From positions 434,001 to 498,000 of the forward strand of contig NZ_JARGNB010000004.1 in NCBI RefSeq assembly GCF_030167915.1: a stretch of 64,000 nt of DNA, given 5' to 3'. The notes under the pieces are model-generated. The model saw only the letters and a list, made by a program, of their open reading frames with translations. It made no database searches and was not told where the DNA came from. Source of the DNA: Aquabacterium humicola (lineage in GTDB: Bacteria > Pseudomonadota > Gammaproteobacteria > Burkholderiales > Burkholderiaceae_C). Below are positions 1-64,000 of the stretch, one piece after another (position 1 is the stretch's first letter; every line of letters begins with the position of its first letter). A program made the translations under genes and the position numbers.

Positions 1-299
1 CGGGACAGGCCGCCAGCCTGATGAACCAGCTCGGGCAGCCGGTGTGGCGCCCGGGCTCGCCGGCCGGCTACGGCGACCTGACGGCGACCTGGGCCGCGCC
101 CGATGCGTTGCTGCGCCGGGTCGAAGCGGCGCAGCGCATGGCCCTGCAGACCGGCGATGCCGTCGATGCCCGTGCGCTGGCGCCGCGCGTGCTGCCGGAC
201 GTGCTGAGCGCCGCCACCGCGCAGGCCCTGGCGCGCGCGGAGAGCGGGAGCACGGCGCTGGCGCTGCTGCTGGTCTCGCCCGAATTCCTCAGGAGATGA
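1..299 (+). CDS. DUF1800 family protein, C-terminal end (partial)
   Basis: The frame is open from the window edge, so only about the last 98 residues are present. They include the segment LGQPVWRPGSPAGYGD and the ending LLLVSPEFLRR, both typical of the C terminus of DUF1800 proteins. The function of this family is not established. Its genes usually sit next to a DUF1501 gene, and that is the case here: the TGA overlaps an upstream ATG of the next frame and an AGGAG just before the stop serves the downstream gene. The two are therefore probably cotranscribed and translationally coupled. Confidence 0.85.
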   Translation, partial: GQAASLMNQLGQPVWRPGSPAGYGDLTATWAAPDALLRRVEAAQRMALQTGDAVDARALAPRVLPDVLSAATAQALARAESGSTALALLLVSPEFLRR

Positions 300-301
300 G
301 C

Positions 302-1447
302 ATGACGCTGGACCGACGCCGCTTCCTGGGCGCTGCCGCGCTGTGCACGGCGTCGCCGGTGCTGTTCGCGCAGGCCGCCACCGAGCGGCGCTTCGTCTTC
401 ATCATCCAGCGCGGCGCGGCCGACGGCCTGAACACCGTCATTCCCTATGCGGAGCCGGCCTATGCCAGCATGCGCGGCGCGCTGGCGATCGATGCGGCCA
501 GCGCGCTGAAGCTGGACGGCACGTTCGCGCTGCATCCGTCGCTGCCGCAGCTGCACGCGCTGTATGCCGACGGCCAGGCGAGCTTCTTCCACGCGGTGGC
601 TTCGCCATACCGCGACCGCTCGCACTTCGATGGCCAGAACGTGCTGGAAACCGGCGGCCGCGCGCCGTACCAGGTGAAGGACGGCTGGATGAACCGGCTG
701 CTGGGCCTGCTGCCGCGCCACGGCAAGGACGCCATCGCCTTTTCACCCGCCGTGCCGATGGCGCTGCGGGGGGCGGTCGAGGTCACCACCTATGCCCCCT
801 CGGCGCTGCCGGTGGCCACCGACGACCTGATGATGCGGGTGGAGCAGCTCTACGCGAAGGACGCGCAGCTGCACGCGATCTGGTCCTCCGCGCTCGACGC
901 CCGGGGCATGGCGGGTGGCATGCCTGGCGGCGAGCGGCGGCAGGACCCGGCCGCGCTCGGCCGCATGGCGGCGCGCTTCCTGGCGCGGGCCGACGGTCCA
1001 CGCCTCGCGATGATCGAGACCGGCGGCTGGGACACGCACAGCGCGCAGAACCCGCGGCTCGCTGGCCAGCTCAGGGGCCTGGACCAGCTGATCGGCGGCT
1101 TGCACGAGGGGCTGGGCGCCGCGTGGTCGCAGACGGTGATCCTGGTGGCGACCGAGTTCGGGCGCACCGTGGCCGCCAACGGCACCGGCGGCACCGACCA
1201 TGGCACCGGTGCGGCAGCCATGCTGGTGGGCGGCGCCGTGCAGGGCGGCCGCGTCGTGGCCGACTGGCCGGGCCTCGCGCCCGCCAACCTGTTCGAAGGA
1301 CGCGACCTTGCGCCGACGCTGGCACTGGACGCGCTGGTGAGCTCGGCGTGTGCCGAGGCGTTCCGGCTCGATCCCGAACGCACCGCGCGCATCCTGTTCC
1401 CGGAATCGGCGCGGGCCGGGCTGGCGCAAGGACTGCTGCGCACCTGA
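302..1447 (+). CDS. DUF1501 family exported protein
   Basis: This 381-residue protein belongs to the DUF1501 family, whose fold is related to sulfatase/alkaline phosphatase-like proteins; its substrate is unknown. The N terminus has a twin-arginine type signal (DRRRFLGAAALC followed by a hydrophobic stretch and AQA), so Tat export is likely. Family landmarks include FIIQRGAADGLNT near residue 40, SPYRDRSHFDGQN near 100, ETGGWDTH near 240 and the C-terminal TEFGRTVAANGTGGTDHGTG. An in-frame ATG exists at 296, but AGGAG at 291-295 gives proper spacing only to the ATG at 302. It pairs with the upstream DUF1800 gene. Confidence 0.88.
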   Translation: MTLDRRRFLGAAALCTASPVLFAQAATERRFVFIIQRGAADGLNTVIPYAEPAYASMRGALAIDAASALKLDGTFALHPSLPQLHALYADGQASFFHAVASPYRDRSHFDGQNVLETGGRAPYQVKDGWMNRLLGLLPRHGKDAIAFSPAVPMALRGAVEVTTYAPSALPVATDDLMMRVEQLYAKDAQLHAIWSSALDARGMAGGMPGGERRQDPAALGRMAARFLARADGPRLAMIETGGWDTHSAQNPRLAGQLRGLDQLIGGLHEGLGAAWSQTVILVATEFGRTVAANGTGGTDHGTGAAAMLVGGAVQGGRVVADWPGLAPANLFEGRDLAPTLALDALVSSACAEAFRLDPERTARILFPESARAGLAQGLLRT

Positions 1448-1471
1448 GCCCGGGGCCCGCCGGACGGCGCG

Positions 1472-2233
1472 TCAGGCGGTCGACGCCGGTGTCAGCCTGA
1501 TGATCGCGAAGGTCGCGCCGAACGGGTCCATCAGCACCGAGAAGCGGCCGACGCCCGGGATGTCCGCCGGCGGCATCATCACCGTGCCCTTCAGCGCCTG
1601 CGCCTGGTCCGCGGTGGCATCGGCATCGGCCACCGCCACGTAGGGCACCCACATCGTCGGCATGTCGTCGCCGCACTGCATGATGCCGCCGCGGCTCTGG
1701 CCGCCCTTGGCCAGCATGTAGTAGGTGCCCTGCTCGCCCATGTCCATCGTGTCGTGGCCGTAGCCGAAGGCGGCCTCGTAGAAGGCCAGCGCGCGCCGCG
1801 CGTCGCCGGTCCACAGCTCGTTCCAGCACCACTGGCCGGGCGGCGCCTGCGGCACGTCGGGCCGGTCGCCCTGCGTGCTCTTCCACAGCGAGACCACCGC
1901 GCCGGTCGGATCGGTGATGGTCGCGCCGCGGCCGACGGCGCCGAAGTCGGCCGGCGCCTGCAGCGACTTCGCGCCGGCGGCCAGCGCGGTGCGGTGGCTG
2001 TGGTCGACGTCCTGCACCGACAGGTAGCTGCGCCATTGCGTCGCTTCGCCCGCCTTCGCGGTGACGAAGCCGCCGATGCCGTCGCTGCCGTTCATGATCA
2101 GCGGGTAGCGCTCGTCGCCGATCGGCATCAGCTCGACATGCCAGCCGAGCAGGCGCTCGTAGAAGCCGCGCGCCGCCGCCGGGTCGGGCGACAGGTGTTC
2201 GAACCAGACGAATTTGCCGGGCAGGTGGTCCAT
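1472..2233 (-). CDS. VOC family protein with two glyoxalase-like modules
   Basis: The 253-residue product carries two vicinal-oxygen-chelate modules in tandem, roughly residues 8-120 and 135-248. Each has the beta-alpha-beta-beta-beta pattern with recurring phrases such as FVWFEHLSPDPAAARGFYERLLGW and the echoing ELWTGDARRALAFYEAAFGYG. The two-module layout is that of the CFP32/27-kDa antigen-like subgroup. The specific reaction cannot be told from sequence; members include lyases, dioxygenases and resistance proteins. It is convergent with the DUF1501 gene, with a 24-bp gap. There is no signal peptide, so it is probably cytoplasmic. Confidence 0.85.
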   Translation of the reverse strand: MDHLPGKFVWFEHLSPDPAAARGFYERLLGWHVELMPIGDERYPLIMNGSDGIGGFVTAKAGEATQWRSYLSVQDVDHSHRTALAAGAKSLQAPADFGAVGRGATITDPTGAVVSLWKSTQGDRPDVPQAPPGQWCWNELWTGDARRALAFYEAAFGYGHDTMDMGEQGTYYMLAKGGQSRGGIMQCGDDMPTMWVPYVAVADADATADQAQALKGTVMMPPADIPGVGRFSVLMDPFGATFAIIRLTPASTA

Positions 2234-2315
2234 GGTGCGCCTCGCTTCGGTCCGTTGAAGGGGGCGACCAGCATAGACCTCGGGCCGCTGGCTGAACAGG
2301 GCGCCGACCCGCGCG

Positions 2316-2329
2316 CCCCCTCGGGGGGG
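2316..2329 (-). terminator. G/C hairpin just downstream of amrS
   Basis: A run of five C and a run of seven G separated by TC form a short hairpin a few bases beyond the amrS stop codon. No U-tract follows, so termination is only possible, not shown. Confidence 0.3.
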
Positions 2330-2334
2330 GTCCA

Positions 2335-3420
2335 CTACGCCAGCCGTACCGGGATGCGCCGCGGACCGAAGCCGCGCGTGAACGCCGGCGCGAAGCGGCC
2401 GGCGAGCGCGTGGCCGCAATCCGGGCAGCCGCCCTCGGGCGTCACGCGGTACGCGCCGATGCGATACCAGTCGCGCTCGATCAGCCGCGCGCCGCAGCCC
2501 GCGCAATAGGTGCTGCCGCCGTCGCCGTCGTGCACGTTGCCGGTGTAGACATGCTGCAGCCCCCGGTCCAGCGCGATGCGGCGCGCGCGCGTCAGCGTGG
2601 ACGGCGGCGTCGCCGGCCGGTCGTTCATCTTGTAGTCGGGGTGGAAGGCGGTGAAGTGCAGCGGCACCTGCGGGCCCAGGTGCTCGTGCAGCCAGCGGCT
2701 CATCGCGTCGAGCTCGGCGTCGCTGTCGTTGAGGCCGGGGATCAGCAGCGTGGTGATCTCGAGCCAGCAGTCGGTCTCGTGCCGGATGTACTGCAGCGTG
2801 TCGAGCACCGGCGCCAGGTGCGCACCCGTCTGCTGGAAGTAGAAGTCCTCGGTGAAGCCCTTCAGGTCGACGTTGGCCGCGTCCATCTTGCGATAGAACT
2901 CGCGCCGCGGCTCGGCATGCATGTAGCCCGCGGTGACCGCGACGGTCTTCACGCCGCGTTCGTGCGCCGCGTCGGCGCAGTCCATCGCGTACTCGGCGAA
3001 GATCACCGGGTCGTTGTAGGTGAAGGCGACACTGCGGCAGCCGGTGTCGACCGCTGCCTGCGCCAGCGCCTCGGGCGTCGCGGCATCCATCAGCCGGTCC
3101 ATCTCGCGGCTCTTCGAGATGTCCCAGTTCTGGCAGAACTTGCAGGCCAGGTTGCAGCCCGCGGTGCCGAAGGACAGCACGCTGGAGCCGGGGTAGAAAT
3201 GGTTCAGCGGCTTCTTCTCGATCGGGTCGACGCAGAAGCCCGAGCTGCGGCCCCAGGTCGTCAGCATCATCTCGTCGCCCACCCGCTGGCGCACGAAGCA
3301 CAGGCCGCGCTGGCCCTCGTGCAGCCGGCAGTCGCGCGGGCACAGGTCGCACTGCAGGCGGCCGTCGTCGAGCCGGTGCCACCAGCGGCCCGGATGCAGC
3401 GACTCGTCGAGCACGCTCAT
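2335..3420 (-). CDS. amrS: AmmeMemoRadiSam system radical SAM enzyme
   Basis: This 361-residue radical SAM protein has the cluster-binding motif CNLACKFCQNW (CxxxCxxC). It also has a N-terminal cysteine group CDLCPRDC and a C-terminal zinc-ribbon-like pair (CAGCG, CPDCG). This arrangement is the hallmark of the AmrS family, named from its co-occurrence with AMMECR1 and MEMO proteins; the reaction is not firmly established to my knowledge. The start ATG overlaps the stop of the upstream amrB-amrA fusion (ATGA), so the two are translationally coupled and likely make one functional unit. Confidence 0.92.
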   Translation of the reverse strand: MSVLDESLHPGRWWHRLDDGRLQCDLCPRDCRLHEGQRGLCFVRQRVGDEMMLTTWGRSSGFCVDPIEKKPLNHFYPGSSVLSFGTAGCNLACKFCQNWDISKSREMDRLMDAATPEALAQAAVDTGCRSVAFTYNDPVIFAEYAMDCADAAHERGVKTVAVTAGYMHAEPRREFYRKMDAANVDLKGFTEDFYFQQTGAHLAPVLDTLQYIRHETDCWLEITTLLIPGLNDSDAELDAMSRWLHEHLGPQVPLHFTAFHPDYKMNDRPATPPSTLTRARRIALDRGLQHVYTGNVHDGDGGSTYCAGCGARLIERDWYRIGAYRVTPEGGCPDCGHALAGRFAPAFTRGFGPRRIPVRLA

Positions 3421-4781
3421 CGCTCGTCTTCCTCGAACTTCTCGACGCTGTAGCGCGACAGGCGCAGGTCCGCTGCCCAGAAGTCGGGCGGCAGCCCCGC
3501 CTTGTGCCTCAGCGCCCGCAGGAAGGCTTCCGGCTCGCGCAGTTCCTCCCACACCTGCGGCAGGAAGGTTGCACGCGTCTCGCGCCAGTCGAGGATCACG
3601 CCGTCGATGCCGGGCCGCAGCGCGGCGAGCGCCTGCGCTTCGTCGCGCGCGGGGATCTCCACCGCCGGCCCGAGCAGCGACACCTCGACCTGCAGGCCCG
3701 GCCACTCCTCGCGCGTCAGCGGGGCGAAGCGGCCGTCGTGGAAGGCGGCGGCGATGGCGTTCTGGCGCACGTCGGTCCCCAAGGGCCGCGTCGCTTCCAG
3801 GCGGCCGACGCAGCCGCGCAGGCGGCCGTCGGTGCTGCGCAGGGTCACGAACGTGGCGCCGGGCTGGCCGAAGTCCGGCGGGTCGCGGTGGCGCGCGGCC
3901 TGCAGGCCGAGCTCGCCGGCGATGGCCGCGCGCGCGGCGGCGATCAGCGCGGGGCCCAGCGTCGCCGGATCGTCTTCGGGGCTTTCCGGCTCGAAGGCGA
4001 TCGACGCGTAGCCGACGACGCGGCGCGCATCGCCCTCGGCGCTGTCGGCCGAGGTGCACTGCGCCAGCAGCCGCGGCGCCAGGCCTTCTTCGCGCGCGAC
4101 CTGCAGCGCGCCGTTCAACGCCGCGGCGCCGCAGGCCTCGTCGCCTTCGAGCTCGCCGTCGAACTGCAGGATGCGCTCGACGGTGGAATGGTCGCGCTGC
4201 TGCGCGTCGCTCTCGCTCAGGTAGTGCGACAGGTCGGAGCTGACGATCACCAGCGTCTCGTCGCCACCCCACAGGCGCCGCACGACCGCGCCGACCTCGT
4301 CGCGCGTCGCCTGGCCGACGACCAGCGGCACCAGCGTGAAGCCGTGACCGAGCACGGCCTGCAGGAAGGGCAGCTGCACCTCGATCGCGTGCTCGTGGGC
4401 ATGGGCGGCGCCGCTGTGCATCACCTGCGGCAGGTCGTCGAGCGCGTCGATCGCCGCCGCGTCGATCGGCACACGGCCGAGCGGGGTCTCGAATTCGGAA
4501 GCGCTGGGCAGCGCCAGGCCGCGCAGTGGCACGCGGTGCGCCGGCGCCAGCAGCACGACGCGGGTGATGCGCTTGCGCCAGGGCGCCAGCAGCGCGATGC
4601 CGTGCGCGGCGCAGTCGCCGCTGTAGACATAGCCGGCATGCGGCAGCACCAGCAGCTTCGGCGGCCGCGCGCGCGGCGCTTCCGGCCGGACATGCGACAG
4701 GTGCCTGGCCACGCTGCGGCTCAGCGCCGCGGCGTCGCCCGGATAGAAGGTGCCGGCAACGGCAGCGGGACGGATGGCCAT
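3417..4781 (-). CDS. amrBA: AmmeMemoRadiSam system protein, MEMO1-AMMECR1 fusion
   Basis: This 454-residue protein fuses two families normally encoded separately. Residues about 1-265 are MEMO1-like (AmrB): FYPGD, LPHAGYVYSG, LLAPAHR, HAHEHAIEVQLPFL and SSDLSHYLS. Residues about 280-450 are AMMECR1-like (AmrA): FVTLRSTDGRLRGCVGRLEATRPL and VEVSLLGPAVEI. The two MEMO1 metal-site histidines (HAGY, APAHR) and a cysteine before TSAD at the expected place are present. The ATG at 4781 is preferred over a TTG six bases upstream because it follows a G-rich ribosome site. The gene overlaps amrS by four bases. Confidence 0.92.
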   Translation of the reverse strand: MAIRPAAVAGTFYPGDAAALSRSVARHLSHVRPEAPRARPPKLLVLPHAGYVYSGDCAAHGIALLAPWRKRITRVVLLAPAHRVPLRGLALPSASEFETPLGRVPIDAAAIDALDDLPQVMHSGAAHAHEHAIEVQLPFLQAVLGHGFTLVPLVVGQATRDEVGAVVRRLWGGDETLVIVSSDLSHYLSESDAQQRDHSTVERILQFDGELEGDEACGAAALNGALQVAREEGLAPRLLAQCTSADSAEGDARRVVGYASIAFEPESPEDDPATLGPALIAAARAAIAGELGLQAARHRDPPDFGQPGATFVTLRSTDGRLRGCVGRLEATRPLGTDVRQNAIAAAFHDGRFAPLTREEWPGLQVEVSLLGPAVEIPARDEAQALAALRPGIDGVILDWRETRATFLPQVWEELREPEAFLRALRHKAGLPPDFWAADLRLSRYSVEKFEEDER

Positions 4782-4851
4782 GTGCAACCCCCAGGACTAC
4801 TGTCAGTGTGGGTCGCGAGGGCCAAAGTTCAAGCGGCCGTCTGCGGTCAAT

Positions 4852-4974
4852 TCAGCGGCGCGGCCGCCACGCCCGGGCGCGCAGCAGCGCCCAGCATTCG
4901 AAGAGGCCGGCGAGCAGCGTCGCGGCGACGGCCAGCGCGGGATGGGTGACGAGGCGGTGCAGGCGGGCGCTCAT
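4852..4974 (-). CDS. small membrane-spanning protein, 40 residues
   Basis: A short open frame encodes 40 residues starting MSARLHRLVTHPALAV. It has one predicted membrane helix (about residues 12-31) between a basic N terminus and the very basic tail RARAWRPRR. I do not recognise a family. It sits upstream of the amr operon in the same direction, 71 bp away, and may be the first gene of that transcript. The helix with positive ends argues for a real peptide rather than chance, but the ribosome site (GAAAGGCCGCC) is only moderate. Confidence 0.5.
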   Translation of the reverse strand: MSARLHRLVTHPALAVAATLLAGLFECWALLRARAWRPRR

Positions 4975-5095
4975 GGCGGCCTTTCGCGAACGGGCGAAGC
5001 GGCCACCCTAGAACGCGGCGGTGACGGCGCGGTGACAGGGCGATGACAGCGCGGCGCCCGTCAGCGGCGATGTCAGCCGCGATGGCCGCGCCAGC

Positions 5096-5764
5096 TCAGC
5101 GCGGGCCGAGCACCTGCAGCAACCATTGATTCAGCGCCGCAATCTCTTCGATGCAGACCGAATGCTCCATCGGGTACTCGTGCCAGTCGACTTCGTGGCC
5201 GAACTCCACCAGCGCATCGCGCGCGGCGATGCCGCGCAGCAGCGGCACGACGCCGTCGTCGCGGCCATGCGCCAGGAACACCGGCACGCCGGCATTCGCG
5301 GCATGGCGCTCCTGCGCGGTGCTGGTCGCCAGCGGCAGGTAGCCGGACATCCCGGCCAGGCCCGCCAGCCGGCGCCCGTAGCGCAGGCCGGCCAGCAGCG
5401 TGATGGCGCAGCCCTGCGAGAAGCCGGCCAGCACGATGCGCTCGGCCGGCATGCCGCGCGCGACCTCGCGCTCGAGCAGCGCATGCACCAGCGCCAGCGA
5501 TTCGCGCAAGCCGCCTTCGTCCTCGCGGCGCACGAGGTCGTTGCCGAGGATGTCGTACCAGGCGCGCATGCGGTAGCCGCCGTTGATCGTCACCGGCCGC
5601 ACCGGCGCGCGCGGCATCAGGTAGCGCACCGGGCCGAGCGCCGAGAGGTCGAGCTCGTCGCACATCGGCAGGAAGTCGGTGCCGTCGGCGCCCAGGCCGT
5701 GCAGCACGATGACGCTGGTCACCGGCTCGCCGGCGGGGTGGAGTTCGATCGTCGCGAGGTCCAT
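5096..5764 (-). CDS. carboxylesterase/phospholipase family serine hydrolase
   Basis: The 222-residue alpha/beta hydrolase is of the carboxylesterase/acyl-protein-thioesterase type (abhydrolase_2). It has VIVLHGLGADGTDF with the oxyanion-hole region, the nucleophile elbow GFSQGC near residue 115, the acid in LAHGRDDGVVP and the histidine in PMEHSVC near 200. The length is normal for the family. It probably hydrolyses short-chain esters in the cytoplasm, since no signal peptide is visible. It is divergent from the peptidase gene at 5852. Confidence 0.9.
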   Translation of the reverse strand: MDLATIELHPAGEPVTSVIVLHGLGADGTDFLPMCDELDLSALGPVRYLMPRAPVRPVTINGGYRMRAWYDILGNDLVRREDEGGLRESLALVHALLEREVARGMPAERIVLAGFSQGCAITLLAGLRYGRRLAGLAGMSGYLPLATSTAQERHAANAGVPVFLAHGRDDGVVPLLRGIAARDALVEFGHEVDWHEYPMEHSVCIEEIAALNQWLLQVLGPR

Positions 5765-5851
5765 CGACAGGCCGTCCGGTGAAGGTGAGTGACACGCATC
5801 GTACGCGGCCGCATCACCGCGTCACATGCCCGAGCTAGGGTGGCAGGCGGC

Positions 5852-6883
5852 ATGCCCGACCACGCTGTCTCCCCCCCGCTGACCGAGCTCGCCGAGCTGC
5901 AGGCGCTGATCGCCGCCGGCGGCCCGGGGCTGCAGGCGCGGGTCGCCGGCGAGGTCGCGGTCGGCCGCGAGCGGCTGCCGCTGTGGGTCGTCACGCTCGG
6001 CAACCCGGCGCCGGACCGGCCCGGCTTCGGCGTCTTCGGGGGCGTGCACGGGCTGGAGCGCATCGGCGCAGAAGTGGCGCTGGCGTTCCTGCGCGGCCTG
6101 GTCATGCGCCTGCGCTGGGATACGACCCTGGAGCGCCTGCTGGAGGACCTGCGCATCGTCGTGATGCCGCTGGTCAACCCGGGCGGCCTGCGGCTGGCGA
6201 CGCGCGCGAACCCGCAGGGTATCGACCTGATGCGCAACGCGCCGGTGGACGGCGACGACCGCACGCCCTGGCTGCTGGGCGGCCACCGGCTGTCGCCGCG
6301 GCTGCCCTGGTACCGCGGGCCCGAAGGCGCGCCGATGCAGCCGGAGGCCCGTGCGCTGTGCGAGGTGGTCGAGGCCGAGCTGCTGCCGCGGCCCTTCGCC
6401 CTGACGGTGGACTGCCACTCCGGCTTCGGGCTGCACGACCGGCTGTGGTTTCCGTTCGCGCACACCGCGCGGCCGTTCCCGCACCTGGCCGAGCTGCAGG
6501 CCTTCAGCGACATCCTCGACCAGTCGCTGCCCCAGCACCCCTACCTGCTGGAGCCGCAGAGCCGGCAGTACCGCGCCCACGGCGACCTGTGGGACCACCT
6601 GGTGCTGCAGGCCGCCGCGCGCCCGCGGCCGCCGGTGCTGCTGCCGCTGACGCTGGAGATGGGCTCGTGGTTGTGGGTCAAGAAGAACCCGCGCCAGCTG
6701 TTCTCGCGGCTGGGGCTCTTCAACCCGCTGATCGGCCACCGCCAGCAGCGCGTGCTGCGGCGCCACCTGGCCTGGCTGGACTTCGCTGCCCGCGCCGCGG
6801 CCAGTGCGGCGCGCTGGCTGCCGCAGGGTATCGAGCGCGGCCGATGCGCCGACGCGGCGCTCGCCCGCTGGTATCGGGGCTGA
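5852..6883 (+). CDS. M14-family zinc carboxypeptidase-like protein
   Basis: This 343-residue protein looks like an M14 metallopeptidase. VHGLER supplies the HxxE zinc ligands near residue 69, LVNPGGLRLATRANPQGIDL is the substrate-binding region, DCHSGFG gives the third zinc ligand near 190, and TLEMGSW holds the probable catalytic glutamate near 269. No signal peptide is seen, so it is likely intracellular. The frame extends upstream to 5789, but the ATG at 5852 (MPDHAV) follows GGCAGGCGG and fits the family better. The substrate is unknown. Confidence 0.85.
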   Translation: MPDHAVSPPLTELAELQALIAAGGPGLQARVAGEVAVGRERLPLWVVTLGNPAPDRPGFGVFGGVHGLERIGAEVALAFLRGLVMRLRWDTTLERLLEDLRIVVMPLVNPGGLRLATRANPQGIDLMRNAPVDGDDRTPWLLGGHRLSPRLPWYRGPEGAPMQPEARALCEVVEAELLPRPFALTVDCHSGFGLHDRLWFPFAHTARPFPHLAELQAFSDILDQSLPQHPYLLEPQSRQYRAHGDLWDHLVLQAAARPRPPVLLPLTLEMGSWLWVKKNPRQLFSRLGLFNPLIGHRQQRVLRRHLAWLDFAARAAASAARWLPQGIERGRCADAALARWYRG

Positions 6884-6930
6884 CATCGGGGCTGACCCGC
6901 CCGCCCGGTCATCCCTGGTCACCATCCCGG

Positions 6931-6960
6931 TTGGCCGGGAATACGTTCGCCGCCTACACT
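6931..6960 (+). promoter_or_regulatory. possible sigma-70 promoter for the TPR protein gene
   Basis: TTGGCC at 6931-6936 and TACACT at 6955-6960 are separated by 18 bp inside the 220-bp gap before the gene at 7104. The match is fair, and the gap is otherwise featureless. Confidence 0.35.
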
Positions 6961-7103
6961 CTCGCCCTTGCGGTTGACCGGCCCCCGCGCCCACATCACG
7001 TTGTCGGCGGCGGACAGCGTCCGAAACACGGACCCCCGATGTCGGCGCCGCAGCACCCCTCGTTCGTTCTCCCTACCATCCCCGCTCAGCAGGACTCTTC
7101 GGC

Positions 7104-8402
7104 ATGTTCGCGAACCGTTTCTCCGCGCGCCCGCACCGTGCAGCGCTCGTCTCTTCCCTGCTGTGTGCGCTGCTGGTCTCAGCCGCGCCGGTGGGCGCGC
7201 AGACCGCTGCACCGGCCTCGGCCGCCAGCGCACCCGCCGGCCCCACGGTGCGCGCGGAGGTCGCCAATCCGCTGAATGCGGCGCAGACGATGATCCGCGC
7301 CAACCAGGGCAAGGAGGCGCTGGCCAAGGTCGCCGAGGCCGAAGGCGTGCCGAACCTGACGCCGTACGAGCAGCACACGATCAACCACACCAAGGCGGTG
7401 GCGGCGCTGGCCGCCGGCGATCCGGCGCTGTCGTTGTCGCTGTTCGAGAAGGTGCTGGCCTCGAGTTTCATGCCCGAGAAGGACCGGCTGCCGATCACCG
7501 AATCGGCGGTGCGCCTGGCGATCCAGTCCAAGAACCATGCGAAGGCGATCGAGCACCTGAAGAGCTACAAGCAGCAGGGCGGCAACGACGGGGCCCTGCT
7601 GCGCGCCCATGCCCAGCTGCTGGCCGAGACCAACGACTTCGCCGGGGCGATCGCCGAGGCCAAGGCGCAGATCGCCGCCGAGACCGCCGCCGGCCGCAAG
7701 CCGCCGGAAACGCTGTACCGCGTGCTCGGCTACAGCCAGCAGAAGGCCAACGACACCGCCGGCTACGTGCAGACGCTGGAGCAGCTGGTGCAGCAGTACC
7801 CGACGCCAGACTACTGGGCCGACCTGCTGTCGCGCATCGTGCGCAAGCCCGGCTTCTCCGACGACCGCCTGCGCCTGGACGTGTACCGCCTGCAGCGCTC
7901 GCTGGGCGTGAAGCTCGAAGGCGAAGAGATCGCCGACATGGCTCAGCGCGCGATGCTGATCGGCCTGCCCGCCGAGGCCAAGGCGCTGCTCGACGAGGGT
8001 TACGGCGCCGGTCTGCTCGGCAAGGGCAAGGATGCCGCGGCTCAGGCCAAGCTGCGCGACCAGGCCAACAAGGCCGCCGCGCAGGATGCGAAGGCGCTGG
8101 CCGAGAACGAAGCCGCGGCCCAGAAGGCCAAAGACGGCACCGCGCTGGTGAATCTGGGCATGGCGGTGGCCGGCACCGGCGCCTGGGACAAGGCGGCGAC
8201 CCTGATTGAACAGGGCATCGCGAAGGGCGGCCTGCGCCGCGCCGACGAGGCCGCGCTGCACCTGGGCTACGTGCAATGGCGCGCCGGCCGCAGCGACGAT
8301 GCCCTGCGCAGCTTTGGCGGCGTCAAGGGGGCCGACGAAGGCACCAACGACCTCGCGCGGCTGTGGGCCTACCACGTGCGCGCGGCGGCGAAGAAGTCCT
8401 GA
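7104..8402 (+). CDS. exported tetratricopeptide-type repeat protein
   Basis: The 432-residue product begins with a clear Sec signal (basic MFANRFSARPHR, hydrophobic core, cleavage near VGAQ). It is then entirely helical, with TPR-like repeats such as GDPALSLSLFEKVL and the C-terminal AALHLGYVQWRAGRSDDALRSF. Residues about 315-340 are alanine/lysine-rich and may form a coiled coil. I do not recognise a characterised family; similar periplasmic TPR proteins occur in Burkholderiales. It probably mediates protein contacts in the periplasm. It stands alone, convergent with the next gene. Confidence 0.85.
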   Translation: MFANRFSARPHRAALVSSLLCALLVSAAPVGAQTAAPASAASAPAGPTVRAEVANPLNAAQTMIRANQGKEALAKVAEAEGVPNLTPYEQHTINHTKAVAALAAGDPALSLSLFEKVLASSFMPEKDRLPITESAVRLAIQSKNHAKAIEHLKSYKQQGGNDGALLRAHAQLLAETNDFAGAIAEAKAQIAAETAAGRKPPETLYRVLGYSQQKANDTAGYVQTLEQLVQQYPTPDYWADLLSRIVRKPGFSDDRLRLDVYRLQRSLGVKLEGEEIADMAQRAMLIGLPAEAKALLDEGYGAGLLGKGKDAAAQAKLRDQANKAAAQDAKALAENEAAAQKAKDGTALVNLGMAVAGTGAWDKAATLIEQGIAKGGLRRADEAALHLGYVQWRAGRSDDALRSFGGVKGADEGTNDLARLWAYHVRAAAKKS

Positions 8403-8473
8403 TCGGGGATCGGTCGGCGACGCGGGTGCAGGCCCGCGTCGGCGGGCAGGAGTGAAGCGACGTGAGGGCCCGC

Positions 8474-8749
8474 TCAGCGGCCGCCGAAGTACTGGTCGAA
8501 CAGCGCGTCGCCCTCGAGCTCGCGCATCTGCAGGCCGTCGAGCGCTTCGCGGAAGATGCCCGGCAGGCCGGCCGGCGCCGGGGCGCCCTCGGCGCGCGCG
8601 ATCTCGCCGGCCAGCGTGCCGTGGCGGCGGTAGTGCGCCAGGATCTGCGACAGCGGCGGCGTGTCCGCCGCGGCCTCGGCCGGCGCCCACGGCGACGCCG
8701 CGGCGCCGGTGGCCGGAGACGGTGTCGATGAGCGCAGGCGTGCAGTCAT
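8474..8749 (-). CDS. small hypothetical protein, 91 residues
   Basis: A 91-residue protein with an Ala/Pro-rich first third and a more ordered second half (SQILAHYRRHGTLAGEIARA ending FDQYFGGR). I do not recognise it. It lacks a signal peptide or membrane helix. It lies between two oppositely oriented larger genes, where no other frame is convincing. The conserved-looking C-terminal aromatic motif argues for a genuine gene. Confidence 0.6.
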   Translation of the reverse strand: MTARLRSSTPSPATGAAASPWAPAEAAADTPPLSQILAHYRRHGTLAGEIARAEGAPAPAGLPGIFREALDGLQMRELEGDALFDQYFGGR

Positions 8750-8833
8750 GCGCCCATCCTAGGGTTTGTCCGTCTCCAGTGATCCGTGGATCAGCCGGGC
8801 GACGACCCGTCAGATCTGGTTACACACGCCGGG

Positions 8834-10888
8834 TCACAGGCTGAGGCGCACGTTCAGCGACAGCGCGCGGCCGCCCATCGGCGCCAGCTCGCGGGCGGTG
8901 CGCAAGGCGCTGGCGTTGGTGGCCAGCCGGTTGCCGGCGTTGTCGAGCTTGAGCGTCCAAGCGAGGTCGCGACCGCCCAGCTGCGTGGTCCAGCCGGTCC
9001 ACAGGTCGAGCAGCGTCCAGCCCGGCGTCGGCACGTCGCCGGCGCCGACCCGGTCCTGCCGCGCCGCATGGCGGGCCTGCGCACCGAAGCGCCAGGCGCC
9101 CTGCCGCGCCTCGGCGCCCAGCGTCAGCCGCCAGGGCGCGAGCCGCGGCAGCGGGACGCCGGTGGACCGGTCGGTGCCGCGCACGAGGTCGAGGCTGCCG
9201 TGCGCATCGAGCTGCCAGGGCAGCTCGGCGATGCGCCAGCGGCCTTCGAGCTCGAAGCCGTGCAGCCGCGCCGGCACGCCGTGGAAGCGGTAGACGGGCA
9301 CCGACGTGGTCTCGCCGTCCTCGCCCGCCACGTCGATCGTCTCGCCGGTGGTATCGAGCGCGATGTAGTTCGAGAAGCGCGCCGCCCACAGCTGCGCCTG
9401 CAGCCGGTGCGCGCCGCGCTTCCAGCCGATGCCCAGCTCCCCATGGCGGCTGCGTTCGACGGCCAGCGTCGGGTCGCCGCGCTCGAAGGCGCCGGTGGCG
9501 ACGTGCAGGCCGTTGGCGAAGAGCTCGTAGTAGGCCGGCGCGCGCTCGGTGCGGCCGACCGATGCGGTCGCCTGCCATTCGCTCGCCAGCGCCCATTGCG
9601 CCGACAGCGAGGCGCTCTTCGGCGAGAAGCGGCGCTCGGCGGCGTCGCCGAAGCGCGCTTCGCCGGCGCCGGCCGCATCGTCCGCCCGATCACCCGACGA
9701 GCGCACGCGGCTGCGTTCGAGCCGCGCGCCGGCGCCGAGGGTCAGCGCCTGGCCGCGCCATTCCTGCAGCGTGAAGAGACCGGCGCTGCGGGTGCGGGTG
9801 TCGGGCACGAACGCTTCCTCGCCGAGCGCCGAGAAGCTCAGCGACTCCAGCTGCAGCCCGAGCGCGCCATGCCAGCGGCCGTCCAGCCCGGGGGCTTGCC
9901 GCGCCAGCACCCGCAGCTCGCGGCCGCTGGAACGGAAGCGGGTGCCGACCTCGCCGCTGCCTTCGACCTCGTCGTGGCGGTAGCGCGTCGCGCCGAGGCG
10001 GAACTCCAGCTGCGAGAACGGCCCGGCCAGGCGGCGCCGTTCGCCGGCGAGCTGCACCTGCGAGCGGCGCATGCGGATGGTCACGTCGGGCTCGACGGTC
10101 ACGCCGTAGTCGTTGCCGTAGCCGTCGACCGCCGCGCCGAGGTAACCGTCGGCGCCGGCCCAGCTGACGCCGACCGCCCCGGCCTGGCTCTCGCCGGCAC
10201 TGTTGGCGATGCGGGTGGCCGGGGCGCCGGGTTCGCCTTCGCGCATCGGCGTGAAGCGCGGCACGCGCTGGTCCTCGCTGCGGCGGGCGGCGAGGTCGGC
10301 ATGCCAGTTCAGCCCGCCGGACCCGCCGTCGAGCACCGCGGCGCCGGCGCGCTCGTTCGCCGCGCCGCCGACACGCAGCTCGGCGCGACCGGCCAGGCCG
10401 TCGAGCGGCTGGCGCGGCACGCGGTTGTCGATCGCATTGACCACGCCGCCGGTGGCGTTGCCGCCGTACAGCAGCGCGGCCGGGCCGCGCAGCACCTCGA
10501 TGCGCTCGACGACCAGCGGATCGATCGCCACCGCATGGTCGAAGCTGAGGTTCGACGCGTCGGGCGTCTGGCCGCCGTTGTCGAGCAGGCGCACGCGGTC
10601 GCCGTCGAGGCCGCGGATCACCGGGCGCGCGCTCTGCGGGCCGAAGCCGGTGGACGCGACGCCGGGCAGCCCGTCGAGCGTCGCGCCCAGGGTGCCGCCG
10701 CGGCGCAGCGCGAGGCCGTCGCCGGCGAGCACGCTGGCCGGCTGCAGCAGCGCATCGCGGCCGAGCGGGTTGCCGGTGACCACGACGGTGGCGGTCGCGG
10801 CGGGTGGGGTCTGGGCGTGAAGGGAGGAAGCAGCGCCGAATGCGCTGGCAACGGCCAGCGCGACGGCATGCGGATGCAGTCGGGTCAT
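8834..10888 (-). CDS. TonB-dependent outer-membrane receptor, ZnuD-like
   Basis: This 684-residue outer-membrane receptor starts with a Sec signal ending SSLHAQ. The plug contains TVVVTGNPLGRDA, RPVIRGLDGDRVRLLDNG, the DASNLSFDHAVAIDPL segment and ERIEVLRGPAALLYGGNATGG. A beta-barrel follows, ending in LNVRLSL, compatible with a C-terminal barrel signature. The FDHAVAIDPL plug variant is typical of ZnuD-like zinc receptors, so zinc or another metal is the inferred substrate. The ATG at 10888 with AGGA nine bases upstream is chosen over a TTG at 10906. A DUF2946-like gene upstream and a DUF3299 ABC operon nearby support metal uptake. Confidence 0.88.
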   Translation of the reverse strand: MTRLHPHAVALAVASAFGAASSLHAQTPPAATATVVVTGNPLGRDALLQPASVLAGDGLALRRGGTLGATLDGLPGVASTGFGPQSARPVIRGLDGDRVRLLDNGGQTPDASNLSFDHAVAIDPLVVERIEVLRGPAALLYGGNATGGVVNAIDNRVPRQPLDGLAGRAELRVGGAANERAGAAVLDGGSGGLNWHADLAARRSEDQRVPRFTPMREGEPGAPATRIANSAGESQAGAVGVSWAGADGYLGAAVDGYGNDYGVTVEPDVTIRMRRSQVQLAGERRRLAGPFSQLEFRLGATRYRHDEVEGSGEVGTRFRSSGRELRVLARQAPGLDGRWHGALGLQLESLSFSALGEEAFVPDTRTRSAGLFTLQEWRGQALTLGAGARLERSRVRSSGDRADDAAGAGEARFGDAAERRFSPKSASLSAQWALASEWQATASVGRTERAPAYYELFANGLHVATGAFERGDPTLAVERSRHGELGIGWKRGAHRLQAQLWAARFSNYIALDTTGETIDVAGEDGETTSVPVYRFHGVPARLHGFELEGRWRIAELPWQLDAHGSLDLVRGTDRSTGVPLPRLAPWRLTLGAEARQGAWRFGAQARHAARQDRVGAGDVPTPGWTLLDLWTGWTTQLGGRDLAWTLKLDNAGNRLATNASALRTARELAPMGGRALSLNVRLSL

Positions 10889-10990
10889 CGAAGAAAGTCC
10901 TGGCAAGAGGCAGCGGACGGCGCATCGCGCGGCCGGAGGCGGCCACGCCGAGGCGTCGTCGGGGGAGGGGCGGCGCGGTGGCCGCCGGGC

Positions 10991-11329
10991 TCAGGCCAGG
11001 TGGGTGGGCGGTCCGCGGGCGTGGTAGCCCGCGCCGGTGCCGCCGCGCAGCGTGTGCACGGCGGTGGCCGGCGCGACGGCTTCGCCAGGGAGCCGTGCGA
11101 TCACCAGGGGCGCCGCTGGCAGCGCCGTGCCGAGCGCGGCGAGCGCCAGGCATTCGAGGCAGGCGAGCTCGATCGTCGCGCCGCCGTCGTCGCCCGGTTC
11201 AGCCGTCGTCGCGGCCGCCGCTGCCGGGCCGGCTTGGCCGAGCGGGTGATGCATCCAGCCATGCAGCAGCGCGGCGGGCTGCATCAGCAGCACCAGCAGC
11301 GAGAGCAGGATCAGCAGGCGGGAGCGCAT
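10991..11329 (-). CDS. DUF2946-like small exported protein
   Basis: A 112-residue protein with a hydrophobic signal (MRSRLLILLSLLVLLMQPAALL), followed by the possible metal-binding cluster HGWMHH, a CLECLALAAL pair of cysteines and the ending GYHARGPPTHLA. The His/Cys content and the final RGPP resemble DUF2946-like proteins often found beside TonB receptors for copper or zinc. It lies about 100 bp upstream of the receptor gene on the same strand, so the two are probably cotranscribed and it may bind metal in the periplasm. Confidence 0.7.
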   Translation of the reverse strand: MRSRLLILLSLLVLLMQPAALLHGWMHHPLGQAGPAAAAATTAEPGDDGGATIELACLECLALAALGTALPAAPLVIARLPGEAVAPATAVHTLRGGTGAGYHARGPPTHLA

Positions 11330-11472
11330 GGCGGTCGGAGGCGCGCAAGCTTAGCAGCGCTGCAGGGATTCCCTCCGACGGGGGGTTGCTGTCCACCCGC
11401 CGGGGCGATGGTGCGCGGCGGCGTCGCGGCGGACGATGCCGGTCAACGAACCACGAACGCCAGGAGGACCCC

Positions 11473-11694
11473 ATGAGCGCCACGACCCTCGCCGACCCGA
11501 CGCCCGAGCAGCCCGCCGACGACGCGGCGCGCGGCTGCGGCTGGTTCGATTCCAGCCACGAGCTCGCGGCCGGGCTTGCGGTGATCGAGCACCGCGGCTT
11601 CGAAGCGCTGCCGGCCGGCCTGCCGCTGGCCTGGCAGATGGCGGCCTGGAGCGCGGCGAACGTGCGGGGACGTCAGCGCGCCGGCGCCTGGTAA
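11473..11694 (+). CDS. small hypothetical protein, 73 residues
   Basis: A 73-residue protein beginning MSATTLADPTPEQPADD, with a central GCGWFDSSHELAAGLAVIEH. A strong AGGAGG ends five bases before the ATG. It has no signal peptide or membrane helix and I do not know its role. Its last bases overlap the end of the DUF3299 gene on the opposite strand. The excellent ribosome site makes it likely real although it runs against the flanking metal-uptake genes. Confidence 0.7.
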   Translation: MSATTLADPTPEQPADDAARGCGWFDSSHELAAGLAVIEHRGFEALPAGLPLAWQMAAWSAANVRGRQRAGAW

Positions 11695-12227
11695 CGGTCG
11701 ACCAGCGCCGCCTCGAGCCGGTACGCCGACGTGCCCATCGGCGAGCCCTGGCGCGCCGCGCGCAGCCGGCCGCTGACCCACACCGTGTCCATGGTCTGGA
11801 AGCCCTGGAGCGGCTTGGCCGGCTGCACCAGCACGATCTGGTTGGCCGGCGGCGGCGGGCTGTGGATGCAGGCGCCGAAGTACGGCACCAGCAGGAATTC
11901 GGTGATGCCGGCCTTGCTTTCGTCCAGTGGCACCAGGTAGCCCGGCAGCTTGATCGCCGCGCCGTCGAGCTTGGGCTCGGCCGGCGCGTTGTCCCAGGCC
12001 TCGCGCAGCTTGGTCATCATGTCCATCGCGCGCGGGTCGCCATCGTTGAGCGCGCCGAGGTTCTTGTCCTTCACGCCGGCCATCGGGTCCCAGCCCTTGG
12101 GCACCAGGTCGTCCCAGCGCAGCTCGGTGTAGCCGCCGGGCTTGCTGGCGGGCTGGGCGAAGGCGCCGGTGGCGGAGCCGGCGAGCGCGGCGAGCAGCAG
12201 GCGGCGAGAGATCGAGGCGGAGGACAT
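11673..12227 (-). CDS. DUF3299 family exported protein
   Basis: The 184-residue protein has a signal peptide with a twin-arginine flavour (SISRRLLLAALAGSATGAFAQ). The DUF3299 core follows: LRWDDLVPKGWDP, IKLPGYLVPLDESKAGITEF and LVPYFGACIHSPPPPANQIV. The cysteine and histidine of GACIHSPPPPANQ are the obvious candidates for metal contact. DUF3299 genes commonly follow a MacB-like ABC pair, as here, and related Pseudomonas operons are known to respond to zinc depletion, so a periplasmic role in metal transport is inferred. The ATG at 12227 is favoured over a TTG at 12236. It is last in a three-gene operon. Confidence 0.87.
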   Translation of the reverse strand: MSSASISRRLLLAALAGSATGAFAQPASKPGGYTELRWDDLVPKGWDPMAGVKDKNLGALNDGDPRAMDMMTKLREAWDNAPAEPKLDGAAIKLPGYLVPLDESKAGITEFLLVPYFGACIHSPPPPANQIVLVQPAKPLQGFQTMDTVWVSGRLRAARQGSPMGTSAYRLEAALVDRYQAPAR

Positions 12228-12239
12228 CGTGGGCAATCT

Positions 12240-13502
12240 TTACAGGCGGGGCGACAGGCCGTCGACCAGCGACAACCGGTAGGCGCGCCACCCCGGCAGC
12301 AGGCTGGCCAGCCAGCCCCCGGCGAGCAGCGCGCCGATCAGCCGCCATTCTGGCGCGCCGGGCGGCGCGGCCCGCAATGCGAGGCCGAATTGCCCCTGCA
12401 CCCAGTCGCCCGCCAGCGCCACCGTCAACCAGCAGGCGACGACACCCAGCGCGACCCCGGCCACCGTGACCAGCGCGCCTTCGAAGGCCAGCAGCCACAG
12501 CACCTGGCGCGGACCCGCGCCGACGGCGCGCAGGATCGCCAGCTCGCGCCGGCGCTCGTTCAAGCCCGCGAGGATCACCGCGACCAGCCCGCCCACCGAC
12601 ACCAGCGCCACCAGCGCGCTCATCGCCTGCAGGCCCCGTTCGCCGAGCGCGACCACCGTCCACAGCTCGTCGAGCGCGACGCCGGGCAGGATCGCCAGCA
12701 GCGGCTCGTCGCGGAAGGCCGCCACCTCGCGCTGCACCGAGAACACCGCGGCCCGGTTCTTCAGCCCCAGCAGCACCGCGGTGACGCTGCGCGGCGTCAG
12801 GTCGCGCTGCGCCGCCGCATCGGCCGACACCGCCATGCCGGGCAGCTTCGCGCCGGCGATCCAGTCGACATGCAGCGCCTCGATCGCCTGCAGGCTGACG
12901 TGCAGCGTGCGGTCCACCGGCGTGCCGGTGGGCGCGAGGATGCCGGCGACGGTGAAGGGCTTGTCGGCGTGGTCGTTGGCCTGCAGTGCGCCGTCGCCGT
13001 GCGCCAGGACCACGCGGTCACCGAGCTTGTAGTGCAGCCGTGCGGCGACCTCCGCGCCGAGCACGACGTCGTACAGCGCGTCGAACGGCTTGCCCTGGTG
13101 GAAGCGCAAGGGCTGCTTGTCGCCATGGCGGAAGTGCGCGAAGTAGTCGCCGGTCGTGCCCAGCACCGCGAAGCCGCGGTGGCTGTCGCCCAGCGACAGC
13201 GGCACCATCCAGGCCACCGCGCGGTGCTGCGCCAGCGCCTGCGCGCTGCTCCAGCGGATGTTGTTCGTCGCGTTGCCGATGCGGAACACCGAATACAGCA
13301 GCAGCTGCACCGGCCCCGTGCGCGCACCGACGATCAGGTCGGTGCCCGAGACGGCCGACGAGAAGTTCTCGCGCACGTCCTGCCGGATGCGCTCGATGCC
13401 CATCAGCAGGAAGCTCGACAGCGCGATCGACACTACCACCAGCGACAGCACGAAGCGGCGGTTCCACGCGCTGCGCGCGGCCAGGCTCAGCAGGGGCTTC
13501 AT
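12240..13502 (-). CDS. MacB/FtsX-like ABC transporter permease
   Basis: This 420-residue permease has one N-terminal membrane helix (about residues 17-37), a large periplasmic domain, and three C-terminal helices around 285-310, 335-360 and 385-405. ERRRELAILRAVGA in the cytoplasmic loop is the usual FtsX/MacB motif. Such permeases normally act mechanically on periplasmic or lipoprotein partners rather than forming a channel. Its start overlaps the ATPase stop by four bases (ATGA), and 12 bp separate it from the DUF3299 gene. The operon is the type associated with zinc limitation; the actual substrate is unproven. Confidence 0.9.
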   Translation of the reverse strand: MKPLLSLAARSAWNRRFVLSLVVVSIALSSFLLMGIERIRQDVRENFSSAVSGTDLIVGARTGPVQLLLYSVFRIGNATNNIRWSSAQALAQHRAVAWMVPLSLGDSHRGFAVLGTTGDYFAHFRHGDKQPLRFHQGKPFDALYDVVLGAEVAARLHYKLGDRVVLAHGDGALQANDHADKPFTVAGILAPTGTPVDRTLHVSLQAIEALHVDWIAGAKLPGMAVSADAAAQRDLTPRSVTAVLLGLKNRAAVFSVQREVAAFRDEPLLAILPGVALDELWTVVALGERGLQAMSALVALVSVGGLVAVILAGLNERRRELAILRAVGAGPRQVLWLLAFEGALVTVAGVALGVVACWLTVALAGDWVQGQFGLALRAAPPGAPEWRLIGALLAGGWLASLLPGWRAYRLSLVDGLSPRL

Positions 13503-14203
13503 GCGGTCACCGCCGGCGGCTGCGCTGTCGCGCGGTTCAGCGCCGGCAGGTCCAGCTGACGGTCGAAGTGAGCGGCCAGGCGCGCATCGTGGCTGACGAA
13601 GACCAGCGCGCTGCCGGCGTCGGCGCAGGCCTCGCGCAGCAGCGCCATGAAGTTGTCGCGCAGGTCCTCGTCGAGTGCCGAGGTCGGTTCGTCGGCGATC
13701 ACCACCGCCGGCGCGCCGATCAGCGCGCGAGCGGCGGCCACGCGCTGCTGCTGGCCGACCGACAGCGCGCCGGCCGGCCGGTGCCACAGCGCGCGGGCCA
13801 GGCCGATGCGTTCGAGCAGCCGTTCCGCGTCGCCGGCGGGCGTGCGGGCCGCGCGCGGCTTGGAGAACCGGCACGGCAGCCGCACGTTGTCGAGCACCGA
13901 CAGGTAGGCCAGCAGGTTGAACTGCTGGAAGATGTAGCCGAGGTGGTCGGCACGCCACGCGTCGCGGCCGGCCGACGACAGCGTGCGCCAGTCGCGGCCG
14001 AGCAGCGCGAGCTCGCCGGCATCGGCCAGCAGCACGCCGGCCAGCAGCGACAGCAGGGTCGACTTGCCGCTGCCGCTGGGGCCGCGCAGGAACAGGCGTT
14101 CGCCGGCGGCGACGGTCAGCTCGTCGATCTGCAGCAGGTCGGCATCGGCGCCGGGCCAGCGGTAGCGCAGGCCGCGGACCTGCAGCGCGGGGGCGGTGGA
14201 CAT
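13499..14203 (-). CDS. ABC transporter ATP-binding protein, MacB-like
   Basis: The 234-residue ATPase has Walker A GPSGSGKST near residue 40, the Q-loop region YIFQQFNLLAYLSV, a signature ALSVGQQQRVAAARAL, Walker B VVIADEPTSALD and the switch histidine VSHDARL. It belongs to the LolD/MacB branch that pairs with FtsX-like permeases such as the next gene. The start at 14203 (MSTAPALQV) fits the family; an in-frame ATG at 14236 would add eleven residues. It heads the ABC-permease-DUF3299 operon. Confidence 0.92.
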   Translation of the reverse strand: MSTAPALQVRGLRYRWPGADADLLQIDELTVAAGERLFLRGPSGSGKSTLLSLLAGVLLADAGELALLGRDWRTLSSAGRDAWRADHLGYIFQQFNLLAYLSVLDNVRLPCRFSKPRAARTPAGDAERLLERIGLARALWHRPAGALSVGQQQRVAAARALIGAPAVVIADEPTSALDEDLRDNFMALLREACADAGSALVFVSHDARLAAHFDRQLDLPALNRATAQPPAVTA

Positions 14204-14354
14204 GGGCGCGCAGCTTAGCCGCTGCGCGCGGTTCATCCGCGCTGCTTGCGGCTGGTGCCGCGCCGGCGCGGCTTCGTCGCAAGCCGCTCGCGGCGCGTTG
14301 CCCGGCTCCCTACAGTCCACCCCATCGACAGACGCCACGCCACAGGAACCGACC

Positions 14355-14507
14355 ATGAACAACGCCCTCACCGCCCAAGCCACCGCCTTCGGCCTCGCCG
14401 CCCTCGTGACGCTGGGCGTGCTGTTCGGGTTGAATGGGCTGGCGCACACCGAATTCCAGGCCGCGCAGCAGCTGGCGCAGGCCACCGCCTCGCAGCAGTC
14501 GACCTGA
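14355..14507 (+). CDS. small single-helix membrane protein, 50 residues
   Basis: A 50-residue protein (MNNALTAQATAFGLAALVTL onward) with one membrane helix around residues 9-30 and an Ala/Gln-rich tail ending SQQST. AGGAACC upstream is an acceptable ribosome site. A strong intrinsic terminator follows 45 bp after the stop, which supports an independent short transcript. I do not recognise a family. Confidence 0.65.
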   Translation: MNNALTAQATAFGLAALVTLGVLFGLNGLAHTEFQAAQQLAQATASQQST

Positions 14508-14551
14508 CCCCTTGACTCCTCCCGTCCCCCGTTGACCTCGGGGATGTTTCA

Positions 14552-14582
14552 CCCGCCGGACCGCAAGGCCGGCGGGTTTTTT
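14552..14582 (+). terminator. intrinsic terminator
   Basis: An 8-bp perfect GC stem (CCCGCCGG with CCGGCGGG) and a nine-base loop are followed immediately by six T. It ends the transcript of the 50-residue protein gene. Confidence 0.9.
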
Positions 14583-14630
14583 CATGCCGCTACGATGCGC
14601 GGCTTCTAAGAGCGATGCCTCGGAGGCGCG

Positions 14631-14909
14631 ATGAAAGCAGTGTGGAACGGCGTGGTGGTCGCCGAGAGCGACGACACGGTGGTCGTCGAGGGCGAGCACT
14701 ACTTCCCGGAAGCGGCGCTGAAGCGCGAGTACATCACCTTCAGCAACCACCGCACCAGCAACTGGATGGGCCAGGCGCAGTACTACAGCCTGTTCGTCAA
14801 CGGCGAGCTGAAGCCGGACGCGGCCTGGTACTACGCCGAACCGACCGACGCGGCCCGGGCGCTCAAGGGCCGCGTCGCCTTCGGCAAGGGGGTGCAGGTC
14901 ATCGACTGA
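14631..14909 (+). CDS. DUF427 domain protein
   Basis: This 92-residue protein is a complete DUF427 domain: KAVWNGVVVAESDDTVVVEG, HYFPEAALKREY and the aromatic WYYAEPTDAARALKGRVAF near the end. The family is a small beta-rich fold of unknown biochemical role, widespread in bacteria. A GGAGGCGCG ribosome site precedes the ATG. It is convergent with the pirin gene, with only 15 bp between stops. Confidence 0.9.
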   Translation: MKAVWNGVVVAESDDTVVVEGEHYFPEAALKREYITFSNHRTSNWMGQAQYYSLFVNGELKPDAAWYYAEPTDAARALKGRVAFGKGVQVID

Positions 14910-14924
14910 CCTGCGCCCGGCCGA

Positions 14925-15797
14925 TCAGGCCAGCGTGCCGTTGCGGAAGTCCTCGACCGCCTGCATCAGCTCGTCGCGCGTATTCATCACGAACGGGCCG
15001 TACTGCGCGATCGGCTCCTTCAGCGGCCGGCCCGCGATCAGCAGCGCGCGCGTCGGCTCGTCGCCGGCGGTCAGCACGACGCCGTCGCCATCGGCGCGGT
15101 TGGCCAGCACCGCCATGCGCTGCAGCGGCACGTTCGTGCCCTCGATCGACAGCGCGCCGCGGTAGACGTAGACGAAGGCGTTGAACGCCGGATCGAGCGG
15201 CTGCTCGAAGCGCGCGCCCGGCTCCAGGTGCAGGTCCAGGTACAGCGGCTCGGTGCGCGGGCGCTGCACCGCGCCTTTCACACCGTAGCTCGAGCCGGCG
15301 ATCACCCGCACCGTGACGCCGTTGCGGCTGAACTCCGGGATCTCGGTCGACGGGATGTCGCGGTAGCCGGCGGGCTGCATCTTGTCCGCCGCGGCGAGGT
15401 TCAGCCACAGCTGGAAGCCTTCCATGCGGCCTTCTTCCTGCTCCGGCAGCTCGCTGTGGATCACGCCGCGGCCGGCGGTCATCCACTGCACGCCGCCATT
15501 GGTCAGCAGGCCTTCGTGGCCGGCGGAGTCGCGGTGGCGCATGCGGCCGGCCAGCATGTAGGTGACCGTCTCGAAGCCTCGGTGCGGATGGTCCGGGAAG
15601 CCGGCGATGTAGTCGCCGGCGTCGTCGGAGCCGAAGGCATCGAGCATCAGGAAGGGGTCGAGGCGGAACTGCAGCGGCTGCGTCAGCACGCGGGTCAGCT
15701 TGACGCCGGCGCCGTCGCTGGTGGCTTGTCCAGCGACCAGGCGCTCGACGGACCGGCCGCGCGCGACGACGGTGTTGTCGAGGGTGGTCGTGTTCAT
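14925..15797 (-). CDS. pirin family protein
   Basis: The 290-residue bicupin has the N-terminal pirin motif DPFLMLDAFG, then FPDHPHRGFETVTYMLAGRMRHRDS and GGVQWMTAGRGVIHSE, which contain the histidines and glutamate of the iron site. The C-terminal cupin ends with QYGPFVMNTRDELMQAVEDF. Bacterial pirins include quercetinase-like dioxygenases and redox regulators. The gene lies 32 bp downstream of azoR on the same strand and divergent from a LysR regulator, so the pair is probably one operon responding to quinones or electrophiles. This role is inferred from context. Confidence 0.92.
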   Translation of the reverse strand: MNTTTLDNTVVARGRSVERLVAGQATSDGAGVKLTRVLTQPLQFRLDPFLMLDAFGSDDAGDYIAGFPDHPHRGFETVTYMLAGRMRHRDSAGHEGLLTNGGVQWMTAGRGVIHSELPEQEEGRMEGFQLWLNLAAADKMQPAGYRDIPSTEIPEFSRNGVTVRVIAGSSYGVKGAVQRPRTEPLYLDLHLEPGARFEQPLDPAFNAFVYVYRGALSIEGTNVPLQRMAVLANRADGDGVVLTAGDEPTRALLIAGRPLKEPIAQYGPFVMNTRDELMQAVEDFRNGTLA

Positions 15798-15829
15798 CAG
15801 GAGACTCCGTGGTTGGGGGTGGGGGGAAC

Positions 15830-16456
15830 TCAGGCGGTTTCGACAGCTTGCAGCAACTCGGCGATCTGCGCCTGCGCCGCGGCGATGCCCGCGGCCTCGG
15901 CCTCGGGACCCATCGCCAGACCTTCGGCGTAGACGAAACGCACATCGGTCATGCCCAGGAAGCCGAGCACCGTCCTCAGGTAGGGCACGACGGTGTCGCT
16001 GGGCTGGTCGCGGTGGATGCCGCCGCGCGTCAGCACCGCATAGACCGTCTTGTTCTTCAGCAGGCCTTCCGGACCACTGGCGGTGTACTGGAAGGTGACG
16101 CGGGCGCGGGCGATCGCGTCGATCCAGTTCTTCATCTGCGCGCTGACGCCGAAGTTGTACATCGGCACGCCGAGCACGATCACGTCGGCCGCCTGGATCT
16201 CGGCGATCAGCGCATCGTCGAGCGCGACGCGGGCGGCCTGCTCGGGCGTGCGGGCATCGGCCGGCGTGAACAGCGCGCCCAGCGTCGCTTCGTCGAGCAC
16301 GGGATGCGGCTGCGCGGCGAGGTCGCGCAGCGTGAAGCCGGCCTCGGGGTTCGCCGCCCGCAACTGCTGCACCAGCTCGTCGGCCAGGCGGGTCGAGATC
16401 GAACCGGCGCCGTTGGCGTAGGGACGGGCGCTGGAATTGACTTGCAGGATGTTCAT
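15830..16456 (-). CDS. azoR: FMN-dependent NADH-azoreductase
   Basis: This 208-residue flavodoxin-fold enzyme begins [19 protein letters not shown], carries the FMN-binding phrase [19 protein letters not shown] and the TRGG loop, and has the usual length of AzoR. The family reduces quinones and azo compounds in two-electron steps using NADH and protects against electrophile stress. It is the first gene of an azoR-pirin unit. The 121-bp intergenic region shared with the LysR gene contains paired repeat elements that probably bind that regulator. Confidence 0.92.
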
Positions 16457-16489
16457 CAGGGGCTCCTTGGCGGCGGGGTCGGGGGGTGA

Positions 16490-16571
16490 ATCGATGGGCT
16501 CCACTGTATTGATCGCACTGGGGCAACGGAAGCCATCGATCGGGATAACTTCGTTGCACCAGCGGAACAAT
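16490..16571. promoter_or_regulatory. probable LysR-type operator region between azoR and the regulator
   Basis: Two inverted copies of one element lie at 16508-16530 on the plus strand and 16550-16571 on the minus strand. They share the ATTG start and the CTGGkGCAACGrA end, with about 18 of 23 positions identical. A further imperfect inverted repeat frames the first copy (ATCGATGGGCTCC at 16490-16502, GGAAGCCATCGAT at 16528-16540). The position between divergent target and regulator genes fits LysR-type control. Confidence 0.6.
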
Positions 16572-16577
16572 CGACCG

Positions 16578-17522
16578 ATGATTCGGGCCATGGACCTCGA
16601 TGCCAACGACCTGCTGCTGTTCGCCCGCGTGGCCGAATCGGGCAGCTTCAGCCGCGCCGCCGAACGCGTTCGGCTGCCGAAATCCACCGTGTCCCGGCGC
16701 ATCGCGGCGCTGGAGAAACGCCTGGGCGAACGCCTGCTGCAGCGCAGCACCCGCAAGCTGTCGATCACCGAGTTCGGTTTCGGCGTGCTCGACCATGCGC
16801 GCGCGCTGGCCGCCGAGGTCGACGGCGCGCAGGCGCTGGCCTCGCACCGCCAGGCGCGGCCGAGCGGGCGCCTGCGGGTGTCGATGCCCGGCGACTTCGC
16901 GAACGTCGCGCTGCCGCAGATGCTGGCCGAGTTCGTGCGCGCGCACCCGGCGATCCAGCTGGAGATGGACCTGTCGCCGCGGCGCGTCGACCTGATCGGC
17001 GAGAACTTCGACCTCGCGGTGCGCATGGGCGACCTGCCGGAGGACAGCCAGCTCGCCGCGCGCCGGCTGGCCCGCATGACCCTGGGGCTGTACGCCTCGC
17101 CCGTTTACCTGGACGAGGTGGGTGAACCGGGCACGCCGGACGACCTGCTGGCGCTGCACGGCCTGCTGCTGCTGGGGCGCAGCGGGGAGGCGCGCAGCTG
17201 GCAGCTGCTGCGTGGCGAGGGCACCGACACGCCGGCACAGTGGCAGGGCGCGCCGGCGCGTTTTTCCAGCGCCAACTCGCCCGACGTGTTGCTGCGCATG
17301 GCGCTGGCGGGCTGCGGCGTCGTCTCGGCGCCGGACTTCTACGCAGCGACCATGGTGCGCGCCGGCAGCCTGCGCCGCGTGCTGCCCGAGTGGTGTCTGC
17401 CACCGTCCGAGTGCTGGGCGGTATTCCCCGGCCGCCGCCTGATGCCGGCGCGCACGCGCGTGTTCATCGACGCACTGGCGACCACGCTGGGCACCTGCAC
17501 GGAACCGTCGGTGCAGGCGTGA
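16578..17522 (+). CDS. LysR family transcriptional regulator
   Basis: The 314-residue protein has the LysR winged helix at residues about 6-63 ([41 protein letters not shown]) and a substrate-binding effector domain from about 93 to 300. It resembles the CrgA/AaeR-type branch of LysR proteins. It is transcribed divergently from azoR-pirin, the classic arrangement for a LysR protein that controls its neighbour, and repeat elements in the gap support that. An alternative start is the ATG at 16590. The inducer is unknown; quinone or azo compounds are plausible. Confidence 0.92.
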
Positions 17523-17562
17523 ACCGGTGGTGAGCCGGTGAACGTCGCGGGCGCCGGGCGCT

Positions 17563-17703
17563 TCAGTGCGCCAGCAGCGCGCCGGCGAAGGCCAGCAGCA
17601 GCAGCAGCGCGCTGGTGTAGGCGACGTGGCGCAGCACCGCGCGCAGCAGCGCCGGCACGTCGTCGGCGGGGGGCGGGCACACGGACAGCTCGGCTGCGGA
17701 CAT
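17563..17703 (-). CDS. small single-helix membrane protein, 46 residues
   Basis: A 46-residue protein (MSAAELSVCPPPADDVPALL onward) with one C-terminal membrane helix (about residues 28-45). AGGAG ends eight bases before the ATG, a strong ribosome site. It is convergent with the LysR gene and of unknown function. The Pro-rich N terminus with one cysteine would face one side of the membrane. Confidence 0.65.
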   Translation of the reverse strand: MSAAELSVCPPPADDVPALLRAVLRHVAYTSALLLLLAFAGALLAH

Positions 17704-17929
17704 GTCGCGGTCTCCTGGGTTGGTCATGCCACAAGACTAGGCGCGCGCCGCCCCGCCGCCCAGGCTCGTGGTTCACCGCGCGCCTGTGACCGACCGCACG
17801 CGGGCGCAGTGCGAAAGCAACACCGCCCGGGGCTGCCGCGGCGCGGGCAACGGTGGTTCAATGCACGCAGGTCGCGGCGGGCGTCGCGGCCGGGCCCGAA
17901 TCTCCGGATCCTCCGACGTGGGAGGGACG

Positions 17930-18928
17930 ATGGCGGAACCGCGAAGTCCTGCGAGACGCCGCGCGCTCGGCGCGATGGCCGCCGTCCTGTTCGCGCCGCG
18001 CATCGGCGCGCAGCCGCGGCCGCAGCGCATCGGCTTCCTCAACGGCGGGATGTCGCCCGACGAGTCGATCCAGCGCCACCTCATCCGGCCCTTCCGCGAA
18101 GGCTTGCGCGCGCTCGGCCGCGTCGAGGGTCGCGACCACGTGATCGAGTTCCGCTTCGCCGAAGGCCGCGCCGACCGCCTGGCGCCGCTCGCCGACGAAC
18201 TGCTGCGCTGGCAGCCGGACCTGCTGGTGTCGACGGCCAACGCGCCGACGCGCGCGCTGCAGCAGGCGACGACGACCGTGCCGATCCTGGCGCTGGCAGT
18301 CGACGACCCGGTGGAGCTCGGTTTCGCGAAGACCTTCGCGCGGCCCGGCGGCAACATCACCGGCATCAGCTCGTGGGGGGCCGAGCTGCTGGCCAAGCGG
18401 CTGGAGCTGATCAAGGCCCTGCTGCCGGGGGCGCAGCGCGTGGGCGTGCTCGGCAACACTGCCAGCGCGAAGCAGGAGCCGCTGGAACGCGCCCTGCGGC
18501 GCTTCGGCGAGCCGCTCGGGCTGCAGACCCAGGTGGCGCTGGCCACCACGCCGGAGCAGTTCGGCGACGCCTTCGAGGCTTTCAGGCGCGGCCGCGCCGA
18601 GGCGGTGATGGTGCTCGCCGATCCGATGATCTTCATGCACAAGGGGCGCATCGCCGAGCTGTGCAACCAGTACCGGCTGCCGTCGGTGTGGGGCGGCCGC
18701 GACTACCTGCACGGCGGTGGCCTGGCGTCGTACCAGGCGGACTTCATCGAAGTGTTCAGCCGCGGCGCGGTGCTGGCCGACCAGATCCTCAAGGGCGCGA
18801 AGCCGGCCGAGATGCCGTTCGAGCGCGCGAACAAGCTGGTGCTGGTGATCAACCTGAAGGCGGCGCGCGCGCTCGGCATCACCGTGCCGCGCCCGCTGCT
18901 GCTGGCGGCCGACGAGGTGCTGGAATGA
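17930..18928 (+). CDS. ABC transporter substrate-binding protein (PF04392 type)
   Basis: This 332-residue periplasmic binding protein has an Arg-rich signal (RRRALGAMAAVLFAP) and the ABC_sub_bind fold: IGFLNGGMSPDE, RFAEGRADRLAPLADEL, then DDPVELGFAKTFARPGGNITGIS, which is the family hallmark. It ends LGITVPRPLLLAADEVLE. No permease or ATPase lies nearby. Instead it leads a signalling operon, so it may present a ligand to the sensor kinase that follows. GGGAGG precedes the ATG. An in-frame extension past the stop ends in a similar ADEV tail (see findings). Confidence 0.9.
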   Translation: MAEPRSPARRRALGAMAAVLFAPRIGAQPRPQRIGFLNGGMSPDESIQRHLIRPFREGLRALGRVEGRDHVIEFRFAEGRADRLAPLADELLRWQPDLLVSTANAPTRALQQATTTVPILALAVDDPVELGFAKTFARPGGNITGISSWGAELLAKRLELIKALLPGAQRVGVLGNTASAKQEPLERALRRFGEPLGLQTQVALATTPEQFGDAFEAFRRGRAEAVMVLADPMIFMHKGRIAELCNQYRLPSVWGGRDYLHGGGLASYQADFIEVFSRGAVLADQILKGAKPAEMPFERANKLVLVINLKAARALGITVPRPLLLAADEVLE

Positions 18929-19028
18929 AGCGGCGGGCGTGGCTGCCGGGCAGCGTCGCCGGCGTGGTCGGCGCGGCGTCGGCCGCCGCTGGCCGACGCG
19001 GACGAGGTGATGCGGTGAGGGGCGAGCG

Positions 19029-22997
<3,969 letters not shown>

Positions 22998-22998
22998 C

Positions 22999-23391
22999 AT
23001 GAGCCGCATCCTGATCGTCGAGGACAACGAGAAGAACCTGAAGCTGCTGCGCGACGTGCTGCGCCACCAGGGCCACGAGGTGCTGGAGGCGCCGACCGGC
23101 ACGCAGGGCCTGGCGCTGGCGCTGGGCGAGCGGCGGCCGGACCTCGTGCTGCTGGACATCCAGCTGCCGGACATCGACGGCATCACCGTGCTGCGCCGCT
23201 TGCGCGAGGACCCGGGCCTGGACGCGGTGCCGGTGCTGGCGATCTCGGCCTCGGTGATGCCCGAGGAGCAGCACCGCATCACCGCGTCCGGCTTCGATGC
23301 CTTCGTCGCCAAGCCGATTTCGCTGAAGCCCTTCCTGGCGACGGTGGGCCGCTTCCTGTCCGCCGGCCGAACGCCAGGGGGATCGGCGTGA
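22999..23391 (+). CDS. single-domain response regulator (DivK/CheY-like)
   Basis: A 130-residue stand-alone receiver with the acidic pocket VEDNEKN, the acceptor aspartate in LVLLDIQLPDIDG near residue 53, the ISAS threonine/serine position and the lysine in VAKPIS. No output domain follows, as in DivK-type relay proteins. Its ATG follows the kinase stop by one base, and its stop overlaps the next start (GTGA). It is most likely phosphorylated by the upstream kinase and relays the signal within this operon. Confidence 0.93.
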   Translation: MSRILIVEDNEKNLKLLRDVLRHQGHEVLEAPTGTQGLALALGERRPDLVLLDIQLPDIDGITVLRRLREDPGLDAVPVLAISASVMPEEQHRITASGFDAFVAKPISLKPFLATVGRFLSAGRTPGGSA

Positions 23392-24509
23392 AGGCCGGGC
23401 CGGCGCACATCCTGGTCGTCGACGACATCGCGAAGAACGCGAAGCTGCTCGCCGACCTGCTGTCGGCCAAGGGCTACCGCACGACGACGGCCGCCTCCGG
23501 CGAAGCGGCGCTCGCCGCGCTGGAGGACGAGACGCCGGACCTCGTGCTGCTGGACGTGATGATGCCGGGCCTGAGCGGCTACGACGTCTGCCGGCGCCTG
23601 CGCGCCGATGGCCGCCACGCGATGCTGCCGGTGGTGCTGGTGACGGCGCTCGATGCGGCGAGCGAACGTGTGCAGGGGCTCGAGGCCGGCGCCGACGACT
23701 TCATCAGCAAGCCGGTGCAGCAGGCCGAGCTGCTGGCGCGCGTGCGTTCGCTGCTGCGCATCAAGGCGCTCTACGACGAGGTGCAGCGGCAGAGGGCCGA
23801 GCTGGCGGACTGGAACCGCACGTTGGAGCAGCGCGTGGCCGACGCGGCGGCGCAGCTGGAACAGGTCGGGCGCCTCAAGCGCTTCTTCTCGCCGGCGCTG
23901 GCCGAGGCCATCCTGGCCGGCGGCGCGGCCGATCCGCTGCAGAGCCATCGGCGCGAGATCACCGTCGTCTTCCTCGACCTGCGCGGCTTCACCGCCTTCA
24001 CCGAGACCGCCGACCCCGAGGAAGTGATGGGCGTGCTGCGCGAATACCATGCGGCGATGGGCCGGCTGATCCAGGCCCACGAAGGCACGCTGGAACGTTT
24101 CGCCGGCGACGGCATGATGATCTTCTTCAACGACCCGCAAGTCATTCCCGATCCCGCGCCGCGCGCCGCGCGCATGGCGCTGGCGATGCAGCAGGCGATG
24201 GACGCGCTGTGCGCCGGCTGGCAGCGCCGCGGCTACGAGCTGAGGATGGGCATCGGCATCGCGCAGGGTTTCGCCACCATCGGCGGCATCGGCTTCGAGG
24301 GCCGCATCGACTACGGCGCGATCGGCAACGTCACCAACCTCGCGGCGCGGCTGTGCGGTGAAGCGGCGGGGGGCGAGATCCTGGCCTCGCAGCGGGTGGT
24401 CGGCGCGCTCGACGGTCAGGTGGACCTGCTCGCCGAGCCCGCCGGCGCGCTGACGCTGAAGGGCTTCCAGCGCCCGGTGCCGGCCTTTCGCATCCTGTCG
24501 GCGGCGTGA
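23388..24509 (+). CDS. receiver-domain class III adenylate/guanylate cyclase
   Basis: This 373-residue protein joins a receiver domain (residues about 5-122, VVDDIAKN, acceptor in LLDVMMPGLSG, ISKPVQQ), a coiled-coil linker (about 130-165) and a class III cyclase catalytic domain (about 185-370). The catalytic part shows VFLDLRGFTAF with the first metal aspartate and RFAGDGMMIFFND with the second. The GNVTNLAARLC stretch is also typical. It probably makes cAMP or cGMP under control of the upstream kinase. The GTG start overlaps the preceding gene and its stop overlaps the following one. Confidence 0.93.
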   Translation: MKAGPAHILVVDDIAKNAKLLADLLSAKGYRTTTAASGEAALAALEDETPDLVLLDVMMPGLSGYDVCRRLRADGRHAMLPVVLVTALDAASERVQGLEAGADDFISKPVQQAELLARVRSLLRIKALYDEVQRQRAELADWNRTLEQRVADAAAQLEQVGRLKRFFSPALAEAILAGGAADPLQSHRREITVVFLDLRGFTAFTETADPEEVMGVLREYHAAMGRLIQAHEGTLERFAGDGMMIFFNDPQVIPDPAPRAARMALAMQQAMDALCAGWQRRGYELRMGIGIAQGFATIGGIGFEGRIDYGAIGNVTNLAARLCGEAAGGEILASQRVVGALDGQVDLLAEPAGALTLKGFQRPVPAFRILSAA

Positions 24510-25303
24510 AACCGGGCGAACTGCCGTTGTCGGTCACGTCGGGGGCGCCGGCGATCGACCCCGTGAACCAGACGCCGATCGGCGTCGTGCACAAGACGCC
24601 CATCGGCGACATGCACCAGACGCCGATCGGCGTCGTGCACCAGCGCCGGCTGCGCCAGCTGTGGCGTTCGGCCGGCTGGCCGTTCCAGGACGTGGTCGAG
24701 CTCGAGCTGCTGGCCGCCGGCCTGCTGGCGCGCGAGCGTGACGGCCACGGCCGCGAGACGATGCGCGTCACCGATGCCGGCATCGCGCTGCTGATGCGCA
24801 CGCTGGAGCGCAACCGTGGCGCGCGTGATGCGCACGAGGCGCTGGTGGGCCGCGTGGCGCGGGCGATGCAGCGCAGCGGGCGCATCGTCTGGCGCGGGCT
24901 GTCGCTGCGTGCGCTGGTCGGCGAGGGCGAGACCGCGGCCTGGGTGATGGCGATGCCGGACGTCTATTCGATCCGCCACACGACGGTGGAGGACTACCTC
25001 GAGCCGGTGGTGCACGAGATCAAGGTGCGCCGCGCCGACCTGCTGGCCGACCTGCGCAGGCCGACCAAGGGCGAGGCCTACCGGCAGATCGGCGGCCAGT
25101 GCTGGTACGTGCTGGCCGAGGGCATCGGTGATGCCGGCGACGTGCCCGAGTGCTACGGCGTGATGGTCGAGCGCGCCGATGGTGCGCTCGACGTGCAGCG
25201 CGCCGCGCCGCAGCGGGCGCTGAAGTTGCCCTTCGGCATCTGGATGGCGCTGGCGCGCGCGACGCCCGAGCCGCACGACGACGATTCGCAGGCGGCGCTG
25301 TAG
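24506..25303 (+). CDS. PD-(D/E)XK nuclease-like protein with N-terminal octapeptide repeat
   Basis: The 265-residue protein starts with three copies of an eight-residue repeat (Q/K)TPIG(V/D)(V/M)H at residues 22-45. A winged-helix-like region follows (about 48-95), then a region with P151-D152 and E171-I-K173 (VVHEIKVRRADLLADLRR). This resembles the PD-(D/E)XK core of MmcB-like DNA-repair proteins. Nuclease activity is an inference from that motif. It begins with a GTG overlapping the cyclase stop (GTGA), making it the last gene of the signalling operon, an unexpected place for a nuclease-like protein. Confidence 0.75.
   Translation: MKPGELPLSVTSGAPAIDPVNQTPIGVVHKTPIGDMHQTPIGVVHQRRLRQLWRSAGWPFQDVVELELLAAGLLARERDGHGRETMRVTDAGIALLMRTLERNRGARDAHEALVGRVARAMQRSGRIVWRGLSLRALVGEGETAAWVMAMPDVYSIRHTTVEDYLEPVVHEIKVRRADLLADLRRPTKGEAYRQIGGQCWYVLAEGIGDAGDVPECYGVMVERADGALDVQRAAPQRALKLPFGIWMALARATPEPHDDDSQAAL
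24569..24640 (+). repeat. three tandem 24-bp repeats encoding the TPIG octapeptide
   Basis: Units at 24569-24592, 24593-24616 and 24617-24640. Units one and three are identical; unit two differs at a few positions and changes the sequence from QTPIGVVH to KTPIGDMH. Confidence 0.9.
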
Positions 25304-25417
25304 CCGCGTGACGGAGCGTGCGGCACGGGTTTCCTCCCGGCCGCAGGCGCAACGGGGTCGGGCGTGGCAGCGCACAATCGATGCTCTTCACGCTTCCCAC
25401 GAAGGAGCTCAGCCCCG

Positions 25418-27001
25418 ATGCGTCGCCACCTCACCCTGGTCGCCCGCGCCGCCGTCCTGTCCACCGCGCTGTGCCTGGCCACCGGCGCGCCGGCCGCGCC
25501 CTCGAACCTGCCCGGCCCGGGCGTCGCGTGGATCGCCGCCGCGGCGGATGCCGAGGTCGATGCCGCGTTCGCGCAGGCGAAGGCCGAGAAGAAGCCGCTG
25601 CTGCTGTACTGGGGCGCGAAGTGGTGCCCGCCGTGCAACCAGCTGAAGGCGACGCTGTTCAACCGCCAGGACTTCATTGCGCAGGGCAAGAACTTCGTCG
25701 CGGTGTTCGTCGACGGCGACCTGCCCGGCGCGCAGAAGCTGGGCAGCCGCTTCAAGGTGCGCGGTTACCCGACGGTGATCCTGATGAACGCCGACGGCGT
25801 CGAGATCACCCGCCTGCCCGGCGAAGCCGACGCGCCGAAGGTGATGGCGCTGCTGCAGCAGGGCCTCGCCGGAGGCCGGCCGACCAAGGCGGTGCTGGCC
25901 GATGCCCGGGCGGGCAAGAAGCTGACGGCCAACGAATGGCGCGCGCTGGCGATGTACTCGTGGGACACCGACCAGGACACGCTGGTGCCCGAAGCCGAAC
26001 GGCCCGCGCTGCTGGCGCAGCTGGCCGCCGCCTGCCCGCCGAAGGAAACCGAGTCGTCGACGCGCCTGCTGCTGAAGGCGCTGGGCGCGAGCGACGACGG
26101 CAAGGGCCTGAAGGCCGATGCGGCGCTGCGCACGCGGGTGACGAAGCTGCTGGCCGATCCGGTCGCCAGCCGCGCGCAGATGGAGACACTGGTCAACGAT
26201 GCCGCCGACATCACCCGCGCGCTGACGCCGGATGAAGGCGCCGAACGCACGAAGCTGGTCGCCGGATTCGACGCCGCGCTGAAGCGCCTGCAGGCGGATG
26301 CGACGCTGTCGCGGGCCGATCGCATGTCGGCTTTGATCGCCCGCGTCGACCTCGCGCGCATCGAGATGCCGAAGGACGAGCGCCAGCCGAAGCTCGACGC
26401 CGCGCTGCTGAAGGACGTGCGCGACGTCGTGGCGCGCGACGACCGCGAGATCACCGACGGCTACGAACGGCAGGCCGTGATCACCTCGGCGGCCTACCTG
26501 CTCGGCCAGGCGGGGCTGTGGACCGACAGCGATGCGCTGCTGAAGGCCAACCTCGCGAAGAGCCATTCGCCTTACTACCTGATGAGCCAGCTCGGCGGCA
26601 ACGCGCGCAAGCTCGGCCGCACCGACGACGCGCTGCGCTGGTACCAGGAGGCCTTCGACAAGAGCGAAGGCCCGGCGACGCGGCTGCAATGGGGCGCGTC
26701 GTACTTCAGCGCGCTGGTCGAGCTGGCGCCGCAGGATGCGGCGCGCATCGAAAAGACCGCGGCGCAGCTGTTCAGCGAAGCCGCGCAGGACAAGGGCGCG
26801 TTCTACGAGCGCAGCGCTCGCTCGCTGCAGCGCGTCGGCGTGAAGCTGGTGGCCTGGAACGCCGGCGGCAAGCAGGCCGCGGCGGTTGAGCGGCTGCGTG
26901 CGCAGCTGCAGGGCGTCTGCGGCAAGCTCGATACAAGCGACGCGCAGCGCGCCACCTGCGACGCGCTGGCGAAGAGCCTGGCCGTCAAACCGTCGGCTTG
27001 A
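25418..27001 (+). CDS. exported thioredoxin-fold protein with long helical C terminus
   Basis: The 527-residue product has a Sec signal ending GAPAAPS and a thioredoxin-like domain at about 40-165 with the active site WGAKWCPPCNQLK and the cis-proline region VRGYPTVIL. A roughly 350-residue helical region follows, with TPR-like units such as GRTDDALRWYQEAFDKSEG. A periplasmic disulfide reductase/isomerase or thiol chaperone role is inferred. AAGGAG at 25402-25407 lies ten bases before the ATG. It is convergent with the GST gene across a perfect palindrome. Confidence 0.87.
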   Translation: MRRHLTLVARAAVLSTALCLATGAPAAPSNLPGPGVAWIAAAADAEVDAAFAQAKAEKKPLLLYWGAKWCPPCNQLKATLFNRQDFIAQGKNFVAVFVDGDLPGAQKLGSRFKVRGYPTVILMNADGVEITRLPGEADAPKVMALLQQGLAGGRPTKAVLADARAGKKLTANEWRALAMYSWDTDQDTLVPEAERPALLAQLAAACPPKETESSTRLLLKALGASDDGKGLKADAALRTRVTKLLADPVASRAQMETLVNDAADITRALTPDEGAERTKLVAGFDAALKRLQADATLSRADRMSALIARVDLARIEMPKDERQPKLDAALLKDVRDVVARDDREITDGYERQAVITSAAYLLGQAGLWTDSDALLKANLAKSHSPYYLMSQLGGNARKLGRTDDALRWYQEAFDKSEGPATRLQWGASYFSALVELAPQDAARIEKTAAQLFSEAAQDKGAFYERSARSLQRVGVKLVAWNAGGKQAAAVERLRAQLQGVCGKLDTSDAQRATCDALAKSLAVKPSA

Positions 27002-27011
27002 CCGGCGGCGG

Positions 27012-27035
27012 GCGGGCCGCGCCGGCGCGGCCCGC
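27012..27035. terminator. perfect 24-bp palindrome between convergent genes
   Basis: GCGGGCCGCGCC is followed directly by its reverse complement between the thioredoxin-fold gene and the GST gene. It would form a very stable hairpin in either transcript. There is no U-tract, so it may act as a bidirectional stop or 3' stabiliser rather than a classical terminator. Confidence 0.5.
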
Positions 27036-27040
27036 GTCGC

Positions 27041-27649
27041 TCACTTCTTCAGACCTTCCGCTTCCAGCGCGGCCTGCACCGCCGGCCGCGCGGCGACGCG
27101 CTTCTGGAACGCCAGCACGCGCTCGAACGCGCTCAGGTCCAGGCCGATCGGCTTGGCCCAGTTGGTCACCGTGAAGAGGTAGGCGTCGGCGACCGAGAAC
27201 TGCTCGCCCATCAGGTAGTCCTTGCCTTCGAGCTGCTGGTCGATGTAGGCGTAGCGGCCGCGCAGCTTCTCCTTGAAGAGGTTCTTCGCCTCTTCCGGCA
27301 TCGCCGGGTTGAACAGCGGCGAGTAGGTCTTGTGCAGCTCGGTGGTGATGAAGTTCAGCCACTCGATCAGCCGGTAGCGCGCCATCGTGCCGGCGGCCGG
27401 TGCGAGGTGCTTCGCCGGCACCTGGTCGGCGATGTACTGCACGATCGCCGGGCCTTCGGTCAGGCGCTGGCCGTCGTCGAGCTCCAGCAGCGGCACGTAG
27501 CCCTTCGGGTTGATGGTGTAGTAGTCGGTGCCGTCGGCGAGCTGGTGCGTCTTGGTGCTCGCGAGCACCGGCTGGAACGGCAGGCCGGCCTCGCGCAGCA
27601 CGATGTGCGGGCTCAGCGAACACGCGCCGGGGCTGTAGTAGAGCTTCAT
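27041..27649 (-). CDS. gstA: glutathione S-transferase, beta class
   Basis: The 202-residue enzyme begins MKLYYSPGACSLSPHIVLRE; the cysteine of GACSLSPH is the conserved Cys10 of bacterial beta-class GSTs. The thioredoxin-like domain continues to NPKGYVPLLELDDGQ and LTEGPAIVQYIAD, and the helical domain follows. It conjugates or reduces electrophiles with glutathione in the cytoplasm. It reads as a single gene, with AGGAGGTGAC just before the ATG. Confidence 0.93.
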   Translation of the reverse strand: MKLYYSPGACSLSPHIVLREAGLPFQPVLASTKTHQLADGTDYYTINPKGYVPLLELDDGQRLTEGPAIVQYIADQVPAKHLAPAAGTMARYRLIEWLNFITTELHKTYSPLFNPAMPEEAKNLFKEKLRGRYAYIDQQLEGKDYLMGEQFSVADAYLFTVTNWAKPIGLDLSAFERVLAFQKRVAARPAVQAALEAEGLKK

Positions 27650-27736
27650 GTCACCTCCTGGGGTTGTCGTTGACGGGCTCGGACGATAGCCCTGGCCCCA
27701 ATACCCATGTTGCCCGGTGCGCCTCGCCGGGTCGTG

Positions 27737-29857
27737 TTAGGAGCGGCCGTCCGCGGCACGGCGTGTGCGCTGCGTGGCGCCCAGCGCCGACAGCACGGGT
27801 TCGCCGCCTGGCGGCACGGGCGCCGGCGCCAGCGTGCGCCAGTGCGCCAGGAACGCGGGGTAGATGCGTTCGTTGCCGAACCGACTGAGGTGGTCGCCGT
27901 CGAAGTACAGCGGCTGTCGCGACGCCGTGATCGCCGTGCACCACGCGTCCGGGCACAAGGCATCGAAGGGGTCGAAGATGCTGACGCGCTGCGCCGGGTG
28001 GCGCGCGCGGATCGCTTCCAGGGCCTGCAGGATCGGCGCGCGGAACGCGATCTCCTCTTCGCGTCGTTCGGTGAGGCCGTTGCTGCAGATCGGGTTGCGG
28101 GCCGTCCACGGATCCACGCAGCGGAAGGCCGGGGCCCTGAAGATCGGCGCGGGCGCGAACAGCACGACGTGCAGGCCTCGATCGACGAGCGGCTTGATCC
28201 AGGCGTCGGACTCCACGACGTAGCGCTCGCGCGCCGCGGCCTGGGCGCCGCTGAAATGCTGGGCGATCACCGGCGCGCTGTCCCCGAAGGCCCACTGGTT
28301 GCCGAAGCGCGGCAGCCGCAGCGAGGACAGCAGCGCGACATCGCCTGGCCGGGCCTGCGCCAGCACTTCGTCGAGCGCGATGCGGGCCTCCTTCGAGCAG
28401 CGCGTCGGCTGCTCCGACGACATCGGTTCGCGCAGGTTGACGTACTGGCAGCCGGGGACCTGGTGCGTGACGACGTGCACGGACTCGCCGACGGCGAGCC
28501 GCTGCAGCATCGGCAGCAGCATCGTGGCGTGCGAGTCGCCAAGCACGTACAGGCGCCGGCCCGCCGTGGCGCCCGTCGCTTCGGGCGGACAGGGCAGGTG
28601 CTCGACAACGAACTGGCCAGGCAGGTTGCGGTAGCGCGGGCCGGCCAGGCCGCAGGCGGGTGCCCGCAACGTGGGGTCGTGGTGCTCGGCGTACCAGTCG
28701 ACCGCGTGACGCTCGACCTCGGACAGGGACAGCCGGTGCCGCTGCTCGAACAGCGTGTGCGCGCCGAACGCGACGGCGGCGGTGGCGGTGATCATGCACG
28801 GCGTCGCGACGAGCGCGGGCAGGCGGCGCCAAGGCTCGCTGCGGCGCAGCGGCTGTTCGACGAAGCGATAGGACGCCGCGGCGGCGAGCAGGGACAACGC
28901 GATGGCCGAGGCGATCGCGAGCGCCGACTCCATGCCCCAAGTCCAGCGCATCATGACGAAGATCGGCCAGTGCCAGAGGTAGAGGCCGTAGGACCGCAAG
29001 CCCGCCCACTGCAGCGGCGCCGAGCTCAGCACGGCAGCGACGCCCTGGGGGCGTGCGCCCGGCCAGCCGATGAGCAGCAGCGCGCCGGCGATGGCCGCGC
29101 CGGCCCAGGGGAACGGCGCCGTGCGCTGGTTCGCAAAGAACGCGGCCGCGCCGAGCAGCAGCGCGCCTGCGATGCCCCAGGCACGCCGGTGCAGCGGCGC
29201 GCCGGCGGCGGGCCGCTGATGCCAGACGCAGAGGTACCAGAGCACGCCGGCCGCCAGTTCCCAGAAGCGGCTGGCGATGCCGTAGAAGGCGCGCGTCGGG
29301 TCCGTCTGCGTCCACGCGGCGCACAACGCGAGAGAGGCGAGCGACGCCGCGCCGAGCAGCGGGATCGCGAAGCGCCGCGACCGCAACGCCAGGAAGACCA
29401 GGAACGGGGCCGCGAGGTAGAACTGCTCCTCGACGCCGAGCGACCAGGTGTGCGTGAAGGGGCTGAATTCCGCGCGCGGCGAGAAGTAGGTGTCAGCCTG
29501 GGTCGTCAGCGCGACATTGGCGAGCCCGGCGAAGGCGAACATCGCGACCCGCTCGGCCTCGGCGCCCAGCCACGAGCGTGGAATCAGCAGCACCCACGCC
29601 ACGCACGACAGCGCCAGGACGGCGAGCGCGGCGGGCACGATGCGCGTCAGGCGGCGCTTGTAGAAGCCGGCCAGGAAGGGGCCGAGGCGTTCGTCTCGGT
29701 GCTGGCTGAGCGCGGCGGTCACCACGAACCCGGAGATCGCGAAGAACACGTCGACGCCGAGGAAACCGCCCGGCAGCAGCCCCGGACCGGCGTGGTACGC
29801 GACCACAGCCAGCACCGCGAGCGCACGAATGCCATCGATGTGGCGTTGATAGTTCAT
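27737..29857 (-). CDS. OafA/YrhL-type acyltransferase with SGNH domain
   Basis: This 706-residue membrane protein has an acyltransferase-3 domain of about ten helices (residues 1-365), beginning MNYQRHIDGIRALAVLAVVAYHAG and containing FFAISGFVV and WSLGVEEQFY. The SGNH hydrolase-like domain (about 400-690) has YVLGDSHATM and DGDHLSRFGN. Proteins of this layout O-acetylate surface polysaccharides such as O-antigen, moving the acyl group from cytoplasmic donor to periplasmic acceptor. GGAGG lies three bases before the ATG. It stands alone, without other polysaccharide genes nearby, so the acceptor is unknown. Confidence 0.92.
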   Translation of the reverse strand: MNYQRHIDGIRALAVLAVVAYHAGPGLLPGGFLGVDVFFAISGFVVTAALSQHRDERLGPFLAGFYKRRLTRIVPAALAVLALSCVAWVLLIPRSWLGAEAERVAMFAFAGLANVALTTQADTYFSPRAEFSPFTHTWSLGVEEQFYLAAPFLVFLALRSRRFAIPLLGAASLASLALCAAWTQTDPTRAFYGIASRFWELAAGVLWYLCVWHQRPAAGAPLHRRAWGIAGALLLGAAAFFANQRTAPFPWAGAAIAGALLLIGWPGARPQGVAAVLSSAPLQWAGLRSYGLYLWHWPIFVMMRWTWGMESALAIASAIALSLLAAAASYRFVEQPLRRSEPWRRLPALVATPCMITATAAVAFGAHTLFEQRHRLSLSEVERHAVDWYAEHHDPTLRAPACGLAGPRYRNLPGQFVVEHLPCPPEATGATAGRRLYVLGDSHATMLLPMLQRLAVGESVHVVTHQVPGCQYVNLREPMSSEQPTRCSKEARIALDEVLAQARPGDVALLSSLRLPRFGNQWAFGDSAPVIAQHFSGAQAAARERYVVESDAWIKPLVDRGLHVVLFAPAPIFRAPAFRCVDPWTARNPICSNGLTERREEEIAFRAPILQALEAIRARHPAQRVSIFDPFDALCPDAWCTAITASRQPLYFDGDHLSRFGNERIYPAFLAHWRTLAPAPVPPGGEPVLSALGATQRTRRAADGRS

Positions 29858-30053
29858 GTTCCTCCCTGCTCTCGTCCCTTGGGCGTTCGCCGTGTTACCG
29901 GGCTCCTCGATCTGCCCGGGCAGCGACGGCCGCTCATCCGCGAGGTCAGGAGCATGCACGAACCAGGGCGAGAAACCGGCCGTTCGAGTTACAGAATCCG
30001 CAGTTCGACCGATCGTGCCGCCGCCCGACCGCCGGCGCGCCAGAATCGCGCCC

Positions 30054-31531
30054 ATGGGAACCGCATGGTCGTGGCTGGCTGGCGCCGGTCTGGTGCTGTA
30101 TTGCGCCGCGTCGTCGGCGCCGGCCGCCACGCTGAAGGCCTGCCGCCTGAAAGGCGTGGAGCACGAAGCGCTGTGCGGCGCGCTGCAGCGGCCGCTCGAC
30201 CCGGCGCAGCCGAACGGCGCGCAGATCACGCTGCACTACGCGGTGCTGCCGGCGCTGGCGCGGCGCAAGGCGCCGGACCCGGTGTTCTTCTTCGCCGGCG
30301 GACCGGGGCAGAGCGCGGTGCAGCTGGCCGGGCCGCTGTCCAAGCGCTTCGCGCGCTTCGGCAACCGGCGCGACCTGGTCTTCGTCGACCAGCGCGGCAC
30401 CGGCGACAGCGCGCCGCTGAAGTGCCCCGACGACGGCGAGCGCCAGCCGTCGAGGCCGCTGGCCGAGCTGTTCGACGAAACGCGCCTGGAGCGGCGCGTC
30501 GCCGCCTGCCGCAGCGCGCTGCAGCAGCTGCCGCATGGCGACCTGACGAAGTACACGACGACGATCGCGATGGCCGACATCGACGCGGTGCGGCAGGCCC
30601 TCGGCGCCGCGCGGATCAATGCCATCGGCGGCTCGTACGGCACGCGCGCGGTGCTGGAATACATGCGCCAGTTCCCGCAGCAGGTGCGGCGGGCGGTGAT
30701 CGACGGCGTCGCGCCGCCGGACATGCGCCTGCCGACGGCGTTCTCGCAGGACAACCAGGCGGCGTTCGACGCAGTGTTCGACGCCTGCGCGAAGGACGCC
30801 GCCTGCCACCGGCGCCATCCGGACCTGCGCGCGCAGTGGCAGCGGCTGCTGGCATCGCTGCCGCGCGAAGTGAGCGTCCAGCATCCGCTGACCGGCCAGC
30901 CGGAAACCGTGCGACTGTCGCGCACGATGCTGCTCGGCGCGGTGCGCGGGCCGCTGTACGCGCCGACCTTGGCGGCGGGCCTGCCGGCGGCGATCGATGC
31001 GGCGGCGGGCGGCCGCTTCGAGCCGCTGATCGGCCTGGCGTCGTCGCTGGCGGCGGGCGAGAACATGGCGACGGGGATGCACTTCTCGGTGGTCTGCAGC
31101 GAGGACCTGTCGGCCGCGGCGCCGGCGGTGGCGGTCAGCGAAGGGCGCGACTTCGGCGGCGCCTTCGCGGCGATGTACGGCCGCGTCTGTGCCGACTGGC
31201 CGCGCGGCACGCCGCCGGCGGAGTTCTACCGCATCGGCCCGGCGCCGGCGCCGGTGCTGGTGCTGTCCGGCGGCGCCGACCCGGTGACGCCGCCGCGCCA
31301 TGGCGCACGCGTCGCGCAGCTGCTGGGGCCGACGGCGCGGCATGTGGTGGTGCCCGAGGCCGGCCACGGCGTGCTGCAGCTGGCCTGCGTGCGCGACGCG
31401 GTGGTGCGCTTCGTCGACGCCGCGAACGACGACGAGGCGATGAAGGTGGACGCCGGCTGCGCCGCGACCCTGCCGCGGCCGCCGGCCTTCGTGCCGGTCG
31501 GCGCGAGCGGCCCGGCGGCCCAGGAGACACG

Positions 31532-31535
<4 letters not shown>
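30054..31535 (+). CDS. exported alpha/beta hydrolase, TAP-like peptidase family
   Basis: The 493-residue protein has a signal peptide (about residues 1-25, ending SSAPAAT). The hydrolase core has VFFFAGGPGQSA with the oxyanion hole, VFVDQRGTGDS, the nucleophile in IGGSYGTRA near residue 190, the acid in LSGGADPVTPPR and the histidine in PEAGHGVL. The C-terminal part matches the TAP-like domain of tripeptidyl/prolyl aminopeptidases (family S33), so periplasmic peptide cleavage is likely. It overlaps the following ABC gene by four bases and is probably cotranscribed with the exporter. Confidence 0.9.
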
Positions 31536-32391
<856 letters not shown>

Positions 32392-32395
<4 letters not shown>

Positions 32396-33558
32396 AGCTC
32401 GCGTGGATCGTGTTCGTCAAGGAACTGGTCGATGCCCTGCGCGACCGCCGCACGCTGGCGGTGGTGATGTTGTCGTCGGTGGCGATGGGGCCGCTGATCC
32501 TGGTCGCGATGTCCTTCCTGATCGCCGGCATCGAGCAGCGCGCGGAGTCGCGCGAGGTCTACGCGGTGGGCATCGAGCACGCGCCGAGCCTGCGCAACTA
32601 CCTCGAGCGCCAGACCTTCGTGGTCAAGCCGGCGCCTGCCGACTACGAGCGCGCGCTGGTGTCCAAGTCCTTCGGCGATCCGGTGATCGTCGTGCCGCCG
32701 GGCTTCGAGGCGGACCTGGCGCAGGGCCTGGCGCCGCTGGTGGAGGTGGTCGGCGCCAGCGGCAATACCCGCGCGCAGGGCGGTCTGGGCCGGGTCGTGC
32801 GGCTGCTGCAGGGTTTCGGGCAGGAGCAGGCGCTGCTGAGGCTGGCCTGGCGCGGCGTCGCCCCGGCGCTGCTGCAGCCGGTGCAGATCGAGGAGCGCGA
32901 CCTGGCCGACCCCCGCGCCCGCGCCGCGCAGCTGACCAGCGGCCTGCTGCCGTTCTTCGTGCTGATGGCGGTGCTCTACGGTGCGCTGAACGCGGCGCTG
33001 GACACGACCGCCGGCGAGCGCGAGCGCGGCTCGCTGGAACCGCTGCTGATGAACCCGGCGTCGCGCGGTGCGCTGGTGCTCGGCAAATGGGGCGCCGTCG
33101 CGGTGGTCGGCATGTTGATCGCGCTGCTGGCGAGCTTCAGCTTCCTGCCGGCGCAGTGGCTGCTGCGCAGCGAGACCCTGGCGGCGATGTTCCAGTTCGG
33201 CGTGCGCGAGGCGTCGCTCTTCGTCGCGCTGCTGCTGCCGCTGGCGGCGATGCTGTCGGCGCTGCTGATGGCGGTGGCGATCCGCTGCAAGACCTTCAAG
33301 GAGGCGCAGGCCAACAACACGGTGGTGATCCTGGTGGTGTCGCTGCTGCCGCTGGTGACCTTGTTCAACCAGGAAGGCGAGAAGGCCTGGCACCTGTGGG
33401 TGCCGGCGCTGGCGCAGATCACGCTGATGGCGCGGGTGCTCAAGGGCGAGCTGATCACCGGCATGGACCTGCTGCCGCCGTTGCTGGTGGCGGCGGTCGG
33501 TACTGCGCTGTGCGTGGCTTTCGTCGCGCGCCAGCTGCGCGGCGCGGCGTTGCGCTGA
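32392..33558 (+). CDS. NatB-like ABC-2 transporter permease
   Basis: The 388-residue membrane protein has one helix near residues 18-42, a periplasmic domain of about 120 residues, then five or six helices from about 180 to 385. TTAGERERGSLEPLLMNPASR is the conserved ABC-2 permease signature also found in NatB sodium exporters. Together with the upstream NatA-like ATPase it forms an export complex; sodium or a small toxic compound is possible. It is the last gene of the operon. Confidence 0.9.
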
Positions 33559-33586
33559 CCCGGCTCGCGCCGGGCGCGGATCCGGC

Positions 33587-34027
33587 TCAGGCCGCGACGG
33601 CCCAGACGGGCGCCGGATGGCAGCTTTGCAGCACGCGCTCGGTCCACGGCAACGCACGGATCAGGTCGCCGTGGTGGCGCATCGCGTGGAAGGCGGGCAG
33701 CACCTCGTCGGTGGCGGTGCACAGGCGCAGGTTGGTGACGATGCCGAACAGGTCGCGCAGCAGCACGTCGCCGCGGCGCTCGTCCAGCATCCACTGCCAG
33801 GCCAGTCCGACATCGCCGCAGTCGGGCAGGTGGGCCGCCCACATCGTCAGGCCGCCGGTCCAGGTGCCCGGATCGGCCTGCGCCCTTTGAGAAACGTCAC
33901 GTTGCTGCGTGACTTCTGTGCCCAAATGCCGGAGTCGCAGCGAGGAAATCCGGTCCAACCGACAGAATACGGGTTTCCATGCGTGCAGGCTCCAGGTCGG
34001 GCAGTAGGGGGCAGCGGGTGCGGTCAC
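33587..34027 (-). CDS. hypothetical protein divergent from the LuxR gene
   Basis: A 146-residue protein of no family I recognise. It has no signal or membrane segment. The C-terminal half is well composed (GLAWQWMLDERRGDVLLRDL, FHAMRHHGDLIRALPWTERV) and rich in Trp, His and Cys. The frame stays open to 34144, but a GTG at 34027 preceded by GGGAG is the best start. A lux-box palindrome sits 61 bp upstream, so this gene as well as luxR may be a target of the LuxR protein. Confidence 0.6.
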   Translation of the reverse strand: MTAPAAPYCPTWSLHAWKPVFCRLDRISSLRLRHLGTEVTQQRDVSQRAQADPGTWTGGLTMWAAHLPDCGDVGLAWQWMLDERRGDVLLRDLFGIVTNLRLCTATDEVLPAFHAMRHHGDLIRALPWTERVLQSCHPAPVWAVAA

Positions 34028-34088
34028 GGCGATCTCCCTGAGCGGGTGGTTACCGGACAGTTTTCGGCAAGCCGCCGGCGCTGGATAT

Positions 34089-34104
34089 CTGTCAAACCTT
34101 GCAG
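34089..34104. promoter_or_regulatory. lux-box-like palindrome upstream of luxR
   Basis: CTGTCAAACCTTGCAG fits the CT-N12-AG pattern of LuxR-family operators, with one arm imperfect. It lies in the 119-bp gap between the hypothetical gene and luxR, 42 bp before the luxR ATG, and could serve either direction. Confidence 0.6.
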
Positions 34105-34146
34105 GGCGGCGCCCTGCCGGCGCGGTCCGCCGCGCATGTCGCACGA

Positions 34147-34911
34147 ATGTTGCCCGCGCTTTATTCGCCGCTGCTCCAGGCTCGAACCCCCGACGAGTTC
34201 CGGGATGAGATCGTGCGGACGACCCGGCAACTGGGCTTCGACACCGTCTCGGCGATGGTGGTGATCGATCCGGAGCCGCCGGCCGCCACGGCCCCCGAGC
34301 AGGCGGGCGACGAACGGCCGGTCGCGTTGCAGCGCAGCGAGTTCGTCGTCATCGACAACACGCCGGCCGCCTACCGCGCGGTCTTCGACAGCTCGGACCT
34401 GCAGCAGGCCGATCCGGTGATGCAGTACTGCAAGGCCTACAGCATCCCTATCGCCTGGGACCAGTCGACCTATGTCGATGCCGGGCGGGGCCCGCTCTGG
34501 GAGGAGCAGGCCCGATTCGGCTACCGCTCGGGCGTCGCGCTGGCCCTGCACCTGCCCGAGCGCCACCATTTCATGCTGGGCATCGACCGCGATGGCGCGC
34601 TGCCGATCGATGCCGGTGAACGCCAGCGCCTGCTGTCGGACATCCAGGTGTTCACCGCGTATGCCCTCGATGCCGCGATGCGCCTGCTGGTGCCCTCGCG
34701 CCAGCAGCCCGACCGTCCGTCCCTGACGCGGCGGGAAGTGGAGGTGCTCAGCTGGACCATGGCCGGCAAGACCGCTTGGGAGGTCGGCCGCATCCTCGGC
34801 ATCAGCGAGCGAACGGCGGTGCTGCACATCGGCAATTCGATGCGCAAGCTCGACTGCCGCAACAAGAACCAGGCGGTGCTGAAGGCGCTGCGACTGGGGC
34901 TGATTCACTGA
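34147..34911 (+). CDS. LuxR family regulator with autoinducer-binding domain (LuxR solo)
   Basis: The 254-residue protein has an autoinducer-binding domain (about 5-175) and a LuxR helix-turn-helix (about 190-250, LTRREVEVLSWTMAGKTAWE and ILGISERTAVLHIGNSMRKL). By alignment with TraR by eye, Asp70 and Pro71 correspond to D89-P90, Trp85 to W104 and Gly113 to about G129. The Trp57 and Tyr61 positions appear as Y76 and F80. No luxI gene is in the window, so it is a solo here. The ATG at 34147 is the first reasonable start. Lux boxes flank the gene on both sides. Confidence 0.9.
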   Translation: MLPALYSPLLQARTPDEFRDEIVRTTRQLGFDTVSAMVVIDPEPPAATAPEQAGDERPVALQRSEFVVIDNTPAAYRAVFDSSDLQQADPVMQYCKAYSIPIAWDQSTYVDAGRGPLWEEQARFGYRSGVALALHLPERHHFMLGIDRDGALPIDAGERQRLLSDIQVFTAYALDAAMRLLVPSRQQPDRPSLTRREVEVLSWTMAGKTAWEVGRILGISERTAVLHIGNSMRKLDCRNKNQAVLKALRLGLIH

Positions 34912-34925
34912 TCTCCGGGCATCAC

Positions 34926-34971
34926 CTGTCAGAGTTGACAGATTGGCGGCGAAGGGCGGACCGGCTGGAAT
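34926..34971 (+). promoter_or_regulatory. lux box and -10 element ahead of the PKGGW peptide gene
   Basis: CTGTCAGAGTTGACAG (34926-34941) has perfect 6-bp arms and the CT-N12-AG spacing of a lux box. TGGAAT at 34966-34971 lies about 35 bp from its centre, close to where a -10 element falls in class II LuxR-activated promoters. Transcription would start near 34976, some 45 bp before the peptide ATG. Confidence 0.7.
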
Positions 34972-35021
34972 GACACCCAGCCCCGCCGAGTGGGGTGTTC
35001 AACCAGCCCACGAGGTCCGCC

Positions 35022-35117
35022 ATGAAACCCAGCCATGCCCTTGACGCGTCGAGCCTGTCGCCGAAGGGCGGGTGGTCACCGAAGGGTGGCTGGTGGGCGC
35101 CGAAGGGCGGCTGGTAG
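35022..35117 (+). CDS. 31-residue peptide with three PKGGW repeats
   Basis: A short frame encodes MKPSHALDASSL followed by SPKGGW, SPKGGW, W and APKGGW, then TAG. The repeats lie at 35058-35075, 35076-35093 and 35097-35114. Between repeats the glycine codons vary synonymously (GGC GGG, GGT GGC, GGC GGC) while the amino acids hold, which favours a translated peptide. GAGG is placed seven bases before the ATG. I know no family for it. The gene follows a LuxR solo and a strong lux box, so a quorum-controlled signalling, antimicrobial or modified peptide is a reasonable inference. No export or modification gene is adjacent. Confidence 0.75.
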   Translation: MKPSHALDASSLSPKGGWSPKGGWWAPKGGW

Positions 35118-35165
35118 AACCAGGACGGGCCCTTTTCACCACGACAACAAGACTGCTCAGGGAAA

Positions 35166-35435
35166 CTACAACGACGGACGGGTCAGGCGGTCGAGCCGTG
35201 CCAACCAGAGCATGGCCTGCTGCCGAGACTCGCCACACATCTCCAGCGACGGCTGGAGGGAGGCGCACACCGCGGGCCGCTGCGGCTGACCGAACAGCCG
35301 GCAGCGGCCTTGTGCGTCCAGCTGCACGCACGGCACGCCGGCCGGCTTGCCGTCGGGCATGCCGGGAATCGGCGAGCTGATCGACGGCGCGATGCAGCAC
35401 GCGGCGCAGCGGGGCCGGCATTCCATCGCGCGCAT
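35166..35435 (-). CDS. YkgJ-type cysteine cluster protein
   Basis: An 89-residue protein starting [20 protein letters not shown], with further cysteines in [24 protein letters not shown] and SLEMCGES. This is the compact zinc- or iron-sulfur-binding CxxCxxCC...C pattern of YkgJ/UPF0153-like proteins. The biochemical role is unknown. The ATG at 35426 (MECRP) is an equally good start. It is divergent from mnmG, whose -10-like element TACAAT lies at 35484. Confidence 0.85.
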
Positions 35436-35483
35436 GTTAGGCGGCCATTGCACGAGCGACGCCCGCGAATCGGCCTGAATTTC

Positions 35484-35489
35484 TACAAT
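35484..35489 (+). promoter_or_regulatory. -10-like element upstream of mnmG
   Basis: TACAAT lies 60 bp before the GTG start of mnmG. No convincing -35 hexamer is seen at the right distance. Confidence 0.35.
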
Positions 35490-35549
35490 GGCCGGTTCGA
35501 TTCCCCACACGGTCAGGCGCGCTCCTTGGCGCGCGCCGCCGCATCCATC

Positions 35550-37544
35550 GTGCTGCACCCCGAAAGTTTTGACGTCATCGTCGTCGGCGGCGGCCATGCC
35601 GGCACCGAGGCCGCGCTGGCCGCGGCCCGCATGGGCTGCCGCACGCTGCTGCTGAGCCACAACATCGAGACGCTGGGGCAGATGAGCTGCAACCCGTCGA
35701 TCGGCGGCATCGGCAAGGGGCACCTGGTCAAGGAAGTCGATGCGCTGGGCGGCGCGATGGCGGCGGCGACCGACGAAGCCGGCATCCAGTTCCGCATCCT
35801 CAACTCGTCCAAGGGCCCGGCGGTGCGCGCGACGCGGGCGCAGGCCGACCGCATCCTCTACAAGGCAGCCATCCGCCATCGGCTCGAGAACCAGCCGAAC
35901 CTGTGGCTGTTCCAGCAGGCGGTCGACGACCTGGTCGTCGAATCCGACGGTGCCGGCGGCGAGCGGGTGACCGGCGCGGTGACGCAAGTGGGCATCCGCT
36001 TCCGCGCGAAGACGGTGGTGCTGACCGCCGGCACCTTCCTCGATGGCCGCGTGCACGTCGGCTTGCAGAACCACGCCGCCGGCCGTGCCGGCGACCCGCC
36101 GGCGGTGACGCTGTCGGCCCGGCTGAAGGAGCTGAAGCTGCCGCAGGGCCGCCTCAAGACCGGCACGCCGCCGCGCATCGACGGGCGCAGCATCGATTTC
36201 AGCCGCCTGGTCGAGCAGCCGGGCGACCTGGATCCCGTGCCGGTGTTCAGCTTCCTCGGCTCGGCCGCCCAGCATCCGCGCCAGGTGCCCTGCTGGATCA
36301 CCCACACCAATGCGCGCACGCATCAGATCATCCGCTCCGGCTTCGACCGCAGCCCGATGTTCACCGGCGTGATCGAGGGGGTGGGCCCGCGCTACTGCCC
36401 GAGCATCGAGGACAAGGTCAACCGCTTCGCCGACAAGGATTCGCACCAGATCTTCCTGGAGCCGGAAGGGCTGACGACGAACGAGTTCTACCCGAACGGC
36501 ATCTCGACCTCGCTGCCGTTCGACATCCAGATCGCCGCGGTGCAGTCGATGCCGGGGCTGGAGCGCGCGCACATCCTGCGGCCGGGTTATGCGATCGAAT
36601 ACGACTACTTCGATCCACGGGCGCTGAAGTCCAGTTTCGAGACGCGTTCGATCGGCGGGCTGTTCTTCGCCGGCCAGATCAACGGCACGACCGGCTACGA
36701 AGAAGCGGCGGCGCAGGGCCTGTATGCCGGGGTCAATGCCGCGCTGCAGGCGCAGGGCCGCGAGCCGATGACGCTGCGGCGCGACCAGGCCTACCTGGGC
36801 GTGCTGGTCGACGACCTGATCACCAAGGGTGTCAGCGAGCCGTACCGCATGTTCACCAGCCGCGCCGAGTTCCGGCTGCAGCTGCGCGAGGACAACGCCG
36901 ATGCCCGCCTGACCGAGCTCGGCCGCACGGTCGGTCTGGTCGACGACGTGCGGTGGGCGGCCTTCAACCGCAAGCGCGACGCGGTGGCGCGCGAGATGGA
37001 ACGCCTGAAGTCGACCTGGGTGCATCCCGGCATCCTGCCGGCGGCGGACGGCGAGCGGCTGCTGGGCAAGCCGATCGAGCGGGAGTACAACCTGGCGGAC
37101 CTGCTGCGCCGGCCCGGGATCGGTTTCGACACGGTCGCCGCGATCGCGGCGATCGCCCGGCCCGAGGCCCGTGTTTCACGTGAAACCTTGAGCATCGAGC
37201 TGCAGGACCCGTTGCTCGCCGACGCGGTGGTCGAGCAGGTCGAGATCGCGACCAAGTACGCCGGCTACATCGGCAAGCAGGTCGAGGAAGTCGAGCGCGC
37301 GTCGAACCTGGAGCACCTGCGCCTGCCGGCCGAGCTGGACTACGGCCAGGTCACCGCGCTGAGCTTCGAGGTGCGTCAGAAGCTGAGCTGCCACCGCCCC
37401 GAGACACTGGGCCAGGCCTCGCGCATCTCCGGCGTGACGCCGGCGGCGATTTCGCTGCTGCTGGTGCACCTGAAGCGCGGTCGTTTCGCCGGGTTCGCCG
37501 AACCGCGCCGGACCCCGGCTGACAGCGACCGTGATGCAGCCTGA
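35550..37544 (+). CDS. mnmG: tRNA uridine-5-carboxymethylaminomethyl modification enzyme MnmG
   Basis: The 664-residue FAD protein works with MnmE to build the cmnm5 group on U34 of several tRNAs. FAD binding is shown by [21 protein letters not shown]. The family signature [35 protein letters not shown] and [16 protein letters not shown] are intact, and the C-terminal helical domain ends with [16 protein letters not shown] and [12 protein letters not shown]. No in-frame ATG exists near the N terminus; GTG at 35550 gives the expected [16 protein letters not shown] parS-like sequence lies within the gene and rsmG overlaps its end. Confidence 0.96.
37172..37187. promoter_or_regulatory. parS: parS-like ParB binding site inside mnmG
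   Basis: TGTTTCACGTGAAACC matches the conserved bacterial parS 16-mer at 15 of 16 positions. It is read in frame as RVSRET of MnmG. It lies 1.1 kb upstream of parA. Confidence 0.9.
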
Positions 37545-38238
37545 ACCGATGGGCCTGGAGCCTTCGGCGGACCCCGCCGCGCCCGAGGCCGCCGCCCGCG
37601 CGGCCATTGCCGGCGCGGCGCAGCAGCTCGGCCTTCCGCTGGAGCCGGCGGCGATCGACCGCTTGATCGCCTACCTTGCGCTGATGCAGCGCTGGAACCG
37701 CGTCTACAACCTGACGGCCCTCCGCGATCCGGCGCAGATGCTGAGCCACCACCTGATCGACTGCCTCGCGGTGCTGCCGGCGCTGCGGCGCCACGCCCAG
37801 GGCCGGCCGCTGCGCATCCTGGACGTCGGCAGCGGCGGCGGGCTGCCGGGGGTCGTGCTGGCGATCGTGCAGGGCGACTGGTCGGTGACCTGCATCGACG
37901 CGGTCGCGAAGAAGGCTGGTTTCGTGCGCCAGGTCGCCGGGGAACTGGCGCTGCCGAACCTGCGCTCGGTGCATGGCCGCGTCGAGGCGCTGCCGGCCGA
38001 CGCGCGCTTCGATGTGATCGTCTCGCGCGCCTTCGCATCGCTGGTCGACTTCACGACGCTGTCCCGGACGCAGCTTGCGCCGGATGGCGTTTGGCTCGCG
38101 ATGAAGGGCCGGGCGCCCGACGACGAAGCCGCGGCGCTGGGACCCGGTGTGTCGGTGTTTCACGTGGAACCACTGCGCGTTCCTGGGCTGCCCGAGCAGC
38201 GCTGCCTCGTGTGGCTGCGGCCCCACGGCGGGCGCTGA
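37534..38238 (+). CDS. rsmG: 16S rRNA (guanine527-N7)-methyltransferase RsmG
   Basis: The 234-residue methyltransferase has the SAM site [16 protein letters not shown] near residue 90 and upstream [25 protein letters not shown], which is diagnostic for RsmG/GidB. It methylates G527 of 16S rRNA; loss gives low-level streptomycin resistance in other bacteria. The ATG at 37534 overlaps the mnmG end by 11 bases; an adjacent GTG at 37531 is possible. A second parS-like site is inside the gene. Confidence 0.95.
38156..38171. promoter_or_regulatory. parS: second parS-like site inside rsmG
   Basis: TGTTTCACGTGGAACC matches the parS consensus at about 14 of 16 positions and is read as VFHVEP in RsmG. 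It is 969 bp from the mnmG site and 131 bp before parA. Confidence 0.85.
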
Positions 38239-38301
38239 ACCACGCGTTCGCCGGCGCCTGCGCGAAGCCGTCGCGGCGACCCCTCCGGCGATACTCCGCC
38301 C

Positions 38302-39075
38302 ATGGCGAAAGTCTTTTGCATCGCGAACCAGAAGGGCGGCGTCGGCAAGACGACGACGACGGTGAACCTGGCCGCCGGCCTGGCGCAGGTCAAGCAGCGT
38401 GTGCTGGTGATCGACCTCGATCCGCAGGGCAACGCGACCATGGGCTCGGGCATCGACAAGCGCGCGATGCCGCTGTCGGTCTACGACGTGCTGCTCGAAT
38501 CGGCGGCCATCGGCGAAGCGCGGCAGCGCTCGGAGAAGGGCGGCTATGACGTGCTCGGCGCCAACCGCGAGCTGGCCGGCGCCGAGGTCGAGCTGGTCGC
38601 GCTGGAGCACCGCAACGAACGCCTGCGCCGCGCGCTCGCCGGCACCGAGGACGACTACGACTTCGTGCTGATCGACTGCCCGCCGTCGTTGAGCCTGCTG
38701 ACGCTGAACGGCCTGTGCAGCGCGCACGGCGTGATCGTGCCGATGCAGTGCGAGTACTTCGCGCTCGAAGGCCTGTCCGACCTCGTCAATACGATCAAGC
38801 AGGTGCACGCCAACCTGAACCGCGACCTGCAGATCATCGGCCTGCTGCGGGTGATGTTCGACCCGCGCATCACGCTGCAGCAGCAGGTCAGCGACCAGCT
38901 GCGCGCGCACTTCGGCGACAAGGTGTTCGACGCGGTGATTCCGCGCAACGTGCGCCTGGCCGAAGCGCCCAGCTACGGCCAGCCCGGCGTCGTGTTCGAC
39001 CCCGCCTCCAAGGGCGCGCAGGCCTACATCGACTTCGCGCGCGAGCTGGTGCAGCGGGTGAAAGGGCTGCGCTGA
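38302..39075 (+). CDS. parA: chromosome partitioning ATPase ParA
   Basis: The 257-residue Walker-type ATPase starts MAKVFCIANQKGGVGKTTT with the deviant Walker A motif, and continues VIDLDPQGNATMG and FVLIDCPPSLSLLTLN. The short N terminus without a DNA-binding domain marks it as chromosomal (type Ib-like/Soj) rather than a P1-type plasmid ParA. It works with ParB at parS to segregate origins. Its stop overlaps the GNAT gene start (TGATG). The partner parB is not adjacent but 2.4 kb downstream. Confidence 0.96.
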   Translation: MAKVFCIANQKGGVGKTTTTVNLAAGLAQVKQRVLVIDLDPQGNATMGSGIDKRAMPLSVYDVLLESAAIGEARQRSEKGGYDVLGANRELAGAEVELVALEHRNERLRRALAGTEDDYDFVLIDCPPSLSLLTLNGLCSAHGVIVPMQCEYFALEGLSDLVNTIKQVHANLNRDLQIIGLLRVMFDPRITLQQQVSDQLRAHFGDKVFDAVIPRNVRLAEAPSYGQPGVVFDPASKGAQAYIDFARELVQRVKGLR

Positions 39076-39860
39076 TGCGCTTCGACACTCCCTGGCCGGA
39101 ACGCTTGCTGTCGCGCGTCGAGGACGCCGGTCTCAACGCCAGCGCGCCGCCGCAGCAACGCTGGATCGACGGCTGGCTGGTGCGCACGTCGCCCGGCAAG
39201 GCCAAACGCGCGCGCTGCGTGCAGCCGGTGGCCGACGGCCGGCTGCCGGTCGACGAGCGGCTCGATCTTTGCGCGGCGCTGTTCCGCGACGCCGGCCTGC
39301 CGCTGTTCCTGCGCATCACGCCGTTTTCGCGGCCGGAGGGCCTCGACGCGCTGCTCGAAGCGCGCGGCATGCATCGCATCGACGACACGCGGGTGATGGT
39401 GTCGAGCGAGGTGCCGGTCGACGCGGTGCCTTTGCCGCCGGGTTACGCGATGGAGCGGCTCGCGGCAGCGGACTTCGCCGAGCAGGTCGGGGCGATGCGC
39501 GGTTCGCCGGCTGCACAGCGCGCCGCGCATGCCGAACGCCTCGCGCAATCGCCGGTGCCTTACGAAGGCTGGGTGCTGCGCCGCCGCGAGGACGGCCGCG
39601 TCGCCGCCTGCGGCCAGGTGGCTGCCGAAGCCGGCCTCGTCGGCATCTACGATGTCTTCACCGATCCCGCCGAGCGCGGCCGCGGCCTGGCGCGCAGCCT
39701 GTGCCAGAACCTGCTGGCGATGGCGCGCGCACGGGGGGCCGCGGTGGCCTACCTGCAGGTCGACGCGGCCAACCACGCCGCGCGGGCGGTGTACCGGCGG
39801 CTCGGCTTTGCCGATGCGTACGGCTACCACTACCGGTCGCCGGAGGCCGACGCGCACTGA
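39075..39860 (+). CDS. GNAT family N-acetyltransferase
   Basis: The 261-residue protein has an atypical N-terminal half and a C-terminal GNAT fold (about 120-255). The acetyl-CoA site is VFTDPAERGRGLARSLCQNLLA and the final motif is YLQVDAANHAARAVYRRLGF. The acceptor is unknown; the sequence FLRITPFSRPEGLDALLEARG in the first half is a recurring feature of a GNAT subgroup. It directly follows parA with a one-base overlap and so is cotranscribed with it, although a link to chromosome segregation is not known. Confidence 0.9.
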   Translation: MRFDTPWPERLLSRVEDAGLNASAPPQQRWIDGWLVRTSPGKAKRARCVQPVADGRLPVDERLDLCAALFRDAGLPLFLRITPFSRPEGLDALLEARGMHRIDDTRVMVSSEVPVDAVPLPPGYAMERLAAADFAEQVGAMRGSPAAQRAAHAERLAQSPVPYEGWVLRRREDGRVAACGQVAAEAGLVGIYDVFTDPAERGRGLARSLCQNLLAMARARGAAVAYLQVDAANHAARAVYRRLGFADAYGYHYRSPEADAH

Positions 39861-39909
39861 CCCGGCGCCGAAAGGCGCCGCCCGCAGGCCCGCGGGCAAC
39901 CGGCCGGAC

Positions 39910-40851
39910 CTACAGCCCCAGGCCTTCGTCCAGCCCCAGATGCACGTTCATCGACTGCACGGCGGCGCCACTGGCGCCCTTGCCGAGGTTGTCGAGCCGC
40001 GCCATCAGGATCGCCTGCTCGGCGCTGGCGAACACGAACAGGTCGGCCCGGTTGGTGTCGTTGCAGGCCTGCACGTCGAAGTAGCCACTCTCCAGCGTCG
40101 CCGGATCGGACAGCGGCATCACCTTGACGAAGCGCTCGCCGGCGTAGCGGTCGGCCAGCGTGCGCTGCAGCAGCGCGCCGTCGGTGCCCGGCTTCAGCTG
40201 CGACAGGTGCAAGGGCACACTCACCGCCAAACCCTTGTAGAAATTGGCGACGATCGGCATGAAGTTCGGCTTCTTCGTCAAGCGCGCGTGGGCCACCATC
40301 TCCGGCAGGTGCTTGTGGCCGAGCGCCAGCCCGTAGGGCCGCGGCGCGTCGAGCGCGGGATCACCGCCGGCCTGGTACTGCTCGATCATCTTCTTGCCGC
40401 CGCCGGAGTAGCCGGTGATCGAGGTCGCCGTCAGCGGCAGGTCCGCCGGGATCAGGCCGGCGTCGACCAGCGGCCGCACCAGCAGGATGAAGGCGCTGGC
40501 ATGGCAGCCCGGGTTCGCGATGCGCTTGCTGTCGCGGATGAGCTGGCGCTGTTCGGCCGCCAGCTCCGGCAGGCCGAACGCCCAGCCGGACACCGTGCGG
40601 TGCGCGGTGCTGGCATCGATCAGGCAGGTCCTGGGGTTGTTCACCAGCGCGGCCGCTTCGCGCGCGGCGGCATCGGGCAGGCAGAGGAACGCGACATCGG
40701 CGGCGTTCAGCAGGCGGGCGCGTTCGGCCGCGTCCTTGCGCTTGTCGGCATCGATGCGCAGGACCTCGACATCGTTGCGGCGCGCGAGCATCTCGTGAAT
40801 GCGCAGGCCCGTCGTGCCTTCCTGGCCGTCGACGAAGATGCGGTGGGTCAT
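39910..40851 (-). CDS. argC: N-acetyl-gamma-glutamyl-phosphate reductase, type 2
   Basis: The 313-residue enzyme catalyses the NADPH-dependent third step of arginine synthesis. It shows [16 protein letters not shown], the catalytic cysteine in [12 protein letters not shown] near residue 117, [17 protein letters not shown] and [14 protein letters not shown]. The short length and these motifs are those of the type 2 ArgC family. It is on the opposite strand between parA and parB, interrupting the usual adjacent parAB pair. An alternate start upstream is unlikely given [10 protein letters not shown]. Confidence 0.95.
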
Positions 40852-40902
40852 GGCTACAGTCCTGGATCGTGGATGCGGGAGAACCCGAAGGATAAGGCCA
40901 AG

Positions 40903-41454
40903 ATGATGGATTCGATGCGGGTGCTGTTGTTGCCGGGTTGGCTGGATTCCGATCCGCCGCATTGGCAGAGCCGCTGGGAACGGCTTCATGGCGCGGAGCG
41001 TGTGCAGCAGGACGACTGGTGGTGGCCGCGCCGCGGCGACTGGATGGCGCGGCTCGACGAGGTGCTGCTGGCCGATGCCCGGCCCGCGCTGCTGGCCGCG
41101 CACAGCCTGGGCTGCCAGCTCGTCGCCGCGTGGGCGACGCACTCGCGGCACGTCGATCGCGTGCGCGGCGCGCTGCTCGTCGCGCTGCCCGACATCGTGC
41201 GCGAGGACATGCCGCCGCAACTGCAGGCCTGGGGGCCGATCCCGAATCGGCCGCTGCCGTTCCCCGCCATCGCGGTGCTGAGCGAAGACGATCCGTACTG
41301 CGCGCAAGAACGCGGCGAGCGCATGGCCTCGGACTGGGGCTGCACGATCGAACACATCGGCCCGCGCGGCCACATCAACGGCGACAGCGGCCTCGGCGAC
41401 TGGCCCGAAGGCTGGCGGCTTCTGCAGCGTCTTGCGGCGCGGCCGTTGGCCTGA
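40903..41454 (+). CDS. RBBP9/YdeN family serine hydrolase
   Basis: This 183-residue alpha/beta hydrolase has [19 protein letters not shown], the nucleophile elbow AAHSLGCQL near residue 70, the acid in LSEDDPYC and the histidine in [15 protein letters not shown], all typical of the RBBP9/YdeN family. Two in-frame ATGs lie at 40903 and 40906. The gene precedes parB by 12 bp in the same direction, so parB may depend on its promoter. The cellular substrate is unknown. Confidence 0.9.
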
Positions 41455-41466
41455 CAATCCCGCTCC

Positions 41467-42366
41467 ATGGTCACGAAGAAACCCAAGGGCCTCGGCCTCG
41501 GCCTCGAAGCGCTGCTCGGCCCCAAGGTCAGCGAATCGGCGACCGCCGACACGCGGCCGAGCACGCTGCCGCTGACCCGGCTGCGTGCCGGCAGGTACCA
41601 GCCGCGCACCCGCATGGACGAAGGCTCGTTGTACGAGCTGGCGGAGAGCATCAAGAGCCAGGGCGTGATGCAGCCGATCCTGGTGCGCCCGGTCGGTGCC
41701 AACGGCTACGAGATCATCGCCGGCGAACGCCGCTTCCGTGCCGCGAAGCTCGCCGGGCTCGACGAGGTGCCGGTGCTCGTCAAGGACGTGCCCGACGAAG
41801 CCGCCGCGGTGATGGCGCTGATCGAGAACATCCAGCGCGAGGACCTCAACCCGCTCGAAGAGGCGCAGGGCCTGCAGCGACTCGTCGACGAGTTCCACCT
41901 GACGCACGAGCAGGCCGCGCAGGCGGTCGGACGTTCGCGCAGTGCGGCGACGAACCTGCTGCGCCTGCTGAACCTCAGCGCACAGGTGCAGCAGATGCTG
42001 ATGGCCGGCGACCTCGACATGGGCCATGCACGCGCCTTGCTGCCGCTCGATGCGGCCGAGCAGATCCTCTACGCGAACGAGATCGTCGCGAAGAAGCTGT
42101 CGGTGCGCGAGGCCGAGAAGCTGGCGGCCAAGGCGCAGGCGCCGGGCCGACAGAAGACGCTGCTGCGCGTCAAGCAGGACAAGTCGCGCGACCTGCTGCG
42201 CCTGGAAGAGCAGCTCGCCGATGCCCTGACCGCGAAGGTCGAGATACGGCTGCATCCGCGTGGTGCACGCGGCGCGCGCGGCGAGAAGGGCGAGGTGGTC
42301 ATCGCCTTCGCGTCGTTCGACGAGCTCAACGGCCTGCTCGATCGGCTCGGCGCGCCGGAGCGCTGA
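41467..42366 (+). CDS. parB: chromosome partitioning protein ParB
   Basis: The 299-residue protein is a CTP-dependent DNA clamp that loads at parS. It has the CTP-binding motifs [12 protein letters not shown] and [15 protein letters not shown] and a helix-turn-helix region ([23 protein letters not shown]). A short dimerisation tail ends [14 protein letters not shown]. The N terminus [18 protein letters not shown] is the ParA-interacting peptide. Two parS-like sites lie 3.3-4.3 kb upstream. Its separation from parA is unusual. Confidence 0.96.
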
Positions 42367-42770
42367 GGGCCGCTGGCATGGTGCGGCACGCGGTCCTTCG
42401 GTGTGGCGCGCGCGCGTCCGCAGGCGTGCATCACTTCGCGTTTGGGCGCATGATGTTCGCAAGCCGTGCGCGGTTGTCGGCGAAGCCCGATGCGCCGGCG
42501 TTGAAGCACGTATACGATGGACCTCGAGCCTGGCGCGGCGCTTGCTGGGCAGGTTGGGAACAGCACCGTCTTACGGTGTCTTCTCGGCCGCTCGCCGCAA
42601 CCGGGACTGATCCAAGCTGGAGACATCGACTGAACTGATCACTGGCGTGAAGCCGACCGGAAAGCTCTGATGGAGCCTGGGCCCGTGAAGCCGGGACTTC
42701 ATCAGAACTTCCCCGACGCCGATGGGGAGCCACTCCTGCATCGGCGCTGTGTCCGCCTAAGGAGGTCCGC
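42367..42770 (+). promoter_or_regulatory. 404-bp non-coding region: sigma-54 promoter and structured leader of prkA
   Basis: This gap between parB and prkA has no convincing gene. TGGCGCGGCGCTTGCT at 42531-42546 has GG and GC separated by 10 bp, the sigma-54 -24/-12 arrangement. The predicted transcript start near 42557 leaves a leader of about 215 bases. That leader has an imperfect stem (CTGATGGAG at 42667-42675 with CTTCATCAG at 42697-42705) and a strong hairpin at 42717-42746, then the ribosome site TAAGGAGG at 42758-42765. The upstream part would hold an enhancer-binding site. Confidence 0.7.
42717..42746 (+). promoter_or_regulatory. stable hairpin just upstream of the prkA ribosome site
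   Basis: CGCCGATG pairs with CATCGGCG, with an inner GGAG/CTCC stem around a CCA loop. It ends 11 bases before TAAGGAGG and could affect translation or mRNA stability of the operon. Confidence 0.6.
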
Positions 42771-44693
42771 ATGGACGTGATCAGCAGTTTCGCCGCTCGC
42801 TTCGAACGCACGCGGGAAGAGGAGATGTCCCTCGAGGACTACCTCGCCGAGTGCAAGCGCAACCCGCTCGCCTACGCCACTGCAGCCGAGCGCATGCTCA
42901 AGGCGATCGGCGAGCCGCAGATGGTCGACACCCGCAACGACCAGCGCCTGTCGCGCATCTTCGCGAACAAGGTCATCAAGATCTATCCGGCCTTCGCCGA
43001 GTTCTACGGCATGGAGGATTCGATCGAGCAGGTCGTCTCCTACTTCCGCCATGCGGCCCAGGGCCTCGAAGAGAAGAAGCAGGTGCTGTACCTGCTGGGG
43101 CCGGTCGGTGGCGGCAAGAGCTCGATCGCCGAACGCCTGAAGCTGCTGATGCAGGACGTGCCCTTCTACGCACTGAAGGGCTCGCCGGTCAACGAGTCGC
43201 CGCTCGGCCTGTTCAATGCGACCGAAGACGGGGCGATCCTCGAGAAGGAATACGGCATCCCGGCCCGCTACCTGAACCGCATCATGAGCCCGTGGGCCGT
43301 GAAGCGGCTCGACGAGTTCGGCGGCGACATCCGCAAGTTCAGGGTCGTCAAGCGCTTCCCGTCGGTGCTCAAGCAGATTGCCGTCTGCAAGACCGAGCCC
43401 GGCGACGAGAACAACCAGGACATCAGCTCGCTGGTCGGCAAGGTCGACATCCGCAAGCTCGAGACCTACGCGCAGGACGACCCGGACGCCTACAGCTACT
43501 CCGGAGGCCTGTGCCTCGCGAACCAGGGCCTGCTGGAGTTCGTCGAGATGTTCAAGGCGCCGATCAAGGTGCTGCACCCGCTGCTGACGGCGACCCAGGA
43601 AGGCAACTTCAAGGGCACCGAAGGCTTCGGCGCGATCCCCTTCGACGGCATCATCCTCGCGCACTCGAACGAGAGCGAATGGAAGACCTTCCGCAACAAC
43701 AAGAACAACGAAGCCTTCCTCGACCGCGTCTACATCGTCAAGGTGCCGTACTGCCTGCGTGTTAGCGAAGAGGTCAAGATCTACGAGAAGCTGATCCGCG
43801 GCTCGTCGCTGGCCGAGGCCAAGTGCGCCCCGGGCACGCTGAAGATGATGAGCCAGTTCGCGATCCTTACGCGCCTGAAGGAGCCGGAGAACTCGTCGCT
43901 GTTCTCGAAGATGCAGATCTACGACGGCGAGAACCTCAAGGACACCGACCCGCGCGCGAAGAGCTACCAGGAGTACCGCGATTACGCCGGCGTCGACGAA
44001 GGCATGAGCGGCATCTCGACGCGCTTCGCCTACAAGATCCTGTCGCGCGTCTTCAACTTCGACAGCCAGGAAGTCGCCGCCAACCCGGTGCACCTGATGT
44101 ACGTGCTCGAGCAGCAGATCGAACGCGAGCAGTTCCCGCAGGAGCAGGAGCAGAAGTACGTCGCGTTCATCAAGGAGCAGCTGGCGCCGCGCTACGCGGA
44201 GTTCATCGGCAAGGAGATCCAGACCGCCTACCTCGAGAGTTACTCGGAGTACGGCCAGAACATCTTCGACCGCTACGTGACCTACGCCGACTACTGGATC
44301 CAGGACCACGAGTACCGCGATACCGACACCGGCGAGGTCTTCGACCGTTCGGCGCTGAATGCCGAGCTCGAGAAGATCGAGAAGCCCGCCGGCATCGCGA
44401 ACCCGAAGGACTTCCGCAACGAGATCGTCAACTTCGTGCTGCGCGCGCGCGCCAGCAATGCCGGCCGCAACCCCAACTGGACCAGCTACGAGAAGCTGCG
44501 CACGGTGATCGAGAAGAAGATGTTCTCGAACACCGAGGAGCTGCTGCCGGTGATCAGCTTCAACGCCAAGGCCAGCGCCGACGAGGCGAAGAAGCACGAG
44601 GACTTCGTCACCCGCATGGTCGCCAAGGGCTACACGCCGAAGCAGGTGCGCCTGCTCTGCGAGTGGTACCTGCGCGTCCGCAAGTCGAGCTAG
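42771..44693 (+). CDS. prkA: PrkA family serine protein kinase / AAA+ ATPase
   Basis: The 640-residue protein matches YeaG/PrkA: an AAA-like domain with Walker A LLGPVGGGKSSIAERL near residue 108, IPFDGIILAHSNESEW, and the C-terminal kinase-like region. E. coli YeaG is a stress and nutrient-limitation protein with kinase activity, and Bacillus PrkA is linked to sporulation signalling. It leads a prkA-yeaH-spoVR operon. The ribosome site TAAGGAGG is optimal. Upstream lies a sigma-54 type promoter, consistent with nitrogen-stress control of yeaGH in E. coli. Confidence 0.95.
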   Translation: MDVISSFAARFERTREEEMSLEDYLAECKRNPLAYATAAERMLKAIGEPQMVDTRNDQRLSRIFANKVIKIYPAFAEFYGMEDSIEQVVSYFRHAAQGLEEKKQVLYLLGPVGGGKSSIAERLKLLMQDVPFYALKGSPVNESPLGLFNATEDGAILEKEYGIPARYLNRIMSPWAVKRLDEFGGDIRKFRVVKRFPSVLKQIAVCKTEPGDENNQDISSLVGKVDIRKLETYAQDDPDAYSYSGGLCLANQGLLEFVEMFKAPIKVLHPLLTATQEGNFKGTEGFGAIPFDGIILAHSNESEWKTFRNNKNNEAFLDRVYIVKVPYCLRVSEEVKIYEKLIRGSSLAEAKCAPGTLKMMSQFAILTRLKEPENSSLFSKMQIYDGENLKDTDPRAKSYQEYRDYAGVDEGMSGISTRFAYKILSRVFNFDSQEVAANPVHLMYVLEQQIEREQFPQEQEQKYVAFIKEQLAPRYAEFIGKEIQTAYLESYSEYGQNIFDRYVTYADYWIQDHEYRDTDTGEVFDRSALNAELEKIEKPAGIANPKDFRNEIVNFVLRARASNAGRNPNWTSYEKLRTVIEKKMFSNTEELLPVISFNAKASADEAKKHEDFVTRMVAKGYTPKQVRLLCEWYLRVRKSS

Positions 44694-44741
44694 AACGGAT
44701 TCAGGGGGCAGCGCAACTAACCGCCAAAGCGAGAGGACGGG

Positions 44742-46034
44742 ATGCTGCAGCAGATCATCGACCGGCGGCTGGCCGGCAAGAACAAGTCGATCGGGAACCG
44801 CGAGCGCTTCATGCGCCGCTACAAGGGCCACATCAAGGAAGCGGTGCGGCGGGCGGTCGACGGCCGCGGCATCCGTGACCTCGAGCGCAGCGAAGAGATC
44901 CGCATCCCGAAGAAGGACCTGTCGGAGCCGGTCTTCCACCACGGCCAGGGTGGCGTGCGCGACATGGTGCATCCGGGCAACCGCGAGTACGTGCGCGGAG
45001 ACCGCATCGAGCGGCCCAAGGGCGGCCAGGGCGGCGGCAGCGGCAAGGGCCAGGCGAGCGACCAGGGCGAGGGCGAGGACGACTTCACCTTCACGCTCAG
45101 CAAGGAAGAGTTCATGCAGGTCTTCTTCGAGGACCTGGCCCTGCCGCACCTGATCCGCACGCAGCTCGCCGAGACGCCCGAGTGGCGCAGCCAGCGCGCC
45201 GGCTTCGTCAGCGACGGCACGCCGAACAACCTGCACGTCGTGCGCTCGATGCGCGGGGCGATCGGACGCCGCCTCGCGATCGGCTCCGGTTCGCGCCGCG
45301 AGCTGCGCGAGATGGAAGAGAAGCTCGCCGAGCTCAAGCTCGCGGCGCTCAACGGCGACAAGACCGCCGAGTTGGAGATCAAGCCGCTCGAGGAAGAGAT
45401 CGCCGCGCTGCGGGCGCGCCTGGAGCGCATTCCCTACCTCGACCCGATCGACCTGCGCTTCCGCAACCGCATCAAGGTGCCGGTGCCGACGTCGAAGGCG
45501 GTGATGTTCTGCCTGATGGACGTCTCCGGCTCGATGGACGAGGGCCGCAAGGACCTGTCCAAGCGCTTCTTCATCCTGCTGTACCTGTTCCTGACGCGGC
45601 ACTACGAGAAGATCGACATCGTCTTCATCCGCCACCACACGCAGGCGCAGGAGGTCGACGAGGAAAACTTCTTCCATGCCCGCGAGACCGGCGGCACGGT
45701 GGTGTCGAGTGCGCTGGTGCTGATGGAAGAGATCATCCGCGCCCGCTACAGCCCGAGCGAGTGGAACATCTACGGCGCGCAGGCCAGCGACGGCGACAAC
45801 TGGCACCATGATTCCGGCCGCTGCCGCGAGCTGCTGGCCGAGAAGCTGCTGCCGCTGGTGCGCTACTTCGCGTACGTGCAGGTGGCCGAGGAAGAGCAGA
45901 ATCTGTGGGAGGAATACTCCCAGCTCGCCGAGACCTACCCTCACTTCGCGATGCGCAAGGCCACCGACCAGACGCAGATCTACCCGGTGTTCCGCGATCT
46001 CTTCAAGAAGGAAGGCGCGGCCGCCGCAGCATGA
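44742..46034 (+). CDS. yeaH: YeaH/DUF444 von Willebrand A-type protein
   Basis: This 430-residue protein belongs to UPF0229/YeaH. Residues about 80-110 are a Gly/Lys/Asp-rich linker, and the VWA-like domain has the metal-site phrase CLMDVSGSMDEGRKDLSKRF near 260 followed by TGGTVVSSALVLMEEI. The family always accompanies PrkA and often SpoVR; it is thought to be a partner in the same stress complex. GAGAGGAC precedes the ATG, 48 bp after prkA. Confidence 0.95.
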   Translation: MLQQIIDRRLAGKNKSIGNRERFMRRYKGHIKEAVRRAVDGRGIRDLERSEEIRIPKKDLSEPVFHHGQGGVRDMVHPGNREYVRGDRIERPKGGQGGGSGKGQASDQGEGEDDFTFTLSKEEFMQVFFEDLALPHLIRTQLAETPEWRSQRAGFVSDGTPNNLHVVRSMRGAIGRRLAIGSGSRRELREMEEKLAELKLAALNGDKTAELEIKPLEEEIAALRARLERIPYLDPIDLRFRNRIKVPVPTSKAVMFCLMDVSGSMDEGRKDLSKRFFILLYLFLTRHYEKIDIVFIRHHTQAQEVDEENFFHARETGGTVVSSALVLMEEIIRARYSPSEWNIYGAQASDGDNWHHDSGRCRELLAEKLLPLVRYFAYVQVAEEEQNLWEEYSQLAETYPHFAMRKATDQTQIYPVFRDLFKKEGAAAAA

Positions 46035-46049
46035 ACGACGAGGATTCGC

Positions 46050-47609
46050 ATGAGTGCAGTGCTGGTGCCTGAACGTCCGCTGCGTGGTCCGCTGCCGTGG
46101 GGCGGCCAGGTCGAGCGCCTGCCCGGCCCGAGCGACTGGTCGTTCGATCTGATCGAGCGCTACCACGAGGTCATCCGCCGCACCGCCGAGCGCTACGGGC
46201 TGGACACCTACCCGAACCAGCTCGAGATCATCACCGCCGAGCAGATGATGGACGCCTACGCGTCCGTCGGCATGCCGGTGAACTACCGCCACTGGAGCTA
46301 CGGCAAGGAGTTCATCGCCACCGAGCGCAACTACAAGCGCGGCGCGATGGGGCTGGCCTACGAGATCGTCATCAACAGCAATCCCTGCATCAGCTACCTG
46401 ATGGAGGAGAACACGATGGCGATGCAGGCGCTGGTGATCGCGCATGCCGCCTACGGCCACAACAGCTTCTTCAAGGGCAACTACCTGTTCCGCATGTGGA
46501 CCGACGCGTCGTCGATCATCGACTACCTGGTCTACGCGAAGAACTACGTCGCCGAGTGCGAGGAGCGCCACGGCATGGACGTGGTCGAGGCCTTCCTCGA
46601 TTCCTGCCATGCGCTGTCGAACCACGGCGTCGACCGCTACCGCCGCCCCAGCCGCAAGAGCCTCGCGCAGGAACTGGCCGACCGCAAGGACCGCGAGTCC
46701 TACGCGCAGCAGCAGGTCAACGACCTCTGGCGCACGCTGCCCAAGCGCGCCGGCAAGGCCGACGAACCGGTCGAGGCCCGCCGCTTCCCCGAGGAACCGC
46801 AGGAGAACCTGCTGTACTTCATCGAGAAGAACGCGCCGCTGCTCGAGCCCTGGCAGCGCGAGGTCGTGCGCATCGTGCGCAAGGTGGCGCAGTACTTCTA
46901 TCCGCAGCGCCAGAGCCAGGTGATGAACGAGGGCTGGGCCACGTTCTGGCACCACCGGCTGCTGAACACGATGTACGACGAAGGCTGGCTGACCGACGGC
47001 GTGATGATCGAGTGGCTGAAGTCGCACACCAACGTGGTCTACCAGCCGCGCGTGGGCGACCGCGGCTACAGCGGCCTGAACCCGTATGCGCTCGGCTTCG
47101 CGATGTACACCGACATCAAGCGCATCTGCGAGAACCCCACCGAGGAAGACCGGCAGTGGTTCCCCGAGATCGCCGGCGCCGACTGGGTGCCGACGCTCGA
47201 CCACGCGATGCGCAACTACAAGGACGAGAGCTTCATCGGCCAGTACCTGAGCCCGAAGATGATGCGCGATTTCCGGCTCTTCGCGATCCACGACGACGAG
47301 AAGGAAAGCGAGCTCGAGGTCAGCGCGATCCACGACGAGGCGGGCTACAAGCGCGTGCGCGAGGCGCTGTCGCGACAGTATGACCTCGGCTCGCGCGAGC
47401 CCAACATCCAGGTCTGGAACGTCAACCTGCGCGGCGACCGCTCGCTGACGCTGCGCCACTTCCAGCACAACGACCGCCCGCTGGACGACGGCGCCCAGGA
47501 GGTGCTGAAGCACGTCGCGCGGCTGTGGGGCTTCGGCGTGCACCTGGAAAGCGTCAACTCCCGCAACGACGTGACCAAGCGCTGGTCCGTCGGCGCGCCG
47601 CAGCAGTAA
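46050..47609 (+). CDS. spoVR: SpoVR family protein
   Basis: The 519-residue product shows the SpoVR features FDLIERYHEVIRRTAERYGL, MPVNYRHWSYGKEF, AHAAYGHNSFFKGNYLF, QVMNEGWATFWHH and the C-terminal DRSLTLRHFQHNDRPL. The histidine/glutamate-rich segments suggest metal binding. In Bacillus it affects spore cortex formation; in proteobacteria it belongs to the prkA-yeaH stress operon, as here. It starts 15 bp after yeaH and ends the operon. Confidence 0.95.
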   Translation: MSAVLVPERPLRGPLPWGGQVERLPGPSDWSFDLIERYHEVIRRTAERYGLDTYPNQLEIITAEQMMDAYASVGMPVNYRHWSYGKEFIATERNYKRGAMGLAYEIVINSNPCISYLMEENTMAMQALVIAHAAYGHNSFFKGNYLFRMWTDASSIIDYLVYAKNYVAECEERHGMDVVEAFLDSCHALSNHGVDRYRRPSRKSLAQELADRKDRESYAQQQVNDLWRTLPKRAGKADEPVEARRFPEEPQENLLYFIEKNAPLLEPWQREVVRIVRKVAQYFYPQRQSQVMNEGWATFWHHRLLNTMYDEGWLTDGVMIEWLKSHTNVVYQPRVGDRGYSGLNPYALGFAMYTDIKRICENPTEEDRQWFPEIAGADWVPTLDHAMRNYKDESFIGQYLSPKMMRDFRLFAIHDDEKESELEVSAIHDEAGYKRVREALSRQYDLGSREPNIQVWNVNLRGDRSLTLRHFQHNDRPLDDGAQEVLKHVARLWGFGVHLESVNSRNDVTKRWSVGAPQQ

Positions 47610-47749
47610 GCGAACAAATCACGCGCCGCGCGGGGCGTTCGCGCCCGGCGGCGGGTTCGATTCAAGTTCGCATCGTTTCGGGTCGATAGGACGAGCAGAC
47701 CATCGGGCTTGGCTGCCCGAGGGCATGGCTTTCATCCGGAGACCCGCTC

Positions 47750-50700
47750 TTGCCGTCGACCCCGGCCCCGCGTCGCTCGATCCATCCGTCCCGGTGGCAC
47801 CTGGCGCTGGACCTGTTCGCCATCGCCGCCGCGGTGTTCGCCGCCGGCACGATGACCTCGCTGGTGCTGGCCGACTGGTCGGCGGGTGCCGGCTGGCTCG
47901 GTGCGCTGGTCGGCGCGCTGCTGATGGGCGCGCTGCTGGCGCCGGTGCTGTACCTGGGCGTGCGCTACCGGGCGCAACGCTTTGCCGAGGCGCGCGGCGG
48001 CGACACGGCGCGCGAGGAGCCGCCGGATGTCTTCGCCGGCGGCATGCACCAGCGCGTGCGCATCGCGCTCTTCGCCGTGCTGGTGCTGGTCGGCGCGGTG
48101 GTGTTCGGCCAGCAGCAGCAGAGCGAGTGGATCGAGCGCGAACGCGGCGTCGACGCCGAGATCGTCGGCCTCGCCGGCCGCCAGGGCATGTGGAGCCAGC
48201 AGATCGCGCGCCACGCCGCGCTGCTGCTGCAGGCACACCCGGCAGAGCGCGCGACGATCGACCGCTCGCTGCGCCAGGCGCTGGACGAATGGCGCGTCGA
48301 AGCCGGCCGGCTCGACGAGCTGATCGGCCTGCAGGCCGAGGCCTCGGCCAACGCCGCGACCTTGCTGCGTCCGGCGCTGCGCGACTGGCATGAAGCGCGC
48401 GCGCGCCTGTGGGAGCGCAGCGACGCGGTGCGCCGCAGCCTGCTCGAACCCGCTGCCGAGGATGAGCTGCGCGCCGGCGTCGGCGCGCTGCAGGCCGAGG
48501 TGGCGCCCGCGCTCGATGCAGCGCAGTCGCTGGCCCAACGTTCGAATGACGCGGCCCGCGCGCGCAGCGAGGAGGCGATCGGCGCGCAGCGATCGTCGGC
48601 GCTGTACATCGCGGCGATGCTGGTCTTCCTGGCGCTCGGCATCGCCGAGCCGACCGCGCGCGCCGTGCGGCGCCAGACGCGCCAGCTCGCCGCGCAGGCC
48701 GACGAGCTGGCGCGCCTGGCGCTGGTGGCCGAGCGCACCAACCACGCGGTGACCCTGACCGATGCCAAGGGCCGCATCGTCTGGGTCAACGAGGGTTTCA
48801 CCCGCATCACCGGCTTCGGCCCGGCCGAGGTCATCGGCCAGCCCTCGCTGCGCATGCTGCTGGCCGGCGGCGCCGAACCGGCGGCGATCCAGCGCCTGCG
48901 AAGGGCCCAGGGCGATGGCGGCGGCGCGCGCGTCGAGGTGCTCAGCCGCACCCGCGACGGCCGCGAGTTCTGGCTCGACCTCGACCTGCAGCCGCTGCGC
49001 AATGCCGATGGCGCGCTGACCGGCTTCGTCGGCGTCGGCAGCGATGTGACCGAGCGTGTGACCGAGCGCCTGAAGACCGCCGCGCTGCTCGCCGCGCTGC
49101 CCACCGGCGTGCTGGTGCAGGACGAGCACGGCCGCTCGGTCGAGTGCAACCCGGCTGCGTTGCGCATGCTGGAGCTCGACCGCGCGCAGGTGCTGCTGCA
49201 GGCCCCGCTGCCGCCGAGCTGGAAGGTGCTCAACGAGGACTTGAGCGAGTGCGGCATGGACGACCGCCCCGGCACGCTCGCGCTGCGCAGCGGCGCCGGC
49301 GTGCAGGGGCGCATCCTCGGCATCACGCGCGCCGACGGCGAGCTGCGCTGGCTGCTGGTCAATGCCGAGCCGGTGGTCGACGCGCTCGGCCGCTCGGCCG
49401 GTGTCGTCTCGTGCTTCATCGATGTCACCGAGCAGCGCAACCAGCGCGTGCTGCTGCAGATGACGGTCGAGGCCGCCGGCGTCGGCACCTGGCAGTGGGA
49501 CATCGCCAACCGCCGCTTCCAGTGCAACGACCGGCTGGTGACGATGCTCGGCTACCGCCCCGGCGAACTGGACCTCGAGGCCGACAACGTGCTCGAGGAC
49601 CTGGTGCACCCGGACGACCGCGCGCCGCGCCGCGACGCGATGGCGCAGCACCTGGCGAACCCCGACGTGCCGTTCCGCTGCGAGCAGCGCCTGCGCCGCC
49701 CCGATGGCGAATGGGCGACCGTGCTCAGCTGCGGCACGGTGACCGAGCGCGGCGAGCAGGGCCAGCCGCGGCGCGTCGCCGGCCTGCACTTCGACATGAC
49801 CGAGCAGATGCAGATGCAGGCGATGCTGCGCCACGCGGCGCGCACCGACGGCCTGACGCAGCTGCCCAACCGCGCCGCTGTGTTCGACCGCGTGCAGCAG
49901 GCGCTGCAGCGGTCGCAGGAGCAGGAAGGCTTCGGCTATGCGGTGCTGTTCATGGACTTCGACCGCTTCAAGCAGGTCAACGACACGCTGGGCCATGCGG
50001 TCGGCGACGAACTGCTGCGGCAGATCGCCAACCGGCTGCGCCGCACGCTGCGCCCCGGCGACGTGATCGGCCACGACCCGGCCTACGAAGCGACCGAGCA
50101 CACCGCCGGCCGCATCGGCGGCGACGAGTTCGTCGTCGTGCTCGAGCACGTGCGCGGCCGCGACGATGCCTGCGCCGTCGCGCGCCGCCTGCTCGATTCG
50201 CTGGCCGAGCCCTATCGCATCGGCCCGCATGTCGTGCACTCCACCGCCAGCATCGGCATCGTCACGTCCGAGCAGGCGGCCAACGACGCGCACACGGTGA
50301 TGCGCGACGCCGACACCGCGATGTACGAAGCCAAGCGCGGCGGCCGCGGCCGCTACGTGGTGTTCGACCCGTCGATGCACGAGCGCGTCGCGCGCACGCT
50401 GAGCATCGAGAACGACCTGCGCCTGGCGCTGGAGCGCGACGAGCTCTTCGTCGTCTACCAGCCGGTGATCGACTTCGTGGCCGGCCGCGCCGGCGCGGTC
50501 GAGGCGCTGGTGCGCTGGCGCCATCCGGCGCGCGGCATCGTCGCGCCGGTGGAGTTCATCCCGGTCGCCGAGGAATCGGGCCTGATCGTCGAGATCGGCC
50601 GCCGCGTGCTGGCCACCGCCTGCCGCCAGTTCGTCGCCTGGCAGCAGGCGCTCGGACCGCTGGCGCCGCAGTCGATCGCCGTCAACCTGTCGACCGTGCA

Positions 50701-51196
50701 GCTGCGCCAGCCGGACCTCGTCGCCGACGTGCAGGCCTGCCTCGTGGCCAGCGGCATCGCGCCGGCGCAGCTGCAGCTCGAGGTCACCGAGAGCCTGGCC
50801 GCGCAGGACGAGCTCGCGCGCACGCGGCTGCGCGAGCTGAAGGCGCTGGGCCTGGGCATCGCGCTGGACGACTTCGGCACCGGCTATTCGTCGCTCGCCT
50901 GCCTGCACCAGCTGCCGGTCGACACGGTGAAGATCGACCGCAGCTTCGTCAGCCATGCCGAGACCAGCGAATACCACCGCGCGCTGATCGAGGCGACGAT
51001 CCGCGTCGCGCAGACGCTGGGCATGGCCACCGTCGCCGAAGGCATCGAGAGCGCCGGCCAGGCCGCGCTGCTGCAGCAGATGCAGTGCGCGCGCGGCCAG
51101 GGCTACCTGTTCAGCCGGCCGCTGGAGGCCGAGGCGTTGACGCAGTGGCTGCGCGAGCGCGGTGACGCCGAGCCGCCGACGCGGCGCGCCGCCTAG
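47750..51196 (+). CDS. membrane GGDEF-EAL protein with PilJ-like sensor and PAS domains
   Basis: The 1148-residue protein has four membrane helices (about 18-43, 50-72, 103-122, 285-306). A PilJ/NarX-like periplasmic sensor (VGLAGRQGMWSQQIARHAAL) lies between the last two. About three PAS-type domains (about 325-685) follow, then GGDEF at residues 790-794 and EAL near 917 with VTESLA and DDFGTGYSSLA. Both catalytic signatures are intact, so it may make or degrade cyclic di-GMP. No in-frame ATG is near; TTG at 47750 with GGAGA nine bases upstream is the best start. A slightly later GTG cannot be excluded. Confidence 0.9.
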   Translation: MPSTPAPRRSIHPSRWHLALDLFAIAAAVFAAGTMTSLVLADWSAGAGWLGALVGALLMGALLAPVLYLGVRYRAQRFAEARGGDTAREEPPDVFAGGMHQRVRIALFAVLVLVGAVVFGQQQQSEWIERERGVDAEIVGLAGRQGMWSQQIARHAALLLQAHPAERATIDRSLRQALDEWRVEAGRLDELIGLQAEASANAATLLRPALRDWHEARARLWERSDAVRRSLLEPAAEDELRAGVGALQAEVAPALDAAQSLAQRSNDAARARSEEAIGAQRSSALYIAAMLVFLALGIAEPTARAVRRQTRQLAAQADELARLALVAERTNHAVTLTDAKGRIVWVNEGFTRITGFGPAEVIGQPSLRMLLAGGAEPAAIQRLRRAQGDGGGARVEVLSRTRDGREFWLDLDLQPLRNADGALTGFVGVGSDVTERVTERLKTAALLAALPTGVLVQDEHGRSVECNPAALRMLELDRAQVLLQAPLPPSWKVLNEDLSECGMDDRPGTLALRSGAGVQGRILGITRADGELRWLLVNAEPVVDALGRSAGVVSCFIDVTEQRNQRVLLQMTVEAAGVGTWQWDIANRRFQCNDRLVTMLGYRPGELDLEADNVLEDLVHPDDRAPRRDAMAQHLANPDVPFRCEQRLRRPDGEWATVLSCGTVTERGEQGQPRRVAGLHFDMTEQMQMQAMLRHAARTDGLTQLPNRAAVFDRVQQALQRSQEQEGFGYAVLFMDFDRFKQVNDTLGHAVGDELLRQIANRLRRTLRPGDVIGHDPAYEATEHTAGRIGGDEFVVVLEHVRGRDDACAVARRLLDSLAEPYRIGPHVVHSTASIGIVTSEQAANDAHTVMRDADTAMYEAKRGGRGRYVVFDPSMHERVARTLSIENDLRLALERDELFVVYQPVIDFVAGRAGAVEALVRWRHPARGIVAPVEFIPVAEESGLIVEIGRRVLATACRQFVAWQQALGPLAPQSIAVNLSTVQLRQPDLVADVQACLVASGIAPAQLQLEVTESLAAQDELARTRLRELKALGLGIALDDFGTGYSSLACLHQLPVDTVKIDRSFVSHAETSEYHRALIEATIRVAQTLGMATVAEGIESAGQAALLQQMQCARGQGYLFSRPLEAEALTQWLRERGDAEPPTRRAA

Positions 51197-51223
51197 TACA
51201 CGAGATGAGCGGCCACCGGCCGC

Positions 51224-52642
51224 TCAGAGTGCGAAGATCTTGCCCGGGTTCAGGATGTTCTTCGGGTCCAGTGCGCGCTTGAGCACGCGCATCATGTCGA
51301 CCGCCCCGGCGCCCGCCTCGTCCAGCAGGAAAGCCTGCTTGTGCAGCCCGATGCCGTGCTCGCCGGTGCAGGTGCCTTCGAGCTTCAGCGCGTGGTGCAC
51401 CAGCTGGTCGTTCAGGCGCTCGGCGAGATCGCGTTCGGCCGGGATCGCCGGATCGATCAGGTAGGCAATGTGGAAGTTGCCGTCGCCGACATGGCCGACG
51501 ATGTAGTACGGCAGCCCGGCCGCTTCGGCCTCGTCCACCGCCAGCGCGATGCAGTCGGCCAGCCGCGAGATCGGCACGCAGGTGTCGGTGGTCACCGTGC
51601 GGCAGCCGGGCTTGAGCTGCAGCGCGGCGAAGTAGGCATGGTGGCGCGCGGTCCACAGCCGCGTGCGTTCCTCGGGCGTCGTCGCCCACTCGAAGTGCTC
51701 GCCACCGTGCTCGGACGCCGCGGCCTGCACGATCTCGGCCTGCTCGCGCACGCCGGCCTCGCTGCCGTGGAACTCCATCAGCAGCATCGGCGCCTCGCGC
51801 AGCGTGAGCTTGTCGTGGCGGTTGACCGCGCGCACGGCGTTGGCGTCGAGCAGCTCGCAGCGCGCGATCGGCACGCCGAGCTGGATGACCTCGATGGTCG
51901 TCGCCACCGCGTCGGCGATGCTCGGGAAGTGGCAGACCGCGGCCGACACCGATTCGGGCTGCGGATACAGCCGCAGGGTGACTTCGGTGATCACCCCCAG
52001 CGTGCCTTCGCTACCCACCAAAAGACGCGTCAGGTCATAGCCGGCGCTGGACTTCTTCGCCCGCGTGCCGGTGCGGATCACTTCGCCTGACGCCGTCACC
52101 ACTTCGAGCGCCAGCACGTTCTCGCGCATCGTGCCGTAGCGCACCGCGTTCGTGCCGCTGGCGCGCGTCGCGGCCATGCCGCCGATCGATGCGTCGGCGC
52201 CGGGATCGATCGGGAAGAAAAGGCCCGTGTGGCGGATCTCGTCGTTGAGCTGCTTGCGGGTGACGCCGGGCTGCACGGTGACCGTCAGGTCCTCCGGGTG
52301 CACGTGCAGCACCTTGTTCATGCGCGACACGTCGATGCTGATGCCGCCCTGCACAGCAAGCAAGTGGCCTTCGAGCGACGAGCCGACCCCGTAGGGGATC
52401 ACCGGGACTTCGTATTGCGCGGCCAGCGCCACCGCGGCGGCCACCTCCGCGGTGCTCTCGGCGAAGACCACCGCCTCGGGCGGCGGCACGTCGAAGGGGG
52501 ATTCGTCGCGCCCGTGCTGCTCGCGCACCGCCATCGCGGTCGAGCAGCGGGGCCCGAAGCGCATCTTCAGCGCTTCGATCATCTCGGCGGGCACCGGACG
52601 CGGCTGCAGCGGCAGCAGGTGGGCGGGCAGCGTGGCGTTCAT
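51224..52642 (-). CDS. FAD-linked oxidase, D-lactate dehydrogenase/glycolate oxidase GlcD family
   Basis: The 472-residue flavoprotein has the PCMH-type FAD domain (VPVIPYGVGSSLEGH, GADASIGGMAATRASGTNA, AGYDLTRLLVGSEGTLGVI). Its C-terminal domain has IVGHVGDGNFH and GTCTGEHGIGLHK with the metal-binding histidines. This is the D-lactate dehydrogenase (cytochrome)/GlcD family; the exact 2-hydroxyacid cannot be told. It is a single gene, divergent from the cobalamin adenosyltransferase. Confidence 0.92.
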   Translation of the reverse strand: MNATLPAHLLPLQPRPVPAEMIEALKMRFGPRCSTAMAVREQHGRDESPFDVPPPEAVVFAESTAEVAAAVALAAQYEVPVIPYGVGSSLEGHLLAVQGGISIDVSRMNKVLHVHPEDLTVTVQPGVTRKQLNDEIRHTGLFFPIDPGADASIGGMAATRASGTNAVRYGTMRENVLALEVVTASGEVIRTGTRAKKSSAGYDLTRLLVGSEGTLGVITEVTLRLYPQPESVSAAVCHFPSIADAVATTIEVIQLGVPIARCELLDANAVRAVNRHDKLTLREAPMLLMEFHGSEAGVREQAEIVQAAASEHGGEHFEWATTPEERTRLWTARHHAYFAALQLKPGCRTVTTDTCVPISRLADCIALAVDEAEAAGLPYYIVGHVGDGNFHIAYLIDPAIPAERDLAERLNDQLVHHALKLEGTCTGEHGIGLHKQAFLLDEAGAGAVDMMRVLKRALDPKNILNPGKIFAL

Positions 52643-52742
52643 CGGCACTCTCCGGACGATGCGGATTCGTCGGGGCCATTCTAGGAGCGCGCCTTCGGGC
52701 AAGATCGCAGGCTCATTGCTGCGAAATCGCAAGACACACACC

Positions 52743-53345
52743 ATGGCCAATCGACTGTCCCAGATCGCCACCCGCACCGGTGACAACGGCACCACCGGCC
52801 TGGGCGACGGCTCCCGCGTGCCCAAGGACCACCTGCGCGTGCAGGCGATGGGCGACGTCGACGAGCTGAACTCCAGCCTTGGCGTGCTGCTCGCCGAACC
52901 GCTGCCGGACGCGGTGCGCGAGCTGCTGGTGGTGATCCAGCACGAGCTCTTCAACCTCGGCGGCGAGCTGTCAATCCCGGGCTACACGCTGCTGAAGCCC
53001 GAGGCCGTGCTGCGGCTCGACGAGGCGCTGGCCGAGCACAACGCGACGCTGCCGCGGCTGGCCGAATTCATCCTGCCGGCCGGCACGCGCAGCGCGGCGC
53101 TGTCGCACGTTAGCCGCAGCATCGCGCGGCGGGCCGAGCGCGCGGTGGTCGCGCTCGGCGCGCAGGAGGCGGTCAATGAAGCGCCGCGCCAGTACCTGAA
53201 CCGGCTGTCGGACCTGCTGTTCGTGCTGGCGCGGGTGTTGAACCGCGCGAACCTCGACGGGCTCGGCGGCGACGACGTCTACTGGCGCAGCGAGCGGCTC
53301 GCGGCGCAACAGGCGTCCGCGGACGGCGAGGCGGCGCCGTCCTGA
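52743..53345 (+). CDS. cob(I)alamin adenosyltransferase, PduO type
   Basis: The 200-residue enzyme transfers adenosyl from ATP to cob(I)alamin to make coenzyme B12. It has the ATP-binding N terminus SQIATRTGDNGTTGLGDGSRV, VDELNSSLGVLL, the LSIPGY segment and RSIARRAERAV followed by LNRLSDLLFVLARVLN. The length is normal for PduO-type enzymes. I see no cobalamin riboswitch in the 100 bp upstream. It is a single gene. Confidence 0.94.
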   Translation: MANRLSQIATRTGDNGTTGLGDGSRVPKDHLRVQAMGDVDELNSSLGVLLAEPLPDAVRELLVVIQHELFNLGGELSIPGYTLLKPEAVLRLDEALAEHNATLPRLAEFILPAGTRSAALSHVSRSIARRAERAVVALGAQEAVNEAPRQYLNRLSDLLFVLARVLNRANLDGLGGDDVYWRSERLAAQQASADGEAAPS

Positions 53346-53381
53346 TTCATCGCGGCCCGTTCCAGGAGGCCGCGCCGATGC

Positions 53382-53675
53382 TCAGGGCGCGGCGCGGTGG
53401 CCGGCGCGGAACTCGTCCCAGCTCAAGGCGCCGTCCTTGTTCTTGTCGAGCTCGTCGAAGCGCGCGGCGATGGCCGGCAGCTTGCCGGCTTCTTCGCGGC
53501 TGAGCTGGCCGTCCTTGTTGGTGTCGGCGCCGCGGAAGGCGGCTTCGGCCGGATCGGCCGGCGCCTGCGGTGCCGGCTGCGGCGGCTGCACCGGCTGCTG
53601 GGCCCACGCGGCGCCGCCGGCGAGCAGGAACGCGGCCACGGCCGGAACGAGCGACTGCTTCAGTGTTCTGATCAT
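53382..53675 (-). CDS. exported EF-hand protein
   Basis: A 97-residue protein with a Sec signal ending AAWAQ, a Gln/Pro-rich spacer, and two EF-hand loops: DTNKDGQLSREE near residue 51 and DKNKDGALSWDE near 77. Both loops have the canonical Asp/Asn/Asp pattern and a terminal Glu, so calcium binding in the periplasm is likely. The ATG is preceded by GAGG (CGATG context). It is convergent with the adenosyltransferase gene. Confidence 0.88.
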   Translation of the reverse strand: MIRTLKQSLVPAVAAFLLAGGAAWAQQPVQPPQPAPQAPADPAEAAFRGADTNKDGQLSREEAGKLPAIAARFDELDKNKDGALSWDEFRAGHRAAP

Positions 53676-53781
53676 CGAGGAGACCTATCCTTCAAAGTGA
53701 TGGGAGGTCTTCATTGCACGCGCGATCGGCCCACCGCGCCAGCATTCTTGCCGTGCCTTGCGCCAGACAACCTTCGATGAA

Positions 53782-53806
53782 CGCTCGCAACCTCCGGTTG
53801 CGAGCG
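53782..53806 (-). terminator. 11-bp perfect stem-loop downstream of the DAHP synthase gene
   Basis: CGCTCGCAACC, a TCC loop, and GGTTGCGAGCG lie 14 bp beyond the aroG stop. There is no U-tract on either strand, so termination strength is uncertain. Confidence 0.5.
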
Positions 53807-53819
53807 CCACACAGGTGAG

Positions 53820-54980
53820 CTAGCTGCGCTGCGGCTGCGCGCGTCGGGTCTTCACCGCGTCGCTCAGGATGTCGAGCACGGCCAGCGAGTCGTCCCAGCC
53901 GATGCAGGCGTCGGTGATGCTCTTGCCGTATTCCAGTGCCGCCGGGTCGTCCTTGCCGGGGGTGAACTTCTGCGCGCCGGCCTGCAGGTGGCTCTCGACC
54001 ATCACACCGAAGATGCAGCGGCCGCCTTCGGCGAGCTGCGCGCCGATGTCGCGCGCGACGTCGACCTGGCGCTGGTGCTGCTTGCTGCTGTTGGCGTGGC
54101 TGCAGTCGATCATCAGCCGGCACGGCAGCTTCGCGGCTTCGAGCTCGGCGCAGGCGTCGGCGACGCTCTTCGCGTCGTAGTTCGGCGCCTTGCCGCCGCG
54201 CAGGATCACGTGGCAGTCCTTGTTGCCCTTGGTCGAGACGATCGCCACCTGGCCGTTCTTGTGCACCGACAGGAAGTGGTGCGGGCGCGAGGCCGCCTGG
54301 ATGGCATCCGTGGCGATCTTCAGGTTGCCGTCGGTGCCGTTCTTGAAGCCGATCGGCGCCGACAGCCCCGACGCCAGCTCGCGATGCACCTGGCTCTCGG
54401 TGGTGCGTGCGCCGATCGCGCCCCAGCTGATCAGGTCGCCGATGTACTGCGGGCTGATGGTGTCGAGGAACTCGCTGCCCGCCGGCACGCCCAGGCGATT
54501 GATGTCCACCAGCAGCTGCCGCGCGATGCGCAGGCCCTCGTGTATGCGGTAGCTCTCGTCGAGGTAGGGGTCGTTGATCAGGCCCTTCCAGCCGACCGTG
54601 GTGCGCGGCTTCTCGAAATACACCCGCATCACGATCTCCAGCGTGCCGGCGTACTTCTCGCGCTCGGCCTTGAGCTTGCGGGCGTAGTCGATCGCGGCGG
54701 CCGGGTCGTGGATCGAGCAGGGGCCGATGATCACCAGCAGCCGGTCGTCCTTGCCCGCCAGGATGCGACGCACCGATTCGCGCGTGGTGCCGACCAGCTT
54801 CTCCACCGGCGTGCCGGCGATCGGGAAGAAGCGGATCAGGTGCTCGGGCGGGGGCAGCGGCACGACATCCTCGATGCGCTGGTCGTCGGTTTCGCTGGTC
54901 TTCTCGCTCAACGCGTAGCCGAAGCCGCCGCCTTCAGCGTGGGCATGACTGCTGGGGGACTTGGGGCTCATGGGCTGCAT
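53820..54980 (-). CDS. aroG: 3-deoxy-7-phosphoheptulonate synthase (DAHP synthase, class I)
   Basis: The 386-residue enzyme condenses phosphoenolpyruvate and erythrose 4-phosphate, the first step of aromatic amino acid synthesis. It shows VIIGPCSIHDPAAAI, VYFEKPRTTVGWKGLINDP, SHANSSKQHQRQ and GVMVESHLQAG, as in AroF/G/H. A second in-frame ATG at 54971 may be the true start. An intrinsic terminator lies 18 bp upstream on the same strand, preceded by an aromatic-rich leader peptide and a sigma-70 promoter. Transcription is thus attenuation-controlled. Which aromatic amino acid dominates cannot be told from the enzyme alone. Confidence 0.95.
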   Translation of the reverse strand: MQPMSPKSPSSHAHAEGGGFGYALSEKTSETDDQRIEDVVPLPPPEHLIRFFPIAGTPVEKLVGTTRESVRRILAGKDDRLLVIIGPCSIHDPAAAIDYARKLKAEREKYAGTLEIVMRVYFEKPRTTVGWKGLINDPYLDESYRIHEGLRIARQLLVDINRLGVPAGSEFLDTISPQYIGDLISWGAIGARTTESQVHRELASGLSAPIGFKNGTDGNLKIATDAIQAASRPHHFLSVHKNGQVAIVSTKGNKDCHVILRGGKAPNYDAKSVADACAELEAAKLPCRLMIDCSHANSSKQHQRQVDVARDIGAQLAEGGRCIFGVMVESHLQAGAQKFTPGKDDPAALEYGKSITDACIGWDDSLAVLDILSDAVKTRRAQPQRS

Positions 54981-54997
54981 CTTTCATGGACGGGACG

Positions 54998-55025
54998 AAA
55001 AAAAACCGCCGGGGTTGCCGGCGGT
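54998..55025 (-). terminator. attenuator (intrinsic terminator) upstream of aroG
   Basis: On the minus strand ACCGCCGG and CCGGCGGT form an 8-bp stem with a five-base loop, followed by eight U. It lies between the leader peptide and aroG, so it must be bypassed for expression. Confidence 0.93.
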
Positions 55026-55053
55026 TCGTTGAGGTTCGCTGTTCGCTTTGGGG

Positions 55054-55128
55054 CTACAGGCTGGCCTCTCCTCCGCCGGTGCGGTGCGAGAACCAAAAGT
55101 AGCCAAAAAAGAAAACGGCCGAACGCAT
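55054..55128 (-). CDS. aromatic-rich leader peptide of the aroG attenuator
   Basis: A 24-residue frame reads MRSAVFFFGYFWFSH followed by RTGGGEASL and TAG. It has five Phe plus Tyr and Trp within nine residues, the signature of a leader peptide that senses aromatic aminoacyl-tRNA. The bases ACCGGCGG (minus strand, 55080 to 55073) in its last third can pair with the 5' arm of the attenuator over 7 bp, giving an antiterminator when the ribosome stalls at the Phe codons. The start follows the predicted transcript start by only a few bases. Confidence 0.9.
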   Translation of the reverse strand: MRSAVFFFGYFWFSHRTGGGEASL

Positions 55129-55136
55129 GGGGCGAA

Positions 55137-55164
55137 ACTGTAGCACGCGATTGCTGCGGTGCAA
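55137..55164 (-). promoter_or_regulatory. sigma-70 promoter of the aroG leader
   Basis: On the minus strand TTGCAC (55164-55159), a 16-bp spacer, and TACAGT (55142-55137). The expected transcript start near 55130 is two or three bases before the leader ATG, so the leader peptide may be translated from a nearly leaderless RNA. Confidence 0.75.
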
Positions 55165-55180
55165 AACCCCCCGCGCCACC

Positions 55181-58057
55181 TCACGCCGCGTTGGCCGCGC
55201 TGTCCGACGGCGTGCGTGCCGTGGGCACCGCGGCGCCGCGCAGCACCCGCGCGACGAACGCCATCGGGTCGGCGTCCTTGACCAGCACCTCAGCGGCGCC
55301 GAGCGCGGTGTAGCGCAGCACGTCGTCGCCGGTGAGCTCGGCCGACATCACGGCCATCGGCGGCCCCGGGTCGGCATCCAGGGCGCGCCAGCGCAGCAGG
55401 TCGTCGACCGTGCCGTCGGGCAGGTGCACGTCGCTGACGACGAGGTCGGGGGCCTCGCGCGGCCACATCGCCCGTGCCTCTTCCAGCGTCGTCGCCCACG
55501 CCACCTGCACGCCCTGCTGGCGGAAGGCCTGTTCGAGCAGCATGCCGTAGACCGGCGAGTCCTCCACCAGCAGCAGCCGCTTCGGCAGGCCGGCGCGCGT
55601 GGACTCGGGCCTGGCCGGGTCGGCGAAGAAGCGCAGCACGAAGCGGCTGCCGCTGCCGGGCGTGCTGTCGCAGTCGAGCGCGCCGCCGAGCAGCGTGGCG
55701 ATGTCGCGGCTCAGCGCCAGGCCGAGCCCGCTGCCGGGCCGGTCGCCGCGACCGGCCTGGAAACGTTCGAACAGCCGCGCGCGCTGGGCGGCATCGAGGC
55801 CCGGCCCCTGGTCCTCGACGGCGAACTCGATCGTCAGCCGCCCGCCGTCGTCCGGCCAGCAGCGCGTCGCCACGGTGATCGAGCCGCGCTCGCTGAACTT
55901 GATCGCGTTGACGATCAGGTTGCGCAGCACCTGCTGCACGCGCAGCGCGTCCGAGCGCACCCATGCCGCGGCCGACGGATCGGCCTCGTGCTTCAGCGTC
56001 AGGCCCTTGGCCAGCGCGGCCGGGCGCATCTCGTCGACCACCGCCTCGGCCATGTCCAGCGGGCGCTCGGCCGCCAGGCTCAGGCTCAGCTGCCCGGCGT
56101 GCAGCCGGTGGCGGTCGAGCAGGCTGTTGAGCAGCCCGAGCGTTGCGCGCGCCGAGTGCGCCAGCGCGTTGAACATCGACTGCGTGCGCGCATCGCCGCG
56201 GGCCGAGCCCCGCAGCAGCGCCACGGCGCCGGCCACCGACTGCAGCGCGTTGCGCACCTCGTGCGCCATGAACGCGAGGTAGTGCTCGCTTTCGCGGTGA
56301 GCCTGCTCGGCGACGGCCTGGGCCTGCTCGGCACGCTTCTGGGTGTCAAGGCGCAGCGCGATCTGGCGCTTCAAGGCCCGGCTGTGCCAGCCCCAAGCGG
56401 CGCCGAGCAGCAAGAAGACCAGCGCCGCGCCGATCGCCCAGCGCAGCAGGCGCTGCAGCGGCCAGGCTTCACGCACCTGCTGGGCCCAGGCGCGTTCGAT
56501 CGCCGGCAGGTCCTGCTGCAGTGCGCCGTCGAGCGCGGCGCGCAGCACCGGCGCCAGCGCGGCGTGAGCCGCCGGCAGGGTCAGGTGATGTTCGTCGGCG
56601 AAACCCGGCACGAACCCGCTGACATACAGGCCCTGCGCATTGCCGTGCTGCTCGCGCATCGCGTCCAGGCTGAGCACCGCGGCGCTCGCCTGGCCGTTGT
56701 CGACCAGCGCCAGGCAGGCCGCCGCCGAGTTGCAGCGCAGCGGCCTGATGCCCGGGTGGCGCACGGCGAGGAAGGCCTGCATCAGCTCGTGCTCGGCCAC
56801 CGCCAGCGGCCGACCCGACGCCTGGTGCAGTTCCCAGACCGGCGCCTTCAGCGGGCTGACCAGCACCACCGGGCTGCTGTGGTACGGCCCGACGAAGCGC
56901 AGCGTGCCGCGCCGGGCGGCAGTCTCCGCCAGCCCGAGCGCGAGGTGGATGCGACCGTCCGCCAGCGCCGCGTCGAGCGCCCGGCGGTCCAGCGGCACGA
57001 AGGAGTCGATGCGCAGCCCCGCGCGCCGGGCCACGGCCTGCATCAGCTCGATCGCGATGCCGCGGGCCTCGCCGCCTTCGAGCGCGCTGTAGGGCCAGTC
57101 GTCGCGGGCATAACCGATGCGCAGCGCCGGCGTGCCGGCCGGCAAGGCGGGCATGGCCACGGCGGCATCGGTGCTGCGCAGGTACACGGGGACCGGATGC
57201 CAGCGGGCTTCGATCTGCTCGATCGCCGGGGCGCCGAGGCGGGCCAGCGCCTGGTCGAGCGCGTCGGCCAGCACGGGTTGATCGCGCAGCACTGCGAGGT
57301 GCAGTTCGCCGCTGGCCAGCGTCAGGCGCCGCAGCACCGCCAGCCCGCCGCGGCGGTCGCGTTCGATCGCGTGCACGACCGCGGGCAGCGCCTCGAGCAG
57401 CACGTCGGCGCGCTGCGCGGCCACCGCGTCCAGCGCCTGCTCGATGGTGTCGAACGGCGTGCGCGGCGCGAGCGGGAAGCGCTGCAGCGCGTTGTTCTCC
57501 GAAGGATGTCCGCGCACCACCGCGATGCGCCGGCCGCCCAGGTCCGGGCCGTCCGGCAGCGAGGTCTCGCTGTCGCGGCCGACCAGCGCCTGCTGCAGCA
57601 CCGCGTAGCGGCGCGTGAAGCGCAGCGTGGTTTCGCGCGCCGGCGTGCGGGCCATCGCCGACAGCACGTCGATCTCGCGCCGTTCGAGCGCGCGCCGCGC
57701 GTCTTCGAAGCGCTCGAAGCGCCGGTAGGCGACCGGCCGCCGCAGCGTGCGGCCGAGGGCATCGAGCAGGTCGACGTCGATGCCGCCGGGGTCGGCGCCT
57801 TCGGGCCAGACCTGGTACGGCGCGAAGCTGGCCATCAGGCCGACCACGATGACCGGCGGAAGCGGGTCGGCGGCCGGCGTGGGCTCGGCGGCGTGGGCGA
57901 ATCCCGCCAGCACGAGCAGCAGCAGCCCGGCGAACCAGGCGAGCACACGCCGCGGCGCGGCCAGCGTGCCGCGCGCAGGCCGCATCGCGGCCGACTGGCC
58001 ACGTGCACGCCGCATGGTGGCCGCGTGCCATGCCCTGCCGATGCCCGTCCTCCCCAT
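55181..58057 (-). CDS. BvgS-like hybrid sensor histidine kinase
   Basis: The 958-residue protein has a signal/anchor region near residues 35-55. Two periplasmic binding-protein-3 domains follow (about 65-275 and 290-510), then a membrane helix near 530-550, a HisKA domain with FMAHEVRNALQSV, an HATPase with LRNLIVNAIKFSE and [11 protein letters not shown], and a C-terminal receiver with LLLVEDSPVYG, VSDVHLPDG and VLVKD. This matches unorthodox BvgS/EvgS-type sensors. No DNA-binding partner is adjacent, so its target is unknown. The ATG at 58057 follows GGGAG; a TTG at 58069 is less likely. Confidence 0.92.
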   Translation of the reverse strand: MGRTGIGRAWHAATMRRARGQSAAMRPARGTLAAPRRVLAWFAGLLLLVLAGFAHAAEPTPAADPLPPVIVVGLMASFAPYQVWPEGADPGGIDVDLLDALGRTLRRPVAYRRFERFEDARRALERREIDVLSAMARTPARETTLRFTRRYAVLQQALVGRDSETSLPDGPDLGGRRIAVVRGHPSENNALQRFPLAPRTPFDTIEQALDAVAAQRADVLLEALPAVVHAIERDRRGGLAVLRRLTLASGELHLAVLRDQPVLADALDQALARLGAPAIEQIEARWHPVPVYLRSTDAAVAMPALPAGTPALRIGYARDDWPYSALEGGEARGIAIELMQAVARRAGLRIDSFVPLDRRALDAALADGRIHLALGLAETAARRGTLRFVGPYHSSPVVLVSPLKAPVWELHQASGRPLAVAEHELMQAFLAVRHPGIRPLRCNSAAACLALVDNGQASAAVLSLDAMREQHGNAQGLYVSGFVPGFADEHHLTLPAAHAALAPVLRAALDGALQQDLPAIERAWAQQVREAWPLQRLLRWAIGAALVFLLLGAAWGWHSRALKRQIALRLDTQKRAEQAQAVAEQAHRESEHYLAFMAHEVRNALQSVAGAVALLRGSARGDARTQSMFNALAHSARATLGLLNSLLDRHRLHAGQLSLSLAAERPLDMAEAVVDEMRPAALAKGLTLKHEADPSAAAWVRSDALRVQQVLRNLIVNAIKFSERGSITVATRCWPDDGGRLTIEFAVEDQGPGLDAAQRARLFERFQAGRGDRPGSGLGLALSRDIATLLGGALDCDSTPGSGSRFVLRFFADPARPESTRAGLPKRLLLVEDSPVYGMLLEQAFRQQGVQVAWATTLEEARAMWPREAPDLVVSDVHLPDGTVDDLLRWRALDADPGPPMAVMSAELTGDDVLRYTALGAAEVLVKDADPMAFVARVLRGAAVPTARTPSDSAANAA

Positions 58058-58176
58058 CGAGGCTCCCAACGCCCTAGTGGTGCGCAGGCATGCTGCCGCC
58101 TGACGGCGGCGCGGTCAATCGAAGAAAGTCTCAGCCGGCGTGCAAAGCGGCCGGCCTGACGCCGGGCCGTGCCGGT

Positions 58177-59640
58177 TCAGGCGGTGCCGCCGACCGTCAG
58201 CCCGTCGATGCGCAGCGTCGGCTGGCCGACGCCGACCGGCACGCTCTGGCCTTCCTTGCCGCAGACACCGACGCCAGTGTCGAGCTCGAGGTCGTTGCCG
58301 ATCATCTTGACCCGCGTCAATGCGTCGGGCCCGTTGCCGATGATGGTCGCGCCTTTCACCGGGTATTGGATGCGGCCGTTCTCGACCCAGAAGGCCTCGC
58401 TCGCCGAGAACACGAACTTGCCGCTGGTGATGTCGACCTGGCCGCCGCCGAAGTTCACCGCGTACAGCCCGCGCTTGATGCTGGCGACGATCTCTTCCTT
58501 GGTCTGGGTGCCGGCCAGCATGTAGGTGTTGGTCATGCGCGGCATCGGCACGTGCGCGTAGCTCTCGCGGCGGCCGTTGCCGGTCGGCGCGACGCCCATC
58601 AGCCGCGCGTTCATCGAGTCCTGGATGTAGCCCTTCAGGATGCCGTCCTCGATCAGCACGTTGCGCTGCGACGGATGGCCCTCGTCGTCGACGTTCAGCG
58701 AGCCGCGGCGGTCCGGCAGCGTGCCGTCGTCGAGCACGGTGACGCCCTTGGAGGCCACGCGCTGGCCGATGCGGCCGGCGAAGGTGGACGAGCCCTTGCG
58801 GTTGAAGTCGCCCTCGAGGCCATGGCCGACCGCCTCGTGCAGCAGCACGCCGGGCCAGCCGGGGCCGAGCACCACCGTCATCTCGCCGGCCGGCGCCGGG
58901 CGCGACTCCAGGTTGACGAGCGCCGCGTTGACGGCCTGATCGACATAACGTTCGAGCTGAGCGTCCTGGAAATAGCCCAGGCCGAAGCGGCCGCCGCCGC
59001 CGCCGGAGCCGACCTCGCGCCGACCGTTGGACTCGGCGATCACGGTGATCGACATGCGCACCAGCGGCCGCACGTCGGCCGCGCGCGTGCCGTCGGCGCG
59101 CGCGACCAGCACGACGTCGTATTCGGCGGCGAGCCCGGCCATCACCTGCACGATGCGCGGGTCGCGCGCGCGGGCCAAACGTTCGATCTTCTCCAGCAGC
59201 GCGACCTTCTGCGCGCTGTCGAGCGTGGCGATCGGATCGGTGGGGCCGTACAGCGCGCGGCTGCCGGCGATCTTCGGCGCGCCGGCGATCTTCACGCGCC
59301 GGCTCTGGCCGGCGGCGGCGATGCTGCGCACGGTGCGCGCGGCATCGAGCAGCGAGGCCTCGGAGATGTCGTCGGAATAGGCGAAGGCGGTCTTCTCGCC
59401 GGCCACTGCGCGCACGCCGACGCCCTGGTCGATCGAGAAGCTGCCGCTCTTGACGATGCCTTCCTCCAGGCTCCAGCCTTCATGGCGGGTGATCTGGAAG
59501 TACAGGTCGGCGTCGTCGACGCGGTGCTCGCCGATGGTACCCAGCGCCCTCACGAGCCCGGGCTCGTCGAGGCCGAAGGGGTCGAGCAGCAGGGAACGGG
59601 CGATGGCCAGGCGTTCGAGGGTGGGTTCGCGGGAAATCAT
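58177..59640 (-). CDS. tldD: metalloprotease TldD
   Basis: The 487-residue protein is TldD, a zinc peptidase that acts with TldE/PmbA to degrade unfolded peptides and to mature some RiPPs such as microcin B17. The metal motif is VLLHEAVGHGLEGD near residue 260, with GRRESYAHVPMPRMTNTYM and NFGGGQVDITSG downstream. The partner tldE is not in the window, which is common since the genes are usually apart. It precedes no other gene on its strand within 100 bp. Confidence 0.95.
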   Translation of the reverse strand: MISREPTLERLAIARSLLLDPFGLDEPGLVRALGTIGEHRVDDADLYFQITRHEGWSLEEGIVKSGSFSIDQGVGVRAVAGEKTAFAYSDDISEASLLDAARTVRSIAAAGQSRRVKIAGAPKIAGSRALYGPTDPIATLDSAQKVALLEKIERLARARDPRIVQVMAGLAAEYDVVLVARADGTRAADVRPLVRMSITVIAESNGRREVGSGGGGGRFGLGYFQDAQLERYVDQAVNAALVNLESRPAPAGEMTVVLGPGWPGVLLHEAVGHGLEGDFNRKGSSTFAGRIGQRVASKGVTVLDDGTLPDRRGSLNVDDEGHPSQRNVLIEDGILKGYIQDSMNARLMGVAPTGNGRRESYAHVPMPRMTNTYMLAGTQTKEEIVASIKRGLYAVNFGGGQVDITSGKFVFSASEAFWVENGRIQYPVKGATIIGNGPDALTRVKMIGNDLELDTGVGVCGKEGQSVPVGVGQPTLRIDGLTVGGTA

Positions 59641-59649
59641 CGGCCGATC

Positions 59650-60561
59650 TTAGTCCTCGCGCAGTTCGAGCGCGCGGGTGTAGAGCGCATTGCGCGGCGC
59701 GCCGCTGATCTCGGCCGCCAGCGCAACGGCCTGCTTCAGCGGCAGCGCGCGCAGCAGCGGCACCAGCACGCGTTCGGCCTCGGCGCCCACGGCGTCGGCA
59801 TCGGTGGCCTCACTGCGCGGTGAGGCATGCAGCACCAGCACGAATTCGCCGCGCTCGCGCTGCGCATCGGCGGCCAGCCACGCCGGGGCGTCGGCCGCGG
59901 CGAGCGTGTGCACGTCCTCGAACTGCTTGGTCAGCTCGCGGCAGATCGTCAGGCGCCGCGCCGGCGCGGCGGTGGCCAGCGCTTCCAGCAGCTTCTGGAT
60001 GCGGTGCGGCGCCTCGAACAGCACCTGGCTGCCGGGTGCCACGAGCAGCTCATCGAGCGCGCCCTGTCGTTCCTGGCCCTTGGCCGGCAGGAAGCCGCGG
60101 AAGGCGAAACCCTCGGCCTGCGCATCGCCGGCGACGCAAAGCGCGGTGACCACGCTGCTGGCGCCCGGGATCGGCACGACGCGATGCCCGGCCATGACCA
60201 CCGCCGCGACGAGCGCCGCGCCGGGATCGGACACCGCCGGGGTGCCGGCATCGCTGGCATAGGCCACGCGCTCGCCGGCCGCGAGCCGCGCGATGACCTG
60301 CTGCGCGGCGGCATGTTCATTGTGCTGGTGCAGCGTGATCAGCGGCTTGTCTAGCCCGAGGTGGTGCAGCAGCCGGCCCGTCACGCGCGTGTCCTCGCAG
60401 GCCACCGCGTCGACCAGGCCCAGCAGGTGGATCGCGCGCAGCGTCATGTCGGCGAGGTTGCCGATCGGCGTGGCGACCACGTAGAGTGCGCCGGCCGCGA
60501 AGCGCTGGCCACCGGCCGCAGCGGCGGCGGCTTGCAGGAGCAGGGAGGGGACGATGGTCAC
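59650..60561 (-). CDS. rsmI: 16S rRNA (cytidine1402-2'-O)-methyltransferase RsmI
   Basis: The 303-residue tetrapyrrole-methylase-fold enzyme methylates C1402 of 16S rRNA. It has LYVVATPIGNLADMTLRAI, ACEDTRVTGRLLHHLGL, SDAGTPAVSDPGAALV and PIPGASSVVTAL. The first 27 residues before LYVVATP are Ala-rich, and no in-frame ATG is near; a GTG at 60561 is assumed. With that start the 5' end overlaps yraN head to head by eight bases. A later start just before the conserved motif is possible. Confidence 0.93.
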   Translation of the reverse strand: MTIVPSLLLQAAAAAAGGQRFAAGALYVVATPIGNLADMTLRAIHLLGLVDAVACEDTRVTGRLLHHLGLDKPLITLHQHNEHAAAQQVIARLAAGERVAYASDAGTPAVSDPGAALVAAVVMAGHRVVPIPGASSVVTALCVAGDAQAEGFAFRGFLPAKGQERQGALDELLVAPGSQVLFEAPHRIQKLLEALATAAPARRLTICRELTKQFEDVHTLAAADAPAWLAADAQRERGEFVLVLHASPRSEATDADAVGAEAERVLVPLLRALPLKQAVALAAEISGAPRNALYTRALELRED

Positions 60562-60943
60562 GGCAGAAGGCAGGGTGGGCACGACCAAGGCACGCGGCGA
60601 CGTGGCGGAAGAACGGGCGCTCGCCTTCCTGAAGCAGCAGGGCCTGCGGCTGGTCAGCCGCAATTATCGAGTGGCCGGTGGGCCGCATGCGCGCGGCGCC
60701 GAGGTCGACCTGATCGTCGCCGACCGTGACGGCACGCTGGTCTTCGTCGAGGTGCGTTCGCGCGCCAGCGGCGGCGCGGGCGGTGCGGCGGCCAGCGTCG
60801 GCGGCGTCAAGCAGCGGCGCATCGTGCGCGCGGCGCAGCACTACCTGATGCGGCTGGCCTCGCCGCCGCCGTGCCGGTTCGACGTCATCGCGATCGAGGG
60901 GGATCGGCTGGAGTGGCTGAAGGCGGCCTTCGACGCCGGATGA
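60554..60943 (+). CDS. yraN: YraN family endonuclease-like protein
   Basis: The 129-residue protein has the UPF0102/YraN signature: GDVAEERALAFLKQQGLRLV, then NYRVAGGPHARGAEVDLIVAD with the conserved E-D pair, and VFVEVRSRAS. The core resembles a Holliday-junction-resolvase-type nuclease fold, but activity is not established. GGAGGGG precedes the ATG. It is divergent from rsmI and starts the yraN-SIS-dolP series found beside rsmI in many proteobacteria. Confidence 0.93.
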   Translation: MVTAEGRVGTTKARGDVAEERALAFLKQQGLRLVSRNYRVAGGPHARGAEVDLIVADRDGTLVFVEVRSRASGGAGGAAASVGGVKQRRIVRAAQHYLMRLASPPPCRFDVIAIEGDRLEWLKAAFDAG

Positions 60944-61023
60944 GGCGCGGGACCAGTCCCCCGGCCCGTCCGGCGAGGGGCCCGTAACCGCTGCTTGCAA
61001 CCCCCTGTCTTATGATCCCGCGC

Positions 61024-61584
61024 ATGCTCGAGCAGCGCATCCAGCAGCACTTCTTCGAAAGCGCCGACCTCAAGTACCAGGCCGCGGAAGTGCTGTCGCG
61101 GCCGGTGGCCGATGCGGTGCAGGCCATCGTCGCCGGCTTCACCGCCGGCGGCCGCATGCTGGTCGCGGGCCTCGCCGGCGCGGCGCCGCTGGCGCAGCTG
61201 GTGGCCAACGACCTGCTGCAGGGCTTCGAGCGTGAACGCCCCGGCCTGGCCGCGATGGCGCTCGGCGCCGATGCCTCGCGCTGGCCGCGCCAGGTCGAGA
61301 CGCTGGGCCAGCCCGGCGACCTGCTGCTGCTGATCGATGCCGACGGCGATGCGATCGCGCTGGTCGACGTCGCGCGCACGGCGCAGGACAAGGACATGAC
61401 GGTGATCGCGCTCACCGGCCGCACCGGCGGCGCGCTGCGCGAGGTGCTCGGCGAGACCGACGTGCTGCTGACCGTGCCGGCCGAGCGCCGTGCCCGCGTG
61501 CTGGAAGTGCAGCTGCTGGTGCTGCACAGCCTGTGCGACGCGATCGACATGCAACTGCTCGGCGAACAACAGGACCCTGCATGA
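61024..61584 (+). CDS. diaA: SIS-domain protein, DiaA/GmhA-like
   Basis: The 186-residue SIS protein begins MLEQRIQQHFFESADLKYQA and has GGRMLVAGLAGAAPLAQLVAND, LLLLIDADGDA and TVIALTGRTGG. Its position between yraN and dolP is that of diaA, which helps DnaA assembly at the origin in E. coli; GmhA-like isomerases share the fold. The isomerase-type serine-rich loop is altered here (AGLAGAAP), which favours the DiaA role. A further ATG at 61012 is possible. Its stop overlaps dolP (ATGA). Confidence 0.85.
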   Translation: MLEQRIQQHFFESADLKYQAAEVLSRPVADAVQAIVAGFTAGGRMLVAGLAGAAPLAQLVANDLLQGFERERPGLAAMALGADASRWPRQVETLGQPGDLLLLIDADGDAIALVDVARTAQDKDMTVIALTGRTGGALREVLGETDVLLTVPAERRARVLEVQLLVLHSLCDAIDMQLLGEQQDPA

Positions 61585-62213
61585 ACTTTTCCAAGACCCT
61601 TCTGTCGCGCGGCGTCGCTGCGCTGGCCCTCGGTGCACTGGTGGCGCCGCTGCTTGGCGGCTGCGCCGGCCTCGTCGTCGGCAGTGCCGTCGTCGGCGGC
61701 CTGGTGGCGGCCGATCGCCGCACCTCAGGTGCGCAGCTGGAGGACCAGGCGATCGAGCTGAAGGCCGTCAACCGCATCAACGCCACGCTCGGTGAGCGCG
61801 GCCATGTCAACGTCACCAGCTACAACCGCCAGGTGCTGGTCACCGGCGAGGTGCCGGGCGACGCCGATCGCGGCGCGGTCGAGCAGATCGTCGGCCAGAT
61901 CGAGAACGTGCGCTCGGTGGTCAACGAGCTCGCGGTGATGGCGCCGACCTCGTTCGGCTCGCGTTCCAACGACACGGTGCTGACCAGCAAGGTCAAGGCC
62001 AGCCTGATCGACGCGCGCGACCTGCATGCCAATGCGTTCAAGGTGGTGACCGAGCGCGGCCAGGTCTTCCTGCTCGGCCGCGTGACCGAACGCGAGGCCA
62101 ACCGCGCGACCGAGATCGCGCGCTCGATCGGCGGCGTGCAGAAGGTGGTGCGCGTGTTCGAGCTGATCAGCGAGGCCGAGCTCGCGAGCGGTCAGCCGCC
62201 CAAGCAACAATAG
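61581..62213 (+). CDS. dolP: BON-domain outer-membrane lipoprotein DolP
   Basis: The 210-residue lipoprotein has a signal with lipobox LLGGCAG (Cys near residue 28) and two BON domains (about 53-125 and 135-200). The phrases GHVNVTSYNRQVLVTGEVPG and RGQVFLLGRVTEREA are each typical. DolP/YraP supports outer-membrane integrity and BAM function. It follows the SIS gene with a four-base overlap. The locus order is conserved among proteobacteria. Confidence 0.94.
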   Translation: MNFSKTLLSRGVAALALGALVAPLLGGCAGLVVGSAVVGGLVAADRRTSGAQLEDQAIELKAVNRINATLGERGHVNVTSYNRQVLVTGEVPGDADRGAVEQIVGQIENVRSVVNELAVMAPTSFGSRSNDTVLTSKVKASLIDARDLHANAFKVVTERGQVFLLGRVTEREANRATEIARSIGGVQKVVRVFELISEAELASGQPPKQQ

Positions 62214-62232
62214 CGCCTGAAAGACGCGGCGG

Positions 62233-63129
62233 CTACTTCAGCCGCCGGATCAGGCTGCTGGTGTCCCAGCGCCCGCCGCCGAGCTTCTGCACGTCGCCGT
62301 AGAACTGGTCGACCAGCGCGGTCACCGGCAAGGTGGCGCCGTTGCGGCGCGCCTCGTCGAGCACCAGGCCGAGGTCCTTGCGCATCCAGTCGACGGCGAA
62401 GCCGAAGTCGAACTGGTCGTCGACCATCGTCTTGCCGCGGTTGTCCATCTGCCAGCTCTGGGCGGCGCCCTTGCCGATGACCTCCAGCACCTGCTTCATG
62501 TCCAGGCCGGCGCGGCCGCCGAAGCTGATGGCCTCGGCCAGGCCCTGCACCAGGCCGGCGATGGCGATCTGGTTGACCATCTTCGCGAGCTGACCCGCGC
62601 CGCTGCCGCCGACCCGGGTGACCGCGCGCGCGAAGGCCATGGCCACCGGCTGCATCGCGTCGAAGGGCGCTTCGTCGCCGCCGCACATCACCGTCAGCAG
62701 GCCGTTGACCGCGCCGGCCTGGCCGCCGGAGACCGGCGCATCCACGAAGTGCAAACCGCGGCGTTGGGCCTCGGCGCCGAGCTCGCGTGCGACCTCGGCC
62801 GACGCCGTCGTGTGGTCGACGAAGACCGCGCCCGCGTCCATGCCGGCGAAGGCGCCGTCGCTGCCCAGCACCACCGAGCGCAGGTCGTCGTCGTTGCCGA
62901 CGCAGGCGAAGACGAACTCGGCGCCCTGGGCGGCGTCCTTCGGCGTCGGGGCCGACCGGCCGCCGTGGGCCGCATGTTCGGCGACCCAGGCCGCCGCCTT
63001 CGCGGGCGTGCGGTTGTAGACCGTCACGCGGTGGCCCGCGCGCGCCAGGTGGCCGGCCATCGGGTGGCCCATCACGCCGAGGCCCAGGAAGGCGACGGAC
63101 TTCGCAGCGATCGGTTCGTAGGTCTTCAT
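62233..63129 (-). CDS. NAD(P)-dependent 3-hydroxyisobutyrate dehydrogenase-like oxidoreductase
   Basis: The 298-residue beta-hydroxyacid dehydrogenase has the dinucleotide motif VAFLGLGVMGHPMAGHLA near residue 12, the substrate motif FVDAPVSGGQAGA, the catalytic lysine in GQLAKMVNQ and a helical C-terminal domain. The family includes 3-hydroxyisobutyrate and tartronate semialdehyde dehydrogenases; the exact substrate is uncertain. It is convergent with dolP. Confidence 0.92.
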   Translation of the reverse strand: MKTYEPIAAKSVAFLGLGVMGHPMAGHLARAGHRVTVYNRTPAKAAAWVAEHAAHGGRSAPTPKDAAQGAEFVFACVGNDDDLRSVVLGSDGAFAGMDAGAVFVDHTTASAEVARELGAEAQRRGLHFVDAPVSGGQAGAVNGLLTVMCGGDEAPFDAMQPVAMAFARAVTRVGGSGAGQLAKMVNQIAIAGLVQGLAEAISFGGRAGLDMKQVLEVIGKGAAQSWQMDNRGKTMVDDQFDFGFAVDWMRKDLGLVLDEARRNGATLPVTALVDQFYGDVQKLGGGRWDTSSLIRRLK

Positions 63130-63256
63130 GCGCCTGGAGTTTAGGCGCCGCCGCTGCAGCGAATGAAACATGCGCCGCAACCCCCGACACCGCGCTGCGA
63201 CAAGCCGTTCATAGACTGCAGAATCCGCCGCACTATCGAGCTCGGAGGGGAGAAGC

Positions 63257-64000
63257 ATGCAGTCCAGGACACGCTGGATCGCCGTCGTCGCGGCGGCCAT
63301 GGTGGTGCTCGCGGCGCTGGCCGCGGTGTGGTGGGGGCGCGAAGGGCGCGGCCCGGGCGGCCCGAGCGGCCGCGACGGCGCCGGCCTGCTCGGCGGCAGC
63401 GATCCGAACGCGCCTTTCGTCGCCGGCGACTGCGTCGCGCGCCTGCTCGACGACAGCCCGGCGCTGGCGGTGGTCTTCAGCCAGCCGCTGGACCGCAAGC
63501 AGAAGCTGCAGGACAAGCTGCTGGTGTCGGACCTCGGCGCCGCCAACGCCAAAGCCGACCCGCAGGGCAAGCTGCTGCAGGGCAGCTGGGTGATCGGCGA
63601 CAACCCGCGCATCGCGTACTTCCCGTACATCGCGCCGCAGCGCCAGTTCCGCATCGAGGTGCAGGCCGGCCTGCGCGCCGCCGACGGCCGCACGCTGGCC
63701 GAGCCCAAGCGCTGCGAACTGGCCAGCGAGGCGATGTCGCCGTCGTTCTACTTCGCCAGCCGCGGCGTCGTGCTGCCGGCGCAGCAGAACGGCGGCCTGC
63801 CGATCGTCACGCTGAACGTGCCCGAGGTCGACCTGCAGTTCCTGCGCGTGCAGCCCGACGACCTGCCGCGCTTCTTCGAACGCGTGGCCGGCTCGCGCCG
63901 CTCGTCCGAACCCTCCGAGGGCGAAGGTGAAGGCGACTACGAGGGCGGCTCGAACCCGACGCTCAAAGGACGCGTCAACGGCTGGGACCTCGACCAGCTG
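63257..64000 (+). CDS. alpha-2-macroglobulin family protein, N-terminal part (partial)
   Basis: The frame stays open to the window edge, giving 248 residues of a much larger protein. It begins with a signal/anchor (MQSRTRWIAVVAAAMVVLAALAAV shortened here to its hydrophobic part, residues 7-25) and a Gly-rich stretch. The A2M-type sequence SPSFYFASRGVVLPAQQNGG followed by LNVPEVDLQFLRVQ matches the first domains of bacterial macroglobulins such as YfaS/YfhM. Such periplasmic proteins trap proteases. GGAGGGGAGAAGC precedes the ATG. Thioester and bait regions would lie beyond the window. Confidence 0.85.
   Translation, partial: MQSRTRWIAVVAAAMVVLAALAAVWWGREGRGPGGPSGRDGAGLLGGSDPNAPFVAGDCVARLLDDSPALAVVFSQPLDRKQKLQDKLLVSDLGAANAKADPQGKLLQGSWVIGDNPRIAYFPYIAPQRQFRIEVQAGLRAADGRTLAEPKRCELASEAMSPSFYFASRGVVLPAQQNGGLPIVTLNVPEVDLQFLRVQPDDLPRFFERVAGSRRSSEPSEGEGEGDYEGGSNPTLKGRVNGWDLDQL

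Follow-up and report, generated by a model that had tools for sequence, protein, structure and literature searches.

Many LuxR solos are without a known ligand, and whether peptides exported with a double-glycine (GG) leader act as signals in Gram-negative bacteria is an old question. The Gram-positive pheromones ComC and BlpC combine a GG leader, a C39 exporter and autoinduction with a membrane histidine kinase as receptor, while the RRNPP/Rgg-SHP systems, also Gram-positive, have a cytoplasmic regulator whose tiny neighbouring gene yields a short C-terminal peptide, with Opp as importer. Class II microcins and colicin V (CvaAB) are secreted through an HlyD adaptor and a C39 ABC transporter, again with a GG leader, and many bacteriocins are exported by means of a GG leader and a C39 transporter. 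The LuxR solo PipR has peptidase genes as neighbours and is induced, by way of an ABC peptide transporter, by the tripeptide Ser-His-Ser; in the account consulted (PMC4981722) this inducer is of external origin, and peptidases and the transporter, not a peptide precursor, are the genes mentioned nearby. Among the matches listed in the open-access literature, no LuxR with a cognate ribosomal peptide was found.

The locus described here lies in the window (the whole 64-kb stretch of DNA that was analyzed) and comprises the following features.

30054–31535, + strand: alpha/beta hydrolase with a TAP-like C-terminal domain (Pfam); syntenic neighbour
31532–32395, + strand: ABC transporter ATPase (Pfam ABC_tran); syntenic neighbour
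32392–33558, + strand: ABC-2 permease (Pfam ABC2_membrane_2/3; start codon checked); syntenic neighbour
34147–34911, + strand: LuxR-type regulator of 254 aa, presumed activator and receptor, with autoinducer-binding and GerE HTH domains
34926–34941, + strand: lux box CTGTCAGAGTTGACAG, CTG-N10-CAG, 6 of 8 base pairs complementary
34966–34971, + strand: −10-like TGGAAT, 24 nt 3′ of the lux box
35012–35015, + strand: Shine-Dalgarno GAGG, 6 nt 5′ of the ATG, with the same GAGGTCCGCCATG in L028
35022–35117, + strand: peptide gene, 31 aa, a 12-residue head followed by SPKGGW, SPKGGWW, APKGGW and the stop
35166–35435, − strand: CxxCxxCC-domain protein, convergent with the peptide gene (Pfam PF03692, 1.3e-06; frame checked)
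35550–37544, + strand: mnmG, right boundary of the syntenic locus (start GTG assumed; Pfam GIDA 9.1e-169 on 35553–37541)

The peptide gene was confirmed as real, exactly where the original prediction had placed a 31-residue frame with a ribosome site, four Trp and PKGGW repeats. The frame runs from the ATG (35022–35024) to a TAG stop (35115–35117) and holds three PKGGW copies; the in-frame GTG at 34995, which would add nine residues, was rejected as a start because the Shine-Dalgarno sequence precedes the ATG and GAGGTCCGCCATG is retained in L028, the closest relative. The three core copies (CCGAAGGGCGGGTGG, CCGAAGGGTGGCTGG and CCGAAGGGCGGCTGG) differ by synonymous changes only, as had also been claimed. 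Among 420 small open reading frames (ORFs) in the window (9–130 aa, ATG or GTG start, both strands), the peptide gene is the single one ending in PxxxW and the single one with three PxxxW motifs. Other PKGGW-encoding sites in the same genome (three of the six pattern matches in total lie outside the window) were dropped as belonging to other frames or genes. A homology search with the peptide in 60 related genomes gave a match at E ≤ 10 in 36 of them, the best outside the window at E = 0.047, and no convincing relative except itself, so that a homology search alone would class the peptide as an orphan. Nothing above cut-off was found for the peptide and five relatives against NCBIfam, or for the peptide and four relatives against Pfam, and its description as uncatalogued holds.

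It is the LuxR neighbourhood that lifts the peptide above chance. The downstream DNA was examined at 124 LuxR sites, taken from the loci and from 80 fetched regions, and motif counts were made on a set of 99 sites (LuxR identity ≥45%, ≥420 nt of downstream sequence, no second LuxR downstream). An ORF ending in P-x(2,3)-W-x(0,3) was present downstream at 83/99 sites; the reverse strand gave 1/99 and 20 shuffles averaged 4.85 (maximum 9), a contrast that bears out the proposed conservation beside luxR. Eleven of the 16 sites failing the strict motif carry variant peptides (L030, L040, L060, L068, L082, L099, L104, L132, L133, L134 and L135), leaving 5/99 sites at which no recognisable peptide was found (L043, L052, L056 and extra LuxR copies in L100 and L117). 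Within the window's genus, the downstream ORFs include NPKGGW, LPRNGW, LPRAGW, LPKSGW (×3) and AGPRGTW (×7), as well as a product of only 10 residues, MQVLLPRNAW. The very short, Trp-rich gene might recall a chance frame or an untranslated leader such as a tryptophan attenuator, a reading that is scarcely tenable and already contradicted by the strand comparison, by the variation between loci of the sequence 3′ of the peptide, by the purely synonymous differences between the window repeats, and by selection. The pN/pS values in 19 chosen close-relative pairs, which share loci and hence are not independent, ranged from 0.00 to 0.66 (pooled 0.40; last five codons 0.25) and were <1 in 19/19.

Purifying selection on the repeats, which the original prediction had named as a supporting sign, is indicated by the pooled value and by the 26 multi-core genes (at least two PxxxW), in 23 of which the copies are protein-identical; codons differ between the copies in 17 of those 23, and unequal copies occur in three genes (L075, L095 and L097). 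Copies that are equal within a gene and different between species match what is expected of a multi-copy signal precursor.

In other genera the typical precursor has about 50–60 residues and a GG leader (e.g. ...IDASLLDLVSGGAPKSGW...), and the core is often repeated. A GG was scored in 68/83 genes (L041 was counted as leaderless, by eye), followed by 6–48 residues (median 11; ≤10 in 27/68), so that GG cleavage alone would not everywhere release a single short core. Much of the window's genus, like some divergent clades, encodes leaderless products of 10–21 residues directly 3′ of luxR, and for the window peptide itself neither a GG leader nor a linked C39 ABC transporter is present. The 80 loci contain 57 distinct xPxxxW hexamers; the motif used partly dictates Pro and Trp, and Pro is followed by Lys in 33 of the 80 cores, by Arg in 22 and by one of eight others in the rest. 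Core tallies, product lengths and the covariation analysis below leave out L066 (which carries SPKGTWASPKGTW), L068 (LPRVGGLGG) and L135. These tallies bear on the earlier suggestion of Lys-Trp crosslinking or other RiPP chemistry, i.e. that the core is modified before release, for example by a Lys-Trp crosslink as in streptide. By eye, PKGGW resembles what we take to be the Lys-...-Trp stretch of streptide, and one relative gave a sub-threshold match to the XyeA triceptide family (E 0.04, 14.1 bits vs. a cut-off of 33). Such a modification is nevertheless very improbable given that 47/80 cores have a residue other than Lys after Pro and that no modifying enzyme, including radical SAM, was seen in the neighbour clusters examined (ORFs ≥150 aa within about 5 kb, inspected by eye and some Pfam-scanned).

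The exact lux box of the window occurs as a single copy in its 7.39-Mb genome, even with one mismatch allowed. Boxes with ≥13/16 matches to the consensus CTGTAAGACTTGACAG were present in 88/99 related LuxR sites and in none of 10 shuffled sets; as many sites are from related species and the consensus was built on the very sites being scored, these counts are not independent events. In 84 sites aligned on the box, CTGTAAGAGTTGACAGTT is followed by TGnAAT, the best TGAAAT-like hexamer lying 23 or 24 nt further in 82/84. The exact box pattern was found in 16/19 genomes, directly 3′ of a peptide-linked luxR in all 16 and only once in 15 of them; as to the other three, G103 and G225 have box variants and G078 is not among the genomes with a peptide-linked LuxR. 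Extra sites amounted to two more exact boxes in G337 and nine single-mismatch boxes elsewhere, and since a TGnAAT-like hexamer is rightly placed in only 1/11, no second target is claimed. This arrangement strongly indicates that LuxR drives the peptide promoter, which it would activate via the lux box and the spaced −10. A single recognisable box per genome, seen in most genomes checked, also suits a plain effector operon equally well, and this is the strongest argument against the core being a LuxR ligand. It favours the main rival explanation, in which LuxR responds to some different molecule (an exogenous AHL or an unknown metabolite) and induces a secreted peptide whose targets are other cells, as with a bacteriocin or microcin, or the environment.

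The LuxR protein (Pfam on 34099–34908: Autoind_bind 1e-19, GerE 2.6e-17) gave an AlphaFold model with a mean pLDDT of 92.1 and a pTM of 0.73, whose closest solved folds are QscR, SdiA and RhlR. Orthologs occur in 16/21 genomes of the genus including its own (Aquabacterium terrae being one named relative) and in 102/399 genomes and 38/141 genera of the family. A class-wide sample gave matches in 2/369 genomes, namely the window's own and G726 (34% identity). With an autoinducer-binding domain, a GerE HTH and no luxI in its genome, the window protein has the features of a LuxR solo: no LuxI-family synthase (PF00765) was found in the window's genome, G000, or overall in 27/30 chosen genomes with a peptide-linked LuxR, the window's included; the other three (G299, G196 and G277) have one or two, and 0/14 control genomes have any. 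At the positions characteristic of AHL receptors (W57, Y61, D70, P71, W85 and G113 in TraR numbering, W57 being the AHL-contact Trp), the window LuxR keeps D70, P71, W85 and G113 (4/6), with Tyr in place of W57 and Phe in place of Y61, and would fall short of the full six-residue pattern of an AHL-responsive LuxR. Among 103 close LuxRs, the W57 position is Tyr or Phe in 90 and the Y61 position is Tyr in only 12, the other four positions being mostly kept. The four retained residues and a fold nearest to AHL receptors would suit a LuxR that senses another molecule and controls an effector; the absence of LuxI from 27/30 genomes speaks against this, although an exogenous AHL is possible. At L085, L100, L103, L105 and L117, three to five LuxR genes are arrayed at one locus, with a single peptide gene where read; the extra receptors could be listening to foreign dialects.

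Genes for HlyD and a C39-peptidase ABC transporter were present 3′ of luxR in 59/80 regions, and the full order hydrolase–ABC ATPase–ABC-2 permease–luxR–peptide–hlyD–C39 transporter–mnmG in 24/80, the regions ending in both cases at about 12 kb. The window locus shows the same order minus hlyD and the transporter; the CxxCxxCC-domain gene stands where many relatives have this pair, and the window's genome is without both there. Neither hlyD nor a C39 transporter was found between luxR and mnmG in any of 15 genus loci, the window included. The C39 domain is absent from 7/12 genus genomes, six of these seven being among the 10 genomes with a LuxR of the peptide-linked kind; the window's genome has one, unlinked, at G000:C23:68818-69204 within a 1526-codon open frame. 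The window's genus thus has neither leader nor linked exporter but retains core, box and LuxR. Upstream of luxR, the TAP-like hydrolase and ABC-2 transporter pair was found in at least 43/80 regions; in the window (30054–33558) it could process or move the peptide, or reflect mere synteny. In one genus (L106, 7044–7499), the transporter is replaced by a small stand-alone C39-like protein encoded after the peptide; by eye this protein is without the N-terminal cysteine motif, and it may bind leaders without cutting them. A C39-like match was also found at G196:C12:109300-109629.

These neighbourhoods weigh on two alternatives. The GG leader and C39 transporter, as a route of bacteriocin export, would be in keeping with a secreted effector. 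Against such an effector, the peptide stop and the hlyD start are separated by a median of 63 nt (52 loci; ≤232 nt in 49/52) and hlyD runs on into the transporter, so that an immunity gene would not fit there; the strongest objection is that the core is retained in a genus without the linked exporter, and also in a nine-residue product. A secreted effector is judged unlikely, and the membrane-active or antimicrobial role once suggested for the peptide fits less well. The second alternative is that the peptide is an intracellular partner or antagonist of its own LuxR, giving negative feedback, with export in relatives as a means of removal. The leaderless products directly after LuxR in the window's genus and in divergent clades are consistent with this, as are solved fold matches showing, by title, LuxR-type proteins held by partners (LasR-Aqs1, RhlR-PqsE and a TraR anti-activation complex). 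It is nonetheless improbable, as the leader and exporter of most relatives and the multi-copy cores argue for release.

Covariation was examined in 31–47 of 58 loci, near-identical LuxRs being dropped. Differences in the core correlated with those in the LuxR ligand domain when hydrolase, MnmG, transporter or HlyD was controlled for (partial r 0.16–0.24, permutation p 0.003–0.025), the corresponding values for hydrolase, MnmG, transporter and HlyD vs. the core, given LuxR, being −0.10 to 0.03. The DNA-binding part of LuxR correlates with the core as strongly as the ligand part, so that covariation supports the LuxR–peptide pair and not the pocket specifically.

The pairing extends to more distant LuxRs. 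In 20 chosen loci with LuxRs at 39–100% identity to a divergent member, a tiny downstream gene was present in 19, with products such as MKVIDLICELLGLPKLGG and MQSRSTSHASFPRTGW; none was seen in L191, where the LuxR match is incomplete. Several of the divergent loci carry a different palindrome, e.g. CTACAAGGTTTTGTAG, and in L203 a divergent LuxR and this palindrome are followed by a whole gene of nine codons (product MICLPRVGW). L187–L190 and L192 form a subfamily with 18-residue products of the form MxLIDxIxExLGLPKLGG, the box reading CTAGnAGACTTGCTAG in L187 and L188 and taking looser forms in other members. The window's genome also holds a second LuxR–peptide pair, L044 (G000:C4, ~101061–101744, minus strand), in which a LuxR of 45% identity is followed by MSQAAIAVRTSFPRTGW; a 16-mer in this pair, CTCCGCCCGAGCGCAG, closely resembles CTCTGCCCGGGCGCAG, which occupies the equivalent position in L046.

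The peptide gene at 35022–35117 is, then, conserved, under selection, adjacent to luxR and equipped with a LuxR-type promoter, and many relatives have an exporter gene next to theirs. It would encode a precursor whose working part is the short C-terminal core xPxxxW (PKGGW, in three copies, in the window). In most relatives the GG leader would be cut and the remainder exported by the co-encoded HlyD and C39-peptidase ABC transporter, steps that we infer from the established function of these two families. Once released, the core would serve as ligand of the neighbouring LuxR, activating or tuning it, and the peptide gene would take the place that luxI usually has in quorum sensing; for the window's genus, this would mean a peptide that acts intracellularly or has a different way out of the cell. 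A signal role is the best reading of the sequence data, and we lean slightly towards a peptide that serves as autoinducer of its partner, a LuxR-type receptor, to which the core would bind as ligand. This is supported by the LuxR–peptide–box pairing, also in divergent LuxRs, the fixed promoter geometry, the exporter linkage, the identical core copies, the absence of LuxI, the altered AHL-contact position, the core–LuxR covariation and the core kept without an exporter. Besides the single box per genome, it is opposed by the lack of a specifically linked importer (the ABC-2 pair upstream is built like an exporter), by the 4/6 AHL-receptor positions kept and by the 5/99 sites with no recognised peptide; to our knowledge, a peptide of five or more residues also exceeds the size of known LuxR ligands.

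The broader proposal is of a new quorum-sensing class in Burkholderiaceae, in which the cognate autoinducer of a LuxR-type receptor is a short peptide of ribosomal origin, its core reading xPxx[G/T]W or [F/L/I]PxxG. The peptide gene would lie immediately 3′ of luxR behind a LuxR box, a dedicated HlyD–C39 exporter would secrete the product in many genera, and receptor, box and core would diverge together into species-specific dialects, the minimal genes having 9–20 codons; on this proposal our judgement is evenly balanced. The original prediction stands in its LuxR-linked conserved peptide gene and falls in its RiPP chemistry, and the lux box, the GG relatives with their exporter and the syntenic locus were no part of it. 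If the peptide is a signal, a peptide language would be in use with receptors of a type otherwise associated with quite different signals. For a large, coherent group of LuxRs, genetic linkage now provides a candidate ligand with a core accessible to peptide synthesis, and signalling by GG-exported peptides in Gram-negative bacteria becomes directly testable through these pairs. If the peptide is an effector, it would still represent a new exporter-linked family under apparent single-target LuxR control.

Set against the described systems, the locus shares features with each of them. Like OryR/PipR LuxR solos it is without luxI and has TAP-like hydrolase and ABC genes upstream, but the box-carrying target here is a conserved ribosomal peptide gene. 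That subgroup is recognised by an adjacent proline iminopeptidase and peptide transporter and by a response to plant compounds, and the neighbours here are arranged differently. The GG leader and C39-peptidase ABC exporter of the relatives, the short and presumably secreted peptide and the proposed autoinduction recall ComC and BlpC, whereas here the sole linked regulator is a LuxR and the core is shorter. The same leader with HlyD and a C39 ABC transporter, again in relatives, likens the locus to class II microcins and CvaAB, from which the very short core, the LuxR control and the lack of an immunity gene seen inside the operon set it apart. RRNPP/Rgg-SHP systems, with a regulator beside a tiny peptide gene, are closest in logic to the leaderless form of the window, although they are Gram-positive, import through Opp and have a regulator fold unrelated to LuxR. 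With LuxI/LuxR AHL quorum sensing the locus has in common the LuxR fold, a CTG-N10-CAG box preceding the luxR-adjacent gene and probable feedback; it differs in two changed AHL-contact positions and in the absence of luxI from 27/30 genomes, with a peptide gene in its place.
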